Source of the DNA: a virus
DNA: 55,728 nt
Reading direction: 5' to 3' (one strand)
Virus record (IMG/VR): IMGVR_UViG_3300030117_004086
Coordinates: 1 to 55,728 of that record
Translations under genes and position numbers: made by a program
The notes under the pieces: generated by a model
What the model was told of the DNA's origin: nothing
The model's input: only the letters and a program-made list of their open reading frames with translations
The model's database searches: none
Shown here: in pieces, positions 1 to 55,728 of the stretch
How positions within the stretch are numbered: the stretch's first letter is position 1
How the letters are laid out: each line of letters begins with the position of its first letter

Positions 1-393
1 ATGAACGCTTTTAATTTTGATTATCCAACACCAAGTCAGATTGTTGATGAAAATATAAATCATTTCTATTCACTACAATGCATATGCAAAGAAAGAAATA
101 TTAAACTCAGTATGTTTCAAATGTTTTATCCGATAAATGGAATATTTAATGATGATGAGAGAACTAACTTATATCAAATGGCTTTTGTAAAGAGTATGTT
201 ATCACATCCATTATTACTTGAAATGGATGATACTTTTTGGGGTTGGCCCATATTTGAACATATTGGAGGTAAGAATCTAATGAGACATCTTGATAAGAAA
301 AATATGTGGAAAGAGGTAAGTCATTTTGATGCTCATCCTAATGAAGAAACTCATAAAAATATCATGGAACTTATATATGGTGTGACAAGTTGA
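1..393 (+). CDS. C-terminal part of an SGNH-hydrolase-like protein (probably truncated by the window edge)
   Basis: The reading frame is open from the first base, so the ATG at position 1 may be an internal methionine of a longer gene. Near the C-terminus (about residues 108-122) is an Asp-x-His-Pro-Asn...His pattern, like the catalytic Asp/His block V of SGNH/GDSL-type esterases. The Ser-containing block I that would normally lie about 150 residues upstream is not in the window. SGNH-like proteins in marine phages are mostly unassigned; a role in modifying surface glycans or acyl groups would be a guess. The family call rests on one motif only. Confidence 0.5.
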   Translation: MNAFNFDYPTPSQIVDENINHFYSLQCICKERNIKLSMFQMFYPINGIFNDDERTNLYQMAFVKSMLSHPLLLEMDDTFWGWPIFEHIGGKNLMRHLDKKNMWKEVSHFDAHPNEETHKNIMELIYGVTS

Positions 394-404
394 CACATAA
401 ATAG

Positions 405-438
405 TTTTAAAATGCCCGAAAATACTAGGATTTTTAAG
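405..438 (+). repeat. Dispersed inverted repeat, copy 1
   Basis: An AT-rich block with the core AAAATGCCCGAAAA followed by an AGGATTTTTAAG-like end. Its reverse complement closely matches 54296-54327, at the other end of the window. Both copies lie in non-coding DNA just upstream of a strong TTGACA promoter, but in opposite orientation relative to it. I see no hairpin within either copy, so neither is an obvious terminator. Confidence 0.6.
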
Positions 439-451
439 ACCTATTTAACCC

Positions 452-481
452 TTGACAATCACCCCATATACCTGTCATTAT
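452..481 (+). promoter_or_regulatory. Sigma70-like extended -10 promoter for the HExxH/VWA gene
   Basis: TTGACA at 452-457, an 18-bp spacer ending in CCTGT, and -10 CATTAT at 476-481. The TG one base before the -10 gives an extended -10. The same TTGACAA...CCTG arrangement recurs at 2694, 39919 (as ATCTG) and 54350. Only 8 nt separate the -10 from the ATG at 490, and there is no Shine-Dalgarno, so the transcript is probably leaderless. Confidence 0.7.
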
Positions 482-489
482 ATAATTAG

Positions 490-2685
490 ATGATGACTAA
501 AAAATCCACGATTGCAAAACTTCTTTCAGAAGAGAACATTATTGTTAGACACAAAAAAGCAGACACTGCTTCTTTTAATGTTGAAACAAGAGAGTTAGTT
601 CTACCTATATTTAAAGAAGAAATTAGTAATGATGTTTATGACATGTTTGTTTGTCATGAAGTTGGTCATGCATTATATACACCTATGGATTTATTAGAGA
701 GAGGTGTTCATCAAGGTATTAATCATTCTGTTATCAATGTTTTAGAGGATGCTCGTATTGAGAAAATGTTTCAAAAGAAATACCCTGGTTCAGTAAAAAA
801 TTTCAAACAAGGTTACAAAGAATTAGTAGAAGGTGACTTCTTCAAATTAAAAGATAAAGATTTATCTAAATTAAATATTATTGATAAGATTAATATCTTT
901 TACAAAACTGGTCTTATTGGTAATGTAAATGAAGAAGAACAAAAATTTATTGACGAAGTTGATACTTTAAAAAGTGTTGAAGACGTAATATCACTTGCCG
1001 CCAGATTATGTGAGTATCACAAAAAACAACAAAAAGATCAAGATGGTGATGGTCAACAAGATCAATCAGGCAATCAAGAACAAGAAAAAACTGATAGTCA
1101 ATCTGAGTCAGAGTCAAGTGAAGGTCAAGAACAAGTTCAAAGTTCAGAGGGTTCAGAAGAGTCTGAAGAAAAAATTGATGAGGGTGCATCTGAGTCTGAT
1201 AGTGGTGAGGAAGAGTCAAAAGATGATTCAAACGATGTAGGATCAAATGGTGCAGGTCTAGGAAATGATGGCGACCTTAAATCATCTACTGATCAAGCGT
1301 ATCAAGATGCTATGAATAAAAACAATGATACTGATGCAAAAGATAGAATCTATACTCAAACACCTAAAAAATTAAACTTAAATAAATTAATCTATTCTCA
1401 CAAAGAGATTGCTGACGATTTGATAGAGACATACACAAATAAACATACTGAAGAATTTGAGAATCTCATACATCAAGACTACAAAAAAGTTTTTAATGAT
1501 AACAAAAAAGTTGTTCAATACATGGTCAAAGAGTTTGAAATGAAAAAGTCTGCTGATCAATACAAAAGAGCATCTACTTCTAAGACAGGTTCTCTTGATA
1601 TGACTAAATTACACAACTACAAATTTGACGAAGACTTATTTGCAAAAATGACTACTTTGCCTGGAGCTACTAATCATGGTATGATTATGTATCTTGACTG
1701 GTCTGGTTCAATGGCAGATAATATGAGATTTACCTTGATACAGTTATTCAATCTTATTTGGTTTTGTCAGAGAGTAAAAATACCTTATCAAGTTCTTGCG
1801 TTTACAGATCGTATTCATACAAGTACACTCAATGAGATTCAAGAAGAAGTTATTGGTGATCATAACTTTCAATATTTACGTTTACTTGAATTCTTTTCAA
1901 GTGATCAAACAAAACAAGAGACTCAAACAATGATGACTAATTTATTAGGTTTCGCTAGAGACTGGTCAAATGATGGTCCAAGAAATGATGCAAACTATGT
2001 TTGGTCTACTTATATTCCTAGAAAATATAATCTTGGTGGTACACCATTAAATGCTGCTTTACTAACTACATACAGAGTCGTTAAAAGATTTCAAGAGAAA
2101 CACAAAGTTCAAAAATTAAATATGGTTATATTAACTGATGGTGAGAGTCATCATCATGAAAATGTATTTTCACAAAGATCAAATTTTTGGAGTAATGGTG
2201 CCAAAGAACTCAGTAAACAATTAACTCATAGTGATTTTAGTAAAGACATATATATTCAGTGTTCAGATACTAAAGTTCAAACTCAAATTCAATTATATCA
2301 AACTGAGTCTTTCTTAAATTTTGTAAAACTTCAGTTACCTAATATTTCAATAACAGGTTTCTATGTATCAGGTACTGGTAAACAAGGTAGAGTACCTCTT
2401 AGAGATATTTGTAGAAAATTTGGATTAAGTGAGTACAACGATAGAGAAAAGATTGTTGCGATACAAAAAGAATTAAGAGAGAAGAAAGTTGCGATATCAA
2501 AAGTCGCTGGATTTGATGAGTATTACATATTACCAAGAGGTCCAAGAGAGACCGATGAAGAACAAGAATTGACATTCAAAAAGGGTGCAAGAGCGGCTGG
2601 AATGGCAAGAGAGTTCTTAAAATTTGCTCAGAAAAAGACTTTGAATAGACAATTATTGAATAAATTCATTGAAAAAGTTGCCTAA
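490..2685 (+). CDS. CobT-like protein: HExxH metalloprotease-like N-domain plus von Willebrand A domain
   Basis: A 731-residue protein in three parts. Residues 1-170 hold HEVGH at 56-60, a zinc-protease-type HExxH, followed by an N-x-LEDARIE stretch (about 83-91) that could supply the third ligand. Residues 180-270 are a very acidic, Gln/Ser-rich linker with a DQDGDG-type run. The C-terminal half is a VWA domain with MIDAS DWSGS at 403-407, a later GGTPL Thr and an LTDGE Asp. The next gene encodes a MoxR/CobS-like AAA+ ATPase. MoxR-VWA pairs are known metal-insertion or remodelling chaperones, and CobS/CobT-like genes are common in T4-like marine phages. The substrate is unknown. Two adjacent ATGs (490, 493) can start it, with no ribosome site visible. 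Confidence 0.82.
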   Translation: MMTKKSTIAKLLSEENIIVRHKKADTASFNVETRELVLPIFKEEISNDVYDMFVCHEVGHALYTPMDLLERGVHQGINHSVINVLEDARIEKMFQKKYPGSVKNFKQGYKELVEGDFFKLKDKDLSKLNIIDKINIFYKTGLIGNVNEEEQKFIDEVDTLKSVEDVISLAARLCEYHKKQQKDQDGDGQQDQSGNQEQEKTDSQSESESSEGQEQVQSSEGSEESEEKIDEGASESDSGEEESKDDSNDVGSNGAGLGNDGDLKSSTDQAYQDAMNKNNDTDAKDRIYTQTPKKLNLNKLIYSHKEIADDLIETYTNKHTEEFENLIHQDYKKVFNDNKKVVQYMVKEFEMKKSADQYKRASTSKTGSLDMTKLHNYKFDEDLFAKMTTLPGATNHGMIMYLDWSGSMADNMRFTLIQLFNLIWFCQRVKIPYQVLAFTDRIHTSTLNEIQEEVIGDHNFQYLRLLEFFSSDQTKQETQTMMTNLLGFARDWSNDGPRNDANYVWSTYIPRKYNLGGTPLNAALLTTYRVVKRFQEKHKVQKLNMVILTDGESHHHENVFSQRSNFWSNGAKELSKQLTHSDFSKDIYIQCSDTKVQTQIQLYQTESFLNFVKLQLPNISITGFYVSGTGKQGRVPLRDICRKFGLSEYNDREKIVAIQKELREKKVAISKVAGFDEYYILPRGPRETDEEQELTFKKGARAAGMAREFLKFAQKKTLNRQLLNKFIEKVA

Positions 2686-2693
2686 ATTAGGCC

Positions 2694-2723
2694 TTGACAA
2701 TATATCAGATTACCTGATATTAT
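2694..2723 (+). promoter_or_regulatory. Sigma70-like extended -10 promoter for the MoxR/CobS-like gene
   Basis: TTGACA at 2694-2699, 18-bp spacer, -10 TATTAT at 2718-2723 preceded by TGA (extended -10). Transcription should begin near 2730-2732, giving a leader of about 26 nt that carries the GAGAGG ribosome site (2743-2748) for the ATG at 2757. The sequence from the -10 to the ribosome site closely resembles that at 54373-54403. Confidence 0.75.
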
Positions 2724-2756
2724 ATAATTAGATGTTGAAAAAGAGAGGTATATATT

Positions 2757-3917
2757 ATGTTAACACCTAAAAAACAAGAGTTCGTTAATGCGATGTCTAA
2801 AGAATATGGCGAAGGTGCCGTAGTCTCTAGATTTGAGATTAATGAGTTCGCATCTAAGAATGGATTTAACAATCCTTCTTGGTTGAAGAAACCACAATAC
2901 AAATGTGGTCACGGTAAGTATCAGTTACCTACCGAAGAATCAGAGGTTACTCAAGTTGTAAGTAAACCTATTCAACCTGTTCAGACACCTGAACAGACTT
3001 CAGTAAATTTAATTGCTAATGCATTCGAAGTTCAAAACTTAGTTCCTTCAAAGTTCGAAGGTTTTGTTCCTTGGGGTCATTACAATACTATCAAACAGAT
3101 TTCTAAATCTGGTATGTTCTACCCAGTATTTGTTACTGGTCTATCTGGTAACGGTAAAACTTTGATGATCGAACAGATTCACGCTGAGTTAAAGAAAGAA
3201 CTTATCAGAGTTAACATCACTATCGAAACAGACGAGGACGATTTACTCGGTGGTTTCAGACTTGTTAACGGTGAGACAAAGTTTGTACCTGGGCCTGTTA
3301 TCGATGCAATGGAAAGAGGTTGTACTCTTTTACTTGATGAGTGCGACTTAGGTTCAAATAAACTTATGTGTTTACAACCTGTCTTAGAAGGCAAGGGTGT
3401 TTATCTTAAAAAAGTAAACAAGTGGGTGACACCTAAACAAGGATTCAATGTGATGGCGACTGCCAACACTAAAGGTAAAGGTTCTGAAGACGGTAGATTT
3501 ATCGGAACTAATGTTCTTAACGAAGCATTTCTAGAAAGATTTGCAATCACTATCGAGCAACCTTATGCAGACAAGAAAGTTGAAAGTAAGATTGTCATCG
3601 GTTCTATGAACAAGTATGGCAAAGTCGATGAGAAGTTTGCAGAAAACTTAGTGACTTGGGCAGAGGTTATTAGAAAAACCTTTTACGAAGGTGGAGTTGA
3701 TGAGATCATCTCTACCAGAAGACTTGATCACGTTGTCAAGGCATATTCAATCTTCAAAGACAAAGTGAAAGCGATTGACCTTTGTGTTGCAAGATTTGAT
3801 GATGACACCAAAGAGTCATTCTTAAATCTTTATTCAAAGATTGATGCTGGGGTGGATGTATCTGCCCCTGCCGTAGAGAATGAAGTCGAACAAGACGAAG
3901 TGGTCGATGAAGAATAA
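2757..3917 (+). CDS. cobS: MoxR/CobS-like AAA+ ATPase
   Basis: 386 residues. The Walker A motif is GLSGNGKT at 128-135 and the Walker B is LLLDE at 191-195; an NTKG sensor-like stretch and a LERFAI arginine-finger region follow. This is the MoxR/CobS branch of AAA+ proteins (dynein-related ATPases), labelled CobS in cyanomyoviruses by likeness to the cobaltochelatase subunit. Residues 1-90 look like a separate N-terminal region with a Cys-x-His (CGH) site, and the C-terminus is acidic. The directly preceding gene is a VWA protein, the usual MoxR partner. It has its own promoter and a good ribosome site, so the two may be expressed at different levels. The symbol follows phage usage; a role in cobalamin synthesis is unproven. 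Confidence 0.87.
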   Translation: MLTPKKQEFVNAMSKEYGEGAVVSRFEINEFASKNGFNNPSWLKKPQYKCGHGKYQLPTEESEVTQVVSKPIQPVQTPEQTSVNLIANAFEVQNLVPSKFEGFVPWGHYNTIKQISKSGMFYPVFVTGLSGNGKTLMIEQIHAELKKELIRVNITIETDEDDLLGGFRLVNGETKFVPGPVIDAMERGCTLLLDECDLGSNKLMCLQPVLEGKGVYLKKVNKWVTPKQGFNVMATANTKGKGSEDGRFIGTNVLNEAFLERFAITIEQPYADKKVESKIVIGSMNKYGKVDEKFAENLVTWAEVIRKTFYEGGVDEIISTRRLDHVVKAYSIFKDKVKAIDLCVARFDDDTKESFLNLYSKIDAGVDVSAPAVENEVEQDEVVDEE

Positions 3918-3936
3918 AAAAAGTTTTGTATGGGGG

Positions 3937-3968
3937 TTGACTTTTGAAAGTTAATTCCCATATAAATA
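3937..3968 (+). promoter_or_regulatory. T4-type late promoter TATAAATA, overlapping a sigma70-like promoter, for hsp20
   Basis: TATAAATA at 3961-3968 matches the T4 late promoter box exactly. It is preceded by TTGACT at 3937-3942, 18 bp upstream of TATAAA, so the same -10 region could also serve a sigma70 holoenzyme. Hsp20 could thus be transcribed both early and late. Confidence 0.6.
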
Positions 3969-4022
3969 TACGGAACATGCCGAAAGGGTGTTCAAATTAA
4001 CTTGCTTAAAAAGGAGAAAACT

Positions 4023-4445
4023 ATGAATGACATAACATTCTTTAATAGGCTTAGGCCTTTCACAATTGGTTTCGATGAGATATTTGACACTTTCGAAACT
4101 CTTTCAACATCAAACACTTTCAGTAATTCATATCCACCATACGATATTGTAAAAGTAGATGACTACAAATACAATGTGGAGTTGGCAGTTGCTGGATTTA
4201 GTAAAGACGACATTCAAGTCGATTATGCAGATAATACTCTCACAATCGAAAGCAAAAAAGAAACCAAAGAAGAAGAAGACAAATTTATCCACAAAGGTAT
4301 ATCTAAGAGATACTTCAAGAGATCATTTACAATCGCAGATGATGTGGTAGTAAATGGTGCAGAGTTAAAAGATGGTCTTTTAACAATTGAATTAGAAAAG
4401 ATATTGCCTGAGGGTAAAAAACCTAAGACTATTGAGATTAAATAG
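4023..4445 (+). CDS. hsp20: Small heat shock protein, Hsp20 / alpha-crystallin family
   Basis: 140 residues from the ATG at 4023, chosen because AAGGAG lies just upstream at 4011-4016. The N-terminus is Phe-rich (FFNRLRPF), and the alpha-crystallin domain covers about residues 40-130, with the A-x-x-x-GLL-like signature seen here as GAELKDGLLTIEL. The family forms oligomeric ATP-independent holdases that keep unfolding proteins soluble. Hsp20 is a common gene of T4-like marine phages, where a role in capsid or scaffold folding is suspected but not shown. The gene stands alone between a late-type promoter and a strong terminator. Confidence 0.93.
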   Translation: MNDITFFNRLRPFTIGFDEIFDTFETLSTSNTFSNSYPPYDIVKVDDYKYNVELAVAGFSKDDIQVDYADNTLTIESKKETKEEEDKFIHKGISKRYFKRSFTIADDVVVNGAELKDGLLTIELEKILPEGKKPKTIEIK

Positions 4446-4458
4446 TTTTTTTAATAAA

Positions 4459-4483
4459 GGGGGTTGACAATAACCCCCTTTTT
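4459..4483 (+). terminator. Rho-independent terminator after hsp20
   Basis: GGGGGTT (4459-4465) pairs with AACCCCC (4472-4478) around a 6-nt loop and is followed by TTTTT. The TTGACA -35 box of the next promoter (4464-4469) lies in the right half of the stem and the loop. Confidence 0.88.
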
Positions 4484-4493
4484 AGTTTATATT
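4464..4493 (+). promoter_or_regulatory. Sigma70-like promoter for the replication block
   Basis: TTGACA at 4464-4469 and TATATT at 4488-4493 with an 18-bp spacer; a second possible -10 (TATTAT) overlaps it. It overlaps the hsp20 terminator and precedes a gene with an AAGGAG ribosome site at about 4499-4504. The tightly overlapping genes downstream could be co-transcribed from here through gp45 and gp44. Confidence 0.6.
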
Positions 4494-4512
4494 ATCTACA
4501 AGGAGATTTATT

Positions 4513-5130
4513 ATGGCAAAAGTATTTGATTTACAACCTGGTGGTTTAAAGGACGGTGGTCAAGCAACTTTAAACGAAGAAGAATCTAACAAACTTACAA
4601 AAATTTCAGAAACAAATAAAGAACATGATGATACTAATGCAGGTTTAAAAATAGCACAAAGAAATAAGATTGCCGCTCACTTCATGCGTGTAGAAATACC
4701 TGAACCTATCGTTAATGAGATATGGGAAAATAGAGGTGTCATGTTTCAACCTGGCAATGAGGATATCAAAACAAATTTAGGAAATGTATTACATACAATT
4801 GCTAAATCATTTATCAAACATAATTATCAACATGATGCAATACCAATTATTGATTTTAATTTATACGAAAATAATACACCACTGCAAGATATAACAATCA
4901 CAGATGGTTCAGTATTTCAAATGAGAATGACTTTTGATGATAAGGGTGAAACAGTATTTCAGTGGGGTGACAAGTATGATGATCATCCATTAAGACCTGA
5001 TACTTTTGAAAAAGTAAAAAGTGAAAGAGGCATACTACTTGTATATCCAAGTTATGTTAAAATAATTGAAGACAATGTAAAAGATTACATGGAAGTAAAC
5101 GGAAAGTATATCGCACAAGATAATGAGTGA
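4513..5130 (+). CDS. Conserved-looking phage protein of unknown function, first gene before DUF3310-like and gp45
   Basis: 205 residues, not recognised. The first 60 residues are polar and charged and may be disordered; the rest looks like one globular domain rich in beta-prone stretches. It ends with a GILLVYPSYV segment that resembles part of phage 2-oxoglutarate oxygenase folds, but I find no convincing HxD...H iron triad, so I do not call it an oxygenase. It has a strong ribosome site (AAGGAG), a dedicated promoter, and an 8-nt overlap with the next gene. This places it in the replication transcription unit. Confidence 0.75.
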   Translation: MAKVFDLQPGGLKDGGQATLNEEESNKLTKISETNKEHDDTNAGLKIAQRNKIAAHFMRVEIPEPIVNEIWENRGVMFQPGNEDIKTNLGNVLHTIAKSFIKHNYQHDAIPIIDFNLYENNTPLQDITITDGSVFQMRMTFDDKGETVFQWGDKYDDHPLRPDTFEKVKSERGILLVYPSYVKIIEDNVKDYMEVNGKYIAQDNE

Positions 5131-5437
5131 GTTTACGTATAAAGATATTGTAGATAAAAAAGTATATACTTACAATGAAGACAAGTATTTAAAGGAATTG
5201 CAAGATTACATTTTAAATACTTACAAACAACACTATTCAAAAAATAAGTTTCAATCAACACAATTTATTTTAGACAGTGGGCATGGTGAGGGGTTTTGTA
5301 TTGGTAATATTATGAAATACGCTCAGAGGTTTGGAAAGAAAAATGGTAAGAACAGAAATGACTTGCTTAAAATCTTGCATTATGGTATGATTGCACTATA
5401 CAATCTTGATATGGAGTTAAATAATGAAACTGAATAG
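5123..5437 (+). CDS. DUF3310-like small protein
   Basis: 104 residues. The C-terminal half (about 53-97) has the pattern FCIGN-x-x-KYAQRFGKK followed by NDLLKILHYGMIAL, which matches the FxxGNxxKYxxRxGxK...DLxKAxxYL layout of DUF3310, the SaV-like phage proteins once labelled nucleotide kinase. No P-loop is visible, so a kinase activity is not supported. It overlaps the preceding gene by 8 nt and gp45 by 14 nt, so it is translated with the sliding clamp gene. Confidence 0.72.
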   Translation: MSEFTYKDIVDKKVYTYNEDKYLKELQDYILNTYKQHYSKNKFQSTQFILDSGHGEGFCIGNIMKYAQRFGKKNGKNRNDLLKILHYGMIALYNLDMELNNETE

Positions 5438-6101
5438 TGGAACTTTGAATGTACTAAAAAACTTCGCAACAATTAATCAGAACTTAATGATTAAAGAAGG
5501 TAGTACAATAACAACAATGTCTGCGATGAAAAACATTGTGGCAAAAGTAAATGTTGAAGAGACATTTCCTAAACAAATAGCAATATATGATTTGAATGAA
5601 TTTTTATCATCTACAAGTTTGTTCAAACAACCTATTATAGATTTTGATGATCAACATCTAACAATTAAAGAAGAGAATAGTAAAGGTCAAAAGTTAAAAT
5701 ACTTTTACTCTGATCCTTCGGTAATTACAACACCAAGTAAAATGATTACGATGCCATCAGTTGATGTCACATTTGAACTAACAAGTGATGATTTAAATCA
5801 ACTAAAAAAGGCTGCATCTGTAATACAAGCACCTGATTTAGTTTTTGAAAAGAATGATGAAGGTAGTTTTCTTACTGTCAAAGATAAGAAAAATGATACT
5901 GCAAATAACTTTTCATTAGAAGTAAATCAATCTTCACAAGGTGCTAAGTTTCAGTTCTTTTTCAAAGTAGAAAACTTAAAACTATTACCTGGTTCATATG
6001 ATGTGTCTATCTCATCAAAAAATATAAGTCATTTCAAATCAAAAACAGATAACGTAGAATATTGGATTGCACTTGAACCTGAATCAACTTATGAGGTTTA
6101 A
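5424..6101 (+). CDS. 45: Sliding clamp, gp45
   Basis: 225 residues, very near the 228 of T4 gp45. The start MKLNSGTLNVLKNFATIN, the SDPSVITTPSK stretch and the Tyr-Glu-Val C-terminus follow the T4-like marine phage clamp pattern. It should form the trimeric ring that tethers gp43 to DNA; in T4 the clamp also activates late transcription by holding the gp55/gp33 RNA polymerase. The TATAAATA boxes in this window suggest that same coupling here. It is followed within 4 nt by the clamp loader gene, as in T4. Confidence 0.93.
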   Translation: MKLNSGTLNVLKNFATINQNLMIKEGSTITTMSAMKNIVAKVNVEETFPKQIAIYDLNEFLSSTSLFKQPIIDFDDQHLTIKEENSKGQKLKYFYSDPSVITTPSKMITMPSVDVTFELTSDDLNQLKKAASVIQAPDLVFEKNDEGSFLTVKDKKNDTANNFSLEVNQSSQGAKFQFFFKVENLKLLPGSYDVSISSKNISHFKSKTDNVEYWIALEPESTYEV

Positions 6102-6104
6102 GTT

Positions 6105-7040
6105 ATGGATACGTTTCTGTGGGTTGAGAAGTATCGACCAAAAACTGTAAAAGATTGTATCTTACCTAAAAAATTAAAAGATACATTTCAAGAGTTTGTT
6201 AAAGACAAACATATTCCTAATTTAATTTTATCTGGTTCTGCTGGAACTGGCAAAACAACTATTGCAAAAGCAATGGTTGAACAGATTGGTTCTACTTGGA
6301 TGATGATAAATGGATCAGAGGAATCTGGTATTGATGTTCTTAGAACTAAGATAAAAAACTTTGCATCAACTGTTTCATTAGAGGGTGGAAGAAAATATAT
6401 CATATTAGATGAGGCAGATTATCTAAATCCACAATCAACACAACCTGCTCTTCGTGGTTTCATGGAAGAGTTTCACAAGAACTGTGGTTTTATTCTCACA
6501 TGTAATTACAAAAATAGATTGATTGATCCCTTACAATCAAGATGTTCTAATATAGATTTTACAATTAGAAATGGTGAAAGAGTAAAACTTGCAGATAAAT
6601 TTTACAAAAGAGTTCTTGATATTCTAAAGGATGAAAAGATACAATTCAATCCACCTGCTGTTGCAGAATTAATCACTGCTCATTTTCCCGATTGGCGAAG
6701 AGTTTTAAATGAATTACAAAGATATTCTGCGTCTGGTCAAATAGATGCAGGTATATTAATTAATATTAGTAATGAAAACATAAAAGAACTAATGAGTTTT
6801 GTTAAAAAGAAGGAGTTTACAAATGTTCGTAAGTGGATTGTTAATAATCTTGATAATGATGCCAATAGGATTTTTAGAACGATCTATGATTCTCTCTATG
6901 ATACTATCGACCACTCTACTATCCCACATGCGGTGGTAATACTTGGTGATTATCAGTACAAGTCTGCCTTTGTTGCAGATCAAGAAATAAATCTTTTGGC
7001 ATGTATGACTGAGTTGATGTCACAGGTAAAGTTCAAATGA
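6105..7040 (+). CDS. 44: Clamp loader large subunit, gp44
   Basis: 311 residues (T4 gp44 has 319). The N-terminus WVEKYRPKTV is the classic clamp-loader opening. P-loop GSAGTGKT lies at 44-51, Walker B LDEAD at 101-105 and the SRC arginine-finger motif at 145-147. With gp62 it would form the ATPase that opens and loads gp45 at primer-template junctions. It differs from T4 in context: gp62 does not follow directly. Instead three modification-type genes (7037-9666) are placed between, starting with a 4-nt overlap. Confidence 0.95.
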   Translation: MDTFLWVEKYRPKTVKDCILPKKLKDTFQEFVKDKHIPNLILSGSAGTGKTTIAKAMVEQIGSTWMMINGSEESGIDVLRTKIKNFASTVSLEGGRKYIILDEADYLNPQSTQPALRGFMEEFHKNCGFILTCNYKNRLIDPLQSRCSNIDFTIRNGERVKLADKFYKRVLDILKDEKIQFNPPAVAELITAHFPDWRRVLNELQRYSASGQIDAGILINISNENIKELMSFVKKKEFTNVRKWIVNNLDNDANRIFRTIYDSLYDTIDHSTIPHAVVILGDYQYKSAFVADQEINLLACMTELMSQVKFK

Positions 7041-7660
7041 ACAAAGAATATGAATCAGTAGATAAGTTTGAAAAAACAATAGCAGATTTTTTTGGTGCTC
7101 CATATGCAGTTGCCACGGATTGTTGCACGAATGCATTAGAACTTTCTATCAGAATTACAGACTATGCAAATATTAAAGTGCCTGTGCATACTTACGTTTC
7201 AGTTCCTTACATGTTAATGAAAAATGGTTGGCAGTTTACATTCACTGATGAGAAGTGGAAAGGTTATCATTATCTAACTGATCAAGTTATAGACGCAGCT
7301 GTTTATTGGAAAAAAAACGGATACATACCTGGTACTTTAATGTGTCTTAGTTTTTTTAAACGTAAACATTTATCGACTGATAGAGGTGGAATAATTTTAT
7401 TGGATGACAAAGATAAATATGAAGACTTAATCAGATTAGTTTATGATGGTAGAAATAGAAGTGATACACCATATAATAAACAAAAGTGTGGCATGGGTTA
7501 TCATTATTACATGACATCTGACAAAGCAAATTTAGGATTACAAAATTTTGAGAAAGTGAAAGATAAAAAACCCATAGAGAAAAATTGGGATTGGTATACA
7601 CCAGTTAATCAATACTCTACGGTATTTGGTAATGAAGACATTATTTTTAGTTCAGAGTAA
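7037..7660 (+). CDS. Short DegT/DnrJ/EryC1-type PLP aminotransferase
   Basis: 207 residues, against about 370 for normal family members. Core features remain: CCTNALEL at about 29-36 (family: GTxALxLAL), VIDAAVYW (PLP-ring Asp region, 84-91), and SFFKRKHLSTDRGGI at 105-119, where K110 aligns with the PLP-binding lysine. These enzymes transfer an amino group to a nucleotide-linked keto-sugar. The missing part is the C-terminal small domain, so this is either a reduced enzyme or one with altered activity. It overlaps gp44 by 4 nt and the following glycosyltransferase by 29 nt, giving a coupled cassette. Confidence 0.78.
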   Translation: MNKEYESVDKFEKTIADFFGAPYAVATDCCTNALELSIRITDYANIKVPVHTYVSVPYMLMKNGWQFTFTDEKWKGYHYLTDQVIDAAVYWKKNGYIPGTLMCLSFFKRKHLSTDRGGIILLDDKDKYEDLIRLVYDGRNRSDTPYNKQKCGMGYHYYMTSDKANLGLQNFEKVKDKKPIEKNWDWYTPVNQYSTVFGNEDIIFSSE

Positions 7661-8675
7661 TACTGGGTATGGTCATATCAATAGAGTAAAATCATTTTGT
7701 GATCATATCAATGAAAATTTAATTATTACAAAACCTGTTCTAGGTCACGACACTGAGTTTTTTGATAAGTGGCATAATGACTTGTTCGTAAAATATGTTG
7801 AGTATAACCCAGACGTGATTGTTACTGAGGGTTTTCCTTTTGGAAGATATGGTTGGCATTCACATTTCAATAAAAATTTAAGAAGACACAAAGGTATCAT
7901 GGATATCTTAGATCATGCAAAAAACAAAAAGATATATTCTTTAGAGAGAGATATACCATGGATTAGACCAAGTGAAAATTGGTTTCATAGTGACATACTA
8001 AATGAATATTATGACGGCATAATTTTTCATACTGATAATAATTTTATTGATCCAAAAGAATTTTTACATAATCAAATTATAGATGTTCCAATAATTAGTT
8101 CTTCATATGTCACTAAACCATTTCAATATAATACTCATAGAAATGGATATTTAGTTTCTGGTGGTGATTGGTATCCACATATAGAAAAATATTACAATGT
8201 GGCATTAGATGTAAGGAAAAGAATTGGTGGAGATTGGACATTTATCGTTGGTGATAAAACACCAAATAAATTATTAGATAGATTACAAAAAGAAAATGTA
8301 AATATTGTATCAAGACCAGACACAAATGGTTACAGAGTTTTACTTGCATCTCATGAATTATCGATAAGTCAATTTGGTGCGATGTCATTTTTAGATATAA
8401 ATATCACAAAAACACCTGCGATTATGATCCCAAATGACTTAACATCAAATGATGTATATGATAGTAATGGTGTAGTAATTGATAAAGAAGAAAATTATAG
8501 AGCAAAAAGATATGAACAACTCGGTGGTGGGAAAGTAATATCAATTGATGATGTCACAGTTGACTCTTTGACAGATTCAATTTATAAAGTTGTTCACTGT
8601 AAACCCACCACTTTTGATATGAATGGAGCGAAGTTTGTTAAAGAATTTTTCAACGGAACAAATACAGTCCATTAA
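7632..8675 (+). CDS. Predicted glycosyltransferase, GT-B fold (MurG/COG4671-like)
   Basis: About 347 residues from the ATG at 7632. The N-terminus has SNTGYGHINR, matching the GxGHxxR signature of GT28/MurG and COG4671-type glycosyltransferases. The C-terminal half holds LSISQFGAMSFLDINITKTPAIMIPN, the nucleotide-sugar binding half-site pattern (GxxS...E/D...P-x-I-x-IP). The sugar donor and acceptor cannot be read from sequence. It sits between an aminotransferase and a radical SAM enzyme, so an amino- or deoxy-sugar donor is a reasonable inference. It overlaps both neighbours. Confidence 0.72.
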   Translation: MKTLFLVQSNTGYGHINRVKSFCDHINENLIITKPVLGHDTEFFDKWHNDLFVKYVEYNPDVIVTEGFPFGRYGWHSHFNKNLRRHKGIMDILDHAKNKKIYSLERDIPWIRPSENWFHSDILNEYYDGIIFHTDNNFIDPKEFLHNQIIDVPIISSSYVTKPFQYNTHRNGYLVSGGDWYPHIEKYYNVALDVRKRIGGDWTFIVGDKTPNKLLDRLQKENVNIVSRPDTNGYRVLLASHELSISQFGAMSFLDINITKTPAIMIPNDLTSNDVYDSNGVVIDKEENYRAKRYEQLGGGKVISIDDVTVDSLTDSIYKVVHCKPTTFDMNGAKFVKEFFNGTNTVH

Positions 8676-9666
8676 AGAGTTTGGATCACACATGGACGCA
8701 GCCATAAGAGGTGAGTATCACTATCCACACACAATAGTTTTTGTACCTGGTATATCTTGCATGTACAAATGCACTTTTTGTGGTCGAAACTATGATGCAA
8801 AATTTGAAAAACAAGATAAACATTATGAAGTTTATAGAGATGTCATATATCAAAACAAAGGAAGAGGGCAAATAAACATTGGTGGTGGTCTTGAACCCAT
8901 GACAAGTCCATATTTGAATCAGATATGTAAAGACTTGTATAACGTTGGTATGAAATCAAGAATGATAACAAATGGATTTATGTTAACACAAAATTACATA
9001 AAAAAGAATCCTTATGTTGCAAATTTAGATACTTTGAGAATATCTTTATATGGAATTGATGAAGAGGAGTATAATTCAGTATCTAGAAATAAAAAAGGTT
9101 ATCAAGTAGTAAAAAACAATTTAAAATTATTAGACAGAAAAGTAAAACTTAATTATGTTGTATTACCACAAAATGTTGAAAAGATAGCAAAAATTTTAGA
9201 TTATATAGATGACATTGGTGGTATAGATGAATTAAGTCTAAGAGAAGATTTTTCATTTCAGTATGAAATAAATGATCGAAATAAGTTTCAAGATATTCTA
9301 AATGAATTTGATATATTAGCAAAACAACGTGGTGTCAAAGTTCATTATGGATATGCGATGTATGATTTACTAAGAGGAAGAAAAAGTAAATTAATTAAAT
9401 GTGATTATTTACATTTAGATAAAAAACAATCACCACAAACTAAAATATATCTTGATCCAAATGGTGATTTGTATTATTATAGTGAGGCGGCATTTTTAGA
9501 TCGAGAAGGTAGTGAACGTCACATTCTAGGTAATACATGGAGGTCATCAATTGATGATGCACTAAAAGGTATGAAAGAAATAGAACCACGTAGAGATGAT
9601 ATAAAGTTCATGGATACTTTAACTCATCTCATAGAATATTATAAATGGAGTGTTCGTAATGTATGA
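8623..9666 (+). CDS. Radical SAM enzyme in the modification cassette
   Basis: 347 residues. CMYKCTFC at 46-53 is the CxxxCxxC that binds the 4Fe-4S cluster, and GGGLEP resembles the GGxEP SAM-binding motif; the NGFML and RISLYG strands fit the partial TIM barrel. Only this one Cys motif is clear, so extra SPASM clusters are not supported. Its neighbours recall amino-deoxysugar pathways such as the DesI/DesII/DesVII desosamine set (aminotransferase, radical SAM deaminase, glycosyltransferase), but that match is by gene type only. The ATG at 8623 is used; a TTG at 8635 with GGAG before it is an equally good start. Confidence 0.85.
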   Translation: MERSLLKNFSTEQIQSIKEFGSHMDAAIRGEYHYPHTIVFVPGISCMYKCTFCGRNYDAKFEKQDKHYEVYRDVIYQNKGRGQINIGGGLEPMTSPYLNQICKDLYNVGMKSRMITNGFMLTQNYIKKNPYVANLDTLRISLYGIDEEEYNSVSRNKKGYQVVKNNLKLLDRKVKLNYVVLPQNVEKIAKILDYIDDIGGIDELSLREDFSFQYEINDRNKFQDILNEFDILAKQRGVKVHYGYAMYDLLRGRKSKLIKCDYLHLDKKQSPQTKIYLDPNGDLYYYSEAAFLDREGSERHILGNTWRSSIDDALKGMKEIEPRRDDIKFMDTLTHLIEYYKWSVRNV

Positions 9667-10054
9667 ATTGAAAGAATATCTTAACTCTATAAATTATCAA
9701 AAAAATAATTTAATGGAAAGTGATGACGTTATGTGGGAAAAAAAGTACCCTGCATATGTTGTTAATAAGTGTTTAGCACCATTTGGTGATACGATTATGT
9801 TAATAAATGAAATGAATAGATTACATCATTTAGATAACAAACTACAATATGATTTCTTACTAAATAGTCTAAGAACTCGAAAGAGATTTGCACCGTGGAT
9901 GAAGTCAAGCAAATCTAAGGATATAGAGTGTGTAAAAGAGTATTATGGTTATAGTAATGAGAAATCCAAGTCTGCTCTAAGCATACTTAACGATGAACAA
10001 ATAAAAACGATAAAGGAAAAATTGAATAAAGGCGGACAACATGGAAAACGTTAG
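9659..10054 (+). CDS. 62: Clamp loader small subunit, gp62
   Basis: 131 residues from the ATG at 9659, smaller than T4 gp62 (187) but typical of T4-like marine phages. Recognisable parts are WEKKYPAYVVNKCLAPFGDT at about 26-45, LLNSLRTRKRFAPWMK, and the YYGYSN...KSALSIL segment near the C-terminus. It is the non-ATPase partner of gp44. It overlaps the radical SAM gene by 8 nt and regA by 14 nt. The order gp62-regA-(insertion)-gp43 otherwise follows T4. Confidence 0.85.
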   Translation: MYELKEYLNSINYQKNNLMESDDVMWEKKYPAYVVNKCLAPFGDTIMLINEMNRLHHLDNKLQYDFLLNSLRTRKRFAPWMKSSKSKDIECVKEYYGYSNEKSKSALSILNDEQIKTIKEKLNKGGQHGKR

Positions 10055-10454
10055 TTTTAATAAAGACAATATGCTTGAAGTGACTCTTAAAGAACCTGAT
10101 GATTTTTTAAAGGTTAGAGAGACACTATCTAGAATCGGTGTGGCTTCAAGAAAAGAAAAAAAATTATATCAGTCTTGTCATATTCTTCACAAACAAGGTA
10201 AGTATTACATTGTTCACTTCAAAGAACTATTTGCACTTGATGGTAAAGAAACAAACTTAACAGAGAATGATATAGGAAGAAGAAACAGAATTGCTAGTCT
10301 ATTGAAAGATTGGGGTTTGATTAATATCAGTAGTGAAGTACAAAACATGTCACCACTTAGTCAAATCAAAATTATAAGTTTCAAAGAAAAGTCTGAATGG
10401 ACTTTAGAAACAAAATATAATATTGGAAAGACTAAAGATGAGAACAGTATATGA
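10041..10454 (+). CDS. regA: RegA translational repressor
   Basis: 137 residues (T4 RegA has 122). The line KVRETLSRIGVASRKEKKLY, then QSCHILHKQGKYYIVHFKEL and the LLKDWGLI segment, closely follows T4 RegA. RegA binds start-codon regions of early mRNAs, including those of gp44, gp45 and its own, and blocks ribosome loading. Here many early starts are weak or leaderless, which would affect how it can act. It overlaps gp62 upstream and the amidinotransferase downstream (17 nt). Confidence 0.95.
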   Translation: MENVSFNKDNMLEVTLKEPDDFLKVRETLSRIGVASRKEKKLYQSCHILHKQGKYYIVHFKELFALDGKETNLTENDIGRRNRIASLLKDWGLINISSEVQNMSPLSQIKIISFKEKSEWTLETKYNIGKTKDENSI

Positions 10455-11619
10455 TGAATGGACTAGGTTACAAAAAGTAATCATTGGTCGATCATTTGAT
10501 TTAAGTAATTTTAATATAGATTATAAAAATAAAATATTATTTAATTATGATAAGACAATATCAGAAAGACATCAACACTTTTCAAATATAGAATATGACG
10601 GTAATAGAACTACAACTGATAGTTTACTAGATTTAGTTGAGGGTAATTTATCAGGTTTAAAAAGAATACATGATGAAACTAATGAAGACTTAGATGTATT
10701 AGCAGACATATGTAAACAGTTTGGTACGTTTGTTGTAAGACCAGATATATTATATCCAATAGAAACTGAGTGGCGTCATCCCATGCAAGTTAGAGATACG
10801 ATTGGTAAAATAGGTGATACAGTCTTTGAGGTTTACACTTCATCTTGGGATAGGATGTATGAAAATCTAAACTGTAGAAATATTTTGATAGATGAATTTG
10901 AAGAGGGTGCTAGATATATTTCGATGCCATTTCCCATATATGAAAGAAAACCAACAAATACTATAGATGATATTGATATAAAAAATGAGATATCCAATAA
11001 AGAAATACAATCATATGATAATCAAGGACAAATATTAGGTGATACAGCTGCATTTATGAAATGTGGAAAACATATTTTTCATACTCATTCAAATCCAAAA
11101 ACAAAACTAAAAAAACAACATTCTCAAATTAGTATGACTAATAATGGTAGAGAGTGGTGGAAGAGAGAGTTTCCAAGTCATGAATTTGTAGAAATGAACG
11201 CATACGGACATGTTGACGGAAAGATATCTATTTTAAGACCAGGTTTAGTATTGGCATGGAACAAAGATCACATACCAGAGATCATGAAAGATTGGGATGT
11301 AATATTGATTGAAAATAAAGCAACATATTCTGGCAAACAAATAAAAGATTTATGCGAGGAAAAAGGTGTCAAAAATTATCCATGGCACCATCTACTAGGT
11401 GTATCACAAGAAACAAGGTTTGATGCAAACTGTTTATCACTTGATGAAAATACAGTGATCACATCTGGTTATGATAAAGATTTATCAGATAAATTAAAAA
11501 AGTATAACATTGAAATGATACCTTGGGTTAATCGTTGGAACTTTCTTTGGTCTGGTGGTGCTCATTGTTGTTCTGTAGATTTGGCAAGAGAAGGAAAACT
11601 TATTGACTATTTTTCATAA
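10438..11619 (+). CDS. Glycine/inosamine amidinotransferase-like enzyme
   Basis: About 393 residues from the ATG at 10438. The fold signature is the guanidine-modifying beta/alpha propeller: an N-terminal EWTRLQKVIIGR strand, the His motif AYGHVDGKISILRPGLVLAW in the middle, and a C-terminal GGAHCCSVDLA that carries the nucleophilic Cys. This matches arginine:glycine and inosamine-phosphate amidinotransferases (GATM/StrB type), which move an amidino group from arginine to an amine. The acceptor here is unknown. The gene interrupts the usual regA-gp43 junction, so it is expressed with the replication genes. Its role could be polyamine or guanidino metabolism, or DNA or glycan modification; the sequence does not decide. 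Confidence 0.82.
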   Translation: MRTVYDEWTRLQKVIIGRSFDLSNFNIDYKNKILFNYDKTISERHQHFSNIEYDGNRTTTDSLLDLVEGNLSGLKRIHDETNEDLDVLADICKQFGTFVVRPDILYPIETEWRHPMQVRDTIGKIGDTVFEVYTSSWDRMYENLNCRNILIDEFEEGARYISMPFPIYERKPTNTIDDIDIKNEISNKEIQSYDNQGQILGDTAAFMKCGKHIFHTHSNPKTKLKKQHSQISMTNNGREWWKREFPSHEFVEMNAYGHVDGKISILRPGLVLAWNKDHIPEIMKDWDVILIENKATYSGKQIKDLCEEKGVKNYPWHHLLGVSQETRFDANCLSLDENTVITSGYDKDLSDKLKKYNIEMIPWVNRWNFLWSGGAHCCSVDLAREGKLIDYFS

Positions 11620-11631
11620 TTATGGTATAAT
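11603..11631 (+). promoter_or_regulatory. Consensus sigma70 promoter for gp43, giving a leaderless mRNA
   Basis: TTGACT at 11603-11608, exactly 17 bp, then perfect TATAAT at 11626-11631. Only six bases separate the -10 from the ATG at 11638, so the expected start of transcription is the A of the start codon. The promoter overlaps the end of the amidinotransferase gene. Confidence 0.78.
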
Positions 11632-11637
11632 AATCAC

Positions 11638-14112
11638 ATGAGGTTTTATACTAACATTTCTCAGTGGGGAAATAATTTATTATTACGTGAAGTCATAGAT
11701 GGTAAGAGAGTAAATCGAAAAGTAAAATATTCGCCAACTCTGTATTGTCCTGTGATGCGTGAGACAAATTTTAAAACTTTAGAAGGTAAGTATGTTACAC
11801 CTATAAAACATCAAACAATGAGAGATGCCAAAGAGTGGGTTGAACAATATAAAGAACAACCACATTTGTTATATGGTAATACACAATATCAATATTCTTT
11901 TTTATATGAAAACTATCCAAACTTAGAATGGTCATTAGATGATGTATTGATTGCAACTATTGATATTGAAGTTGCTTGTGAAAATGGTTTTCCTAATCCA
12001 CAAGATGCTATTGAACCTTTACTTTCTATCACTGTAAAAAATCATGCCAATAAACAAATATTTGTTTGGGGTGTTGGTATGTACAAAACAACTCGACCAG
12101 ACGTTGCTTATGTCAACTGTGAAAATGAAAAAGAACTTATCTATGAGTTTTTAAAGTTCTGGCAAATGAATCAACCTGATGTTATCACTGGTTGGAATAC
12201 AGAATTTTTTGATATACCATATCTTTGTAATAGAATAAAAAAACTTTGTGGTGAAGATGACTTAAAAAAATTATCACCATGGAAATCTGTTTCATCAAAA
12301 AATATTTACTCAATGGGTCGTAGTCACCAAGTTTGGGATATACAAGGTATCGCCGCTTTGGATTATTATGATTTGTATCGAAAGTTTACATATACAAATC
12401 AAGAGTCATATCGTTTAGATCATATCGCATATGTGGAACTAGGTGAGAGAAAAGACGGAAATCCTTATGATACTTTTAAAGATTGGTACACAAACGATTT
12501 TCAATCTTTCATTGACTATAACATAACAGATGTTGAGATTGTTGATAAACTTGAAGAGAAAATGAAACTTATCGACTTGTGTTTGACTATGGCCTACGAG
12601 GCAAAGGTTAATTATACAGATGTTTTAGGATCAGTTAAGTATTGGGATATTCTAATACACAACTATTTAATGGATAAAGGTATTGTTGTTCCACAAAAAG
12701 TAGAAAGAGAAAAGTCTGAGAAGTATGAAGGTGCATATGTAAAAGATCCACAGACAGGTATGCATGAATGGGTATTATCTTTTGATTTAAATTCACTATA
12801 TCCACATTTAATTATGCAATATAACATTTCACCTGAAACAATGAAAAGTGAACAGACAGTACCTAATATGTCAGTTGATAAACTATTAGATAAACAAATA
12901 GACACATCTATTTTAAAAAATACAACTATGACACCAAATGGTGCGTTATTTCGCACTGACAAAAAAGGATTCTTGCCTGAGATGATGCAAAAAATGTATG
13001 ATGATAGAGTTAGATACAAAAAGGCAATGTTAGAGGCAAAACAAAATCTTGTTAACACAAAAGATAAAAAGTATGAGAAACAAATTTCTACGTTTAATAA
13101 TATACAAATGGCAAAAAAGATTGCACTTAACTCAGCATATGGTGCTATTGGAAACAATTGGTTTAGATATTATTCACACACAATGGCAGAAGCGATTACT
13201 ACGTCTGGTCAATTATCTATTCGTTGGATTGAAAAAAAGATAAACAGTTATATGAATGGATTACTAAAAACTAAAGATAAAGATTATGTTATTGCATCCG
13301 ACACTGACTCTGTTTATATTACATTTGATGAACTAATTAAAAAACTTAATCCAAAATATCCTATTGACTTCCTTGATACAATTGCAAAAGAAAAGGTTGA
13401 ACCTTTCATTGATCAATCATATCAAGAACTTGCAAACTATCTACATGCATATGAACAAAAGATGCAAATGAAAAGAGAAGTGATTGCAGATAAAGGTATT
13501 TGGACTGCAAAGAAAAGATATATTTTAAACGCATACGATATTGAGGGTGTTAGATATAAAGAACCAACATTAAAGATTATGGGTATCGAAGCAGTGAAGT
13601 CATCAACACCTGCACCATGTCGTGAAAAAATTAAAGAGGCTTTGAAGATTATGATGTCTGGTGATGAAAAAGAACTAAATAAATTTATACAAAATTTTCG
13701 TGAAGAGTTTCTTACACTTCCACCAGAAGACATTGCATATCCAAGAAGTGTAAATGGTTTGAACAAATGGTCTGAGACACATACATTATTTAAGAAAGGT
13801 GCTCCGATACATGTCAAAGGTGGAATATTATATAATCATTTAGTAAAGAAAAATAAACTTACAAGATACTATCCTTTAATACAAGAAGGCGACAAGATAA
13901 AGTTTTTATATTTAAAACTTCCTAACATTTATCAATCATCATCTATATCATTTATTACAACACTTCCAAAACAACTTGACTTTAAAGTTGATTATGAATT
14001 ACAGTTTGAAAAGTCATTTATTGAACCACTTAATTTTATTATTGAAAAGATTGGATGGTTTGTTGATAGAACTTATGGAACACAAGGAACACTAGAAGAT
14101 TTTTTTGCATGA
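11638..14112 (+). CDS. 43: Family B DNA polymerase, gp43
   Basis: 824 residues (T4 gp43 has 898), uninterrupted by intron or frameshift. The 3'-5' exonuclease domain has D109-x-E111 (motif I) and WNTEFFDIPYL (motif II). Polymerase motif A DLNSLYPHLIMQYN is at about 383-396, motif B KIALNSAYG at about 494-502, and motif C DTDS at about 556-559. The C-terminal TLEDFF tail resembles the clamp-binding end of T4 gp43. It has its own consensus promoter with no room for a 5' leader, so translation should start on a leaderless message. It overlaps the next gene by 4 nt (ATGA), which ties the modification cassette to polymerase expression. Confidence 0.97.
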   Translation: MRFYTNISQWGNNLLLREVIDGKRVNRKVKYSPTLYCPVMRETNFKTLEGKYVTPIKHQTMRDAKEWVEQYKEQPHLLYGNTQYQYSFLYENYPNLEWSLDDVLIATIDIEVACENGFPNPQDAIEPLLSITVKNHANKQIFVWGVGMYKTTRPDVAYVNCENEKELIYEFLKFWQMNQPDVITGWNTEFFDIPYLCNRIKKLCGEDDLKKLSPWKSVSSKNIYSMGRSHQVWDIQGIAALDYYDLYRKFTYTNQESYRLDHIAYVELGERKDGNPYDTFKDWYTNDFQSFIDYNITDVEIVDKLEEKMKLIDLCLTMAYEAKVNYTDVLGSVKYWDILIHNYLMDKGIVVPQKVEREKSEKYEGAYVKDPQTGMHEWVLSFDLNSLYPHLIMQYNISPETMKSEQTVPNMSVDKLLDKQIDTSILKNTTMTPNGALFRTDKKGFLPEMMQKMYDDRVRYKKAMLEAKQNLVNTKDKKYEKQISTFNNIQMAKKIALNSAYGAIGNNWFRYYSHTMAEAITTSGQLSIRWIEKKINSYMNGLLKTKDKDYVIASDTDSVYITFDELIKKLNPKYPIDFLDTIAKEKVEPFIDQSYQELANYLHAYEQKMQMKREVIADKGIWTAKKRYILNAYDIEGVRYKEPTLKIMGIEAVKSSTPAPCREKIKEALKIMMSGDEKELNKFIQNFREEFLTLPPEDIAYPRSVNGLNKWSETHTLFKKGAPIHVKGGILYNHLVKKNKLTRYYPLIQEGDKIKFLYLKLPNIYQSSSISFITTLPKQLDFKVDYELQFEKSFIEPLNFIIEKIGWFVDRTYGTQGTLEDFFA

Positions 14113-14930
14113 TACACAAATTACTAGAAACAATAATAACAAAGGAGTCACAAAATGAAACTGAAGTTGCTATTCTCTTATCTGGCGGCGTTGACAGTAA
14201 CACTTGCTTATTTACTTCTAACCGTCTCGGTTTAAAAGTACATGGATATTCTTTTCATATAAAAGATAATCCTACTTACGACTCACTAAAAGCACAAGAG
14301 GTGTGTGAGAAGTTTGGATTTAATTTTACAAGTATTGAAGTGCCAACTGAAAATTTAGTTGAGGACTTTAAAACGTTGGCACACAAATATAGTTGTAAAA
14401 AGAAAGTTCAGTTTGAATGCACTTGGCCATTCATGTACATGTATCCTAAGATAAAAGAGAAAGTTATTATATCTGGTGTTGCCGCAGACGGACATTATGG
14501 TCTAAGTAAAAAAGCAATGATACATTTCAAACACACAAAACAAAAGTTTGATAAGTTTAGAACAGATTATTTTTCATCTGATAATCCAGCAGGTGTCAGA
14601 CAACTTGAAATGTTAAGTAAAGAATATAATAAAATACTGATTGCACCTTATTTAAACAAAGATGTATTTAATTATTTTATACAGTTTGATTGGGATCAGA
14701 TTAATAAACCATACGAAAAACATTTAATCAGACAACATTTTCATGAGTTTGATGAACTTAAACTTAAAAAACATCTTAATTTACAACTTGTGGCAGAAAT
14801 ACCAACTATATTTGAGAATCTTCTTGACAATAAAGAGATAAACATATATGATAGGAAAAGAATTATGGATGTGTGTCGTGACTGGTCAAAAATAGTTGAT
14901 AGTAAAGGCACTTTGGAAAACTTTATATGA
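14109..14930 (+). CDS. Asparagine-synthase-like ATP-pyrophosphatase without glutaminase domain
   Basis: 273 residues. The PP-loop is LSGGVDS at 24-30, and ISGVAADGHYG at about 121-131 matches the SGxGADExxGG motif of the asparagine synthetase B synthase domain, with Gly in place of the usual Glu. The N-terminal glutamine amidotransferase domain of AsnB is missing, so it would use free ammonia or an amine. The reaction expected from the family is adenylation of a carboxylate, then amide formation. It begins inside the gp43 stop (ATGA) and overlaps the cytosine methyltransferase gene by 4 nt. That context suggests a carboxyl group on a nucleotide or DNA base as substrate (inference). QueC-type PP-loop enzymes are the alternative, but their zinc-Cys motif is not evident. 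Confidence 0.78.
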   Translation: MIHKLLETIITKESQNETEVAILLSGGVDSNTCLFTSNRLGLKVHGYSFHIKDNPTYDSLKAQEVCEKFGFNFTSIEVPTENLVEDFKTLAHKYSCKKKVQFECTWPFMYMYPKIKEKVIISGVAADGHYGLSKKAMIHFKHTKQKFDKFRTDYFSSDNPAGVRQLEMLSKEYNKILIAPYLNKDVFNYFIQFDWDQINKPYEKHLIRQHFHEFDELKLKKHLNLQLVAEIPTIFENLLDNKEINIYDRKRIMDVCRDWSKIVDSKGTLENFI

Positions 14931-16063
14931 AATACAAACCTTACTTAATGAAAGACGTATTAGACGGAGAGGCACAAGAAAAGTTTCGTGTTATATCCAC
15001 TTTCGCAGGTGGTGGTGGAAGTTCTACAGGTTATCGTCTTGCAGGTGGAAAAATACTTGCAATAAATGAGTTTGTTGAAGAAGCAAGAAATACTTACAGA
15101 GATAATTATCCAAACACACCTATTCTTGATGGTGATATCAAAGAACTAGAGGGAAAAGATTTTTTAGAGATTGCAAATATAAAAGAAGGTGAACTTGAAT
15201 TATTAGACGGATCGCCTCCATGTTCAGCATTTAGTATGTGTGGAACATTGGCAAGAGAGGGAACAGTTCATAGTGACGGATTTGGTAAAACTAAATCTTA
15301 CTCAGACGGAAAGATAGTTACGAATATTGAAGACTTATTCTTTGAATTTTTAAGAGTCGCAGATAAGATTAGACCAAAGACTATCATCGCAGAGAATGTT
15401 GAAGGTCTTACAGTTGGAGAAGCAAAACAATATTTTAATAAAATACAAAATACATTTGAGGATATTGGATATCAAGTAGTTGCAAAAGTACATGATTGTT
15501 CACAGTTTGGAGTTCCACAAAGAAGACGAAGAGTTTTCTTTATGGCAGTTAGAGATGACATTATGGATCAAGTTGGTTTGAATTTTATGACTTTATCATC
15601 AATATTTCCAAAAGAAAATAAAACAATTACTACTTTACAAGGTGCATTTGATGATTTAGATTATGATCAAGATGAAGTTGAAATGTTAACAAGAATGTGG
15701 AAAGAGACAGCATACTATAAACAAACTTGTGTTCTTATGCCACGCAACCCAGACAAAGTAATCACAGGCACAGACTATCATCCAAAAGGTTGGCATTTTA
15801 ATTTAAAGATTGCATCAGAGTTTCATCCGTCACCTACTATCACTGCCATGGGTGCAACTGAAAAAACTGCTGGAGTTTGTCATTGGGAAGAAGACAGAAA
15901 GTTTACATTAGGTGAATTGAAAAGAGTAACATCACTACCAGACGATTTTATTCTGACAGGTAAGTGGGCTCAGAGATCAGAGAGATGTGGAAGAATGGTG
16001 CCATCACTAATGATGAAAGCACTGGCAAGTTCCATGTATGATAATGTTTTAAGGAATATATAA
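14927..16063 (+). CDS. C5-cytosine DNA methyltransferase with an unusual motif X
   Basis: 378 residues with the full C5-MTase motif order: motif I FAGGGGSSTGY at 26-36, catalytic PPC with C99 (motif IV), ENV at 156-158 (motif VI), QRRRR at 198-202 (motif VIII), then a target-recognition region and motifs IX-X. In motif X the usual G-N-x-V is G355-R356-M-V: the Asn that contacts the SAM methionine part (N304 in M.HhaI) is Arg. A basic residue at this place (N374K in M.MpeI) is known to let the enzyme accept carboxy-SAM. The next gene is CmoA-like and the previous one amide-synthase-like. Plain 5-methylcytosine formation remains the default alternative. The recognition sequence cannot be read from the protein. 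Confidence 0.92.
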   Translation: MKYKPYLMKDVLDGEAQEKFRVISTFAGGGGSSTGYRLAGGKILAINEFVEEARNTYRDNYPNTPILDGDIKELEGKDFLEIANIKEGELELLDGSPPCSAFSMCGTLAREGTVHSDGFGKTKSYSDGKIVTNIEDLFFEFLRVADKIRPKTIIAENVEGLTVGEAKQYFNKIQNTFEDIGYQVVAKVHDCSQFGVPQRRRRVFFMAVRDDIMDQVGLNFMTLSSIFPKENKTITTLQGAFDDLDYDQDEVEMLTRMWKETAYYKQTCVLMPRNPDKVITGTDYHPKGWHFNLKIASEFHPSPTITAMGATEKTAGVCHWEEDRKFTLGELKRVTSLPDDFILTGKWAQRSERCGRMVPSLMMKALASSMYDNVLRNI

Positions 16064-16776
16064 TGAACGATTTTACATTTGCACATAGAGAAGAAGGATT
16101 TGATAATCACATTGACAAATCTATTAGAGGTTATAAAGAATTATTGAATGATGTTGTATCATTTTCTAGATATTTTGTAGAAGAAAAAACACATGTTCTA
16201 GATATTGGATGTTCAACTGGCAAACTAACAAAAGAAATATTTTTAGAAAATCATGAACATAAGAATCGTGTCACATACGAAGGTGTTGAATACGCAAAAG
16301 GTTTTCAAGAAGACCTTCATAAAAGGTCTGATGAATTATGGGAAATGGTTGAGGAAAGTAAAAATAGATCATTTATTAATTTTAGTGAAAAGGATATAAG
16401 AGAATATTCGTTAGGTTATAATAAATATTCTTATATTACATCAATATTTACTTTACAGTTCATGCCTAAAACAGACAGAGAAAAATTGATACGAGACATT
16501 TATACAAGTTTAATACCTGGTGGCGCATTTGTCTTTGCAGAAAAAGTTTATTCTCAGAATGCACATATCCAAGACATGTTAACGTTTATGTACTACGATT
16601 ACAAAAGAAAACATTTTGAAGATAAAGACATTTTAGATAAAGAAAACACACTACGACACATGTTGAAACCAAATACTTGGCCCGAAATAAACGAATTCTT
16701 GACAAAGGCAGGTTTTAAAGATATACAAGTATTTTGGCGTAATCATAATTTTTTAGGAGCAATAGTAATTAAATGA
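16063..16776 (+). CDS. CmoA-like SAM-dependent enzyme (carboxy-SAM synthase family)
   Basis: 237 residues. Similarity to CmoA runs along the length: FDNHIDKSIRGY at 13-24 (CmoA: FPDMIQRSVPGY), SAM-binding VLDIGCSTGKLT at 45-56, FTLQFMPKTDR at 129-139, IPGGAFVFAEK at 151-161 and YDYKRKHF at 179-185. CmoA makes carboxy-SAM from SAM and prephenate for tRNA cmo5U. By hand alignment the carboxylate-binding Arg199 of E. coli CmoA falls at E194 here, next to K193, which argues against an identical activity. An ordinary methyltransferase or a different SAM analogue is possible. It has AAGGA before its start and shares one base with the methyltransferase stop region. Confidence 0.78.
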   Translation: MNDFTFAHREEGFDNHIDKSIRGYKELLNDVVSFSRYFVEEKTHVLDIGCSTGKLTKEIFLENHEHKNRVTYEGVEYAKGFQEDLHKRSDELWEMVEESKNRSFINFSEKDIREYSLGYNKYSYITSIFTLQFMPKTDREKLIRDIYTSLIPGGAFVFAEKVYSQNAHIQDMLTFMYYDYKRKHFEDKDILDKENTLRHMLKPNTWPEINEFLTKAGFKDIQVFWRNHNFLGAIVIK

Positions 16777-17021
16777 GTACAGCAGTATTTTTGATTGGAT
16801 ACTTATGTCTAGGTCTACCAGGCGATGTGGAGTGTAAAAACATAGCGTCAAAATTTTTATACATTGGAATGCAAGACTGTATGATTGCAAAAGAAGAGAT
16901 ATACACAGAATTAAAAGATTTAACTGGGTTACAACTTCAATGCATACCGTCAGACTTGATAGAAAACTATGTAGAATATAGACCAGAGGTAATAAGTCCA
17001 GCAACTACAATAAAAAAATAG
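16773..17021 (+). CDS. Small unknown protein with hydrophobic N-terminus
   Basis: 82 residues starting in an ATGA overlap with the CmoA-like gene. The first 17 residues are hydrophobic and could be a signal or membrane segment, followed by four cysteines (about residues 12, 21, 35 and 57). I do not recognise it. It lies between the modification cassette and uvsX and seems to belong to the same transcript. Confidence 0.6.
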
Positions 17022-17029
17022 GAGTAATT

Positions 17030-18067
17030 ATGGGTACAGATGCAAATGATTTTTTAAAAGAAATCATAAAAACAACTGGCAATGAATATGCTAATCTAGT
17101 GGAAGACGGAGTCGAATCAGGTGATGTTGAAAACTTTATCGACACAGGTTCTTATATTTTAAATGGAATGTTAAGTGGTTCACTCTATGGTGGACTTCCA
17201 CAGAATAAAATAACAGCACTTGCAGGTGAATCTGCAACAGGTAAAACATTTTTTCTTATGGGAATGTGTAAACACTTTTTAGATGCAAACCCAGATGGTG
17301 GTGTTGTTTACTTTGAGTCAGAATCAGCAGTAACTAAAAAAATGATCGTTGATAGAGGTATTGATGCATCAAGAATGGTAGTCTTACCTGTTTCAACTGT
17401 GCAAGAGTTTAGAACACAGGCAATAAAAGTTCTTGATAGATACATGCAACAAGACGTTGATATTAGAAGACCAATGTTTATGTGTCTTGATTCTCTAGGT
17501 ATGTTATCTACAACTAAAGAAGTTGAAGATACAGCAGAGGGAAAAGAAACAAGAGATATGACAAGAGCTCAAGTTCTAAAGGCTGCATTTAGAATACTTA
17601 CACTTAAATTAGGAAAAGCAAAAGTTCCTATGGTCGTCACTAATCATACTTATGATGTTGTTGGATCATATATTCCAATGAAAGAAATGGGTGGTGGTAG
17701 TGGACTTAAATATGCCGCAAGTAGTATTGTTTATCTAAGTAAGAAAAAAGAAAAAGACGGAACTGAAGTTATTGGTAATATTATCAAAGCAAAAAATCAA
17801 AAGTCTAGACTAACAAAAGAAAACTCAGATTGTGAAGTTAGATTAACATACAATAAAGGACTTGACAAATATTATGGATTACTTCAACTTGCTGAAAAAT
17901 ATGATATATTTAAAAAAGTATCTACGAAGTTTGAATTACCAGATGGTCGAAAAGTATTTGGTAAAACTATAAATGATGATCCACAGTCATACTTCACAGA
18001 TGAAGTTATGGAAAAACTAGAAGAAGCGGCAATGAAAGAATACTCATATGGAGGCAACAATGAGTGA
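17030..18067 (+). CDS. uvsX: UvsX, RecA-like recombinase
   Basis: 345 residues (T4 UvsX has 391). Walker A GESATGKT is at 66-73, a VYFESESA strand follows, then the Walker B-like [10 protein letters not shown] and the MVVTNHTY strand. The ATPase forms filaments on ssDNA and drives recombination-dependent replication and repair. A GGAGT ribosome site precedes the ATG. The gene overlaps the next small gene, whose own GGAGG site lies inside the uvsX 3' end. Confidence 0.95.
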
Positions 18068-18344
18068 AATGAAACAAGGTGATTTAGTATCTGTTTTAAC
18101 ACCACATGGTGAATTTGTTGGAAGACTAGAAAAAAATGATGATACAGGCGTACATCTAAGTAATCCAAAAATGATGGTTAGCACTAAAGAAGGAAACATG
18201 GGTTTTGCAAGAGGTGTTTGTATGACAGGTGAGGAAAATCCTAAATCAATAATTTTTAGAAGTGGTGGTATTATATTAGTCACACCATCAAATCAAAATA
18301 TAAACAAAGCATATACTGAAGTTGTAAGTGGATTAGTCACTTGA
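18060..18344 (+). CDS. Small beta-barrel (Sm/SH3-like) protein next to uvsX
   Basis: 94 residues from the ATG at 18060, chosen for the GGAGG at 18050-18054. Short beta strands ([42 protein letters not shown]) suggest an Sm- or SH3-like small barrel, but no family motif is certain. Its place between uvsX and gp41 is shared by small conserved genes in T4-like marine phages. RNA or DNA binding would be a guess. It overlaps both neighbours. Confidence 0.7.
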
Positions 18345-18631
18345 CAAAAAAGAAATTCAGTTATATCGAATCAGCAAACTACCCAGATCAAACTTGCATA
18401 GGGATCAACGAGGGAGAGTTTGCTGGTGTAATTTATAAATATGGTAAAGTCACACCAATAGAAAAAGATGATAAATTGACAATGCAATTTGAATATGATA
18501 TTATAGAAAACAATGCAATACCTAGAGAAAAGTTTGGCGATAATTTTTTTAATTTAATAGGTGATATACTAATGGATATACTTGATGAAAAATATAACAC
18601 TAACGATACTAGAAAACTTAGTAGCAAATGA
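18341..18631 (+). CDS. Unknown small protein between uvsX and gp41
   Basis: 96 residues with a TTG start that overlaps the previous stop (TTGA), a sign of translational coupling. The C-terminal part is acidic and amphipathic (GDNFFNLIGDILMDIL). It resembles no family I can name. It overlaps the helicase start by 47 nt. Confidence 0.65.
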   Translation: MTKKKFSYIESANYPDQTCIGINEGEFAGVIYKYGKVTPIEKDDKLTMQFEYDIIENNAIPREKFGDNFFNLIGDILMDILDEKYNTNDTRKLSSK

Positions 18632-19973
18632 AGAATATGCTAGAAAAGTTTTACCATTTTTAAAAGAAGAATACTTTCAAGATAGAAATCAAAGAATCGT
18701 ATTCAAAGAGATAAGTTCTTTTGCGTTAAAGTATTCAAAACTTCCAACAAAAACATCTTTGGAAGTTGAACTTGATAACCGAAAAGATTTAACTGAACAA
18801 CAATATAAAGACATAACAAATATTGTTAGCAACTTTACAGATGATGCAGTTGATATAGAGTGGTTAACTGATACTACCGAAACATTCTGTAAAGATAGGG
18901 CAATCTATAATGCCGTCGTGGACGGAATCTCTATTATTGAAGGTAGAGATTCCACACGTAAACCTGATGCACTTCCAAGTCTTTTGACAGATGCATTATC
19001 TGTTTCTTTTGATAATAGAGTTGGTCATGATTATATAGAGGATGCATCAGATAGATTTGAATACTTACATCGTAAAGAAGAACGTATTCCATTTGACTTA
19101 GAATATTTCAATAAAATTACAAAAGGTGGACTCCCACAAAAAACATTAAACATTGCACTTGCTGGAACTGGTGTCGGTAAATCTTTGTTCATGTGTCACA
19201 TGGCTGCAAACTGTATAAATCAAGGACGGAATGTTCTTTACATTACACTAGAAATGGCAGAGGAAAGAATCGCAGAAAGAATAGATGCGAATCTTATGAA
19301 TGTAAGTATGGATGCACTTCAAGATTTACCTAAACCAATGTACGATGATAAGATCGAAAAGATCATGAACAAAGTAAAAGGTAAACTGATTATAAAAGAA
19401 TATCCAACAGCATCAGCACATACTAATCACTTTCGTTCATTACTACAAGAACTATCAATCAAAAAAAGTTTTAAACCAGAGATAATCTTTGTAGATTACT
19501 TAAATATATGTGCTTCAAGTCGTTTTAAAGGGGGCTCAAACATAAATTCATACACACTTATAAAATCTATCGCAGAAGAATTAAGGGGTCTAGCAGTCGA
19601 AAATAACGTGCCTATCGTGTCTGCTACACAGACAACTAGAGGTGGATATGTATCAACTGATATAGGACTTGAGGATACATCTGAGTCATTTGGACTACCT
19701 GCGACAGCAGACTTTATGTTTGCATTGATCTCAACTGAGGAAATGGAAGAGTTGCAACAAATTACAGTCAAACAACTAAAAAACAGATACAATGATCCTA
19801 CTGTAAATAAAAGATTTGTTTTAGGAATAGATAGATCAAGAATGAAACTATATGATGTTGAACTAAAAGCACAATCTGATCTTGTAGATAGTGGGCAAGA
19901 AGACGAAATACCAGCACTAGATAAATCTACCAGTGGTGAAAGATATGCGAAATTCCAAGAAATTAAAGTCTAG
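18585..19973 (+). CDS. 41: Replicative DnaB-family helicase, gp41
   Basis: 462 residues from the ATG at 18585 (T4 gp41 has 475). The N-terminal all-alpha domain is followed by the RecA-fold motor: P-loop AGTGVGKS at about 192-199, LYITLEMAEERIAERI (DnaB motif H1a-like), Walker B EIIFVDYLNI, and SATQTTRGG (motif H3). It unwinds the lagging-strand template and works with primase gp61, found here at 39955, about 20 kb away. It is translationally coupled to the two small genes before it. Confidence 0.95.
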   Translation: MKNITLTILENLVANEEYARKVLPFLKEEYFQDRNQRIVFKEISSFALKYSKLPTKTSLEVELDNRKDLTEQQYKDITNIVSNFTDDAVDIEWLTDTTETFCKDRAIYNAVVDGISIIEGRDSTRKPDALPSLLTDALSVSFDNRVGHDYIEDASDRFEYLHRKEERIPFDLEYFNKITKGGLPQKTLNIALAGTGVGKSLFMCHMAANCINQGRNVLYITLEMAEERIAERIDANLMNVSMDALQDLPKPMYDDKIEKIMNKVKGKLIIKEYPTASAHTNHFRSLLQELSIKKSFKPEIIFVDYLNICASSRFKGGSNINSYTLIKSIAEELRGLAVENNVPIVSATQTTRGGYVSTDIGLEDTSESFGLPATADFMFALISTEEMEELQQITVKQLKNRYNDPTVNKRFVLGIDRSRMKLYDVELKAQSDLVDSGQEDEIPALDKSTSGERYAKFQEIKV

Positions 19974-20160
19974 ATATTATGTGGATTTAGATGATTCTAA
20001 TTTAAATTATCCATATAATTGTATAGACGTAAAGACAAATGAGGTGGTATGGAACTTTGAATTTGAAGAAGACGCTTTAGAATGGTGTAAGAATCAAAAC
20101 AAAAAACCAACTTTTGGTAAGGATAGAATACCTCCACATATGAGGATGTATAAAACATAA
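19945..20160 (+). CDS. Small unknown protein overlapping the gp41 3' end
   Basis: 71 residues if started at the ATG 19945; a GTG at 19933 is possible. It overlaps gp41 by 29 nt. The sequence is polar with several Tyr and Trp residues (YYVDLDDS, EEDALEWCKNQ). It is the last gene before a late-type promoter and so ends the early block. No family recognised. Confidence 0.6.
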   Translation: MRNSKKLKSRYYVDLDDSNLNYPYNCIDVKTNEVVWNFEFEEDALEWCKNQNKKPTFGKDRIPPHMRMYKT

Positions 20161-20163
20161 ATA
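20156..20163 (+). promoter_or_regulatory. Late-promoter-like box CATAAATA
   Basis: CATAAATA, one base from the T4 late consensus TATAAATA, ends 23 nt before the ATG of the next gene (20187), which has a GGGGGAG ribosome site. It marks the switch from the replication block to late genes. Confidence 0.5.
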
Positions 20164-20186
20164 TATGAGTAATAAATGGGGGAGCG

Positions 20187-21512
20187 ATGTCTATTAGAAA
20201 GTTTGTACAACAAGTAAGGCCTAGAGAACAATCATACAAACCTAAATTAATTATTGTTGAAGAACTTCTTGCTGAAGAAGAACTTCCAAAAGATATTATG
20301 AGGGGTTTAAGTTATGAGAAGTCTGAGAAACAATCTACATCTAAAAGAGATGTTTATATTGTTCGTTCATCAGATAGAGAAACTGATAGAGATGAAATAC
20401 TAAGAAATCTAAATCAAGCAGGCATTAAGGCATCTCTTGGAACAAGTTCATCATCAGTTGATCCGATTGATGGCATATATCAAAACAGAAACTTTAGAAT
20501 TTTTGTAAAACCATTATCTGGTGGTATGGGTGAAACTACTTTAAACTCTAGTATCACGGAGTTATTTCCCTTAATCGCATTCGAAAAAAAATATAATCCA
20601 AAAGATATCATATCATTTCATCAATTTTTACTAGGTGTTGATGTTTCAAAACTCAAATGTGTTGGGCCAAAAGATATAAAAGCCGCAGAGGAAACAATAA
20701 ACAAAGCAGATACATCCACTAAGTTTAAAGAAAAAATGGCAAACGCTATTGGTGTTCTTAAATACATTCAACAAGAAGATAAAAATAAAAAGATAAAAAG
20801 TTTGTTTTGGGGATACAGAGCAAAGCCTGCAGGTGTGCCTAGTAAACACCCAGGTGATATGTTTATTACTTACAACGATAACAAAATTTTAGGTGTTAGT
20901 TTAAAAGCAGGTGGAAAGAAAACATCTGAACCACAATTAAACACTTACATAGGAAAAGTTTTTGATGAGTTCAAAGATAGAAACTATGGTAAACTAATGT
21001 CATTGGCATACAAATCAGTTTATTCTAAAATACCAGGTATGCCACCTGAGAGATCATTTATTAGAGATAGAAAAACAAAAGATATATTAAGAGACTTTGA
21101 TAAAAAAAATAATGCACAATATGAAAAATTTTACAATGATTACCTTGAGATTATGAGACAAGGAATAGTCAAATTATTTAATAAAAATAAAGATAATACA
21201 ATAAAATATATTAAAACAAATATACTTAGAGATGCACCTGATGTTCCTACCATAGTGATTAAAGCAGTTGGTAGTGATTACGAAGAAGTAACAGATAAAG
21301 ATCAACTAGGTGTTTTTTTACCACAAGTAAAATTTATTAAGGCAACATCATCTCAATCATCTAAACAAAATTGGTTTATAGAATTGACATCTGGCCCAGA
21401 TACTTTGAAAATGAGTATGTCTATTCGAACAAATAAATCAGGTCATGCTGGATTAAAAAAGTTAGGTCAATTTAGTCTTGCAGTAAAATACAATGGATTA
21501 TCAAAAAAATGA
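20187..21512 (+). CDS. Unknown protein with a possible PD-(D/E)xK nuclease core
   Basis: 441 residues. The stretch HPGDMFITYNDNKILGVSLK at 221-240 has the D-x(13)-S-x-K layout of a PD-(D/E)xK core (D224, K240), and upstream SITELFPLIAFE could give the helix Glu. The acidic residue before the Lys is Ser here, a change seen in some members. A basic C-terminal half follows. It starts the late block and overlaps by 4 nt with a ligase-like protein, which suggests they act together. The nuclease idea is inference from pattern alone. Confidence 0.7.
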   Translation: MSIRKFVQQVRPREQSYKPKLIIVEELLAEEELPKDIMRGLSYEKSEKQSTSKRDVYIVRSSDRETDRDEILRNLNQAGIKASLGTSSSSVDPIDGIYQNRNFRIFVKPLSGGMGETTLNSSITELFPLIAFEKKYNPKDIISFHQFLLGVDVSKLKCVGPKDIKAAEETINKADTSTKFKEKMANAIGVLKYIQQEDKNKKIKSLFWGYRAKPAGVPSKHPGDMFITYNDNKILGVSLKAGGKKTSEPQLNTYIGKVFDEFKDRNYGKLMSLAYKSVYSKIPGMPPERSFIRDRKTKDILRDFDKKNNAQYEKFYNDYLEIMRQGIVKLFNKNKDNTIKYIKTNILRDAPDVPTIVIKAVGSDYEEVTDKDQLGVFLPQVKFIKATSSQSSKQNWFIELTSGPDTLKMSMSIRTNKSGHAGLKKLGQFSLAVKYNGLSKK

Positions 21513-22741
21513 TACAATTTTTAGAGGAACAAGCAGGTAAGAACTTACATTTAGAACACATCGAGGATGAAATAATAAACTTTGGTGTGCCAGGTGGAAG
21601 AGGCGCAATAAACTTTTTAAGAAGTTTAAGAGATATGTTAGCAGGTGCAAGTAGATCATCTGTAAATATGACTGTTAAATGGGATGGCGCACCAGCGATA
21701 TTCGCAGGTATAGACCCAGAGGACGGAAAGTTTTTTGTTGCAAAGAAGTCAGTATTCAACGTAAATCCAAAGTTATATAAGACAAACGCAGAGATTGACG
21801 CAGATTTATCTGGTGAACTAAATGCAAAATTTAAAGTTGCACTAAAAGAGTTTGCTAAATTAGGTATCAAAGGAGTTCTTCAAGGTGATCTTATGTTTAC
21901 TAATGATCTTGAAACTGATACAATAGATGGTGAAAAAGTTTATACATTTCAACCAAACACCATAGTTTACGCAGTGCCAGTTGATTCTGATCTAGGAAAG
22001 ATTATGAAAAAAGCAAAGATAGGAGTTGTATGGCACACAACATACTCTGGCAAATCATTACCTGTTATGAAAGCATCTTTTGGTGCGAACATCAGTAATT
22101 TAAACAAGTCTGCTTCGGTTTGGATGGATGATGCAACATACAAAGACGTATCAGGCAAAGCCACATTCAATGCCAAAGAAACTGCACTGGTTACAAAAAC
22201 ACTATCAGATGTAGGAAAGACATTTCAAAAAATTAATGCACCAATGTTAAATAAATTTCTTAGACTTCAAGAATCAATGACTGGCGCATTAGCAGGTGCA
22301 TCATATAAAACTTATACAAACAGTAAAGTGAGAAGAGGGGAAAAAGTTAAGAATGCAAACAGACATGCTGCAGAATATGTCAATTGGGTACAAGATTCAG
22401 TAAAAAAACAGATTGATAAAGTAAAAACACCTGCTGGAAAGAAAAAATATGAGAATATATCTAAACAATATACCATAGAAATCAAAAAACATGTTAGAAA
22501 TTTGACTGAAGTCGTTAAGTTTCAAAATTTTATGATTGATGCAAAAATGCAAATTGTTAGAAAACTAAATAGTGTAAAACAACTAACAGGCACGTTTATA
22601 CGCACAGATAATGGATATAAAGTGGTTAACCCAGAGGGTTATGTTGCGATAGACAGAGTGTCTGGTAACGCTGTGAAATTAGTCGATAGAATGGAATTTT
22701 CGTTTAATAATTTCACTGCAATAAAGGCATGGGATAGATGA
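21509..22741 (+). CDS. Nucleotidyltransferase (DNA/RNA-ligase-like fold) protein
   Basis: 410 residues. VKWDGAP at 56-62 fits motif I (KxDG) of covalent nucleotidyltransferases, with K57 as the AMP-accepting lysine. LQGDLMFT fits motif III, NPEGYVAID motif IV (EG) and GNAVKL motif V. The spacing matches ATP-dependent ligases and capping enzymes. It is not T4 DNA ligase gp30 or Rnl1/2 by overall sequence. Substrate unknown. It lies between a nuclease-like protein and a basic protein, in a late transcript with 4-nt overlaps. Confidence 0.7.
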   Translation: MIQFLEEQAGKNLHLEHIEDEIINFGVPGGRGAINFLRSLRDMLAGASRSSVNMTVKWDGAPAIFAGIDPEDGKFFVAKKSVFNVNPKLYKTNAEIDADLSGELNAKFKVALKEFAKLGIKGVLQGDLMFTNDLETDTIDGEKVYTFQPNTIVYAVPVDSDLGKIMKKAKIGVVWHTTYSGKSLPVMKASFGANISNLNKSASVWMDDATYKDVSGKATFNAKETALVTKTLSDVGKTFQKINAPMLNKFLRLQESMTGALAGASYKTYTNSKVRRGEKVKNANRHAAEYVNWVQDSVKKQIDKVKTPAGKKKYENISKQYTIEIKKHVRNLTEVVKFQNFMIDAKMQIVRKLNSVKQLTGTFIRTDNGYKVVNPEGYVAIDRVSGNAVKLVDRMEFSFNNFTAIKAWDR

Positions 22742-23115
22742 AAAACATAAAAGATTTAATAAACGAACTCAAAGAACGAGTCGTATCAGTCGCTCAAAGA
22801 AGAAAGATCGGCAGAAGAATGGCTCGCCTCGCAAAAACATCAGCATTTAAAGCCAAAAGGGAAAGAGCAATGAAAAAGATTGCCACACCTATGAAACAAC
22901 GTGTCAAGGCAACTAAGATGGCAAGAAAACTTATTCGTAAGAAATTTTATCCAAAATATGATCAGATGGCACCAATGCAGAAGATGAAAATAGATCAAAT
23001 TGTAAATGCAAAATATGGTGCTGCAATCGAAAAGATTGCAAAGAGAAATTTAATAAAAGTTAAAAAAGCAGAGATTGAAAAAGTCAAAAGAGCAAGACAG
23101 AAAAAAGATGATTAA
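22738..23115 (+). CDS. Very basic 125-residue protein
   Basis: Nearly a third of residues are Lys or Arg, with long amphipathic helical stretches (QRRKIGRRMARLAK, QRVKATKMARKLIRKK). This composition fits a nucleic-acid-binding or virion-packaged protein. It overlaps the ligase-like gene by 4 nt and the nucleotidyltransferase gene by 8 nt. I do not recognise the family. Confidence 0.72.
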   Translation: MKNIKDLINELKERVVSVAQRRKIGRRMARLAKTSAFKAKRERAMKKIATPMKQRVKATKMARKLIRKKFYPKYDQMAPMQKMKIDQIVNAKYGAAIEKIAKRNLIKVKKAEIEKVKRARQKKDD

Positions 23116-24748
23116 AAAATTTAATGCATATGAACAACCAGGCAAATCAGTTGTGTTTGCATTTGGTAGATTTAATCCACCAACCACTGGTCATGAAAAA
23201 TTAATTAATAAAGTGAAACAAGTTGCTGGATCAGATGAATATAAAATATATCCTAGTTTCTCACAAAATCAAAATAAAGATCCATTGCCACACGCACTAA
23301 AGATAGCGTACATGAGAAAAATGTTTCCAAAACATAAAAGAAATATTATTGCTGATAGAAAAGCAATCACTGCAATAGATATTGCAACTAAATTATATGA
23401 CCAAGGTTTTAGAAATTTAAGAATGGTTGCTGGTTCAGATAGAGTAAAAGAGTTTGAAACATTATTAAAAAAGTATAATGGTGTGGAAGGTAAACGACAC
23501 GGATTCTATAAGTTTGATAATATTGATGTTGTGTCTGCTGGAGAGAGAGACCCAGATGCAGAAGGTGTATCAGGTATGTCAGCATCTAAGATGAGGTATC
23601 ATGCAAACAAAGGTGAATACGATGATTTTGCTGATGGTTTACCTAAAGGATTTAAAGACGGAAGAAAATTATTTAGAGATGTTCGTAAGTACATGGGTAT
23701 TAGAGAACAGAAAGACATGGGTGTCATGAATGAATATGAAGAACTCAGAGACAGATATTTAACAGGTCAGATATGGAAGATTGGTGATTTAGTAGAGGCA
23801 AAGGGTATCGAGGGAAAAATAATTCAAAGAGGAACAAACTATATTACGTTTAATGATAGTCAAGGTAAAGTTCACAAAGCATGGTTGCACGAGATAAAAG
23901 TAGAACAAAAAAAAATTACAGCAGTAAGACAAGATAAAGATGTAAAAGATAAACCAGGTACGCAACCTGCAAAATATTACTCTGGTGTAAAAAAGAAAAC
24001 TAAAGACGCAAGAGCTGCACATTTTAGAAAAGGTGCAAAAATGGACGATGACAATCCAGCTGCATACAAACCAGCACCGGGTGATTCTAAAGGTAAAACT
24101 AAACCATCTCAATATACAAAGAAGTTTAAAAAAATGTTTGGTGACTCATATGATATAGGTAAAGACTATGGTGATCACACAAGATCTGTTACACCTGGCG
24201 AAAATAAAAAATTGACAAAAGAAGATATTGAAGGTTGGTATAAAAATGAGGATATACACGAAAAGTATGAACTAAGATATGGAGACAATTGGTATATTAA
24301 ATTAACAGAAACATATAATAAACTTCTTGAAAAGGTTGAAGTTGTTCATGATAATTGTGGTACACCAGATTGTTGTGGTCAGTGTGCTGATGCAAATATT
24401 ACTGAACAAAAGAAAGAAACATTAGATTCTTTTGGTACTTTTATATTAAGAAATGCTTGGGGTGAAATAGTTGAGTCTGCTGAGTTTGAGGGAAGAAAAG
24501 TTAAATTAAATGATCCTATACGTACAAGTGAAAATCCTAATAAAAAATTTAAAGTATATGTTAAAAACGAAAAAGGTAACGTAGTTGTAGTTCGTTTTGG
24601 TGATCCTAATTTAGAAATAAAAAGAGATGACCCTGCCAGAAGAAAATCATTTAGGGCAAGACATAATTGTGATAACCCAGGGCCAAAAACAAAGGCTAGA
24701 TATTGGAGTTGTCAACAATGGAGAGCAGGCGCAAAGGTAGATAACTAA
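23108..24748 (+). CDS. Cytidylyltransferase-like (NadM-type) protein with long C-terminal extensions
   Basis: 546 residues from the ATG at 23108. Residues 1-200 form a HIGH-type nucleotidyltransferase: FGRFNPPTTGHEKL at about 21-34, GSDRVKEF in the middle and GMSASKMR as the SxTxxR-like motif. This resembles NMN or pantetheine adenylyltransferases. Further regions follow: a basic lysine-rich linker, a cysteine cluster (CGTPDCCGQC, possible metal site) at about 430, and an end with FRARHNCDNPGPKTKARYWSC, a motif I associate with marine myovirus proteins of unknown role. The length is far above that of a simple enzyme, so a virion-linked enzyme is possible. Confidence 0.75.
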   Translation: MIKKFNAYEQPGKSVVFAFGRFNPPTTGHEKLINKVKQVAGSDEYKIYPSFSQNQNKDPLPHALKIAYMRKMFPKHKRNIIADRKAITAIDIATKLYDQGFRNLRMVAGSDRVKEFETLLKKYNGVEGKRHGFYKFDNIDVVSAGERDPDAEGVSGMSASKMRYHANKGEYDDFADGLPKGFKDGRKLFRDVRKYMGIREQKDMGVMNEYEELRDRYLTGQIWKIGDLVEAKGIEGKIIQRGTNYITFNDSQGKVHKAWLHEIKVEQKKITAVRQDKDVKDKPGTQPAKYYSGVKKKTKDARAAHFRKGAKMDDDNPAAYKPAPGDSKGKTKPSQYTKKFKKMFGDSYDIGKDYGDHTRSVTPGENKKLTKEDIEGWYKNEDIHEKYELRYGDNWYIKLTETYNKLLEKVEVVHDNCGTPDCCGQCADANITEQKKETLDSFGTFILRNAWGEIVESAEFEGRKVKLNDPIRTSENPNKKFKVYVKNEKGNVVVVRFGDPNLEIKRDDPARRKSFRARHNCDNPGPKTKARYWSCQQWRAGAKVDN

Positions 24749-25605
24749 TGCAAGAACTAGGTCAATTCATGTCTCTTGTATCAGACGAAAAACAAAAAGT
24801 TCAAAAAATACAAGAGGAAAAAGATAAAAGGTTTAAACCTAGAGTTTCTGTAGGTCAATCATTATCAGAGTTTTTTAATTTAATATCTGAAGCACCTAGA
24901 ATCCCTAGAAAAAAAGGACAACCTGCAGGTTCTGACAAACACTCTGATTTATACACAGACGAAAATCCAAAAGGAACAATACATGGTTTAGGATTTAAAG
25001 ATGTTGAAACTGCAAGAGCATCTGTAAAAAAAATTATCAATTCTGGTAGATCACACGCACATAAAATACAAGCTGCGATTGCAATGGAACAAAGAGCAAG
25101 AGTAATGGGAAAAACAGCAGAAGCTGCAGTGTATCGAAGATATATTGAAAAGATGAAAAAGAAAACTAAAGAAATGAGAAAAGAGGACATGGAACCTCAA
25201 ATTATTGAGAAACATTTCACAAGAGAGATCGTAAGAGAAGTGCCAGTTGAAAAGAAACAAGAGTTTACAAAAGAAGATAATGCACAAAGAATTGATGTTC
25301 TTAAAACATTTTTTGAAAGATTAGATAGTTTCGAACAAAATTTAGAAAAAAGAGAACTGGCTCAGAAGATGACTAATTACTTACCTGAACAACCAGAACA
25401 AAATGAACTGACAAAATTAAAAGAAGATTTTAGACAATTTAAGAACATTATATCACAACAAATGGCGACAATAGGAGGCGGTGGCGCAGTAAGACTGCAA
25501 GACTTGGACGATGTTGATACATCATCACTTGGTAATGGAAAATTTTTAGTATTTAACTCTACATCAGGCAAACTAGAATTTACAGATCAAGTGGATGGTA
25601 ATTAA
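24748..25605 (+). CDS. Tail-fibre-associated protein with a conserved marine-phage domain
   Basis: 285 residues in three parts: a charged N-terminus; a domain at about 54-135 with HSDLYTDENPKGTIHGLGF and HAHKIQAAIAMEQRAR, a block that recurs in marine phage proteins of unknown function; then a coiled-coil-like stretch ending in VRLQDLDDVDTSSL...LVFNSTSGKLEF, a form seen at the start of phage fibre proteins. It directly overlaps the upstream gene and the fibre-like gene downstream (ATGG at the stop). A structural or fibre-connector role is inferred. Confidence 0.7.
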   Translation: MQELGQFMSLVSDEKQKVQKIQEEKDKRFKPRVSVGQSLSEFFNLISEAPRIPRKKGQPAGSDKHSDLYTDENPKGTIHGLGFKDVETARASVKKIINSGRSHAHKIQAAIAMEQRARVMGKTAEAAVYRRYIEKMKKKTKEMRKEDMEPQIIEKHFTREIVREVPVEKKQEFTKEDNAQRIDVLKTFFERLDSFEQNLEKRELAQKMTNYLPEQPEQNELTKLKEDFRQFKNIISQQMATIGGGGAVRLQDLDDVDTSSLGNGKFLVFNSTSGKLEFTDQVDGN

Positions 25606-26138
25606 TGGCACTTAAAATAAAATTAAAAAGAATTGCTGGAACTCCAACAACTTCAAATTTAGAAGACGGTGAGATAGCACATAATACAAGTGCGAATACA
25701 CTTCATGTAAGAATTGGTGATACAATACACGCAGTTGGTGGAAGTGGTTCAGTAGACCTATCTGCCGTTGATCAAGATATTATACCTGACGGAAATGGAA
25801 CAAGAAACTTAGGAAGTGCAACTAAAAGATTTGGTGATTTATTTTTATCAGGTGATACTTTGAATCTAGGAGGTGCGACCATTAGTTCAGACGGAACAGT
25901 TGTCACAATACCTAATGATTCAAAAGACGCAGACGGAAATAAATTAGCAATATCTGATACAGAGGGAACACCTATAAGAAAAGTACCAGTGTTCACTGCA
26001 TCAGGTGGATTAAGCACTGCCGCAGTGACTTTAACAATGAAGGCATCGGCATCAAGAACAAGAGTGTTCAATGGTTTGACACTAGCAAATGGAGACAGTT
26101 TATCGGCAACAACAGCAACTCAACTATTTGAGTTCTAG
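25605..26138 (+). CDS. Tail-fibre-like structural protein
   Basis: 177 residues. The N-terminal LKIKLKRIAGTPTTSNLEDGEIAHNT resembles fibre modules with LxxGEIAxNT, followed by the NLGSATKRFGDLFLSGDTLNLGG unit typical of long phage fibres and adhesins. It is rich in Gly, Ser, Thr and Asp and low in Cys. It may be one part of a split fibre with the next gene. Base composition is less AT-rich than in the replication genes. Confidence 0.8.
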   Translation: MALKIKLKRIAGTPTTSNLEDGEIAHNTSANTLHVRIGDTIHAVGGSGSVDLSAVDQDIIPDGNGTRNLGSATKRFGDLFLSGDTLNLGGATISSDGTVVTIPNDSKDADGNKLAISDTEGTPIRKVPVFTASGGLSTAAVTLTMKASASRTRVFNGLTLANGDSLSATTATQLFEF

Positions 26139-26152
26139 GAATAAATAAAAAT

Positions 26153-28039
26153 ATGAGTAGTAAAACACCAGTAAGAGTCGTCTTTGACGGAAGTAGTAAT
26201 GCAACAGGTTTGGCTGAGTTTCAGTCAGGCGAGTTCATACCTTTATCGGCAGGTGGTATTGGTGCATCATTATCAATTGGAACAGCAGGTCAAGTTTTAA
26301 AAGTAAACTCTGGCGCTTCTGCTTTAGAATTTGGTAATGTTGAAGCAATTTTAAATATAGACGGACTCACAGACGGATCAGGTATTACAATCGCTGATGG
26401 TGATGACTTTGCAATATCTGACGCTGGAACTGAAAAAAAAGTAAATGCATCTCAGATTTCTACTTATGTTCAAGGAACTATAAGTGGTGATATAACAATA
26501 TCAGGTGGAACTGCAGCCATTGGATCTGGTGTTATTGTTAACGCAGACATAAACTCAAGTGCGGCTATCGCCGACAGTAAACTTGATACGATATCTACCG
26601 CAGGTAAGGTTGCATTATCAGCTTTAGAAATAGATGGTGGAACAGACATTGGTGCTGCACTAACAACTTCAGATTTAATAGTTGTTGATGATGGTGCAGG
26701 TGGAACAAATAGGAAAGCTGCATTATCAAGATTAGTTACACTTATGGAGTCAGAGATAGATGCCATTGGTGGTAACTTAACAATAACAGGTAATCTAACT
26801 GTTAACGGATCTACAACAACTGTATCTACGACAAACACTGTAGTTTCTGATAAATTATTTGAACTCGCAAACGGACAATCAGGCACACCATCAGGTGATA
26901 TTGGTCTTGTCATGGAAAGAGGAAGTTCTGATAATGCATTTATAGGATTTGATGAATCTGCTGATAAATTTATAGTTGGAACAGGTTCGTTCACTGGTGC
27001 AACAACTGGTGATTTAACAATAACAACAGGAACATTAGTTGCAAACGTTGAGGGAAACGTAACAGGTAATGTGACAGGTAATGTAAGTGGCACAGCTGCT
27101 ACAGTTACAGGTGCAGCTCAGTCAAATATTACATCACTTGGAACATTGACAACTTTGACAGTTGATAATATTATAATCAATGGTACAACGATAGGACATA
27201 CTGATGACACAGATTTAATAACACTTGCAGATGGTATTGCAACTGTGGCAGGTGAAATATCTGTAACAACTCTTGACATTGGTGGAACTAATGTCACATC
27301 AACTGCCGCTGAACTTAATTTAGTTGATGGTTCTAGTGCTGGAACGATTGTTAACAGTAAAGCAGTTATCTATGGTAGTTCTGGTGAGGTAAATGCAACT
27401 ACGTTACAGATTGCTGGATCATCTATAACATCGACTGCTGCTGAACTTAATCTTATGGATGGTGGAACGTCAGCTGGAACAACTGCTGTTGCAGGTGGTG
27501 ATGGTATCGTGACAAATGACGGTGGAACAATGCGTCAAACAACAGTTGATACATTTGATACATACTTATCTCAAACTACTAAGACCTTAACAAATAAAAG
27601 TTTAACATCACCACAAATAAATACGCAAATAGATTTACTCGCAAGAGCAGAAGCAAGATTTCAAGATTCATCAGGTGGTCAATATGTTGCACTAAAAGCA
27701 CCTGCAACTGTTTCAAGTAATGTTACATTTACATTGCCTGCAGAGGACGGATCAGCAAATCAAGTTTTAAAAACAGATGGTTCAGGCACTCTTAGTTTTG
27801 GCACAGATGAACAATCTGCTTTTGCTAATTCAACTATAACATCAACACCTGGTGGAAGTGGGGATTTTGATTTATCAAAAACAAATAATTCTGGTAGTTC
27901 TGAAACACCTTTTGACTCAAGCGCTGTTGATGCATTCGGTGTTATTTTAGGAGTTGTATTTGATGCAATGGAGCCAAGAGGAACAAGCACTGCGAATAAC
28001 ACTGATTTAGGATCAAGTGAGTCACATGTGGGTGCATAG
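26153..28039 (+). CDS. Large repetitive tail fibre protein
   Basis: 628 residues of Gly/Ser/Thr/Ala-rich sequence with internal repeats: GNVTGNVTGNVSG, two copies of a TSTAAELNL(V/M)DG unit about 45 residues apart, and the NLTITGNLTVNGSTTTVSTT fibre module. Such repeats form trimeric beta-structured shafts. The C-terminus probably contains the tip, but no enzyme or chaperone motif is seen. The ribosome site is weak (TAGGA), and an AATAAATA box sits just before the start. It is likely a receptor-binding or fibre-shaft protein. Confidence 0.82.
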   Translation: MSSKTPVRVVFDGSSNATGLAEFQSGEFIPLSAGGIGASLSIGTAGQVLKVNSGASALEFGNVEAILNIDGLTDGSGITIADGDDFAISDAGTEKKVNASQISTYVQGTISGDITISGGTAAIGSGVIVNADINSSAAIADSKLDTISTAGKVALSALEIDGGTDIGAALTTSDLIVVDDGAGGTNRKAALSRLVTLMESEIDAIGGNLTITGNLTVNGSTTTVSTTNTVVSDKLFELANGQSGTPSGDIGLVMERGSSDNAFIGFDESADKFIVGTGSFTGATTGDLTITTGTLVANVEGNVTGNVTGNVSGTAATVTGAAQSNITSLGTLTTLTVDNIIINGTTIGHTDDTDLITLADGIATVAGEISVTTLDIGGTNVTSTAAELNLVDGSSAGTIVNSKAVIYGSSGEVNATTLQIAGSSITSTAAELNLMDGGTSAGTTAVAGGDGIVTNDGGTMRQTTVDTFDTYLSQTTKTLTNKSLTSPQINTQIDLLARAEARFQDSSGGQYVALKAPATVSSNVTFTLPAEDGSANQVLKTDGSGTLSFGTDEQSAFANSTITSTPGGSGDFDLSKTNNSGSSETPFDSSAVDAFGVILGVVFDAMEPRGTSTANNTDLGSSESHVGA

Positions 28040-28043
28040 GATT

Positions 28044-28051
28044 TATAAATA
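28044..28051 (+). promoter_or_regulatory. T4-type late promoter box
   Basis: Exact TATAAATA 15 nt before the ATG at 28067, with a GGATAGGA-type ribosome region between. It lies in a short gap after the tail fibre gene. Confidence 0.72.
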
Positions 28052-28066
28052 AAGGATAGGATAAAA

Positions 28067-29584
28067 ATGACAAGATATAAAAAATCAATGTTTGACGCAA
28101 CTATGGAAGTATTGAAACCTTCTATGGGCGCTGGTGCTTATATAAAAGACTTTCGAAAGTCTGATGCTCCACAATTCAAAGGAAAATCAGAAAAAGAGAG
28201 AGATAAAATGGCAATCGCCGCCTATCTAGATGCAAAAGATGAAGTCAAAGAGGGTGCAAAAAATAGTGTCATATCTATGACAAAATTTAAAAATCCTAAA
28301 ATAGTAAAACAAGTTTCAGATATAATCAAAAAAGTAGGAACTGACAAAATCAAAGTAAAAAAGATACCTGGTGGTATGGAAATCGCAGGTTCAAATGTTC
28401 ATCTAACACAAGTCATAGATAGATTTTTTGATCAAACAATCAAAACTTCAAAAGGTGATTTTTCAACACCTGCATTAATACGGATGAAAGAAGATTATGA
28501 TTATGAAACATTTGTTATTGAACAACCAGAACATGAGATTACTGTAGGTAATTATACTACTAAGTTTTTTCATATGTGTGGTTCTGCACAAAAGGTTATG
28601 AGTCAAAATGCTGACAAAGAAGGTGCAGAGGAACTCACACGAATGCAAGATGATTTTTACAAATTAGAAAAAGAAGTTATGAACGCAGGTGAGGCCACAG
28701 AGGAACAAAAAAAGACAGCAAGAGACATGTATAATAAGATCATGGCAAAAGCAGGTGAAGTTGGACTTGCAGATGAGATTGATGATTATATGATACAACA
28801 CATTGACTCTATCGAAAAAAATGATCCAAAGTTAGGATTTGGTAGAACAGATATTAAAGAAAGTGTAGAACTAACAGAGAAGATTGCAGGTCTAGAAAAA
28901 AAATCAGATCAAACAGGTGTTCCATATGGTATATTAAAGAAAAGTTATGATAGAGGTGTCGCCGCATGGAGAACAGGTCACAGACCTGGTACAACACCAC
29001 AACAATGGGCGTTTGCCAGAGTGAACTCAATGTTGACAGGTGGAAAGGCAGACCCAGATCTACAGGCAAAAATCAAAGCAGGTGGATACAAGAAAAAGAA
29101 AAAAGCAAAAAAAGAAAATATGCATGAAGATGGTCACATGGATGTTCCAAGTTCAATAAGAATGTGCAAGACTATCATTGAAGACGCAAACGAAATACAA
29201 CAGATTTTATCATCGAAGGGTGATGAAAATATAGACACTTGGTGGACAAACAAACTTGCTGTTGCCGCCAGTTCATTGAATAAACTTAGAGACTATATCA
29301 AAAACCCAATGGAAGAAGGTAGAAAATCTAAGTATGCTCAGGATGATGAGGATGAAGAGGGCGCAAATAAACATATCGTTATGCAACTAAGAAAAACAGT
29401 TGATTTGAAAGGTAATTTTAAAACTGAATTTGAGGATGGTAAAAAACAAAAAATACCTTTAGAGATCGCAAGAAAATTAAGCACTAAATATAATATGCTT
29501 AAAAAACCAATCGAAAAAGAAATATTCCAAAAGAGAATAGCAAAGTCATATAGAGACTTACTAAAAGTGGCAAAGGAGAAGTAA
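28067..29584 (+). CDS. Late protein of unknown function with a marine-phage conserved domain
   Basis: 505 residues. A block at about 285-345 containing KSDQTGVPYGILKKSYDRGV and GHRPGTTPQQWAFARVNS is shared, as I recall, with many marine phage proteins, often at ends of structural proteins. The C-terminal third is highly charged (DDEDEEGANK, basic helices). No enzyme motif seen. It starts a late transcript and its stop overlaps the start of the next gene (TAATG). Confidence 0.7.
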   Translation: MTRYKKSMFDATMEVLKPSMGAGAYIKDFRKSDAPQFKGKSEKERDKMAIAAYLDAKDEVKEGAKNSVISMTKFKNPKIVKQVSDIIKKVGTDKIKVKKIPGGMEIAGSNVHLTQVIDRFFDQTIKTSKGDFSTPALIRMKEDYDYETFVIEQPEHEITVGNYTTKFFHMCGSAQKVMSQNADKEGAEELTRMQDDFYKLEKEVMNAGEATEEQKKTARDMYNKIMAKAGEVGLADEIDDYMIQHIDSIEKNDPKLGFGRTDIKESVELTEKIAGLEKKSDQTGVPYGILKKSYDRGVAAWRTGHRPGTTPQQWAFARVNSMLTGGKADPDLQAKIKAGGYKKKKKAKKENMHEDGHMDVPSSIRMCKTIIEDANEIQQILSSKGDENIDTWWTNKLAVAASSLNKLRDYIKNPMEEGRKSKYAQDDEDEEGANKHIVMQLRKTVDLKGNFKTEFEDGKKQKIPLEIARKLSTKYNMLKKPIEKEIFQKRIAKSYRDLLKVAKEK

Positions 29585-30453
29585 TGAGTTATTTTAAAAA
29601 CACACCCGAGAGTCTCTTAGAAAAAGTAAAAGAGATTCAAATAAAAACAGCTGCAAGAGAAGGTAATAAATTTACTAAAGCACTTATGGCTGCGAGAGAA
29701 AATGGAAATAAATTTTTTACAGTAAATGGTAAAGAATATGAGACAGAAGCTCTTGATGACAAAGATGTAGCAATAATAAAAAAAGTTGCTGGTAAACTTA
29801 AAGGTGCATCACAAGCACACGCAGGTCAATCAAAAGATTTAGAAAAAGCATTAAGTGATGAAGTAAAATATCCTCATGACATGTTCGATCCAAAAACAGG
29901 TAAAAAAGAAGTTGCAAAGAATGTAGATGATCATAACAGACTTTCAAAAATGGGATACACCCACGATGATCCTAAAAAGAAAGAAGACCCATCTCATTCA
30001 GTAGTTATCAAATCACAAAAGAAAAAAATGAAAGAGGATAACACTAACGACAAGTCTGATGATGGTGAGGGAATGGATAAAGTTCAACCTAAAGCGTTGA
30101 AGAAAAAATTTAAAGATAGAAAAGATAAAGATATTGATAATGACGGTGATGTAGATGATTCTGATAGATATCTTCATAGAAGAAGAAAAGCAGTTTCAAA
30201 AGCAATCAAAAAAGAAGAATCAATATCTGATATACAAGGTAATAAAAATCTTTCTATGAGAGAAGCACTTGCTAAAATTTGGAAGACTGATGCAGGCAAA
30301 AGTTATTTTGAAGGATTTGCATCTGATGCTCAAAGAAGAGCTGCCTTTGCACAAGGATACAAAGCAAAAGGTAAAGATAAAAAAGAGCAAGTAAAAGAAA
30401 AGACTTTAACAGGTAAGAAAGAAACTAAAGTAGAGATAAATCCAAAAGTTTAA
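29584..30453 (+). CDS. Charged late protein with an EF-hand-like DxDxDG loop
   Basis: 289 residues, rich in Lys, Asp and Glu. DIDNDGDVDDSDRYLHRRR at about 183-201 has the D-x-D-x-D-G calcium-loop layout (EF-hand or dockerin-like), followed by a basic helix; similar blocks are common in T4-like marine phages. The C-terminal MREALAKIWKTDAGKSYFEG segment may be a separate small domain. A structural or assembly role is likely but unproven. It overlaps the preceding stop. Confidence 0.68.
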   Translation: MSYFKNTPESLLEKVKEIQIKTAAREGNKFTKALMAARENGNKFFTVNGKEYETEALDDKDVAIIKKVAGKLKGASQAHAGQSKDLEKALSDEVKYPHDMFDPKTGKKEVAKNVDDHNRLSKMGYTHDDPKKKEDPSHSVVIKSQKKKMKEDNTNDKSDDGEGMDKVQPKALKKKFKDRKDKDIDNDGDVDDSDRYLHRRRKAVSKAIKKEESISDIQGNKNLSMREALAKIWKTDAGKSYFEGFASDAQRRAAFAQGYKAKGKDKKEQVKEKTLTGKKETKVEINPKV

Positions 30454-30454
30454 C

Positions 30455-30976
30455 ATGAGATCACTTGTCGAAGTAATGAAGACAAGTGCCGAGGACTTAC
30501 CACAGATATACTGTGATATGGACGGAGTTCTTTGTGACTTTATAAAAGGGGCAAACGCCGCAGTAAATGGTTTGTTTGTCACTGCCGAAAGAGGCACCCG
30601 TTGGGATAAAATAGCAGAGAAAGGTGCGAAGTTTTGGGCAGACTTAGAGTGGATGCCTGATAGTAAAAAATTATATCAGTTTATCGCAAGATATAATCCT
30701 AAAATATTATCAGCATATTCACCTAAAATGGCATCAGGTTCTAAAAAAGGGAAGATGCAGTGGCTTCAAAAAAATACTAGAGTCAAAAGAAGTGACATAA
30801 ATCTAGTATTAAGAGACCAAAAACGTAAGTTTGCACAAACAAATGACAAACCTAATATACTTATAGATGACTATATAAAGAACATTAGGGAATGGGAAAG
30901 TGCAGGTGGAATAGGAATAACGCATATAAACGTTAGAAAAACGATATCTGAACTTAAAAAACAAGGATTTAAATAA
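30455..30976 (+). CDS. HAD-family 5'(3')-deoxyribonucleotidase-like protein
   Basis: 173 residues. YCDMDGVLCDF at 19-29 is HAD motif I (DxDG) of 5'(3')-deoxyribonucleotidases (NT5C type). ILSAYSP gives the motif II Ser/Thr region, KRKFAQ a possible motif III Lys, and NILIDDYIKN the motif IV Asp pair. It would dephosphorylate deoxynucleoside monophosphates, or act on another small phosphate. Its place in a late structural segment is unusual for nucleotide metabolism. It starts one base after the previous stop. Confidence 0.82.
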   Translation: MRSLVEVMKTSAEDLPQIYCDMDGVLCDFIKGANAAVNGLFVTAERGTRWDKIAEKGAKFWADLEWMPDSKKLYQFIARYNPKILSAYSPKMASGSKKGKMQWLQKNTRVKRSDINLVLRDQKRKFAQTNDKPNILIDDYIKNIREWESAGGIGITHINVRKTISELKKQGFK

Positions 30977-30983
30977 GAATTAT

Positions 30984-30991
30984 TATAAATA
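30984..30991 (+). promoter_or_regulatory. T4-type late promoter box
   Basis: Exact TATAAATA, followed by an AAGGAGAC ribosome site and the ATG at 31014. It should drive strong late expression of the virion protein gene. Confidence 0.75.
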
Positions 30992-31013
30992 ATAATAAAA
31001 AAAGGAGACTAAC

Positions 31014-32300
31014 ATGGGCTTATGGGGAGTTACACCGAATCTAAAACCAAAGTTTTTGCCTGAAGACAAAAACGCCGCTGGTTCAACTGGTGCAAGACAT
31101 CACGCAATAGCGACCAAAAGTGGTTGGGGTCTAACACCAGGCCTTGCTGCTAGTGGAAACGATAACACGGATGCACAACCAGAAATACTGGTATGTGTAA
31201 AAAATTTAGCAGAAGCATTTGGTTCTGCATCTATTATTGGTATAAATTGGACTGATCAAACAGTCGCAGACACAGGTACATTTGATATCACTGTGACATT
31301 TGATGAGGCAGTGGATGTTACATCTGCAACAAGAACTGCAAACCAAACAATTACAAATAAAGCATACATCTTATTATCAAGAGTTGGAAAAACAGACATG
31401 GTTGAAGACAGTACAATGGCATGTCAATATTTTTCTGGTTCAGGTACAAACCAACTTACATTTAGAGGACTTGCACAGACAAACGCAGCTGCAGGTTTCT
31501 TAGCATTTAATGGTGAAGGAGTTGGCGATACAGGTGTTGTCACAGGTATTAACTTTGACGGAACTGCAACAATAACTGAGGAAGACGGAAGTTCAGGTTT
31601 AAGTATTAGACTTGAAGCTGGAACAACATCTGATCCAACATTTGGTGCAAAACTTATTGCAAACGGAAGTGCAGGTAAATCTGCAACAGTGAATGGTGCA
31701 ATAACAACTGCAACAACAGCATTAGTATTAGACAATAATTCTGGTACAATCGCAGTTGGTGATGTTGTTACTGTTAAAGATACAAGCACATTATCTTTCG
31801 CAGACGCAGACGGAAATACAGCAATCTCAACAAACAATGAATTAACAGTTGCCGCTACAAACGGATCAACATCTGTAACACTAAGTGAAGCAATCACAGT
31901 GGCAGATGATGTTGATGTTTTATTTCATACAGACGGTGGTGAAGAAATCATCTGTGATTCATTAGCATTTAAAGTTGCAGGTCCATTGTTTGCCACAAGA
32001 TCAGATATTACTACAATAACAAGAACTGGTCAAGATACAAGCGTTGCAATACTTTTAGAAGAAGGTACAGCAGACTTTGAAGGTAAAACAAATGGTGACG
32101 GAAACTTCTTTAGACTTGTACAAGAGTCAGGTAGTGCCGCATCAAATGACAGTGATGGTAGAAACGCAGAAGGTAAGACATTAAGAACTGATCCTATCGT
32201 TGTTGAAACATCATTGAATGATGCCGCAACATTGTCACAGACAGGTACATCAAGTGGTACAGCCAACATCCTCAAAGGTGTTGATGTCGCTGCCGCATAG
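31014..32300 (+). CDS. Virion structural protein (probable decoration or tail protein)
   Basis: 428 residues, Gly/Ala/Thr-rich and nearly free of Cys, with many beta-strand runs. The opening MGLWGVTPNLKPKFLPEDKN, with GARHHAIATKSGW, looks like the N-terminus of phage structural proteins. The middle has a GTFDITVTFDEAVDVTSATR stretch, like Ig-like/big domains. Its own consensus late promoter, strong ribosome site and lower AT content suggest high expression. The exact place in the particle cannot be read. Confidence 0.75.
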   Translation: MGLWGVTPNLKPKFLPEDKNAAGSTGARHHAIATKSGWGLTPGLAASGNDNTDAQPEILVCVKNLAEAFGSASIIGINWTDQTVADTGTFDITVTFDEAVDVTSATRTANQTITNKAYILLSRVGKTDMVEDSTMACQYFSGSGTNQLTFRGLAQTNAAAGFLAFNGEGVGDTGVVTGINFDGTATITEEDGSSGLSIRLEAGTTSDPTFGAKLIANGSAGKSATVNGAITTATTALVLDNNSGTIAVGDVVTVKDTSTLSFADADGNTAISTNNELTVAATNGSTSVTLSEAITVADDVDVLFHTDGGEEIICDSLAFKVAGPLFATRSDITTITRTGQDTSVAILLEEGTADFEGKTNGDGNFFRLVQESGSAASNDSDGRNAEGKTLRTDPIVVETSLNDAATLSQTGTSSGTANILKGVDVAAA

Positions 32301-32302
32301 AG

Positions 32303-32310
32303 TATAAATA
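32303..32310 (+). promoter_or_regulatory. T4-type late promoter box for the 32418 structural gene
   Basis: Exact TATAAATA just after the previous stop. The distance to the next ATG (about 107 nt) leaves an unusually long 5' leader that contains predicted hairpins. Confidence 0.72.
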
Positions 32311-32317
32311 GTTTAGC

Positions 32318-32392
32318 TTGAGTCTATTATTATAGGCTCAGTGATGTAGGATAGGGAAACTGATTTCCTACAGTAGAATCCCTCGTAAGAGG
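32318..32392 (+). other. Structured 5' leader with three hairpins
   Basis: Hairpin 1 pairs GAGTCTAT (32320-32327) with ATAGGCTC (32332-32339), with one G-T pair. Hairpin 2 pairs TGTAGGA (32345-32351) with TCCTACA (32366-32372). Hairpin 3 pairs CCTC with GAGG around a GUAA tetraloop (32381-32392). None is followed by a T run, so they are not terminators. They lie between the late promoter and the AGGAG site of the next gene. Confidence 0.5.
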
Positions 32393-32417
32393 TTAATAAT
32401 ATAGAAGGAGACCTATA

Positions 32418-32972
32418 ATGGCCGATCTAAAGATCACTGCATTAACTTCTCTAGCAGCTGCTTCAGCAAGAGAAGATTTATTGCATATAATCGATGACCC
32501 AAGTGGAACACCGATTAACAAAAAAGAAACAGTTGGAGATTTCTTCAACGCATTAACAGCACCAGTAACACTTGCTGACTCAGACGTTACATTAACTGAG
32601 GCAACACACGCTGGTCGTATCGTAATTACACCAAACGTAAGTGCAGATAGAACATACACATTACCAACACCTAAAGTTGGAATGTTATTCAGATTTATTG
32701 GCCCAACAGGTTTGGCTGCAGCTGATGGTCACTCAGTGATTATTTCTGCTGGTTCTGGTAACTCAATTTTCTTCAAAGGACAATTAGTTCACCACGATAC
32801 AAACCAGACAAGTCAAACATCATCTGTTGTATTCTCAGATCAAGACTCAAATGAGACAATCACAGTAGCACTTGCTCAGGCACTTGATATCACATGTGTT
32901 GGTACATCAACAACTACATGGCAGATTTCAGGTTTCACTGCATCTAATACATTAGTAGCATTTGCTGACTAA
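32418..32972 (+). CDS. Virion structural protein, paralogue A of a modular pair
   Basis: 184 residues. Residues 1-48 (MADLKITALTSL..., then DLLHIIDDPSGTPINKKETV) are nearly the same as the N-terminus of the protein at 33349, while the rest differs. The C-terminal part has beta-rich adhesin-like sequence with FRFIGPTGLAA. The shared N-terminus may be a particle-docking domain with exchangeable tips (inference). Strong AGGAG ribosome site. Confidence 0.77.
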   Translation: MADLKITALTSLAAASAREDLLHIIDDPSGTPINKKETVGDFFNALTAPVTLADSDVTLTEATHAGRIVITPNVSADRTYTLPTPKVGMLFRFIGPTGLAAADGHSVIISAGSGNSIFFKGQLVHHDTNQTSQTSSVVFSDQDSNETITVALAQALDITCVGTSTTTWQISGFTASNTLVAFAD

Positions 32973-32983
32973 TCTTAATTTTC

Positions 32984-33014
32984 AAGTGACCATCTTTATG
33001 GTGGTCACTTTTTT
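32984..33014 (+). terminator. Rho-independent terminator after paralogue A
   Basis: AGTGACCATC (32985-32994) pairs with GGTGGTCACT (33000-33009) over a TTTAT loop, ten pairs with one G-T, followed by TTTTT. This is the clearest terminator in the late region. Confidence 0.87.
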
Positions 33015-33031
33015 ATCATAAGGAGTTTATT

Positions 33032-33289
33032 ATGAGTTTAGGTAAACAAGAACTTGAAGATCAGATTGCAAAGTTAACTAAAGATATAACAACTTTACAA
33101 AATGCAATCACTGATTTTGAAAAGAAAAAACAAGAAGCAATTGCACAACTAAACGCATTTCAAGGCGCAGTGCAACAATGTCAATTGTTTTTAAAAGAGA
33201 TTAATAATGAGGCCGAAAGTGAAACTGATGATTTAGGTGGATTACCTGATGCACCTAAAGAAGAGGAAAAAACTGACGACCAGATGTGA
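33032..33289 (+). CDS. Small coiled-coil protein
   Basis: 85 residues, with heptad-like hydrophobic spacing through residues 5-58 (LEDQIAKLTKDITTL) and an acidic tail. It sits between two structural paralogues, with an AAGGAG ribosome site just after the terminator. Possibly a chaperone or a virion linker; no family recognised. Confidence 0.72.
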   Translation: MSLGKQELEDQIAKLTKDITTLQNAITDFEKKKQEAIAQLNAFQGAVQQCQLFLKEINNEAESETDDLGGLPDAPKEEEKTDDQM

Positions 33290-33348
33290 TTATGGTGTAT
33301 GCCATAAGTAAAATTCCCTACGTAGGGTTTATATAAAGGAGAACGGTT

Positions 33349-33825
33349 ATGGCCGATAAGAAAATTACAGCGTTAACAGATTTGTCAACTGGTGTTGCAT
33401 CTGCTGACCTGTTACACGTGATTGATGATCCAAGCGGAACACCAATCAACAAAAAAGTTTCAGTCGCAAACTTTATCAACAACTTACCATCATTTATAGG
33501 ATTTTCAAACTCAGTTGAAGATATTTCTGATGGTACACAAACAGCGATCTCAGTATCAACTGCTTTGACATTATTACAAACTGCTGGCACAAACGCAACC
33601 ACACTTGCTAATGGAACAGTTGTAGGTCAAATTAAAATCATCGTTCACGATACAGACGGTGGATCAACTGAGATGACACCTGCAAGTGCATTAGGATTTG
33701 TAAATGCAGACTTTGTTACCGCTGGTGATACTCTAACATGTATGTGGACAGGTTCTGCATGGGTTGTACTTGCATCTCACGCTGCAGCTGCTGACACAGG
33801 TGTTGCTGAGGTATCAGACGACTAA
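33349..33825 (+). CDS. Virion structural protein, paralogue B of a modular pair
   Basis: 158 residues. It shares its first ~48 residues with the protein at 32418 (MAD-x-KITALT...DLLH-x-IDDPSGTPINKK), but the remainder is unrelated and carries GSAWVVLASHAAAADTG at the end, a form found in fibre or neck proteins. The AAGGAGAACGG ribosome site follows a short 12-bp palindrome (CCCTACGTAGGG, about 33316-33327). Confidence 0.76.
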   Translation: MADKKITALTDLSTGVASADLLHVIDDPSGTPINKKVSVANFINNLPSFIGFSNSVEDISDGTQTAISVSTALTLLQTAGTNATTLANGTVVGQIKIIVHDTDGGSTEMTPASALGFVNADFVTAGDTLTCMWTGSAWVVLASHAAAADTGVAEVSDD

Positions 33826-33838
33826 TAACTAATTAACA

Positions 33839-33858
33839 CTTGGGGCGAGAGCCCCAGG
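33839..33858 (+). other. GNRA-capped hairpin between late genes
   Basis: CTTGGGGC and GCCCCAGG form an 8-bp stem closed by a GAGA tetraloop. No T run follows, so this is more likely an mRNA-stabilising or processing hairpin than a terminator. Confidence 0.6.
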
Positions 33859-33876
33859 TGCTATGAAGGGAAAAAA

Positions 33877-34305
33877 ATGAAAAGCTTTAAAAAATTTGTT
33901 AAAGAAAGTGTAGGACCTCACGCTATGGGATTTCAATTTGATTCCAATGACAACATGTCTGCGTTATCAAACCCAGTCGTTATACAAAAATTAAACGCAT
34001 ATGTTGGTGTTATAACTAATGAGGAAACTAAAATAGTTGAAGATGCAATTTCAAATCTCAGACAAAAACTTATGAGAGTTGGATTGACATTTGGTGAAGT
34101 TCCTATGTTTGAAGGTAAGAGTGGTAGTTTTTCACTTCCATTAACATTATTCGGTGGAAGATTTGGAAAAGATACTGATACACCTCACGATGAGTTTCTA
34201 AATGACGATGGTATCTCTGATAAAGTCGAAGGTGGTTTATCACTCAACATCGGTTATGAAATGACCGCTTCAAACTGTTATAAGATTTCTGCAAAAATAG
34301 AATAG
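33877..34305 (+). CDS. Unknown late phage protein starting MKSFKKFVKES
   Basis: 142 residues with a short basic amphipathic N-terminus, then a globular part with GKSGSFSLPLTLFGGRFGKD. The pattern is familiar from T4-like marine phages, but the function is unknown. A GAAGGG ribosome-site region precedes the ATG. Confidence 0.7.
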   Translation: MKSFKKFVKESVGPHAMGFQFDSNDNMSALSNPVVIQKLNAYVGVITNEETKIVEDAISNLRQKLMRVGLTFGEVPMFEGKSGSFSLPLTLFGGRFGKDTDTPHDEFLNDDGISDKVEGGLSLNIGYEMTASNCYKISAKIE

Positions 34306-34312
34306 TAATGGC

Positions 34313-34675
34313 ATGTATGAGAAGATTACTTCTGATAATGTCATCATGTTTGCAATAAAAAATTATAATAACCCTCAGTGTGAGGGTGAACTTGAATTTT
34401 ATGATGATCTAAAAAGATTTAAATATATTAAAAGACTTTTCAAAAAATATCTAGAGACAGGTGAACTTCGAGAACGCCTTCTAATCAATCACTTCATAGT
34501 TTTAAATAACGTATTTGGATCAGACGCAGCCATTACATTATTACTTTTTAAAATAGAAAAAGAGTATTGGAGTATAATGAAGTCATTTTTAATATATCTA
34601 AATATGTTAGAGAAACACGAATTAAAAGATGTACGATCAGATGAAAACGTGTTTGAAATATTAAGGAAAATATAA
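34313..34675 (+). CDS. Conserved small phage protein (DUF7207-like)
   Basis: 120 residues. The block DDLKRFKYIKRLFKKYLETG, followed by RERLLINHFIVLNNVFG, is a very recognisable T4-like marine phage sequence. It is mostly helical, and the function is unknown. Its stop overlaps the start of the next gene by one base. Confidence 0.75.
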   Translation: MYEKITSDNVIMFAIKNYNNPQCEGELEFYDDLKRFKYIKRLFKKYLETGELRERLLINHFIVLNNVFGSDAAITLLLFKIEKEYWSIMKSFLIYLNMLEKHELKDVRSDENVFEILRKI

Positions 34676-35289
34676 TGGGAAGAGCAGTAGATTTATTCGT
34701 TACATATCGTTTTATCAAACTACTAACGACACCTTTTGAAAAAACAGAGGCGTTTAAATTAGGTATTATTGATAAAGATGGTAATAGAATTAAAAAAGAA
34801 AAATCAACAAAACCAGCAGTTGAATTAGCAACTAGTGAACAAAAGGCTGCATATACAATACTTCATAAATTAGTTTTTAATATTAAAAAAATATTTTCAA
34901 AAGTGCCTGGTTTGAGAACTAAAGTCGGAACGTATGCTGCCGCTTTGTTTTTACTAAAAGACACATTTAAAGAGTCAGTGTCAGACCCAGATATGTTTGA
35001 AAAAGAGTTTATTAAGTATCTAAAAGAAGAAGATATTGAGTTTGATGATGAAATACAAGAAGAAGTCATAGGGTTTGGTGAACAACTTCCAAAAGGAAGA
35101 TATAGGTTAAAACAAGATATACTAAATAAACAAGAAGAAGAGTTAAGTGCAAAGAAGGGTGATATTGTCATTGCATTTGATGACGAGGCACCGTTTGATA
35201 CAATATTAGGAGTAGAAATTTTTTCTGTTGTGCATGAAAAATCACAAGAAAAAATATACGTAAGTTTAGAGGATTTAGAAGATGCTTAA
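34675..35289 (+). CDS. Conserved phage protein of unknown function
   Basis: 204 residues. The opening VDLFVTYRFIKLLTTPFEKT, then AFKLGIIDKDGNRIKK, is conserved in many myoviruses. A C-terminal RYRLKQDI...KGDIVIAFDD part looks like a small barrel domain. Mixed helical and strand content, no catalytic motif. It overlaps the next gene by 8 nt. Confidence 0.75.
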   Translation: MGRAVDLFVTYRFIKLLTTPFEKTEAFKLGIIDKDGNRIKKEKSTKPAVELATSEQKAAYTILHKLVFNIKKIFSKVPGLRTKVGTYAAALFLLKDTFKESVSDPDMFEKEFIKYLKEEDIEFDDEIQEEVIGFGEQLPKGRYRLKQDILNKQEEELSAKKGDIVIAFDDEAPFDTILGVEIFSVVHEKSQEKIYVSLEDLEDA

Positions 35290-35791
35290 AAAATTTAGAG
35301 AAGTAAATGTCTTTACAGGTAGACCAGTAGAGGAAGATGCACCTACAAATGCAACTGGGCCTGCTGTTGCTGGTACAGGTGATGATAGTTCTGTTGTTGT
35401 AGTTAGAAGAAAAAAAGATAAAGAAAAGAAAATGTTTTTAGATGCAAGAACTAAAGCATATAAACAACACGCAGAAAAACTTCAAAAAATGCGTGAAAGA
35501 AGAAGTAAATTAAAAGAAGATATTCTATCAAAAACAGATGAGTTCTATAGAGAGATGTTCGTTGTAGAAAATAATCTTAGAATGTTAAAAGATATTGTCA
35601 AAAAGAAATCAGCAAAACCTTTGAAATTTAAAGATGGTAGAATGAAAGTTGATTTAACAACTGCAAGCACAATTACACAAGTCTATGATAAAGTAAATGC
35701 ATCAAACAAAAAGAAGATTGAAAATATGATAAACGGCACAAAGAAAAACTTTTTACAAATATCTAATGCTGTTTTTAAACTGGCAAGGTAA
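35282..35791 (+). CDS. Charged helical late protein
   Basis: 169 residues: a short N-terminus with Thr/Ala/Gly-rich disorder, then basic helices (KMRERRSKLKEDIL) and the KFKDGRMKVDLTTAS segment. Probably an elongated structural or assembly protein. Family not recognised. Confidence 0.7.
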   Translation: MLKKFREVNVFTGRPVEEDAPTNATGPAVAGTGDDSSVVVVRRKKDKEKKMFLDARTKAYKQHAEKLQKMRERRSKLKEDILSKTDEFYREMFVVENNLRMLKDIVKKKSAKPLKFKDGRMKVDLTTASTITQVYDKVNASNKKKIENMINGTKKNFLQISNAVFKLAR

Positions 35792-35793
35792 AC

Positions 35794-36765
35794 ATGGGAT
35801 TAATGTCTCTAAAAGAATATGGTCTTGCGTATGAACCATCTGGTAGAGATTATGCATATAGTTTATATCAACCTGTCGCAGATCTCAATCTAAGGGCTCA
35901 AAAAGAGAAACAAGTTTCCAAATCAGACATAGATCAGATAGAAAGATACGCAGATCGTCTTTTTGCGTCATTGAATATTGATGTAGAATTTACAAGACAT
36001 TTTATGGATCGAGTAAATGATGCAAGGAATAAAACACCTATCACCCCTGCTGAACTCACAAGACTTTTTAGACAATCTTATAGAAAACATGGAAAAAAAA
36101 TTAAGAACTTAGGGCCAGATGCAGAGGCAGTTTTGAATGACATGCAGACTGATATCAATATGCCGTTTGTTTTAAAAGTCGATGGCAATGAACTTGATTT
36201 AGTTGCAAAGACTGTCATGAGAAAAAAGAATTTTAAAACAAAAGGACCGAAACTATCATTTGAAGAATTTAGACAAATAGATGAGAAAAAGAAAGGTAAT
36301 CTTCTTTTAGGAAAAAAGAAAGATACATGTCCACCTGGTTATAGATATGATACAAATTTAAATCAGTGCGTTCCTATTAATTTTAGAAAAACATATTACA
36401 TAGGAGTTCCAAGATCAACATCATCAGATCAAGATACAGATACAGATACATCAAACACAGATAATCAAACAGGTAATGGTAATGGAAACACAGGAAATGG
36501 TAATGGTAATGGAAATGCATCAGGTGGTAATGGCGCTAGTGGTGGTAATGGTAATGGTGCAAGTGGTGGAGGCGAACAATACATAGCTGCAGACGTAAGA
36601 AGAATGCCTGACGGAAGATATGGTGTATATGCAGATAAATTTAAAAATAAAAGAAGAGTGATGACACCTGGCGGTAAACACGCAAAAGAACTTAAAAAAG
36701 TTTACAGTAATAAAAAAGATGCAAACGATTACATGGCTGCAATAATGATTGCAAAGGGGGGATGA
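35794..36765 (+). CDS. Late protein with Gly/Asn low-complexity linker
   Basis: 323 residues. N-terminal globular part at about 40-150 with VEFTRHFMDRVNDARNKTPI and GKKIKNLGPDAEAVLNDMQT, a block resembling other marine phage proteins. Then KDTCPPGYRYDTNLNQC (a Cys-bounded motif), a DTDTDTS and GNGNGN linker (about 210-262), and a basic C-terminal domain (RVMTPGGKHAKELKKVY). The linker suggests two separately folded domains. It shares its last four bases with the next gene. Confidence 0.72.
   Translation: MGLMSLKEYGLAYEPSGRDYAYSLYQPVADLNLRAQKEKQVSKSDIDQIERYADRLFASLNIDVEFTRHFMDRVNDARNKTPITPAELTRLFRQSYRKHGKKIKNLGPDAEAVLNDMQTDINMPFVLKVDGNELDLVAKTVMRKKNFKTKGPKLSFEEFRQIDEKKKGNLLLGKKKDTCPPGYRYDTNLNQCVPINFRKTYYIGVPRSTSSDQDTDTDTSNTDNQTGNGNGNTGNGNGNGNASGGNGASGGNGNGASGGGEQYIAADVRRMPDGRYGVYADKFKNKRRVMTPGGKHAKELKKVYSNKKDANDYMAAIMIAKGG
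36471..36572 (+). repeat. Low-complexity GGTAAT-type repeat coding for Gly/Asn
   Basis: Repeats of GGTAATGG and GGAAATGG units inside the 35794 gene, coding for GNGNG, SGGNG and similar runs. Such tracts are prone to length variation. Confidence 0.75.
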
Positions 36766-37184
36766 TGAAACACTATGACGATTTTGTAGAAAGTTTATGG
36801 GCAAACATTCATAAAAAAAGACAAAGAATCAAAAGAGGTTCTGGTGAAAGAATGAGAAAAAAAGGTGAGAAGGGAGCCCCAACACCTGCTCAAATGGCAA
36901 AAGCAAAAGCTGCATCTGAGGATAATCATACACCTTTAGACAGAATTAAAGCAGATCACAAAAGAGAAAGAGAGGCTGATGCGATAAGAAGAGATAGAGA
37001 ATTAGATCGTGCAAGATTGGCAACTGCAAGACAAATGAACACAGAAAAAGCACCTGATACATCTGACGCAATGAAAAGATACAAAGCAGGTAAAGCAGGA
37101 TTTACAGATATCGCACATTTAAAAGCAAAAGGATTAATTAAGAGATCTGATGGTACTAAGAGAAAATCAGATAAATACAAATAA
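36762..37184 (+). CDS. Basic charged late protein
   Basis: 140 residues. VESLWANIHKKRQRIKRGSG, followed by ERMRKKGEKGAPTP, is a pattern I know from many marine phage proteins. The remainder is a long charged helix region (REREADAIRRDRELDRARL). Perhaps packaged in the virion; function unknown. It overlaps both neighbours. Confidence 0.7.
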   Translation: MMKHYDDFVESLWANIHKKRQRIKRGSGERMRKKGEKGAPTPAQMAKAKAASEDNHTPLDRIKADHKREREADAIRRDRELDRARLATARQMNTEKAPDTSDAMKRYKAGKAGFTDIAHLKAKGLIKRSDGTKRKSDKYK

Positions 37185-37477
37185 TGTCAGAACAAACAAA
37201 AAAAGTTAATTTAGAATTAGAGATTGACACTAACACAGTTGACTCTAGTAAAAATAAGTATCAAGGTTTAATTGATCTTGCAAAAGCAGTTGATGCTTGG
37301 AGAATTTTTCCTAGATTATTTTTAACTGTTTACATAGTATTATTATATAAATGTGTGATTTGGTATATGAACTTGGCGGCTCCAACAATGGAACAATCTG
37401 GTTTGATTAGTATAGTTGTTGGTGCAGGTGCTGCCTGGTTTGGATTATATACTGGCACAAGTAAAAGTAAGAAATAA
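37184..37477 (+). CDS. Small membrane protein, two transmembrane segments
   Basis: 97 residues. Hydrophobic segments at about 44-64 (LFLTVYIVLLYKCVIWYM) and 74-90 (LISIVVGAGAAWFGLY), with a basic tail. The layout fits a holin-like or accessory membrane protein, and spanin-like genes lie about 1 kb downstream. No holin family is certain. Confidence 0.7.
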   Translation: MSEQTKKVNLELEIDTNTVDSSKNKYQGLIDLAKAVDAWRIFPRLFLTVYIVLLYKCVIWYMNLAAPTMEQSGLISIVVGAGAAWFGLYTGTSKSKK

Positions 37478-37490
37478 TTAGGAGTTTAAA

Positions 37491-38069
37491 ATGGAAATAT
37501 TATTAACACTTGCCATGAAATTTTGGCAATGGACTGTTTTAATAAGTTTAATTATTATTGGTTTTATTGTTAATCTTTTCGATAAAAAGGTTGACAACAG
37601 AGTCAATTTTTCATATAATGACTATCCACACATGAAACCAATTAGAATTGAAACAAAAGGAAAAGGTTTCTTTAAGATGATATTAATGTGGCTTCTCGGT
37701 GTAAGACATTGGGAGATTACAAAAGATTTTACTTTCTCACTAGAGGGTAAAAATTATGTCATACCAGCAGGTTTTACTTTTGATGGTGCAAGCATTCCAA
37801 AATTTTTGCACATGTTCTTATCACCTGTTGGAGTGCTTTTAATAGGTGGACTCATACACGACTATGCTTATAAGTATGAAACTCTATTAGAAGATAATAA
37901 GAAAGACACTATGGGTATCATATCTCAAAAAAGAGCAGATCAAATCTTTAGAGATATTAATATCGAAGTAAATGGTTTCTATCTTATGAATTACTTAGCA
38001 TACTGGTCACTAAGATTAGGTGGATTTATGGCGTGGAACAAACACCGTAAAGTCAACGCTAAGATATAA
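37491..38069 (+). CDS. DUF1353 family protein with N-terminal membrane anchor
   Basis: 192 residues. An N-terminal transmembrane helix (about 13-30) is followed by the DUF1353 core: VIPAGFTFDGASIPKFLH, then GGLIHDYAYKYE. This family is found in phage tail and lysis regions and has no proven function. The next gene is a 52-residue membrane protein with a strong ribosome site (AAGGAGG). Confidence 0.85.
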   Translation: MEILLTLAMKFWQWTVLISLIIIGFIVNLFDKKVDNRVNFSYNDYPHMKPIRIETKGKGFFKMILMWLLGVRHWEITKDFTFSLEGKNYVIPAGFTFDGASIPKFLHMFLSPVGVLLIGGLIHDYAYKYETLLEDNKKDTMGIISQKRADQIFRDINIEVNGFYLMNYLAYWSLRLGGFMAWNKHRKVNAKI

Positions 38070-38084
38070 AAAGGAGGTTCTAAT

Positions 38085-38243
38085 ATGAACTGGTTAAAAG
38101 AAAGATCAAAAGAAATGTCTTCTATATCAGGCGCAAGTCTGGTTGTTCTTGGAGGACTGATAGTATTAGGTGGACCGTTTGTCAATTTACTGGCATGGGC
38201 CGCAATCATATGGGGTACTATTTCCATAGTTCGAAAAGACTAA
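38085..38243 (+). CDS. 52-residue membrane protein
   Basis: A short reading frame with an excellent ribosome site (AAGGAGG at 38071-38077). It has a basic N-terminus (NWLKERSKE) and a long hydrophobic run (about 15-48) that could form one or two transmembrane helices. Its position beside the DUF1353 and spanin-like genes suggests a lysis-associated membrane peptide (inference). Confidence 0.72.
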   Translation: MNWLKERSKEMSSISGASLVVLGGLIVLGGPFVNLLAWAAIIWGTISIVRKD

Positions 38244-38249
38244 TCATTT

Positions 38250-38618
38250 ATGTTTGGAATTAGACTATTACTAATAGGTATCGTCAGCGCCACATTGATT
38301 GGCGCTGGCGCTTATGTGCTTAAGTTAAGATCAGACAACGCAATTCTAAAAGCAAATCAAATAAAATTAGAAGGTGCGATTGAGACACAAAAAGAAGTTA
38401 TCGAAAATCAGAAACAAGACTATGAAAAAATCATCTCTATCAATAAAGAACTAAATGATGATATAATACAGATTAATAAGTCAAAACAAATATTACAAGA
38501 TAAATTATCTAAACACGACTTAAATTATCTTGCAGTAGAGAAACCAGGGTTGATTGAAAAAATAATCAATAAAGGATCTAATAAAATTATGGATGAACTA
38601 AATGAGGCAACAAGATGA
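38250..38618 (+). CDS. i-spanin-like (Rz-type) protein
   Basis: 122 residues: one N-terminal transmembrane helix (about 5-24), then a long coiled coil (about 30-95). This is the layout of the inner-membrane spanin subunit that spans the periplasm for outer-membrane fusion at lysis. It overlaps the downstream lipoprotein gene by 4 nt, as Rz and Rz1 genes often overlap. The sequence itself is not close to lambda Rz. Confidence 0.68.
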   Translation: MFGIRLLLIGIVSATLIGAGAYVLKLRSDNAILKANQIKLEGAIETQKEVIENQKQDYEKIISINKELNDDIIQINKSKQILQDKLSKHDLNYLAVEKPGLIEKIINKGSNKIMDELNEATR

Positions 38619-38986
38619 TAAGAGTTGTTGTATCGTGTTTATTGTTAGTTGTTGTATTACTAATATTCTCTAGTTGTTCAACATTTAAATCAGAGAAACA
38701 AGTAGAAGTAATTACACAAGAAATTGAAAAACCTAAATTAAATTTAGATGTAGTAGAACCATTAGATTTAAAACCTATAAAATGGATTGTAATTACAAGA
38801 GAAAATGTTGCACAAGTTTTTAGTGAAATAGAACAAGAGGGAAAGTCAGTGGCACTTTTTGCACTTGATACTGACACTTATGAAATATTAGCAATTAATA
38901 TGGAAGATATTAAAAGATATATACTAACTCAAAATAAAATCTTAGTTAAGTATAAAGAGTATTACGAACCTGTTGAAGAACAATAA
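38615..38986 (+). CDS. Lipoprotein, candidate o-spanin partner
   Basis: 123 residues with a signal sequence ending in a lipobox (IFSSC at about 17-21). The mature part has a LEKPKLNL-like Pro-containing stretch and a globular KPIKWIVITRENVAQVF domain, longer than classic Rz1. It starts within the stop of the i-spanin-like gene, which supports a pair. A different periplasmic lipoprotein role is possible. Confidence 0.66.
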   Translation: MIRVVVSCLLLVVVLLIFSSCSTFKSEKQVEVITQEIEKPKLNLDVVEPLDLKPIKWIVITRENVAQVFSEIEQEGKSVALFALDTDTYEILAINMEDIKRYILTQNKILVKYKEYYEPVEEQ

Positions 38987-39040
38987 TACATCGAGGGGGA
39001 GTTCTCTACATTATCACACACATTAGGAAAGGAGATTTTC

Positions 39041-39274
39041 ATGGAAATCTTAAATAAATTTAGAACTTGGGCGTCTGCACTTGCAGAAGTCGGTGTAAGT
39101 TTAATAGCACTTGGCATCGTTCTTGAAGTTCTATTCAACGGACAGGGCATACCGTTCTGGCCAAACATTAATGTGATTGGGAATGTACAAAGCATCATAG
39201 CAGGTTTCTCTGCTCAAGGCTTAGTTGGTTTAGTAGCAGTTTGGGTACTATATTCAATCTATACTAAAAAATAA
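39041..39274 (+). CDS. Small membrane protein
   Basis: 77 residues with two hydrophobic stretches (VSLIALGIVLEVLF and GLVGLVAVWVLYSIY) joined by a Pro/Asn-rich loop. Strong AAGGAG ribosome site. This type of protein is familiar from marine T4-like phages; holin-like is possible. Confidence 0.7.
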   Translation: MEILNKFRTWASALAEVGVSLIALGIVLEVLFNGQGIPFWPNINVIGNVQSIIAGFSAQGLVGLVAVWVLYSIYTKK

Positions 39275-39297
39275 TAAATAATAGTAGGGAGAGAGTT

Positions 39298-39708
39298 TTG
39301 TCAGATATACAATTAGATGTAGAATTATTAAAAAAGGACGTAGAAGAAATGAAGTTGATTCATGGTCGTCTAGATAATGCTATTTCAAAAATATCTGATG
39401 TTTCCAATTCTATCAACCGAATGTTGGCAGTTCATGAGGAAAAACTCTCTTCCCAAGAAGAGGCTATTATTAACGCAGAAAATTTAGTTGAAGCCAGAAG
39501 AATGGAATTCAACAAAGAAATCAAAGAACTTCACGATAGAATCACTAAAAACAGTAAAGAACAGTTAGACGCTATAAACAATCTTAAATCAGAATTATCT
39601 GGGCGTGTGGCCGTTTTAGACAAGTTTAGATGGGTTCTAATTGGTGGTTCTATAGTTATCGGTTTCATTATACACAAGTTAATGAATATCGGTATCACTA
39701 TCTCTTGA
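39298..39708 (+). CDS. Coiled-coil protein with C-terminal membrane anchor
   Basis: 136 residues from a TTG with GGGAGAGAG before it. A long heptad region (about 5-110) is followed by one transmembrane helix (WVLIGGSIVIGFIIHKL). Tail-anchored topology. It may act in the membrane at lysis or in superinfection exclusion, but nothing specific is seen. Confidence 0.68.
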   Translation: MSDIQLDVELLKKDVEEMKLIHGRLDNAISKISDVSNSINRMLAVHEEKLSSQEEAIINAENLVEARRMEFNKEIKELHDRITKNSKEQLDAINNLKSELSGRVAVLDKFRWVLIGGSIVIGFIIHKLMNIGITIS

Positions 39709-39733
39709 CAAATTCATCAAAATTTAGTAGGAT
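39705..39733 (+). promoter_or_regulatory. Sigma70-like promoter for the 60-residue protein, near-leaderless
   Basis: TTGACA at 39705-39710, 17-bp spacer, TAGGAT at 39728-39733 (4 of 6 to consensus), then six bases to the ATG at 39740. The TTGACA overlaps the previous stop codon. Confidence 0.5.
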
Positions 39734-39739
39734 AATCTA

Positions 39740-39922
39740 ATGACCAGATATAAGGTTGAAACACACAGAGTTAGTGTGCGACATATTATCGTAAATGCAA
39801 ACAGTGAAGAAGAGGCAAAACAAGTGGCAAGTGATTATGTTGACAAGAAGTCGCACATCAACCCAACAATAACTTATGATAAAAAGTTAAAAAAAATTAA
39901 GAGATGTAAAGAAATAGATTGA
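39740..39922 (+). CDS. 60-residue basic protein upstream of primase
   Basis: Polar small protein (RHIIVNANSEEEAKQVASDY) with the strand-helix layout of small phage regulators. It lies between a weak promoter and the primase promoter. No family recognised. Confidence 0.6.
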   Translation: MTRYKVETHRVSVRHIIVNANSEEEAKQVASDYVDKKSHINPTITYDKKLKKIKRCKEID

Positions 39923-39948
39923 CAATCAGATAGTATCTGATATATTAT
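39919..39948 (+). promoter_or_regulatory. Sigma70-like promoter for primase, giving a leaderless mRNA
   Basis: TTGACA at 39919-39924 and TATTAT at 39943-39948 (18-bp spacer), or TATATT at 39941-39946 (16 bp, with TGA before it). Six bases separate TATTAT from the ATG at 39955, and no ribosome site is present. Confidence 0.7.
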
Positions 39949-39954
39949 GTTGTA

Positions 39955-40968
39955 ATGTATTTAGAGCAAAAGTATCTACTTTTGATTTCATCACAATTAG
40001 GCCAATTTAAAAAGAAAGATAACAATCTGTTTAACTTTCGTTGCCCATATTGTGGTGATTCTCAAAAAAGTAAAAGTAAAGCAAGAGGATATGTTTTTCA
40101 AAAAGAAAACTCTTTAATTTACAAGTGTCATAACTGTGGAGTTGGAACAAATGTTCCTAAGTTGATAAAACATGTAAATGAAACTTTGTATAATGAGTTC
40201 ATGACGGAGGCATATCGTGCTGAGATTCCACAAGACCCTGCAAGAGGGATAAGGATAGATGAAGAAGAATTATCCCCAACTGTTAAGAACCTGTTAAAAA
40301 GTTCTAGTTCAAAATTAAGAAGTTTAAAAAAAGTTTCACAATTAGATCATGATCACCCAGTAAAAAAGTTTGTCGAGGATAGAAAGATTCCGTCAGATAA
40401 ACATTATCTACTTTATTTCGCACCACACTTTTATAAGTTTGTAAATACAATTATTGACAATAAGTTTCCTAGTCTAACGGGTGATCACCCTAGATTAGTG
40501 ATTCCATTTTTTAATGAAAATAATGAATTAATCGCTATTCAAGGGAGGGCATTTGGAAATGAAAATCCTAAATACATCACAATCAAAATCGATGAAAATC
40601 AAGAGAAAATATACGGAACTGATAGAGTCGATTGGGATAGAACAGTTTGTGTTGTTGAAGGCCCTATTGATAGCCTTTTTATTGATAATTGTCTTGCGAC
40701 TGCTCAATCTGACCTAAGAGTGTATAAAGATAACGTTGTGTTGATACCTGATAATGAACCAAGAAACTTAGAGATTGTAAAACAAATTGAAAAATATATT
40801 AATGAAAACTTTCAAGTTGTTATATGGCCAAGTGATATTAAACAAAAAGATATAAACGAAATGATTTTATCTGGTAAAACAGAAAGAAACATAAAAGATA
40901 TAATAGCACAAAACACATTTAGTGGTTTGTTGGCAAGAACAAAATTAATTGAGTGGAAAAAAGTTTGA
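39955..40968 (+). CDS. 61: DNA primase, gp61
   Basis: 337 residues (T4 gp61 has 342). Zinc-binding cysteines C30, C33, C58 and C61 form the N-terminal ribbon; the TOPRIM catalytic domain has VVEGPIDSLF and, further on, LIPDNEP. It makes the pentaribonucleotide primers with gp41. It is separated from gp41 by about 20 kb of late genes and driven by its own early-type promoter directly at the start codon. The next gene begins in its stop. Confidence 0.93.
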   Translation: MYLEQKYLLLISSQLGQFKKKDNNLFNFRCPYCGDSQKSKSKARGYVFQKENSLIYKCHNCGVGTNVPKLIKHVNETLYNEFMTEAYRAEIPQDPARGIRIDEEELSPTVKNLLKSSSSKLRSLKKVSQLDHDHPVKKFVEDRKIPSDKHYLLYFAPHFYKFVNTIIDNKFPSLTGDHPRLVIPFFNENNELIAIQGRAFGNENPKYITIKIDENQEKIYGTDRVDWDRTVCVVEGPIDSLFIDNCLATAQSDLRVYKDNVVLIPDNEPRNLEIVKQIEKYINENFQVVIWPSDIKQKDINEMILSGKTERNIKDIIAQNTFSGLLARTKLIEWKKV

Positions 40969-42029
40969 CGTACTGTGTAAAAGCATTTGATGAAATATAT
41001 TCTGATAGCGCTAATCGATATAGATTATGTTGTCATGCAGATGTAAATAAATCAATTAGTCACATGACGACTGAGAATACTTTACCATTTGATTATTTTT
41101 TATCAAGTCAAATGGAAAAAATTCGTGATGATATGTTTGAAGGTAAAAAGATTGACGGTTGTGAAGGTTGTTATAAAGATGAAGAAATAAATGGGCATAG
41201 TCATAGAACAAAATTTAATGAAGAGTCAAATTACAATGCCGCAGATGTTACAAAAGTTAGCACTAAATTAAAAAATTTTGGTAGTCGTTGTAATCTTGGT
41301 TGTTATATGTGTCGTCCATATGACTCATCAACAAGAAGACAAGAATTAAAAGCCGCAGGTTTGATTGATACGTGGAATGATCTTGGTTTAGATGAATTTG
41401 AAAGAGAATGGGTTAGTAATGTGTCATCAAAAGATGTTGAAAAATTTAATCAAAATATATTAGATAACATAGACAGGGTTAGACAAATTAGAATATTCGG
41501 AGGTGAACCTGTTTTGTTAGATAGAGTGTGGCAATTTTTAGATGACATAAAATCAGATGATGCAAAAAATATTGAAATTGAAATGACAACTAATTTAACA
41601 CATATTTCATATAAAAATTGGTCATTAAAATCAATTGATAAAAAGTTTAAAAATTTAAAGTTGGGTGTATCTTGTGATCATTTTGGTAAAAAACTTGAGT
41701 TCATAAGATATCCAATTGACGTACAAGAGTTTGAAAAAAATCTTATGATTATGAAAGATCATGTATTACAAATATACTGCACTGTTAGTATATTAAATGC
41801 ATTTGATTTAAAAGAGATTGAAGAATATTATAAGGATTTTAGAGTTTGGTTTGAACCTGTGAATAGTCCAGCATCTTTGTCTATAAAGAATTTACCAAAC
41901 AAAGATGAGATTGAATACATCCCAAATGAACTTATAAAAAATGAACTTATGAAACCAAAAAATAATGATGAGTACAAAAAGGGAATTGCATATATACAAG
42001 CGTTGCAAAATCATAGGAGAGGCGTATGA
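40965..42029 (+). CDS. Radical SAM (twitch-domain type) protein
   Basis: About 354 residues from a TTG that overlaps the primase stop (TTGA). SRCNLGCYMC has the CxxxCxxC cluster motif (near residue 110), followed by IRIFGGEPVLL (GGEP). The N-terminal part contains RLCCHADV and GCEGCYKDE, extra cysteines that could hold a second cluster as in twitch/SPASM proteins. Such proteins are common in marine phages, with no known substrate. It sits between primase and NrdA. It overlaps nrdA by 4 nt. Confidence 0.85.
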   Translation: MTYCVKAFDEIYSDSANRYRLCCHADVNKSISHMTTENTLPFDYFLSSQMEKIRDDMFEGKKIDGCEGCYKDEEINGHSHRTKFNEESNYNAADVTKVSTKLKNFGSRCNLGCYMCRPYDSSTRRQELKAAGLIDTWNDLGLDEFEREWVSNVSSKDVEKFNQNILDNIDRVRQIRIFGGEPVLLDRVWQFLDDIKSDDAKNIEIEMTTNLTHISYKNWSLKSIDKKFKNLKLGVSCDHFGKKLEFIRYPIDVQEFEKNLMIMKDHVLQIYCTVSILNAFDLKEIEEYYKDFRVWFEPVNSPASLSIKNLPNKDEIEYIPNELIKNELMKPKNNDEYKKGIAYIQALQNHRRGV

Positions 42030-43789
42030 AGAAACAGTATTGTAATATCAAAATTGATACAGATCGAGATCAAAACTTCACAGAACAAGCACAAAAATTA
42101 CTAAAAGATTATTACTGTCTAAAAGATGAACCATCACCACAATACGCACTTGCAAGGGCATCTAACGCATATTGTTATGGTGATAAAAAACTTGCCCAAA
42201 GAATATATGATTATGCAAGTCAAGGTTGGTTTATGTTTGCATCACCTGTCTTATCAAACGCACCACTGCCAGGCAAAAAAGCAAAGGCATTACCAATATC
42301 ATGTTTCTTAACATACGTGCCAGATTCACTAGAGGGATTGATTGATCACACATCAGAGTTAAGATGGTTATCAGTGAAAGGTGGAGGAGTCGGAGGTCAC
42401 TGGTCAAATGTTCGTTCAGTTTCAGATGTTGCACCTGGCCCTATTCCATTTCTACACACTGTTGACGCTGATATGATTGCATATAGACAAGGCAAAACAA
42501 GAAAAGGAAGTTATGCAGCTTATATTGATGTATCACACCCAGACATCATGGAGTTTCTGACACTTCGTATACCGACAGGTGACATAGGTCGTAAAACTTT
42601 AAATTTACATAACGCAGTAAATGTTACAGATAAATTTATGAACGCTGTAAAAAAAGATTTAGATTGGCATTTGATAGATCCAAATGATGATACTATCAGA
42701 GAGACTATGAAAGCAAGAAAATTATGGGAACAAATTTTAGAAGTAAGATTTAGAACTGGCGAACCTTATGTGAACTTTATTGATACTGCAAATAAACACA
42801 TGCCAGAATCACTAAAAGAAAAAGGATTAAAAATACATGGATCTAATTTATGTAATGAGATACACTTACCTACAAATGAAGAAAGAACTGCTGTCTGTTG
42901 TTTGTCATCACTTAACTTAGAAAAATATGATGAATTTAAAGACACTACAATTGTTAGAGACTTGATAACATTTTTGGATAATGTATTACAATTTTTTGTT
43001 GACAATGCAGGTGATGAAATAAGTCGTGCAAGATATTCTGCACAACAAGAAAGAAGTTTAGGTCTAGGTGCGATGGGTTATCACTCTTACTTACAAAAAC
43101 ATATGATACCATTTGAAAAGTCTGGTCGTATTAATAAACAAATTTTTTCATGGATGAGAAGTGAAGCAGATGCACAGACATTAATACTTGGAAAAGAAAA
43201 AGGTGAAGCACCTGATATGAAGGGAACTGGCAGACGCAATGCTCACTGTCTTGCGATAGCACCTAATGCTAATTCGTCAATGATCGTAGGAACATCACCT
43301 TCAATTGAACCTAATAAGGCAAATGCATACACACATAGAACTAGAGCAGGTTCACACTTAATAAAAAATAAGTATCTTGAAAAAATACTTATAGAAAATA
43401 AAATGAACACACCTGAAGTTTGGACTGGTATAGTTACAAATAATGGATCAGTGGATCATCTAGAGTTTTTAGATGATGAACAAAAAGAAGTTTTTAAAAC
43501 TGCTGTTGAGTTAGATCAAATGAGATTGGTTGAACTTGGAGGTCAAAGACAAGTATATCTTGATCAAGGTCAATCACTTAATTTATTCTTTCCAGCAGGA
43601 GCATCAAAAAAATATGTTCAGTCAGTACACATGAGAGCATGGGAGACTGAATGTAAAGGACTTTACTATTTGAGGACAGAGGTTTCTAAACGAGCAGAAA
43701 ACATTGCTCAAAAAGTAGTATTAGATAAATTAAAAGACTATTCAGACATTAAAAAAGAGGAAGAAGAATGTCTGGCTTGTCAAGCATAG
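42026..43789 (+). CDS. nrdA: Ribonucleotide reductase class I alpha subunit, NrdA (short form)
   Basis: 587 residues, shorter than T4 NrdA (754). It begins at the catalytic barrel, with no ATP-cone domain, so ATP/dATP overall activity control should be missing. Landmarks: ISCFLT near 92, NLCNEIHLP with the active-site Cys, CCLSSLNL, and APNANSS. The C-terminal CLACQ holds the CxxC that passes electrons from glutaredoxin. It reduces ribonucleotides to deoxyribonucleotides for phage DNA. It is followed 10 nt later by a glutaredoxin-NrdB fusion. Confidence 0.93.
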   Translation: MKKQYCNIKIDTDRDQNFTEQAQKLLKDYYCLKDEPSPQYALARASNAYCYGDKKLAQRIYDYASQGWFMFASPVLSNAPLPGKKAKALPISCFLTYVPDSLEGLIDHTSELRWLSVKGGGVGGHWSNVRSVSDVAPGPIPFLHTVDADMIAYRQGKTRKGSYAAYIDVSHPDIMEFLTLRIPTGDIGRKTLNLHNAVNVTDKFMNAVKKDLDWHLIDPNDDTIRETMKARKLWEQILEVRFRTGEPYVNFIDTANKHMPESLKEKGLKIHGSNLCNEIHLPTNEERTAVCCLSSLNLEKYDEFKDTTIVRDLITFLDNVLQFFVDNAGDEISRARYSAQQERSLGLGAMGYHSYLQKHMIPFEKSGRINKQIFSWMRSEADAQTLILGKEKGEAPDMKGTGRRNAHCLAIAPNANSSMIVGTSPSIEPNKANAYTHRTRAGSHLIKNKYLEKILIENKMNTPEVWTGIVTNNGSVDHLEFLDDEQKEVFKTAVELDQMRLVELGGQRQVYLDQGQSLNLFFPAGASKKYVQSVHMRAWETECKGLYYLRTEVSKRAENIAQKVVLDKLKDYSDIKKEEEECLACQA

Positions 43790-43798
43790 GAGAAAAAA

Positions 43799-45127
43799 AT
43801 GGACGTACAAATCTACTCAAAACCAGACTGTGGTTATTGTTTGAATGCCAAAAACTGGTTTAAAGAACATGGTATTGATTATATTGAACACTCATTAATT
43901 AATGAAGATGATCAAATGGAGTTTATTCAAAGAGTAAACAATGTTGAAGAAAAGTTAGGTAATAAAATGGATAAGTTAACATCTGTTCCACAAATATTTG
44001 TTAATGGTGAAAGAATAGGTGGATACGCACAATTACTTGAAAATGCTGAAAAGATTCTTAAAAAAAGAGGTGGAGGTCTTTACAAGTTTAGTGAGACATA
44101 CAAACCATTTTACTACCCTTGGGCTGTTGATTTCGTGACAAAACATGAGAAGGTTCATTGGATTGAAGATGAAGTAGATTTATCTGAAGATGTGACAGAT
44201 TGGAAAGGTGGTAAAATGACAGACATTGAAAAAGAATATGTCACACATGTTCTTAGACTTTTCACTCAATCTGATGTCGCAGTTGGTCAAAATTATTATG
44301 ATCAGTTTCTTCCTAAATTTAAAAATAACGAAATAAGAAATATGTTAGGTTCTTTTGCATCTAGAGAGGGAATACATCAAAGAGCATATGCATTATTAAA
44401 CGAGACACTTGGATTACCAGATGAAGAGTTTCATGCATTCTTAGAGTATCAAGAGATGGCAGATAAAGTTGACTTTATGATGAACTCAAACGTAAGCACA
44501 AAAAAAGGTATGGCTCTGGCACTTGCTAAATCTGTGTTTAATGAGGGTATATCACTGTTCGCATCGTTTGTGATGTTGTTGAACTTTCAAAGATTTGGAA
44601 AGATGAAAGGATCTGGTAAGATCGTTGAATGGTCAGTCAGAGATGAATCAATGCATGTTGAAGGGATTGCTCATTTATTCAGAGCATTCTGTGCTGAGAA
44701 TGCAACGATTGTTGACAATCAACTTAAAAAAGAAATATATGAAATGTCTAAAAAGGTTGTAGAACTTGAGGACAAATTTATTGATCTTGCATACGGCATG
44801 GGTGAACCTGAAGGATTATCTAAAGAGGATGTCAAACAATATATCAGATATATTGCAGACAGACGATTATTACAACTTGGTTTGAAGACAAACTTTAAAG
44901 TTAAAGAGAATCCAATACCATGGTTAGAATGGATTCTAAACGCAGCCGATCATACAAACTTTTTCGAGAATCGTGTAACTGAATATGAAGTTGCAGGTTT
45001 GACAGGTGATTGGCAAGTTGCTTATGAAGACCCAGAAGCACATTTAAATTGTGATCATGATGAAGGTACTTGTGTTATAGAGGACACTAAAAAAGAACAA
45101 GCAATGGCACAAGGAAACTTATTTTAA
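43799..45127 (+). CDS. nrdB: Glutaredoxin-NrdB fusion protein
   Basis: 442 residues. Residues 1-85 are a glutaredoxin (C11-G-Y-C14, SVPQIFVNGERIGGYAQL). A short Lys/Gly linker leads to the R2 subunit, with the metal and radical site EGIHQRAY (E-x2-H-x3-Y, the radical Tyr present), FNEGISLF and WSVRDESMH. It is therefore a class Ia-type small subunit with its electron donor attached. The usual R2 subunit is about 340-390 residues, and the extra length is accounted for by the Grx domain. A separate glutaredoxin is encoded at 54044. Confidence 0.95.
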   Translation: MDVQIYSKPDCGYCLNAKNWFKEHGIDYIEHSLINEDDQMEFIQRVNNVEEKLGNKMDKLTSVPQIFVNGERIGGYAQLLENAEKILKKRGGGLYKFSETYKPFYYPWAVDFVTKHEKVHWIEDEVDLSEDVTDWKGGKMTDIEKEYVTHVLRLFTQSDVAVGQNYYDQFLPKFKNNEIRNMLGSFASREGIHQRAYALLNETLGLPDEEFHAFLEYQEMADKVDFMMNSNVSTKKGMALALAKSVFNEGISLFASFVMLLNFQRFGKMKGSGKIVEWSVRDESMHVEGIAHLFRAFCAENATIVDNQLKKEIYEMSKKVVELEDKFIDLAYGMGEPEGLSKEDVKQYIRYIADRRLLQLGLKTNFKVKENPIPWLEWILNAADHTNFFENRVTEYEVAGLTGDWQVAYEDPEAHLNCDHDEGTCVIEDTKKEQAMAQGNLF

Positions 45128-45282
45128 TGAGAAAAAAAATGTTATGTGAGGAGTGTGAGGCATCATACGAGATCAAACATGACATGGATACAGACTATTT
45201 TGTGATTGAGCACTGCCCATTTTGCGGTGCTCATCAAGAGTCTGATGAATATGTTTCGTATGAAGAGGAATATGATGAATGA
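45127..45282 (+). CDS. 51-residue zinc-ribbon protein
   Basis: A short frame whose ATG overlaps the nrdB stop by one base and whose stop overlaps the next start by 4 nt. C7-x2-C10 and C30-x2-C33 (CPFC) form a zinc ribbon; the tail is very acidic (EEEYDE). It is probably a small nucleic-acid or protein-binding factor. Confidence 0.75.
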   Translation: MRKKMLCEECEASYEIKHDMDTDYFVIEHCPFCGAHQESDEYVSYEEEYDE

Positions 45283-45638
45283 AAACACAATCGGCCAAAG
45301 CAAAAGGTCGTAGATTACAACAATGGTTTCGTGATTTACTGATTGAAAAATTAAACATACACACTGAAGATATTGAGTCAAGAAGTATGGGAGCAGGTGG
45401 TGAGGATTTGATCATGTCAAGATCTGCAAGACATCATTTTCCATATAGTATTGAATGTAAAAATGTTGAAAAGTTAAATGTATGGGAGGCATACAAACAA
45501 GCAAAAGAAAACTCTAAAGACTATGAACCTATTGTTGTTATGAAAAAAAATAATCACAGACCTTTAGTTGTTGTTGATGCTGAACATTTTGTAAAAATAT
45601 ATGAAGATTGGACGCATGACGTTTTAAATGATGAATGA
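45279..45638 (+). CDS. PD-(D/E)xK-type endonuclease (resolvase-like)
   Basis: 119 residues. The core pattern is GAGGEDLIMS (Asp) and then YSIECKN (E-x-K), with a helix carrying GRRLQQWFRDLL before it. This fits small phage PD-(D/E)xK nucleases, including Holliday-junction resolvase-like proteins. It would cut branched DNA or degrade host DNA. It overlaps the zinc-ribbon gene. Confidence 0.75.
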   Translation: MKTQSAKAKGRRLQQWFRDLLIEKLNIHTEDIESRSMGAGGEDLIMSRSARHHFPYSIECKNVEKLNVWEAYKQAKENSKDYEPIVVMKKNNHRPLVVVDAEHFVKIYEDWTHDVLNDE

Positions 45639-45792
45639 TAAATTAGATAAGATTGAAAAGAGACTAGATAATCTAGAAAAAAAAATAGATCATCTAACAA
45701 AAACTCTTGACAAACATATAAAGTTTATAGATAATACTTATGAAGGATTACGTAATCCTATTGATAGTGTGAAAAGGTGGTTAAGTAAGTGA
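45628..45792 (+). CDS. 54-residue coiled-coil protein
   Basis: Two adjacent ATGs at 45628; the frame overlaps the nuclease gene by 11 nt and ends in a GTGA overlap with the next gene. Heptad repeats (KIEKRLDNLEKKIDHL) cover residues 6-35. A TTGACA/GATAAT pair (45707-45735) lies inside it and might serve the downstream genes. Confidence 0.68.
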   Translation: MMNDKLDKIEKRLDNLEKKIDHLTKTLDKHIKFIDNTYEGLRNPIDSVKRWLSK

Positions 45793-46337
45793 CAATAGAA
45801 CAATACAAATTATATCATAAATTAGACGGAAAGTATGGTGATGGCCAGATGATCCTTTCTTATTATAATCAAATTAAAGGTCTGATTGATGATACAAAAT
45901 CACAGTCATTATTAGACTTTGGTTGTGGAAAAGCAAAAATCTATAAAAGAGTAAATCTTGCAGAAAAGTTTGGAATGATGCCAGACTTATATGACCCTGC
46001 GATTGAAGAATACTCTGAACTTCCAAATAAACAATATGATGGTGTTTTTTGTTGTGATGTCATGGAACACATACCGGAAAATGAAGTACCTGGTGTTATT
46101 GAACAAATTTATGAAAGAGCAAACAAGTTTGTTTTCTTTGCAATCGCTACCGACCCTGCGATGGCAGTTCTACCTAATGGGGAAAATGCTCATTGTACCA
46201 CTAAACCAATACAGTGGTGGGAAGAGATAATTAATAAAAATGCACCTAAAAAGGTTTATTCACACGTGTTGTTAACAGGAAAGTTTGAAAACTATTCTAT
46301 ATTAAATGAGGAGTTATATCTTGAATCATTATTCTAA
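45789..46337 (+). CDS. Class I SAM-dependent methyltransferase
   Basis: 182 residues from a GTG. SLLDFGCGKAKIYKR at about 40-54 is SAM motif I, and VFCCDVMEHIPENEV gives the post-motif II acidic strand of small-molecule methyltransferases. No DNA-methyltransferase motif (DPPY or PC) is seen, so a sugar or small molecule is more likely. It starts a three-gene group with a deacetylase and a glycosyltransferase. Confidence 0.8.
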   Translation: MTIEQYKLYHKLDGKYGDGQMILSYYNQIKGLIDDTKSQSLLDFGCGKAKIYKRVNLAEKFGMMPDLYDPAIEEYSELPNKQYDGVFCCDVMEHIPENEVPGVIEQIYERANKFVFFAIATDPAMAVLPNGENAHCTTKPIQWWEEIINKNAPKKVYSHVLLTGKFENYSILNEELYLESLF

Positions 46338-46911
46338 AGTGCTTATATTATCTGCCCACCCAGATGATTTAGAAATATCATGTGGTGGAACAGTCGCAAA
46401 GTTTGTAGATGAAGGAACTAAAGTAGATAACATTATTTTATGTTCAAACGTAAAACATAAAAAATATGTTGCATCATCATCAAAAATTTTAGGATATAGT
46501 CCAATATTTTTAAATCATAGGGATGAATCTCCGACAAGTAACGTCATCTCAGAGATAGAAAAAAAAGTTGACGTAGAATCATATGATTTAATAATTACAC
46601 ATTGGAGTGAAGATTGGCACCAAGATCACAGATTTTGTCATGAATTAGGTAATTCATTAAGAAGAAAACAACAACTTGACGTATGGTATATGAACGCATA
46701 TCCCTATTGTCAAAAATATAAAAGTTTTGAAGCAAACTTATTTGTAGATATTACAAGATACAAATATAAGAAACTAGACGCAATATCACTATATGATAAT
46801 GTGCCAGATGAATATTACATAGGGATCGATAGTATGTCTAGATATCGAGGATCATTTGTTCATGTAAAACATGCTGAGGTATTTAAAGTTGATACACTAT
46901 TGTATTGTTAA
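46321..46911 (+). CDS. LmbE/PIG-L family N-acetylglucosaminyl deacetylase-like enzyme
   Basis: About 196 residues from the TTG at 46321, chosen for GAGGAG at 46308-46313; an ATG at 46306 is the alternative. SAHPDDLEISCGGT at the start is the zinc-binding AHPDDxE signature, and HWSEDWHQDHR supplies the later His pair. The family removes acetyl groups from GlcNAc-type sugars. Here it sits between a methyltransferase and a glycosyltransferase, so it may shape a surface glycan. Confidence 0.85.
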   Translation: MNHYSKVLILSAHPDDLEISCGGTVAKFVDEGTKVDNIILCSNVKHKKYVASSSKILGYSPIFLNHRDESPTSNVISEIEKKVDVESYDLIITHWSEDWHQDHRFCHELGNSLRRKQQLDVWYMNAYPYCQKYKSFEANLFVDITRYKYKKLDAISLYDNVPDEYYIGIDSMSRYRGSFVHVKHAEVFKVDTLLYC

Positions 46912-47617
46912 ATATGGTAATGAGTGTCATTATCAAAACGTTGAAGAACTACTTAAAAATATCACAGAACCTGTTCATGATAGTTGTCTTGATATAAAGT
47001 TTCATTTACTCACTGATAAACCTGTAGATATTCCATATATTAATAATATTAATTATGATAAAGATGATGTTGAAGTTCATACACATTGGAAGAAGTTACA
47101 GTTTTTTGATCCAAAATTTATTGGTGCCAGTAGAACTGATCAAACAATTGTGTCTGACTTAGATATGATATGGAATAAAAATCCAACTGAGATAGTTCAA
47201 CATCATGTAAAAAAGAAAACATTATTATCAGTAGATAGATGGTGGAAAAAAGATAGTGATGTATGTAGAATGTGTGGAACATTTTACAAATTTAATTCAC
47301 ACGATTTTAAATATATTCCAAAAGTCTATAATAAACACTATGAATATTTTAGAGAGTATTATGCTTTGCATGAAGATGCAGGTTCTACAAGAATTGTTGG
47401 AGGTGAACAAAACTTCGTACAAGAAATGATAGAACTTACAGGAACAATTGAACTTATGCCTCCAACATTTGTTATGAAATCTAATTGGCCAAAAGATAAT
47501 AAAGATTATGATTTACAAAATGTTTTCATAGAAAGATTTGAAAGTGCAACTGGTTTGAATTATTATGATTGTTGGGATTCAGCAATATTGCATATAATTA
47601 AAAGAGGAATCAACTAG
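46889..47617 (+). CDS. Glycosyltransferase-like protein (GT-A, DxD motif)
   Basis: About 242 residues from a TTG at 46889, giving MIHYCIVKYGNE; GAGG lies upstream. SDLDMIW at about 95-101 is a DxD metal site, and IVGGEQNFVQEM fits the acceptor region of GT8-like enzymes. It overlaps the deacetylase by 23 nt. Sugar and acceptor unknown. Confidence 0.72.
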   Translation: MIHYCIVKYGNECHYQNVEELLKNITEPVHDSCLDIKFHLLTDKPVDIPYINNINYDKDDVEVHTHWKKLQFFDPKFIGASRTDQTIVSDLDMIWNKNPTEIVQHHVKKKTLLSVDRWWKKDSDVCRMCGTFYKFNSHDFKYIPKVYNKHYEYFREYYALHEDAGSTRIVGGEQNFVQEMIELTGTIELMPPTFVMKSNWPKDNKDYDLQNVFIERFESATGLNYYDCWDSAILHIIKRGIN

Positions 47618-47629
47618 ATAAATATTATC

Positions 47630-47881
47630 ATGGGTATAATAGAGATACTAAATCAATATGGTTTTGCAACTTTGGCCGCAGTCGGCATGGGTTGGTTTAT
47701 ATATTTTATATACACTTATATTACCACACAAGTCAAGGTAAAACTAAATGAAATGAACAGTGTTTTGATCGGTTTGATTGATAGAATTAGAATGTTAGAC
47801 AATGATTTAATAAGATTAAGATCAAAACTAAACACTGTACTTACACTAAGAGAAGTAGAAAAACAAAATAAGGATAAATAA
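47630..47881 (+). CDS. Transmembrane coiled-coil protein, copy 1 (curli region)
   Basis: 83 residues: an N-terminal transmembrane helix (LAAVGMGWFIYFIYTYI) then a coiled coil (DRIRMLDNDLIRLRSKLNTVL). The protein at 48716 has the same layout and related sequence (LD-x-RVKNMNNDMIKLD), so they are paralogues. It precedes the secreted and CsgF-like genes. A GATAAATA late-like box sits just before it. Confidence 0.72.
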   Translation: MGIIEILNQYGFATLAAVGMGWFIYFIYTYITTQVKVKLNEMNSVLIGLIDRIRMLDNDLIRLRSKLNTVLTLREVEKQNKDK

Positions 47882-47885
47882 TTAC

Positions 47886-48257
47886 ATGAACAAATTAATT
47901 TTTATATTACTATTATTATTCAGCACATCAGCATGGGGTGCTGCGTGGAATGAAAAACCAATACTGTGTTCAAGTTATGAAGAGACATTTTCTGCGATTG
48001 AGGCAAAAGGTGAAAAGTTAGTGTGGACTGCTATTCAATTTACTAAAGTAAAGGGACCAAATAATACTTATAGAGAGCACCCAGAGATGTTAGTATCTGC
48101 CAAATATATAAATCAGTTTACAAGAACATATACATTATTAGAGTATCATCCTAAGTATCTAGTGTATTGTGTTATTAGTTGGGGAACAGACTTGTTATTA
48201 CAAGATGAACTTGATCCTAACACTTACTATAGACCAGACAGAGAGGTATTTAAATGA
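47886..48257 (+). CDS. Secreted protein upstream of CsgF (unknown)
   Basis: 123 residues with a clear signal peptide (cleavage near SAWGA, residue 18). The mature domain has two Cys (CSSYEE and LVYCVISW) that could form a disulfide. It does not match CsgE by eye, although its place in the cluster would suit an accessory curli factor. It overlaps csgF by 4 nt. Confidence 0.72.
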   Translation: MNKLIFILLLLFSTSAWGAAWNEKPILCSSYEETFSAIEAKGEKLVWTAIQFTKVKGPNNTYREHPEMLVSAKYINQFTRTYTLLEYHPKYLVYCVISWGTDLLLQDELDPNTYYRPDREVFK

Positions 48258-48715
48258 GAATAATATTAACACTTTTATTTCTATCTAGTTCAGTGTTTGC
48301 TGAAACATTAGTTCATGAATTTCATAATCCGTCATTTAGTGGTATAGGATACTCACAACATGTTTTGTCAGTTGATCAATTGCAAAATCAAAGAAAAAAA
48401 CAAGTGACTGATGACGCAAAATCAGCTGCCGCACAAGCAGAGAGAATAGAAAAAAATAAAACTGTCAATAAATTTATCACAAATGTTGAGTCAAGAATCT
48501 ATGCAAACTTATCAAAACAATTAGTTGATAATATGTTTGGAACAAGTTGTGATACTGAAACGACAACTTGTCCTACAAGTGGCACTGCAAATATTGAAGA
48601 TGCACAAATTTACTGGGTTAAAGATACAACAACTGATACAATAACTTTGACTGTAACTGCCGCAGACGGATCAGTGACTACTATAGTTGTTCCTGTAGGG
48701 GATTTTCAGTTCTAA
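48254..48715 (+). CDS. csgF: CsgF-like curli assembly protein
   Basis: 153 residues with a signal peptide (to VFA, residue 16). The mature start LVHEFHNPSFSGIGYSQHVL matches the F-x-NP-x-FGG opening of CsgF, the part that inserts in the CsgG pore. ITLTVTAADGSVTTI at the end matches the CsgF C-terminal strands. CsgF couples curlin secretion to surface nucleation. The gene lies 285 nt before csgG, with one small gene between. Confidence 0.85.
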   Translation: MRIILTLLFLSSSVFAETLVHEFHNPSFSGIGYSQHVLSVDQLQNQRKKQVTDDAKSAAAQAERIEKNKTVNKFITNVESRIYANLSKQLVDNMFGTSCDTETTTCPTSGTANIEDAQIYWVKDTTTDTITLTVTAADGSVTTIVVPVGDFQF

Positions 48716-48997
48716 ATGGACTTATTTTTTGCGATATTAGTAGAATTTGGACTACCTGTAGCAGCTGCAGTCGTTATGGGATTTTTTATATTCCTAATAT
48801 TACGATACATTCTTGAATCAGTGATAGGTCAAGTCAAAGGAATGCATGGTATAATCATGAGTTTAGATAATAGAGTAAAAAATATGAACAATGATATGAT
48901 AAAACTAGATATTCAAATATCTGATGCATTGAATTTAAGACAAGATGAAGAAAGAATCAGTAGGGCAGATGGCAAAGAAGACGCAAGGAGAGATTAA
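48716..48997 (+). CDS. Transmembrane coiled-coil protein, copy 2 (between csgF and csgG)
   Basis: 93 residues with a long hydrophobic helix (about 8-34) and a coiled coil (NRVKNMNNDMIKLDIQI), then a charged tail. Paralogue of the 47630 protein. It begins right after the csgF stop and is followed by the csgG ribosome site. It may anchor or regulate the secretion complex, but no known curli subunit has this form. Confidence 0.7.
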   Translation: MDLFFAILVEFGLPVAAAVVMGFFIFLILRYILESVIGQVKGMHGIIMSLDNRVKNMNNDMIKLDIQISDALNLRQDEERISRADGKEDARRD

Positions 48998-48999
48998 TA

Positions 49000-49941
49000 G
49001 TGTTAAAAATAATCTATATTGTACTTTTAGGAGTAATATTATCTAGTTGTGCGTCTAATTATCAAGATTTTGACACATATAAAGGTGATATGCCATTTGT
49101 TGAAGGAACACCCACACAAGAATTATTAGAAGAATTACCAGATTTAGATCAACAAAAGATAACAATCGCAGTATATAAGTTTACAGATCAAACTGGTCAA
49201 AGAAAACCTAGTTCAAAATTTTCTCAACTATCTACAGCAGTTACTCAAGGATCTGATGCATTTGTAATCAACGCACTAAGATTAGTGTCGAAAGGTGATT
49301 GGTTTCAAGTTGTAGAAAGGGCTGGACTTGATAATCTTGTAAAAGAAAGACAACTAATCAGATCAACAAGAGAACTTTATGATGGCGAGTCAACAATTGA
49401 TAACGTGTTAAAACCTTTAGTCTTTGCAGGCATAATCATTGAAGGTGGTATAGTTGGATATGATAGTAACACTGCGTCAGGTGGTATTGGTGCAAGATAT
49501 TTTGGTCTTGGTGCAAATGAACAATACAGAGTTGACCAAGTGACAGTATCTATGAGATTAATATCAGTGCAAACAGGTGAAATTATATTGACACAAAATG
49601 TTACAAAAACAATTGCAAGTTTTAGTAGCAGTGGTGACGTATTTACATTTTTAGACATGGGAACTAGGGCGCTTGAAGTAGAGGCAGGTGTGGCAATAAA
49701 TGAACCTGTAAACTATGCCATAAGGACAGCAATAGAATATGCTGTTTATCAAATGATTCTAGATGGCGAAAGAAAAGAATTATGGAAGTTCAAAATACCA
49801 CAAAACAATCAAAAAGTTGAGGAACTTCCACCATTACCTATCGAGGACTTACCTATTCCAAAAATCCATGAAGATGACATGATCCCATTCATAGAAAGCA
49901 TGGATTTAAATGAGTTCAAAGATCATCCGATACATAAATAA
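49000..49941 (+). CDS. csgG: CsgG-like curli secretion lipoprotein
   Basis: 313 residues from a GTG with AAGGAG 9 nt upstream. Signal sequence with lipobox LSSCAS (Cys about 17). The CsgG core is clear: ITIAVYKFTDQTGQRKPS, STAVTQGSDAFVINAL, WFQVVERAGLDNLVKERQLI, and VTVSMRLISVQTGEII (beta-barrel/pore region). In E. coli nine copies form the outer-membrane pore for curlin export. The C-terminal extension (about 265-313), rich in Pro and acidic residues, is longer than in CsgG of enterics. It is followed by a late-like promoter and curlin genes. Confidence 0.92.
   Translation: MLKIIYIVLLGVILSSCASNYQDFDTYKGDMPFVEGTPTQELLEELPDLDQQKITIAVYKFTDQTGQRKPSSKFSQLSTAVTQGSDAFVINALRLVSKGDWFQVVERAGLDNLVKERQLIRSTRELYDGESTIDNVLKPLVFAGIIIEGGIVGYDSNTASGGIGARYFGLGANEQYRVDQVTVSMRLISVQTGEIILTQNVTKTIASFSSSGDVFTFLDMGTRALEVEAGVAINEPVNYAIRTAIEYAVYQMILDGERKELWKFKIPQNNQKVEELPPLPIEDLPIPKIHEDDMIPFIESMDLNEFKDHPIHK
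49933..49940 (+). promoter_or_regulatory. Late-promoter-like box CATAAATA before the curlin gene
   Basis: CATAAATA at the very end of csgG, 24 nt before the curlin-like start, with GAGAGGGGCG as ribosome region between. Suggests separate late expression of the curlin. Confidence 0.5.
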
Positions 49942-49964
49942 TAATACAAGAGAGGGGCGAAGCT

Positions 49965-50651
49965 ATGTTAAAAATAACAAGTTATATAATGTTTGTTATG
50001 TACATGATTGTTCCTTTATATGCTAACGACATATATGTCACACAATCTGGTGCGAATTTAGACTTAGACATAACACAAGACGGGTCGAATAACACTGTTG
50101 GTAACTCAACAACTGCATCAACATCTACAGGTGCAACAACTGTTCTTGATATTGATCAAGTAGGTAACTCAAACGTGATCACATATCAGATCAATGGTGC
50201 GACTTATACTGGTACAATTAATCTAACAGGTAACTCAAACGATGTAGATTTAAATTGTGACAGTGCAGGCAATAATAGTTCTTGTGGAACTGTGACTGCG
50301 AACATTACTTGGACAGGTAATTCCAATGATATTGATTTAGATATTGGTGAAACAAGTGATGCGTCAAATACAACCGTAAATATTACAGGTCAATCTGGTT
50401 CTGATAGTAACGTGGTTGCAGCCACTATTGACGGAACAAGTGCCATCTTAACTTTAACAGTTAACGGTGATACAAATAATTACTTGATTGATATTGACGG
50501 AGACGGTGATGTAAATGGTCATACACTGATACATACTCACACTGGCAGTATTGCTGATGTTGATATAACACAATCAGGTGTCAATGATAACTACATTTCT
50601 TTGACAACATCAGGTGATAATGCAGACATTGATATCTCACAAACTGATTAA
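49965..50651 (+). CDS. Curlin-like amyloid repeat protein (major)
   Basis: 228 residues: signal peptide (to LYAND, about 21), then imperfect repeats of the curlin kind: VTQSGANLDLDITQDGSNN, DIDQVGNSNVI, LTGNSNDVDL, WTGNSNDIDL and DITQSGVNDNYI. The Q-x-G-x-x-N spacing is that of CsgA/CsgB. It should be the secreted substrate of the CsgG pore. It is Asp- and Thr-rich with few Lys/Arg, so very acidic. Confidence 0.83.
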   Translation: MLKITSYIMFVMYMIVPLYANDIYVTQSGANLDLDITQDGSNNTVGNSTTASTSTGATTVLDIDQVGNSNVITYQINGATYTGTINLTGNSNDVDLNCDSAGNNSSCGTVTANITWTGNSNDIDLDIGETSDASNTTVNITGQSGSDSNVVAATIDGTSAILTLTVNGDTNNYLIDIDGDGDVNGHTLIHTHTGSIADVDITQSGVNDNYISLTTSGDNADIDISQTD

Positions 50652-51741
50652 GTTAATATTAGGAATATTCCTTTTTTTCAGTACGACACTCTATGCAAGT
50701 TCCATAGGCGATGTTGTATTGAAAGAAGGAAATTCTGTCATTCAAAGAGTTGACAAAACTGAAGTAAAAGTAGAAAAAGATTTAGATGTTTTCTCATACG
50801 ACACAGTAAAAACAGGTAAGGGAAAACTTGCAATTGAGTTTTTAGATGATACAAGAGTTGATGTCACATCTCATTCAAAACTTATCATAGATGAATTTGT
50901 ATATGATCCTAATTCAAAGACAGGTAAACTATCTTTAAAAGCATCATTAGGAACTGTAAGATATGCAAGTGGTCAGATCGCAAAAAATTCAGCACAAAAT
51001 ATTAGTATCAAAACACCGACTGCAACTGTTTCAGTAAGAGGAACAGATTTTGCAATGACAGTCGATGAAACTGGGTCATCTACTATCATACTATTACCAA
51101 GTTGTGACACTGAAGGTAATTGTTTTGTGGGTGAAATAGCAGTAGAAAGTGACGCAGGTTTTGTAATATTGAATCAAGCATTTCAGGCCACTCAAGTAGA
51201 TGTGCCAGAAAATAGACCAATAAACCCTGTTATCATAGAATTAGACGAGTCACTTATTACAAATTTGTTGATTATTAGGAAACCACCCAAACTAAAAGAT
51301 CAGATAGAGTATGAAAAAAGACTAAAAATAGTATCAAATGTATTAGATTTAGACTTTCTAAAGTTTGAGGATTTAGAAATTGACTTATTGAGGGTAGAAG
51401 AAGACGAGTTTGCAAGTAGATTAGATATAGACTTTCTTGAAAATAACTTCTTGGCAGATGTGTTAGAGGAATTAAACCAACAATTGGCCTTGCAAATGAG
51501 AAGTGAATTTGATAAGATAGAAGAGAAAAAGAAAGTTGGTCAAGATGAATTTGGAGTTATACTTATTGAAGAGGATGGTAATTGGATCTGGGTTAGAGAA
51601 GATGCCGCAGGTAATAATATAGTTCTGACATTAGATCAAGAAAATGGATATATATTGAATGTACAACAACAAGAGTTTGAAATCAGAGATTACAGATTAG
51701 GAGAGGGTAGTAATGAAATTTACATTAATCAAAATCAGTAG
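50620..51741 (+). CDS. FecR-domain secreted protein
   Basis: About 373 residues; the start is uncertain because GTG 50614, ATG 50620 and TTG 50629 are all in frame within the curlin 3' end. A signal sequence (LIKLILGIFLFFSTTLYASS) leads to a FecR domain: IGDVVLKEGNSVIQR, VFSYDTVKTGKGKLAIEF, and SIKTPTATVSVRGTDF, the hallmark. The C-terminal half is acidic, ending in a WIWVREDAAGN segment. FecR domains often pair with CHASE2 cyclases, and one is encoded two genes later. Likely a periplasmic or surface sensor. Confidence 0.85.
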   Translation: MQTLISHKLIKLILGIFLFFSTTLYASSIGDVVLKEGNSVIQRVDKTEVKVEKDLDVFSYDTVKTGKGKLAIEFLDDTRVDVTSHSKLIIDEFVYDPNSKTGKLSLKASLGTVRYASGQIAKNSAQNISIKTPTATVSVRGTDFAMTVDETGSSTIILLPSCDTEGNCFVGEIAVESDAGFVILNQAFQATQVDVPENRPINPVIIELDESLITNLLIIRKPPKLKDQIEYEKRLKIVSNVLDLDFLKFEDLEIDLLRVEEDEFASRLDIDFLENNFLADVLEELNQQLALQMRSEFDKIEEKKKVGQDEFGVILIEEDGNWIWVREDAAGNNIVLTLDQENGYILNVQQQEFEIRDYRLGEGSNEIYINQNQ

Positions 51742-52048
51742 TATATTATTGTTTACATTATCAGCGTTTGCAAATAATTTTGATTTAACAGTGACAAGTA
51801 GTACAGGTTATTCCATAACAACAACGCAAGATGGTGTCGATAACGATATAGATTTTGATATGTTAAATATGGATTCTGCTACTATAATTTTTAATCAAAC
51901 AGGTAATTATCATTCTATCGATATTGATGTTGATGGTAGAACAAGTGATGGTAGTTCTATCACTGTAAATCAAACTGGCAACAGTAAAAGTTATAGTGGT
52001 AATTTATATTGTGGTCACACATACTGCACTATGACTTTAAATCAATAA
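51713..52048 (+). CDS. Curlin-like protein (minor)
   Basis: 111 residues with a signal peptide (to AFAN, about 21), then curlin-type repeats: TTTQDGVDNDIDFDM, IIFNQTGNYHSIDID, ITVNQTGNSKSYSGN. It is shorter than the main curlin-like protein and could act as a nucleator, like CsgB. A good GGAGAGGG ribosome site precedes it; it overlaps the FecR gene by 29 nt and shares one base with the cyclase start. Confidence 0.78.
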   Translation: MKFTLIKISSILLFTLSAFANNFDLTVTSSTGYSITTTQDGVDNDIDFDMLNMDSATIIFNQTGNYHSIDIDVDGRTSDGSSITVNQTGNSKSYSGNLYCGHTYCTMTLNQ

Positions 52049-53901
52049 TGAAAAAAATATTCACACATTGGACTTTTCCATTAGTCACATTATTTTTTTT
52101 AATTTGGGTAGGAGTTAAAGATCCACAAGTAAAAGAAATACTTAGATTAAAATCCTTTGATCTAATGTTACAATCGCAAGATAAACAAATATCTCAAGAC
52201 ATTGTTATAGTTACGATAGATGAAAAGTCTATAGAAAAGTTTGGCCAATACCCATGGTCAAGAGATACTTACGCTGATATTATAGATTACTTACGATTAA
52301 AAAATGCAGGTGTTATTGTATTACCTATTTTATTTTCTGAAGAGGATAGATTTGGTGGTGATGAAATATTTGCAGATTCACTTAAAGATAATTTTGTTGT
52401 GGTTGGACAAGTTGGTTCAAATCAAACTTCCAACAATGGTTATCCTAGAGGAGTTGCAAAAATAGGTAATCCTTTAGATTGGTTATTTGAGTGGCGTGGA
52501 ATGGTTGGCCCAATACCAACTATAGGTGATAGTGCATCAGGTGTAGGAGTTTTGAACACTGCACCAGAGATTGATGGTGTCGTTAGAAGAATGCCTTTAC
52601 TAATGAAAATAGGTGAAGATGTATATCCGTCTATGGCAATAGAAGTTATTAGAACTGCTACAGGTGATCCTAGTTATCAAGTAAAATCTGGTGATGCTGG
52701 AATCATAGCAATGCGAGTGCCTGGGTTTGCAACAATAAAGACAGATGCAAATGCTAGAATTTGGTTATCATGGAATACAGCATATCCAACTATTTCAGTC
52801 GCAGATTTAGGATCAGAAGAATTAAGATTTGAAGGTAAAACTGTTATAGTCGCTGTAACTGCTGAAGGATTAAGTAATGTAATCGCAACACCAATAGGAA
52901 GTCAATATGATTATGTTGCAATCGCATCTACACTTCAAACTGTAATTGATGGTATTAATATAGAGAGGATAGACATACTACCACTCATAGAGATTGTATT
53001 AGCATTTTTTGTTGGTTTATGTATAGTTTTAGTTACGAGATTTGCACCATATCTTATTGTTGGTCTAACAATAGTTTTAGGAAGTATAGGTGGATTAGTT
53101 TACACTAATTTATTATTCCAACAAAAATTAATCTTATTTGATATTACTTGGATATTAGTAACAATATTATTTGTAGGTTTACATGGTATATTTAATAGAT
53201 TTATTTTAGAATTTAAATTAAAACAACAAATAAGAAAACAGTTTGAAACATATCTTGATCCAAGACAAGTTGCCATATTACAAAAAGATCCTAGTAAATT
53301 GAAACTTGGTGGTGAGAGAAAAGAGATGTCATTCTTGTTTATGGATATCGTAGGGTTTACACCCATATCAGAATATTATAAAAATAATAATAACCCAGAG
53401 GGATTGGTAGAAGTTATTAATGATTATTTGAATCGCATGACAAAAATAGTTTTAGATAATGGTGGAACTGTTGACAAATATATGGGTGATTGTATTATGG
53501 CATTTTGGAACGCACCACTTGATTGTGAAAATCATGCTGACATGGCAGTAAAAACAAGTATAGAGTGTGCGAAAGAAACTGAAAATTTAAAAGAAGAATT
53601 TAGAAAAAAAGGATTACCAGAAATCAACATAGGATCGGGTGTCAACACTGGCACATGCATTGTTGGAAATATGGGAAGTGATAGTCGATTCGACTATTCT
53701 GTGATTGGTGATGCAGTCAATCTAGCCGCAAGATTAGAAGCATCAACAAGAAACTACAAAGATGAAAATGGAAAAGTTGTGGCGACTTTATACTCTTCAT
53801 ATACAAAAGATCAACTGACAAACATTGAATCGATTGAAGTTGATAAAATAAAAGTTAAAGGTAAAGAAGAGTTAATTACAATATATAAACCAAAGGAGTA
53901 A
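52048..53901 (+). CDS. CHASE2-domain class III adenylate/guanylate cyclase
   Basis: 617 residues from the ATG at 52048. N-terminal transmembrane helix, then an extracytoplasmic CHASE2 sensor domain (about 30-300; FDLMLQ, VIVTIDEKSIEKFG-QYPWSR), three transmembrane helices (about 315-395) and a class III catalytic domain (about 430-610). Catalytic landmarks are FLFMDIVGFT (metal Asp), VDKYMGDCIMAFWNAP (second Asp and substrate Lys) and YSVIGDAVNLAARLE (Asp, Asn, Arg). It should make cAMP from a periplasmic signal. Together with curlin, CsgG and FecR it forms a sensory or adhesion block in a phage genome. Confidence 0.93.
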   Translation: MKKIFTHWTFPLVTLFFLIWVGVKDPQVKEILRLKSFDLMLQSQDKQISQDIVIVTIDEKSIEKFGQYPWSRDTYADIIDYLRLKNAGVIVLPILFSEEDRFGGDEIFADSLKDNFVVVGQVGSNQTSNNGYPRGVAKIGNPLDWLFEWRGMVGPIPTIGDSASGVGVLNTAPEIDGVVRRMPLLMKIGEDVYPSMAIEVIRTATGDPSYQVKSGDAGIIAMRVPGFATIKTDANARIWLSWNTAYPTISVADLGSEELRFEGKTVIVAVTAEGLSNVIATPIGSQYDYVAIASTLQTVIDGINIERIDILPLIEIVLAFFVGLCIVLVTRFAPYLIVGLTIVLGSIGGLVYTNLLFQQKLILFDITWILVTILFVGLHGIFNRFILEFKLKQQIRKQFETYLDPRQVAILQKDPSKLKLGGERKEMSFLFMDIVGFTPISEYYKNNNNPEGLVEVINDYLNRMTKIVLDNGGTVDKYMGDCIMAFWNAPLDCENHADMAVKTSIECAKETENLKEEFRKKGLPEINIGSGVNTGTCIVGNMGSDSRFDYSVIGDAVNLAARLEASTRNYKDENGKVVATLYSSYTKDQLTNIESIEVDKIKVKGKEELITIYKPKE

Positions 53902-53903
53902 TT

Positions 53904-54044
53904 ATGGCAAGAATGATGAACACATCAAGTGTGTATGAACCTAAAATTAAAAGAACATCAATAGGACATGGAAAACTTAAAATGTCATCGATGAATAAAA
54001 ATAAAAGAAGATCATGGAAAAAATATAGAGGACAAGGTAAGTAA
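53904..54044 (+). CDS. 46-residue basic protein
   Basis: Short frame with an AAGGAG ribosome site, sharing one base with the glutaredoxin start. MARMMNTSSVYEPKIKRTS, followed by GHGKLKMSSMNKNKRR and a YRGQGK end, is a small conserved protein known to me from T4-like marine phages. Very basic; function unknown. Confidence 0.75.
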   Translation: MARMMNTSSVYEPKIKRTSIGHGKLKMSSMNKNKRRSWKKYRGQGK

Positions 54045-54277
54045 TGAAAGAAGTAATTGTTTACAGTAAAAATATGTGTGGATATTGCGTTCAAGCAAAA
54101 AACTATTTAAAAAGTAAAGATATAGAATTTAAAGAAATAAACATAGAAGAACAACCAGAAGCGAGAGAGTTTATACTTAGTGAGGGTCATAGAATGATGC
54201 CCCAAATCTATATAGATGGCAAGAGTATTGGTGGATATCAGCAACTAATTAAGTTAGATTTATCGTCATTTTCTTGA
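54044..54277 (+). CDS. nrdC: Glutaredoxin
   Basis: 77 residues with C12-G-Y-C15, a MPQIYIDGKSIGGYQQL cis-Pro and GG region, the full glutaredoxin fold. It could reduce NrdA or other phage proteins. The NrdB fusion already carries one glutaredoxin domain with the same CGYC site, so this is a second, free copy. The symbol follows the T4 habit. Confidence 0.9.
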   Translation: MKEVIVYSKNMCGYCVQAKNYLKSKDIEFKEINIEEQPEAREFILSEGHRMMPQIYIDGKSIGGYQQLIKLDLSSFS

Positions 54278-54295
54278 TTGACAGATTGTCGCACC

Positions 54296-54327
54296 CTAAA
54301 AGTCCTTATTTTTCGGGCATTTTTTAA
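54296..54327 (-). repeat. Dispersed inverted repeat, copy 2
   Basis: The reverse complement of this block aligns with 405-438: core AAAAATGCCCGAAAA, then ATA, AGGA and TTTTA. It lies in the 109-bp gap after the glutaredoxin gene and 22 bp before a TTGACA promoter. Confidence 0.6.
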
Positions 54328-54349
54328 CCAAAATAATTTAATATAACCC

Positions 54350-54378
54350 TTGACAACATACCCCTAACCTGTCACAAT
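54350..54378 (+). promoter_or_regulatory. Sigma70-like extended -10 promoter
   Basis: TTGACA at 54350-54355, 17-bp spacer ending ACCTGT, -10 CACAAT at 54373-54378. Same TTGACAA/ACCTG form as at 452 and 2694. Its leader (about 25 nt) carries AGAGAGG for the ATG at 54411, like the 2757 gene. Confidence 0.7.
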
Positions 54379-54410
54379 AATAATAGATGAACAAAAAGAG
54401 AGGTAATCAA

Positions 54411-54677
54411 ATGTCAATCGAAATCAAAAAAGGCGATCAAATCACTGCTGTTTGGGGTGCTGGAATACCAGAACAAATGGGTAAGATATCTAAAATAAAT
54501 GAAGATGGTTCTTACATTGTTAAATTAAGGAATGGTAGGATCTTCGAACAACACTTAGTGTTGAAGAAGGAGTTCTTGAGTGACTACTTCTTAAAATGCA
54601 GTATAGGGTATCATCACATGCCCTCTGCCGAAAGTGTTGCAACGAGTAATTATGAAAGGTTATTTGGAACTGCTTAA
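54411..54677 (+). CDS. Small unknown protein with possible barrel fold
   Basis: 88 residues from the ATG at 54411, chosen for AGAGAGG at 54397-54403; an upstream ATG (54387) would fall at the transcription start. The sequence IKKGDQITAVWGAGIPEQMG, then SYIVKLRNGRIF, looks like a KOW/SH3-type small barrel. Function unknown. It has an early-type promoter, so it is likely an early gene for host takeover. Confidence 0.7.
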   Translation: MSIEIKKGDQITAVWGAGIPEQMGKISKINEDGSYIVKLRNGRIFEQHLVLKKEFLSDYFLKCSIGYHHMPSAESVATSNYERLFGTA

Positions 54678-55096
54678 TGAGTAAACAAGGAACATTACAT
54701 TTAGTTTATTGGCGAGAATATAAGGATGATTCTGAAAAGTATGATCCTTATTTCAAAACTTATTATACAATTTTTAGAAACGCACCTTTATCACAACTTG
54801 ATAGATTGTCGTCTTCTAAATTACATGACAAGATTAAAATATTTTGTGATAAAAATTACAAAGAAGATGTAAGTAATTTTACTGGTGAATCTGGTGTAGA
54901 AATGATACATGGTTCTGAATATTATCATACTTACAATGATGAGTATGGTCATGAAGGTACACCATATTCTGATATAGATTTTTTTAATGATTACTGTCAA
55001 TCATATAACGGCAGACAGTTTTTTAAATATGACTTCTTACCTGAATTTACGAAGTCATTGATACCTAATTACGCTAAGAATGGTGTGGGTGTTTAA
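54677..55096 (+). CDS. Unknown protein, early transcript
   Basis: 139 residues sharing one base with the previous stop. Rich in Tyr, Asp and His (YYHTYNDEYGHEGTPYSD); no motif recognised. Likely co-expressed with the barrel-like protein before it. Confidence 0.65.
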   Translation: MSKQGTLHLVYWREYKDDSEKYDPYFKTYYTIFRNAPLSQLDRLSSSKLHDKIKIFCDKNYKEDVSNFTGESGVEMIHGSEYYHTYNDEYGHEGTPYSDIDFFNDYCQSYNGRQFFKYDFLPEFTKSLIPNYAKNGVGV

Positions 55097-55207
55097 ATGT
55101 TAAGAGCATTATTTTGGATGGCAATCGGTGCCCTACTAACTTTAGTAGATTACGGAACAGTCTTTGAATGGTTGTCTGTAATATTTTCAGTTTTATCAAC
55201 TAAATAA
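55097..55207 (+). CDS. 36-residue membrane peptide
   Basis: A short frame starting directly after the previous stop: MLRALFWMAIGALLTLVDYG..., with one or two hydrophobic segments and a Ser/Thr/Lys end. Ribosome site not obvious, so probably translated by coupling. Tentative. Confidence 0.5.
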   Translation: MLRALFWMAIGALLTLVDYGTVFEWLSVIFSVLSTK

Positions 55208-55222
55208 AATAAAGGAGTAAAC

Positions 55223-55465
55223 TTGAAACAATATAGAAAGAAACCAAACTTTGAAAGGACTGAAGGTCTACACGTAATTGTTAGGGATAACAATGTAGAT
55301 AAGGCCATGAGGAAGTTAAAAAGAATGGTTAAAAATGCTGGGATTCTACAAGAAATAAAAGAACGACAGTTTTTTCAAAAGCCATCAGAGAAAAAAAGAC
55401 TTGCTAAAAAAGCAGGTAAAAAAAGGTGGTTAAAAAAAGTTGCACAAATGGAACATGAGTATTGA
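55223..55465 (+). CDS. rpsU: Ribosomal protein bS21 homologue
   Basis: 80 residues from a TTG with AAGGAG just before it. VIVRDNNVDKAMRKLKRMVK at about 19-38, followed by KPSEKKRLAKKAGKKR, follows bacterial S21. S21 sits at the 30S platform near the anti-Shine-Dalgarno and affects initiation. Phage copies, known from SAR11 and other marine phages, could exchange onto host ribosomes to favour phage mRNAs. Leaderless and weak-site phage genes here make that idea relevant. Confidence 0.9.
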   Translation: MKQYRKKPNFERTEGLHVIVRDNNVDKAMRKLKRMVKNAGILQEIKERQFFQKPSEKKRLAKKAGKKRWLKKVAQMEHEY

Positions 55466-55634
55466 TGAATACGCAGAATACGAAAAACTAAAACGCAAAT
55501 CTAGAACTGATAATATGTCAATGAGAGTCAAAGACGTATTAAGGTTTTTTGATTTGAAGGAAAAATTTAATGATAGACAACATAATAAAAGGACCGTGGA
55601 AAAAAGTGGTGACGATATCACCAGAAGAAAATAG
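55455..55634 (+). CDS. Small charged protein after S21
   Basis: 59 residues from the ATG at 55455, overlapping S21 by 11 nt. Helical, charged sequence (DEYAEYEKLKRKSR, VKDVLRFFDLKEKF). No family recognised. Confidence 0.55.
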   Translation: MSIDEYAEYEKLKRKSRTDNMSMRVKDVLRFFDLKEKFNDRQHNKRTVEKSGDDITRRK

Positions 55635-55728
55635 TAGGGTTCGTGAAGATATAGAGTTCGTAGAGGAACTTGCAGAAAGTATTGTGGTTAATGCGATCAC
55701 AAATTTTCAAGAGAACGGTATCAATGTA
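55570..55728 (+). CDS. Start of a protein running off the window
   Basis: The frame is open from the ATG at 55570 to the window end (53 codons). It starts MIDNIIKGPWKKVVTISPEE and continues with acidic, helical sequence. It overlaps the previous gene by 65 nt, more than usual here, so a later start or a short previous gene is possible. Confidence 0.5.
   Translation, partial: MIDNIIKGPWKKVVTISPEENSRVREDIEFVEELAESIVVNAITNFQENGINV

Follow-up and report, generated by a model that had tools for sequence, protein, structure and literature searches.

The closest described counterpart of the locus analyzed here is the CmoA-CmoX-CmoY system of Synechococcus phage S-B43, published in Nat Commun in December 2025 (PMC12783734). 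According to that account, SpCmoA produces carboxy-SAM (Cx-SAM), SpCmoX forms 5-carboxymethylcytosine (5cxmC), and SpCmoY ligates glycine to 5cxmC; all three reactions and the presence of the base in phage DNA were demonstrated. SpCmoX, an enzyme with a diagnostic arginine, takes only Cx-SAM as cofactor and has GC as its target motif, and its structure with Cx-SAM is available as PDB 8YF3 (PMC12783734). Candidate CmoX proteins are defined in the same source by an SPPC motif together with Arg at the position of Asn304 in M.HhaI, and a basic residue also occupies the corresponding pocket position of the engineered carboxymethyltransferase M.MpeI N374K (PMC12783734). In bacteria CmoA supplies Cx-SAM for tRNA modification (PMC12783734), with Arg199 forming a salt bridge to the cofactor carboxylate (PMC3663124).

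Three adjacent genes in the window, that is, the whole 55.7 kb stretch of viral DNA analyzed, very probably represent a CmoA-CmoX-CmoY cassette for cytosine carboxymethylation and hypermodification in a marine T4-like phage. The cassette is a further example of the published pathway and not a new system; the first-pass annotation, which knew of no described system joining the three enzyme types, has been overtaken by the S-B43 publication (PMC12783734).

Gene layout and comparison with known systems

As the first-pass annotation had it, the three genes overlap one another directly behind the gp43-type polymerase gene (Table 1), all on the plus strand, with overlaps of 4 nt between the gp43 stop and the cmoY start, 4 nt between cmoY and cmoX, and 1 nt between cmoX and cmoA. 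The same gene set recurs at this position in dozens of further contigs, and thus its assembly is not a matter of chance. The 82-aa ORF that follows was not detected in the cmoA-uvsX interval of many relatives and therefore probably does not belong to the pathway. Among phage records, the nearest isolate by gp43 is Methylophilales phage Melnitz (62.8% identity).

Table 1. Genes of the cmo locus and its flanks in the window
Feature	Coordinates	Strand	Evidence or remark
Amidinotransferase by similarity	10423-11619		5' of gp43, two genes upstream of cmoY; HsvA 5wpi
gp43-type DNA polymerase	11638..14112	+	phrog_262, E 0; 5' neighbour of cmoY
cmoY, AMP-forming amide ligase by similarity, 273 aa	14109..14930	+	PF00733, S-B43 SpCmoY, fold match
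cmoX, predicted C5-cytosine carboxymethyltransferase, 378 aa	14927..16063	+	PF00145, 8yf3, SPPC, Arg356
cmoA, carboxy-SAM synthase homologue, 237 aa	16063..16776	+	TIGR00740, S-B43 SpCmoA, Glu194/Arg198
82-aa ORF, no family found	16773..17021	+	start overlaps cmoA stop

S-B43 shares with the window three adjacent genes in a T4-like phage, the SPPC motif, the equivalent arginine (Arg350), the Glu/Arg arrangement of CmoA and a ligase without a glutaminase domain. It differs in gene order (A-Y-X, and not Y-X-A directly behind gp43), the proteins are only 46-58% identical with a diverged recognition region, and the window has in addition an amidinotransferase gene on the 5' side. The Synechococcus phages S-CRM01 and RN05-S also resemble the window, having a 58-60% identical CmoX with an adjoining CmoA; searches of phage records with CmoY gave matches in three other Synechococcus records and none in these two, and therefore their predicted 5cxmC may be left without a cap or receive one from another source. 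In Melnitz, too, a C5-methyltransferase lies directly behind gp43 and shares about 38% identity with the window CmoX, but it has Leu at the arginine position, no CmoA match was found, and the next gene encodes a Tet/JBP dioxygenase (PF12851, E 3.6e-11). Phage TET enzymes convert 5mC to 5hmC. Unlike the window cassette, M.MpeI N374K is an engineered protein that prefers CG motifs and acts without a dedicated CmoA or ligase. A ParB-domain partner is common in published cmo contigs (PMC12783734); no match to PF02195 was detected in the window.

Diagnostic positions in CmoX and CmoA

The C5-cytosine methyltransferase assignment of the second gene was confirmed by a match to PF00145 DNA_methylase (E 8.9e-51), and the protein also matches the general Dcm family TIGR00675. 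Its best PDB sequence match is 8yf3 (E 5.8e-140), and it is 58.1% identical to SpCmoX. Both published CmoX features are present: Cys99 lies in the SPPC motif, and Arg356, aligned with SpCmoX Arg350 and M.HhaI Asn304, replaces the Asn usual in SAM-type methyltransferases. An alignment of 150 sequences, taken from 115 distinct IMG/VR contigs and the references, shows no variation in either the SPPC motif or the Cx-SAM-binding Arg. In a hand-picked control set of 11 C5-methyltransferases from named phages, Arg occupies this position in five of the six accompanied by a CmoA homologue and in none of the five without one (Leu, Met, Asn, Met, Asn); for Mcat8, one of the five Arg-bearing controls, the CmoA match is weak and was missed by the collection search. 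The sixth, Staphylococcus phage F1, has the cmo gene set, yet Gly at the diagnostic position. Since three of the five controls lacking CmoA have Leu or Met, Asn is not universal among SAM-dependent C5-methyltransferases. Identity to SpCmoX falls from 68% in the N-terminal part to only 41% in the target-recognition region, and the GC motif should thus not be assumed for the window enzyme; the GpC frequency in the window, 0.93 of expectation, is uninformative as a trace of modification.

The third gene product belongs to the CmoA family as proposed, being 54.9% identical to SpCmoA and matching TIGR00740 with E 6.3e-30, although its score (104.6 of 193.3 bits) is under the cut-off; the S-B43 protein likewise falls under it (115.6 bits). 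The first-pass annotation had noted Glu at the position of E. coli CmoA Arg199 and counted it against carboxy-SAM synthesis. Our alignment confirms the substitution (Glu194), and places Arg198 at E. coli position 203, which is Glu203 in that protein. The assayed, active SpCmoA has the same Glu and also Arg at position 203, so the objection falls. This arrangement is present in 116 of 117 phage contigs after removal of contig duplicates. Thus the Arg199 rule for spotting carboxy-SAM enzymes fails in the phage clade, where Arg and Glu are swapped, four residues apart.

Co-conservation of the three genes and the variable ligase slot

A search for co-occurrence, which the first-pass annotation had suggested, found the three families together repeatedly. 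We fetched 78 IMG/VR loci encoding CmoX relatives of about 62-100% identity, dropped partial matches by requiring query residues 60-360 of CmoX, 20-225 of CmoA and 15-235 of CmoY, and excluded from the counts loci with less than 1500 nt on the tested side; the table of relatives' loci leaves out L001-L004. In all 59 loci with enough sequence, CmoA is encoded downstream of CmoX at a distance of no more than 1500 nt. When the scan started from CmoA (80 loci fetched of 335 found, with duplicate loci of one contig removed), CmoX was upstream in 65 of the 66 testable loci, and a second scan of 58 new loci gave 41 of 42. Two loci, L161 and L275, have CmoA without an upstream CmoX. In L161 its place is taken by a D12-class adenine methyltransferase (PF02086, E 1e-26). 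An N6-carboxymethyladenine system was considered for this locus and rejected: CmoA accompanies only one of 31 loci with this methyltransferase, namely L161 itself (one of the 22 whose downstream sequence reaches 1000 nt or more), and L161 appears to be a recombinant in which CmoA is left over, although that phage may encode CmoX elsewhere.

A ligase is encoded upstream of CmoX in 50 of the 59 testable loci (44 CmoY found by tblastn and six by profile), and neither method found a CmoY-family ligase on the other nine; a CmoY gene with a broken frame (L034) was kept out of the ligase alignment. Two related phages, L103 and L091, have a glutaminase-bearing ligase in the CmoY slot. The slot beside cmoX therefore varies, holding a ligase without glutaminase, a ligase with it, or nothing. 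Direct observation covers which genes are present and how they are ordered, as well as the diagnostic residues and the co-conservation.

CmoY and the predicted base

The description of the first gene product as an AsnB-like PP-loop enzyme devoid of the glutaminase domain agrees with our results. CmoY matches PF00733 Asn_synthase (E 2.2e-12); no glutaminase domain was found in it by Pfam, PF13522 being unmatched throughout the window, and with 46.3 of 267.1 bits against TIGR01536 it lacks the N-terminal glutaminase of AsnB. Among the three proteins it shows the lowest conservation, with 46.3% identity to SpCmoY. The pairwise blastp E-value is 1.5e-87, and the published ligase clustering threshold of 1e-56 refers to a larger search space (PMC12783734). 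A sequence-only search of the PDB gave no useful match for CmoY, and an AlphaFold2 model (mean pLDDT 90.7) used with Foldseek retrieved the beta-lactam synthetase 1mc1 and asparagine synthetases.

By homology, CmoA would convert SAM and prephenate to carboxy-SAM, CmoX, with Arg356 in its cofactor pocket, would transfer the carboxymethyl group onto cytosine of finished phage DNA to give 5cxmC, and CmoY would ligate an amine, glycine or a similar amino acid, onto the carboxyl to form an amide; the modified base would be expected to protect the DNA. This route was anticipated by the first-pass annotation and gains support from its biochemical demonstration for the homologous S-B43 cassette (PMC12783734). 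Amidation of the carboxyl stands by the same homology, while an amide derived from ammonia is less likely than one with glycine or another amino acid, because CmoY lacks a glutaminase domain and clusters on similarity with SpCmoY, which uses glycine. These comparisons predict, as the most likely product, 5cxmC carrying glycine or a comparable amino acid and not a primary amide.

It is unlikely that the same cassette yields 5-carbamoylmethylcytosine, with CmoY using free ammonia. The folds nearest to CmoY are the synthetase domains of beta-lactam synthetase and asparagine synthetase, and the glutaminase domain of the L103 and L091 ligases suggests that ammonia chemistry exists in the family, as does the S-B43 report (PMC12783734). 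However, these relatives, apparently built for ammonia, retain the GATase domain that is missing from CmoY, and the latter is 46% identical to a ligase that uses glycine (PMC12783734).

There is only a very slight chance that the amidinotransferase belongs to the pathway, CmoY attaching a non-glycine amine that is then guanidinylated. The protein resembles HsvA (5wpi, E 6.9e-14), and all 8 testable contigs with window-type CmoY (at least 92% identical) have its gene, compared with 2 of 24 others, but these eight are close relatives, and S-B43 is not among the six phage records with a homologue. In the remaining 22 of 32 contigs, regA and gp43 are separated by different genes or by no more than a short spacer, and thus the interval looks like a cargo slot. 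With 10 of the 32 CmoX contigs that show both regA and gp43 encoding it, the amidinotransferase was rejected as a fourth gene of the pathway. That the final base in the amidinotransferase lineage is a carboxymethylcytosine with a guanidino cap and a positive charge would be similarly improbable, and literature searches turned up no mention of a base of this kind. An insert in L059 was seen as an ORF.

Finally, an ordinary SAM-dependent 5mC enzyme for restriction evasion, with CmoA and the PP-loop protein acting elsewhere, e.g. in tRNA cmo5U synthesis, would fit the Dcm-family match and the bacterial role of CmoA but is very improbable in view of the Arg that in S-B43 accompanies exclusive use of Cx-SAM (PMC12783734), the lack of a CmoB match (TIGR00452) in the record, possibly a fragment, and the constant adjacency of CmoA and CmoX (59/59).

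Carboxymethylation of cytosine followed by amide capping with an amino acid thus remains the favored function of the cassette. The raw sequence supports a pathway first demonstrated in December 2025 (PMC12783734), and this pathway is now placed in a marine T4-like lineage, related to Melnitz by its polymerase, with the cassette overlapping the polymerase gene. The variable ligase slot provides a list of phages in which new amide-capped bases may be sought.

The cassette and its published counterpart

The replication genes of the 55.7-kb virus record form a T4-like block with a clamp loader, a RegA-type repressor, gp43, UvsX and a helicase, and among phage records the nearest to its polymerase is that of the marine Methylophilales phage Melnitz (62.8%). 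Examination of plus-strand ORFs and domain matches showed that the coordinates, order and overlaps of the three genes delineated in the first-pass annotation are correct: the gp43 stop and the first gene overlap by 4 nt, the first and second genes by 4 nt, and the second and third by 1 nt.

Features of the cassette and of the adjacent regA-gp43 interval
Feature	Position	Strand	Size	Remarks
Amidinotransferase, HsvA-like	10423-11619			between regA and gp43; TTG start, first internal ATG at 10438
Asn_synthase-family PP-loop protein lacking a glutaminase domain (cmoY)	in 14109-16776, first gene	+	273 aa	
C5-cytosine methyltransferase (cmoX)	in 14109-16776, second gene	+	378 aa	
CmoA homologue (cmoA)	16063-16776, third gene	+	237 aa	

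The earlier remark that no described system joining these three enzymes is known is outdated, as the system of Synechococcus phage S-B43 was published in Nat Commun in December 2025 (PMC12783734). There, SpCmoA is reported as a carboxy-SAM (Cx-SAM) synthase, SpCmoX as a C5-methyltransferase that rejects SAM and uses Cx-SAM to form 5-carboxymethylcytosine within a GC motif, and SpCmoY ligates glycine to this base; native phage DNA contains the glycine-capped base (PMC12783734). This homologous system supports the chemistry previously inferred for the window, namely carboxymethylation of cytosine followed by amidation. No second paper on the CmoA-CmoX-CmoY system was found in a search of literature outside most subscription journals and bioRxiv preprints.

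The window proteins are 54.9% (CmoA), 58.1% (CmoX) and 46.3% (CmoY) identical to those of S-B43. The gene order is Y-X-A rather than the A-Y-X of S-B43 or the A-X of phages S-CRM01 and RN05-S, in whose records no CmoY match was found. Judged from its sequence, the window cassette is a known system, a further member of the S-B43 type. IMG/VR v4 is one of the sources of the 5,615 CmoX candidates given by the authors (PMC12783734), and therefore the window contig may already be among them.

Co-occurrence of the three genes in relatives

The grouping of the three genes is borne out among 78 CmoX loci fetched from IMG/VR: in contigs that are kin to each other, so that the counts in this section are not independent events, CmoA lies downstream of CmoX in all 59 loci testable on that side (at least 1500 nt), and CmoY upstream in 44 of the 59 loci with at least 1500 nt on the upstream side (tblastn). 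A profile search added six upstream ligases, five of 470 aa (L091, L095, L096, L103 and L111) and a 294-aa PP-loop protein (L099). Pfam detected glutaminase domains in L103 and L091, the two of the five 470-aa ligases that were run, and no glutaminase match in the L099 protein. The remaining nine of the 59 loci had no CmoY-family gene by tblastn or profile; gp43 directly adjoins CmoX in seven, L100 has another context, and L081 has an unrelated 480-aa gene at the CmoY slot. The latter (L081 462-1901) overlaps the CmoX start, the usual place of CmoY, and is glycosyltransferase-like by eye, with no family in Pfam or PHROG.

In a first scan from the CmoA side, which found 335 loci, 80 were fetched, and CmoX is upstream in 65 of the 66 that are testable. 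A second scan found 155; the 80 fetched included 58 new loci, of which 42 are testable and 41 have CmoX upstream. The exceptions are L161 and L275. At L161 (2982-5237), CmoA adjoins a D12-class adenine methyltransferase in place of CmoX, which is absent from the locus. Since CmoA accompanies this methyltransferase in only one of 31 loci, L161 itself (one of 22 with at least 1000 nt downstream), L161 is probably a recombinant.

The ligase and variable neighbouring slots

An AlphaFold2 model of CmoY, for which the window protein was aligned with 22 relatives from IMG/VR (mean pLDDT 90.7), matches the beta-lactam synthetase and asparagine synthetase folds (1mc1_A, E 4.8e-10; 1ct9_A, E 1.6e-9; TM 0.75 by query). 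Because CmoY lacks a glutaminase domain and is similar to SpCmoY, our best guess is that its amine would be external, with glycine the first candidate. In Dickeya phage AD1 (L190 4156-6855), a DUF1611 gene lies between CmoA and a CmoY-like ligase, which may hint at another amine.

The amidinotransferase matches HsvA as well as inosamine-phosphate and glycine amidinotransferases. It occurs in 10 of 32 CmoX contigs with a visible regA-gp43 interval, including 8 of 8 with the window-type CmoY; S-B43 is not among the six phage records with a homologue. In relatives the interval is occupied by a different gene, such as one for an ATP-grasp-like protein (labelled by eye), or is only a short spacer, and we treat the amidinotransferase as cargo. 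Farther upstream (7037-9666), between a gp44-like gene (labelled by eye) and a gp62-type clamp-loader gene, lie genes for a small DegT-type aminotransferase (207 aa), a glycosyltransferase-28-like protein and a radical SAM protein, which among relatives are present, diverged or undetected.

Diagnostic residues of CmoX and CmoA

The best PDB match of the window methyltransferase is 8yf3 (E 5.8e-140), SpCmoX with Cx-SAM (PMC12783734). Alignment places Cys99 in its SPPC motif and, in motif X (GRMVP), Arg356 at the position of SpCmoX Arg350 and M.HhaI Asn304. SPPC and the Arg are both invariant across the near-full-length CmoX sequences retrieved, an alignment of 150 from 115 distinct IMG/VR contigs and the references.

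As a control, 11 more distant C5-methyltransferases of named phages were aligned, ten selected by us from 40 of 545 matching records and that of Staphylococcus phage F1 taken from the CmoA matches. Arg is found in five of six with CmoA (four of five without Mcat8) and in none of five without it. TurkishDelight, fHe-Yen9-02, Yoloswag and PaBG have both; Mcat8 has Arg, and its following gene matches CmoA weakly (21% identity, E 3e-8, 14-locus database), a match missed by the search of all phage records. The residue is Leu in Melnitz, Met in LoVEphage and FPSV-S2, and Asn in CL131 and a Mycoplasma phage, for which no CmoA was found (tblastn, E 1e-5, all phage records; 69 records matched). In Staphylococcus phage vB-SscS-F1 (L187 5950-8468), CmoA, a CmoY-like protein and a C5-methyltransferase with Gly at this position are consecutive; this methyltransferase may bind the carboxylate through a different residue, or else use SAM. 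In Melnitz (L180 2866-5050, Melnitz-3), the Leu-type methyltransferase occupies the slot behind gp43, and after it comes a Tet/JBP dioxygenase (PF12851, E 3.6e-11; hypothetical in the record), suggesting a different cytosine chemistry.

In E. coli CmoA, Arg199 contacts the cofactor carboxylate (PMC3663124), and the first-pass annotation had held a Glu at this position against the pathway. The Glu is indeed there (Glu194), but it is no objection, since the active SpCmoA also has Glu by alignment; its kcat is about ten times that of E. coli CmoA (2.33 vs 0.23 per second; PMC12783734). Of the other E. coli contacts compared, the window protein retains Tyr39, Asp62, Gly64, Asp117 and Glu164 but not Ala70, Asn90 or Asn132; S-B43 CmoA lacks these three and also Asp117.

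Positions 199/203 are Arg/Glu in E. coli and Glu/Arg in 116 of 117 phage contigs (IMG/VR), the sole deviation being Lys/Glu in L035. This looks like an Arg/Glu exchange one helical turn apart, and window Arg198 plausibly takes over the job of E. coli Arg199. More distant phage CmoAs have Arg/Glu (PaBG, Afa-NA1, AD1), Ala/Arg (TurkishDelight), Gln/Arg (Staphylococcus F1) or Glu/Ser (Mcat8). Arg199 has been published as a marker of carboxy-SAM enzymes (PMC3663124); this rule overlooks the CmoAs of the window's phage clade.

Follow-up and report, generated by a model that had tools for sequence, protein, structure and literature searches.

A conserved curli-type gene module with late-promoter-like motifs and a candidate FecR–CHASE2 sensor in a T4-like marine phage

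The window analysed here, that is the whole stretch of 55,728 nucleotides of IMG/VR record IMGVR_UViG_3300030117_004086, represents part of the genome of a T4-like marine phage whose relatives include Pelagibacter phage HTVC008M and the OM43 phage Melnitz. It contains one tight run of curli-related genes, all on the + strand, with the following features.

47618..47624, + strand, ATAAATA, resembling a T4-type late-promoter core, immediately upstream of the first module gene (consensus match)
47630..47881, + strand, tB, 83-aa protein (phrog_18771) with a membrane segment and a coiled coil, probably among those annotated as 'histidine kinase' in the literature
47874..47880, + strand, ATAAATA, resembling a late-promoter core, upstream of the genes for the secreted protein and CsgF (consensus match)
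47886..48257, + strand, 123-aa secreted protein, not a core module gene (no Pfam match; 8/84 loci)
48254..48715, + strand, CsgF, curli assembly or pore-associated protein (Pfam CsgF, 4.7e-14)
48716..48997, + strand, tA, 93-aa paralogue of tB with a nearly invariant C-terminus, ...RADGKEDARRD (dN/dS 0.03-0.09)
49000..49941, + strand, CsgG, outer-membrane curli pore lipoprotein (Pfam, 1.8e-51)
49934..49940, + strand, ATAAATA core, 24 nt upstream of the Curlin A gene (consensus match)
49965..50651, + strand, Curlin A, secreted beta-solenoid subunit with mature N-terminus NDIYVTQSG (Curlin_rpt, AlphaFold2)
50614..51741, + strand, secreted FecR-domain protein (Pfam FecR, 8.6e-10) with a curlin-strand-like C-terminal tail, GSNEIYINQNQ
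51713..52048, + strand, Curlin B, another curlin-like protein, its C-terminal pair of Cys residues conserved (recognised by family)
52048..53901, + strand, CHASE2-class III adenylate cyclase with intact catalytic motifs (Pfam CHASE2, 2.4e-43; Guanylate_cyc, 8e-18)

The initial annotation described CsgF, CsgG, two curlin-type proteins, a FecR-domain protein and a CHASE2 cyclase in one run of overlapping genes. All are present, and the overlaps are real but small (about 38 nt between Curlin A and FecR, 29 nt between FecR and Curlin B, 1 nt between Curlin B and the cyclase). The interval 47630-53901 does contain the named genes, but it opens with a small membrane protein and not with CsgF; moreover, the 123-aa secreted protein (47886-48257) and the second small membrane protein (48716-48997) had been left unnamed. 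The true start of the cyclase is the ATG at 52048, since 52045 reads ATA. The eight module genes are all under strong purifying selection (dN/dS 0.00-0.21), which places the module far beyond chance. Surface-sugar genes (a PIG-L deacetylase and a glycosyltransferase-like gene) lie directly upstream, both in the window and in close relatives.

The same genes were looked for in relatives and found at every locus with room for them: CsgF in 78/78, curlin in 67/67, FecR in 53/53 and the cyclase in 31/31. FecR is always accompanied by CsgG (58/58). The t pair occurs in 55 of the 63 loci with room, with tB paired to tA in 124/127, and is itself accompanied by module genes in 91/92. As a rule the module is thus complete, and the linkage of its parts is near-obligate.

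The initial annotation named curli-type genes as reported in pelagimyophages, correctly; they are already published for pelagiphages. The order CsgF, CsgG, CsgA/B, FecR, CsgA/B, adenylate cyclase was reported in 2022 as a type VIII secretion system of pelagiphage myo- and podoviruses by Wittmers et al. (PMC9599517), who took FecR as an iron regulator, whereas we read it as the probable partner of the CHASE2 cyclase. The HTVC008M curli cluster (NC_020484, gp11-gp19) has a near-identical gene order, with CsgG and cyclase each 67% identical to those of the window. It differs in that both t proteins precede csgF, while tA lies between csgF and csgG in the window; in its genome position; in lacking the 123-aa protein inserted before csgF; and in its Curlin B of 441 aa, against 111 aa in the window. 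The curli operon of Melnitz also follows the order of the window; its description (PMC9004378) recognised csgF and csgG only, analysed the pore by AlphaFold2 and proposed a lysis pore, but the Melnitz record does annotate curlin repeats, FecR and cyclase. The gene set itself is therefore already known, and what is new here is the corrected annotation, the evidence for late expression and a proposal for how the sensor is attached. SAR11 bacteria are among the most abundant in the ocean, and their phages carry curli modules though the hosts have no curli; three papers have asked why.

Of the constituents of a curli, or type VIII, secretion system, the locus has a CsgG pore lipoprotein, CsgF and a CsgA/B-type subunit with curlin repeats and a beta-solenoid fold. 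The CsgG protein aligned with its E. coli counterpart of known structure (2.5e-48), and its lipobox Cys17 is invariant. No Pfam match to CsgE was obtained among the scanned module proteins; PMC9599517 reports that pelagiphages lack it. This periplasmic gate is absent outside some lineages. Curlin A of the window matched Curlin_rpt at 0.0027 and 18.0 bits, under the curated cut-off of 20.7 bits; 12 of its 22 relatives matched the same family (best 8.6e-6). AlphaFold2 predicts with confidence that Curlin A folds as a beta-solenoid (pLDDT 85, pTM 0.83). Fold search with this model returned many generic beta-solenoids, the best being SufB (Z 16.5, rmsd 4.0 over 199 residues); CsgA was not among the structures listed, and the search does not single it out. 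Curlin B of the window has no Pfam match of its own.

In the FecR-domain protein (375 residues), the domain itself spans residues 63-157 and follows an N-terminal hydrophobic, signal-like segment; no further membrane segment is predicted. A FecIRA-type iron regulator is unlikely, since the protein is secreted, has no cytoplasmic anti-sigma part and is encoded in a module without a FecI sigma factor. The C-terminal tail was detected in 55/55 and 63/67 relatives as against 1/1037 other ORFs, with a search pattern itself derived from these data, and in 0/12 bacterial CHASE2-linked FecR proteins. Comparison of the FecR C-terminus with the Curlin A profile aligned 8 columns (P=0.028); because the match spans only these 8 columns, the idea that FecR docks onto curlins remains weak. 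AlphaFold2 modelled most of FecR poorly (pLDDT 43). The confident part is a small C-terminal beta domain (residues about 305-375), for which the fold search gave no clear structural match.

The phage FecR protein is encoded together with a CHASE2-class III cyclase, as in FecR-CHASE2 signalling pairs. In alphaproteobacteria, FecR proteins lie within 6 kb of CHASE2 proteins at 12/18 loci, and the pairing has likewise been reported in Campylobacterota (PMC9239204). These bacterial clusters lack curli but often hold genes for exported surface proteins. Two of the CHASE2-adjacent FecR proteins carry RTX repeats (one also cadherin-like repeats) and stand beside HlyD (and OEP) genes, and another adjoins a SlipAM/TPR protein. 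This company suggests that the phage FecR and CHASE2 cyclase are a transplanted bacterial sensor pair and not an iron regulator. The earlier proposal that a cyclase joined to fibre genes senses the state of the cell surface gains support from the same genomic association, namely recurrent FecR-CHASE2 pairs, several of them by adhesin or secretion genes.

The cyclase matched the catalytic domain of CyaB at 3.9e-32. In the window, all class III adenylate cyclase residues (two metal-binding Asp, the substrate Lys and the transition-state Asn and Arg) are present in the motifs FMDIVGFT, DKYMGD and DYSVIGDAVNLAARLE. In the Melnitz-like clade, Melnitz included, the transition-state Asn is replaced (VSTAAR, against VNLAAR in the window). 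A domain binding cyclic nucleotides (PF00027) was found neither in the window nor in HTVC008M, Melnitz and seven further contigs, and among SAR11-family genomes it occurs in 4/79 only, 75/79 being without it. The profile searches thus give no support to a cAMP rise working through a CRP-type receptor, which raises the puzzle of a second messenger with no recognised receiver.

Each t protein has a single membrane segment together with a coiled coil. HisKA and HATPase_c were both missing from 11 phage records (the complete genomes of HTVC008M and Melnitz among them), whereas controls matched in 12-14 of 14 genomes. We therefore reject histidine kinases for the genes before csgF; what Wittmers et al. 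published as 'histidine kinase' most probably stands for the two paralogous t proteins. Against PDB and Pfam they gave only chance coiled-coil matches. In one clade they are replaced beside csgF by a non-homologous 73-aa membrane protein with two segments, for which no PHROG or phage relatives were found.

ATAAATA occurs 17 times in the window, always on the + strand, and 10 of the 17 copies lie at most 60 nt from a + gene start, a space that makes up 7.9% of the window. Among 57 distinct relatives, the T4-type late motif precedes csgF in 38, against 3.2 expected. Calibration in HTVC008M placed the motif before 9/25 structural genes versus 1/47 replication, metabolic or regulatory genes, and csgF of HTVC008M is itself preceded by TATAAATA. 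This motif is a consensus match and not a mapped promoter, and its distribution indicates that the module is probably expressed late. Scans of the region for sigma-70 promoters (79 vs 60.3 expected, sd 8.6) and terminators (3 vs 2.7) stayed near background.

Altogether, these results narrow the question to a module that appears late and obligatorily complete, with a sensor pair apparently borrowed from bacterial signalling clusters, in place of an iron regulator or a histidine kinase. Our preferred reading, to which we give a probability of about 45%, is a curli (type VIII) export module that is self-contained, expressed late and equipped with an export sensor of its own. We infer fibre export, FecR-CHASE2 contact, FecR-curlin docking and a role of the t pair in the following scheme. 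Late in infection, the phage would assemble an outer-membrane pore from CsgG and CsgF and produce two curlin-type subunits, which would cross the inner membrane by Sec, exit through the pore and form a surface amyloid. Periplasmic FecR, with a C-terminal strand resembling those of curlins, may engage the subunits or the pore. The CHASE2 domain in the inner membrane would read FecR and set the cytoplasmic cyclase, which would make cAMP, and at that membrane tA and tB may cooperate with the module. The benefit would most likely fall at or around release, for instance by holding siblings together or by timing lysis. Several observations weigh against this reading: the missing cAMP receiver, the exchanged transition-state Asn of the Melnitz-like clade, the shortness of the FecR-curlin match, the poor FecR model, the late motif being a consensus match, and Melnitz cultures that did not clump. 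A bolder version, which we regard as rather unlikely, is a checkpoint for lysis or release: through the grafted sensor and its curlin-mimicking tail the cyclase would read amyloid export, and its output, together with the phage-only tA and tB, would time the end of infection. That the proteins are virion parts only is disfavoured because of the signal peptides, the outer-membrane lipoprotein and the inner-membrane cyclase.

Among the alternatives, Buchholz et al. 2022 (PMC9004378) already proposed a lysis pore, in which CsgG/CsgF would act as a gated pore or pinholin and depolarise the cell when infection ends; on this reading tA and tB would be holin-like partners and the curlins plugs or leftovers. 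The late-promoter motif suits it, as do tA and tB, small membrane proteins encoded next to csgF, and their two-segment replacement in one clade. However, the genes for curlins, FecR and cyclase show strong conservation and no case of loss, CsgG resides in the outer membrane, a membrane that a holin does not need, and HTVC008M has two annotated endolysins elsewhere. The t proteins, moreover, are confined to curli-bearing isolates and are not in other T4-like phages, and their holin-family similarity amounts to a weak YvrJ match (0.044) in just 1/11 tA members. We therefore consider a lysis pore doubtful. Capture of siblings by aggregation, in which fibres tie infected and neighbouring cells together so that progeny reach hosts (Zaragoza-Solas et al. 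2020, PMC7029224), would account for the full set of curlins and pore, and late expression suits action around release. Yet Melnitz-infected cultures displayed no clumping by cytometry or TEM (PMC9004378). Aggregation alone also leaves the cyclase unexplained, and we hold it to be unlikely.

Superinfection blocks are usually produced early in infection, while a late-type promoter motif precedes this module; the late-promoter evidence makes such early roles, an early block or uptake, less likely. A coat of fibres on the infected cell that stops other phages, as proposed in PMC9599517, would fit the upstream surface-sugar genes but appears improbable. An uptake pore or iron-responsive uptake system regulated by FecR (PMC7029224 and PMC9599517) is very improbable, given a secreted FecR without a cytoplasmic anti-sigma part, its bacterial company of CHASE2 proteins and adhesin or secretion genes, and curlins kept at every locus.

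Regarding the origin of our preferred export module with its sensor, alphaproteobacterial csgF-csgG-curlin operons (Azospirillum, Indioceanicola, Erythrobacter, Methylobacterium) share the core and secreted multi-repeat curlins, but FecR, the CHASE2 cyclase and the t proteins are not encoded within up to 8 kb of them, and some have csgH instead. Capture of the whole FecR-cyclase-curli module from a bacterium is rejected, as FecR, cyclase and t genes were absent from all of the roughly 80 bacterial csgFG loci surveyed. Loci L090-L095, from MAGs of Rhodobacteraceae, Flavobacteriaceae, Pelagibacter and Pirellulales, seem to be exceptions, but they resemble the phage set most closely, most of them carry t genes, and they look like phage contigs within bacterial bins.

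The plus-strand gene run at 47630-53901 had been described in the initial annotation as a curli secretion block with a sensor cyclase, and this observation was confirmed. Pfam matches were obtained for CsgF (4.7e-14), CsgG (1.8e-51), the FecR domain (8.6e-10) and, in the last protein, CHASE2 (2.4e-43) with a class III cyclase domain (8e-18) whose catalytic motifs are intact. The first curlin (curlin A, 49965-50651) matched Curlin_rpt below threshold; its identity is backed by the 12 of 22 relatives that match this family and by a confident predicted model, an all-beta solenoid. The genes named were correct, but a 123-aa secreted protein, present in just 8 of 84 loci, and two small paralogous membrane proteins (t proteins) had been overlooked:

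47630-47881, plus strand: t protein, small membrane protein (phrog_18771)
48716-48997, plus strand: t protein, paralogue of the 47630-47881 product (phrog_18771)

The accompanying interpretation, which included sensing of the cell surface state by a cyclase joined to fibre genes, is partly supported.

Clusters of csgF and csgG in pelagimyophages were reported by Zaragoza-Solas et al. 2020 (PMC7029224). For the OM43 phage Melnitz, Buchholz et al. 2022 (PMC9004378) analysed the pore, proposed a lysis role and reported that clumping was absent. The whole module was described by Wittmers et al. 2022 (PMC9599517), who named a "histidine kinase" and an adenylate cyclase besides CsgA/B and FecR and presented metatranscriptomic evidence of expression. 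The finding as stated is therefore already published, and the present contig is a new member of this module; relative to that description, the parts are corrected and the mechanism becomes sharper and testable.

A histidine kinase before csgF was rejected, since HisKA and HATPase_c were lacking in the window, in complete HTVC008M and Melnitz and in eight further phage contigs, in a search where control genomes gave positive matches. The genes preceding csgF encode t proteins, which combine a coiled coil with a membrane segment at the N-terminus; no histidine is invariant among the aligned members. From position and number, we infer that the published kinase corresponds to these t proteins. In one clade of related loci (L058, L060, L064, L065, L068, L074, L076), this slot is filled by another protein, 73 aa long and predicted to have two membrane segments (4254-4475 in L065); neither PHROGs nor the phage collection contains a relative of it. 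In the aligned L058, L065 and L074, and also in L055, CsgG has a constriction loop shortened by four residues (RKQVGLSTAV), which may change pore width.

Two gene orders were found among 80 related viral contigs, t-t-F-G-c-R-c-A or t-F-t-G-c-R-c-A (t gene, CsgF, CsgG, curlin, FecR, cyclase as A). Counting only loci where the sequence allows the gene to be seen, every locus had CsgF (78/78), a curlin (67/67), FecR (53/53) and the cyclase (31/31), and 55/63 had the t pair. An independent FecR-based scan found CsgG in 58 of 58 loci with room, and t-protein-based scans found module genes in 91 of 92, a linkage that persists where the module is inverted with respect to the two t genes (e.g. L299, L304). 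Among isolate genomes, the six marine records with t proteins (HTVC008M and Melnitz) are also the six that bear this CsgG; of the 2592 records whose polymerase is related, no other has a t protein. Purifying selection acts on every gene of the module (dN/dS up to 0.21). The module also lies on a 236-kb virus contig (L345, IMGVR_UViG_3300032562_000004, 235,812 bases), which exceeds known pelagimyophages, and Brevundimonas jumbo phages of the phage collection (H8-H12, about 350 kb) carry distant CsgG-like proteins (28% identity).

Bacterial csgFG loci, some 80 in number and almost all from alphaproteobacteria, lacked FecR, cyclase and t genes across flanks of up to 8 kb, apart from a few exceptions that look like phage contigs inside MAG bins. 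Phage curli contigs are apparently binned in Rhodobacteraceae, Flavobacteriaceae, Pirellulales and Pelagibacter MAGs (L090-L095, L232-L234), so that surveys could wrongly report bacterial curli in those groups. At alphaproteobacterial CHASE2 loci, a FecR-domain protein lies within about 6 kb in 12 of 18. Two of these FecR proteins bear RTX repeats, one also with cadherin-like domains, and HlyD genes adjoin both, with OEP secretion genes in one; another is adjoined by a TPR/SlipAM protein. A FecR-CHASE2-TPR-phosphodiesterase cluster is known in Campylobacterota (PMC9239204), and the Sinorhizobium cAMP regulator Clr targets a FecR-domain protein (PMC5498481). A CHASE2 protein is also native to a 1.2-Mb SAR11-family genome (L211, G014), which has a FecR-domain gene close to it and no curli. 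FecR being found beside bacterial CHASE2 but not beside bacterial csgFG, the phage combines two bacterial modules, and its FecR is best read as a periplasmic partner of the cyclase.

The C-terminal strand of phage FecR proteins is curlin-like (GSNEIYINQNQ in the window); it was found in 55/55 and 63/67 members of two phage sets versus 1/1037 other ORFs, and in 0/12 bacterial CHASE2-linked FecR proteins. Its profile matched the mature curlin N-terminus (NDIYVTQSG) over a short stretch (P=0.028). Because the first set supplied the search pattern and the profile alignment is short, docking of FecR through this strand is put forward only hypothetically.

Of the 79 genomes in the SAR11 family sample, 4 have cNMP-binding domains and 3 have class III cyclase domains, which in two of these three belong to phage modules; PF00027 was absent from ten phage records. 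This scarcity makes E. coli-style cAMP-CRP control of phage curli unlikely. In the Melnitz-like cyclases of L002 and L070, VSTAAR replaces VNLAAR with loss of the transition-state asparagine, and activity may be altered.

ATAAATA is the core of T4-type late promoters. All 17 window copies lie on the coding strand, ten of them no more than 60 nt from a gene start, and the starts of curlin A and of the module's opening gene are among these; the window's DNA polymerase and primase have sigma-70-like hexamers instead. In HTVC008M the motif precedes 9/25 structural versus 1/47 replication, metabolic or regulatory genes, and also csgF (TATAAATA). Among relatives, it precedes csgF in 38 of 57 distinct upstream regions versus 3.2 expected. 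These motifs point to late expression of the module.

The 55.7-kb linear record belongs to the T4-like marine group of HTVC008M and Melnitz. Its DNA polymerase is 63% identical to that of Melnitz versus about 54% to those of cyanophages, and its CsgG and cyclase are each 67% identical to their HTVC008M counterparts. By kinship, the host is probably SAR11 or OM43. Methyltransferase-like, PIG-L deacetylase and glycosyltransferase-like genes (45789-47617) lie immediately upstream of the module and also accompany it in its nearest relatives (L004-L008, L017, L024), which suggests a linked modification of surface sugars.
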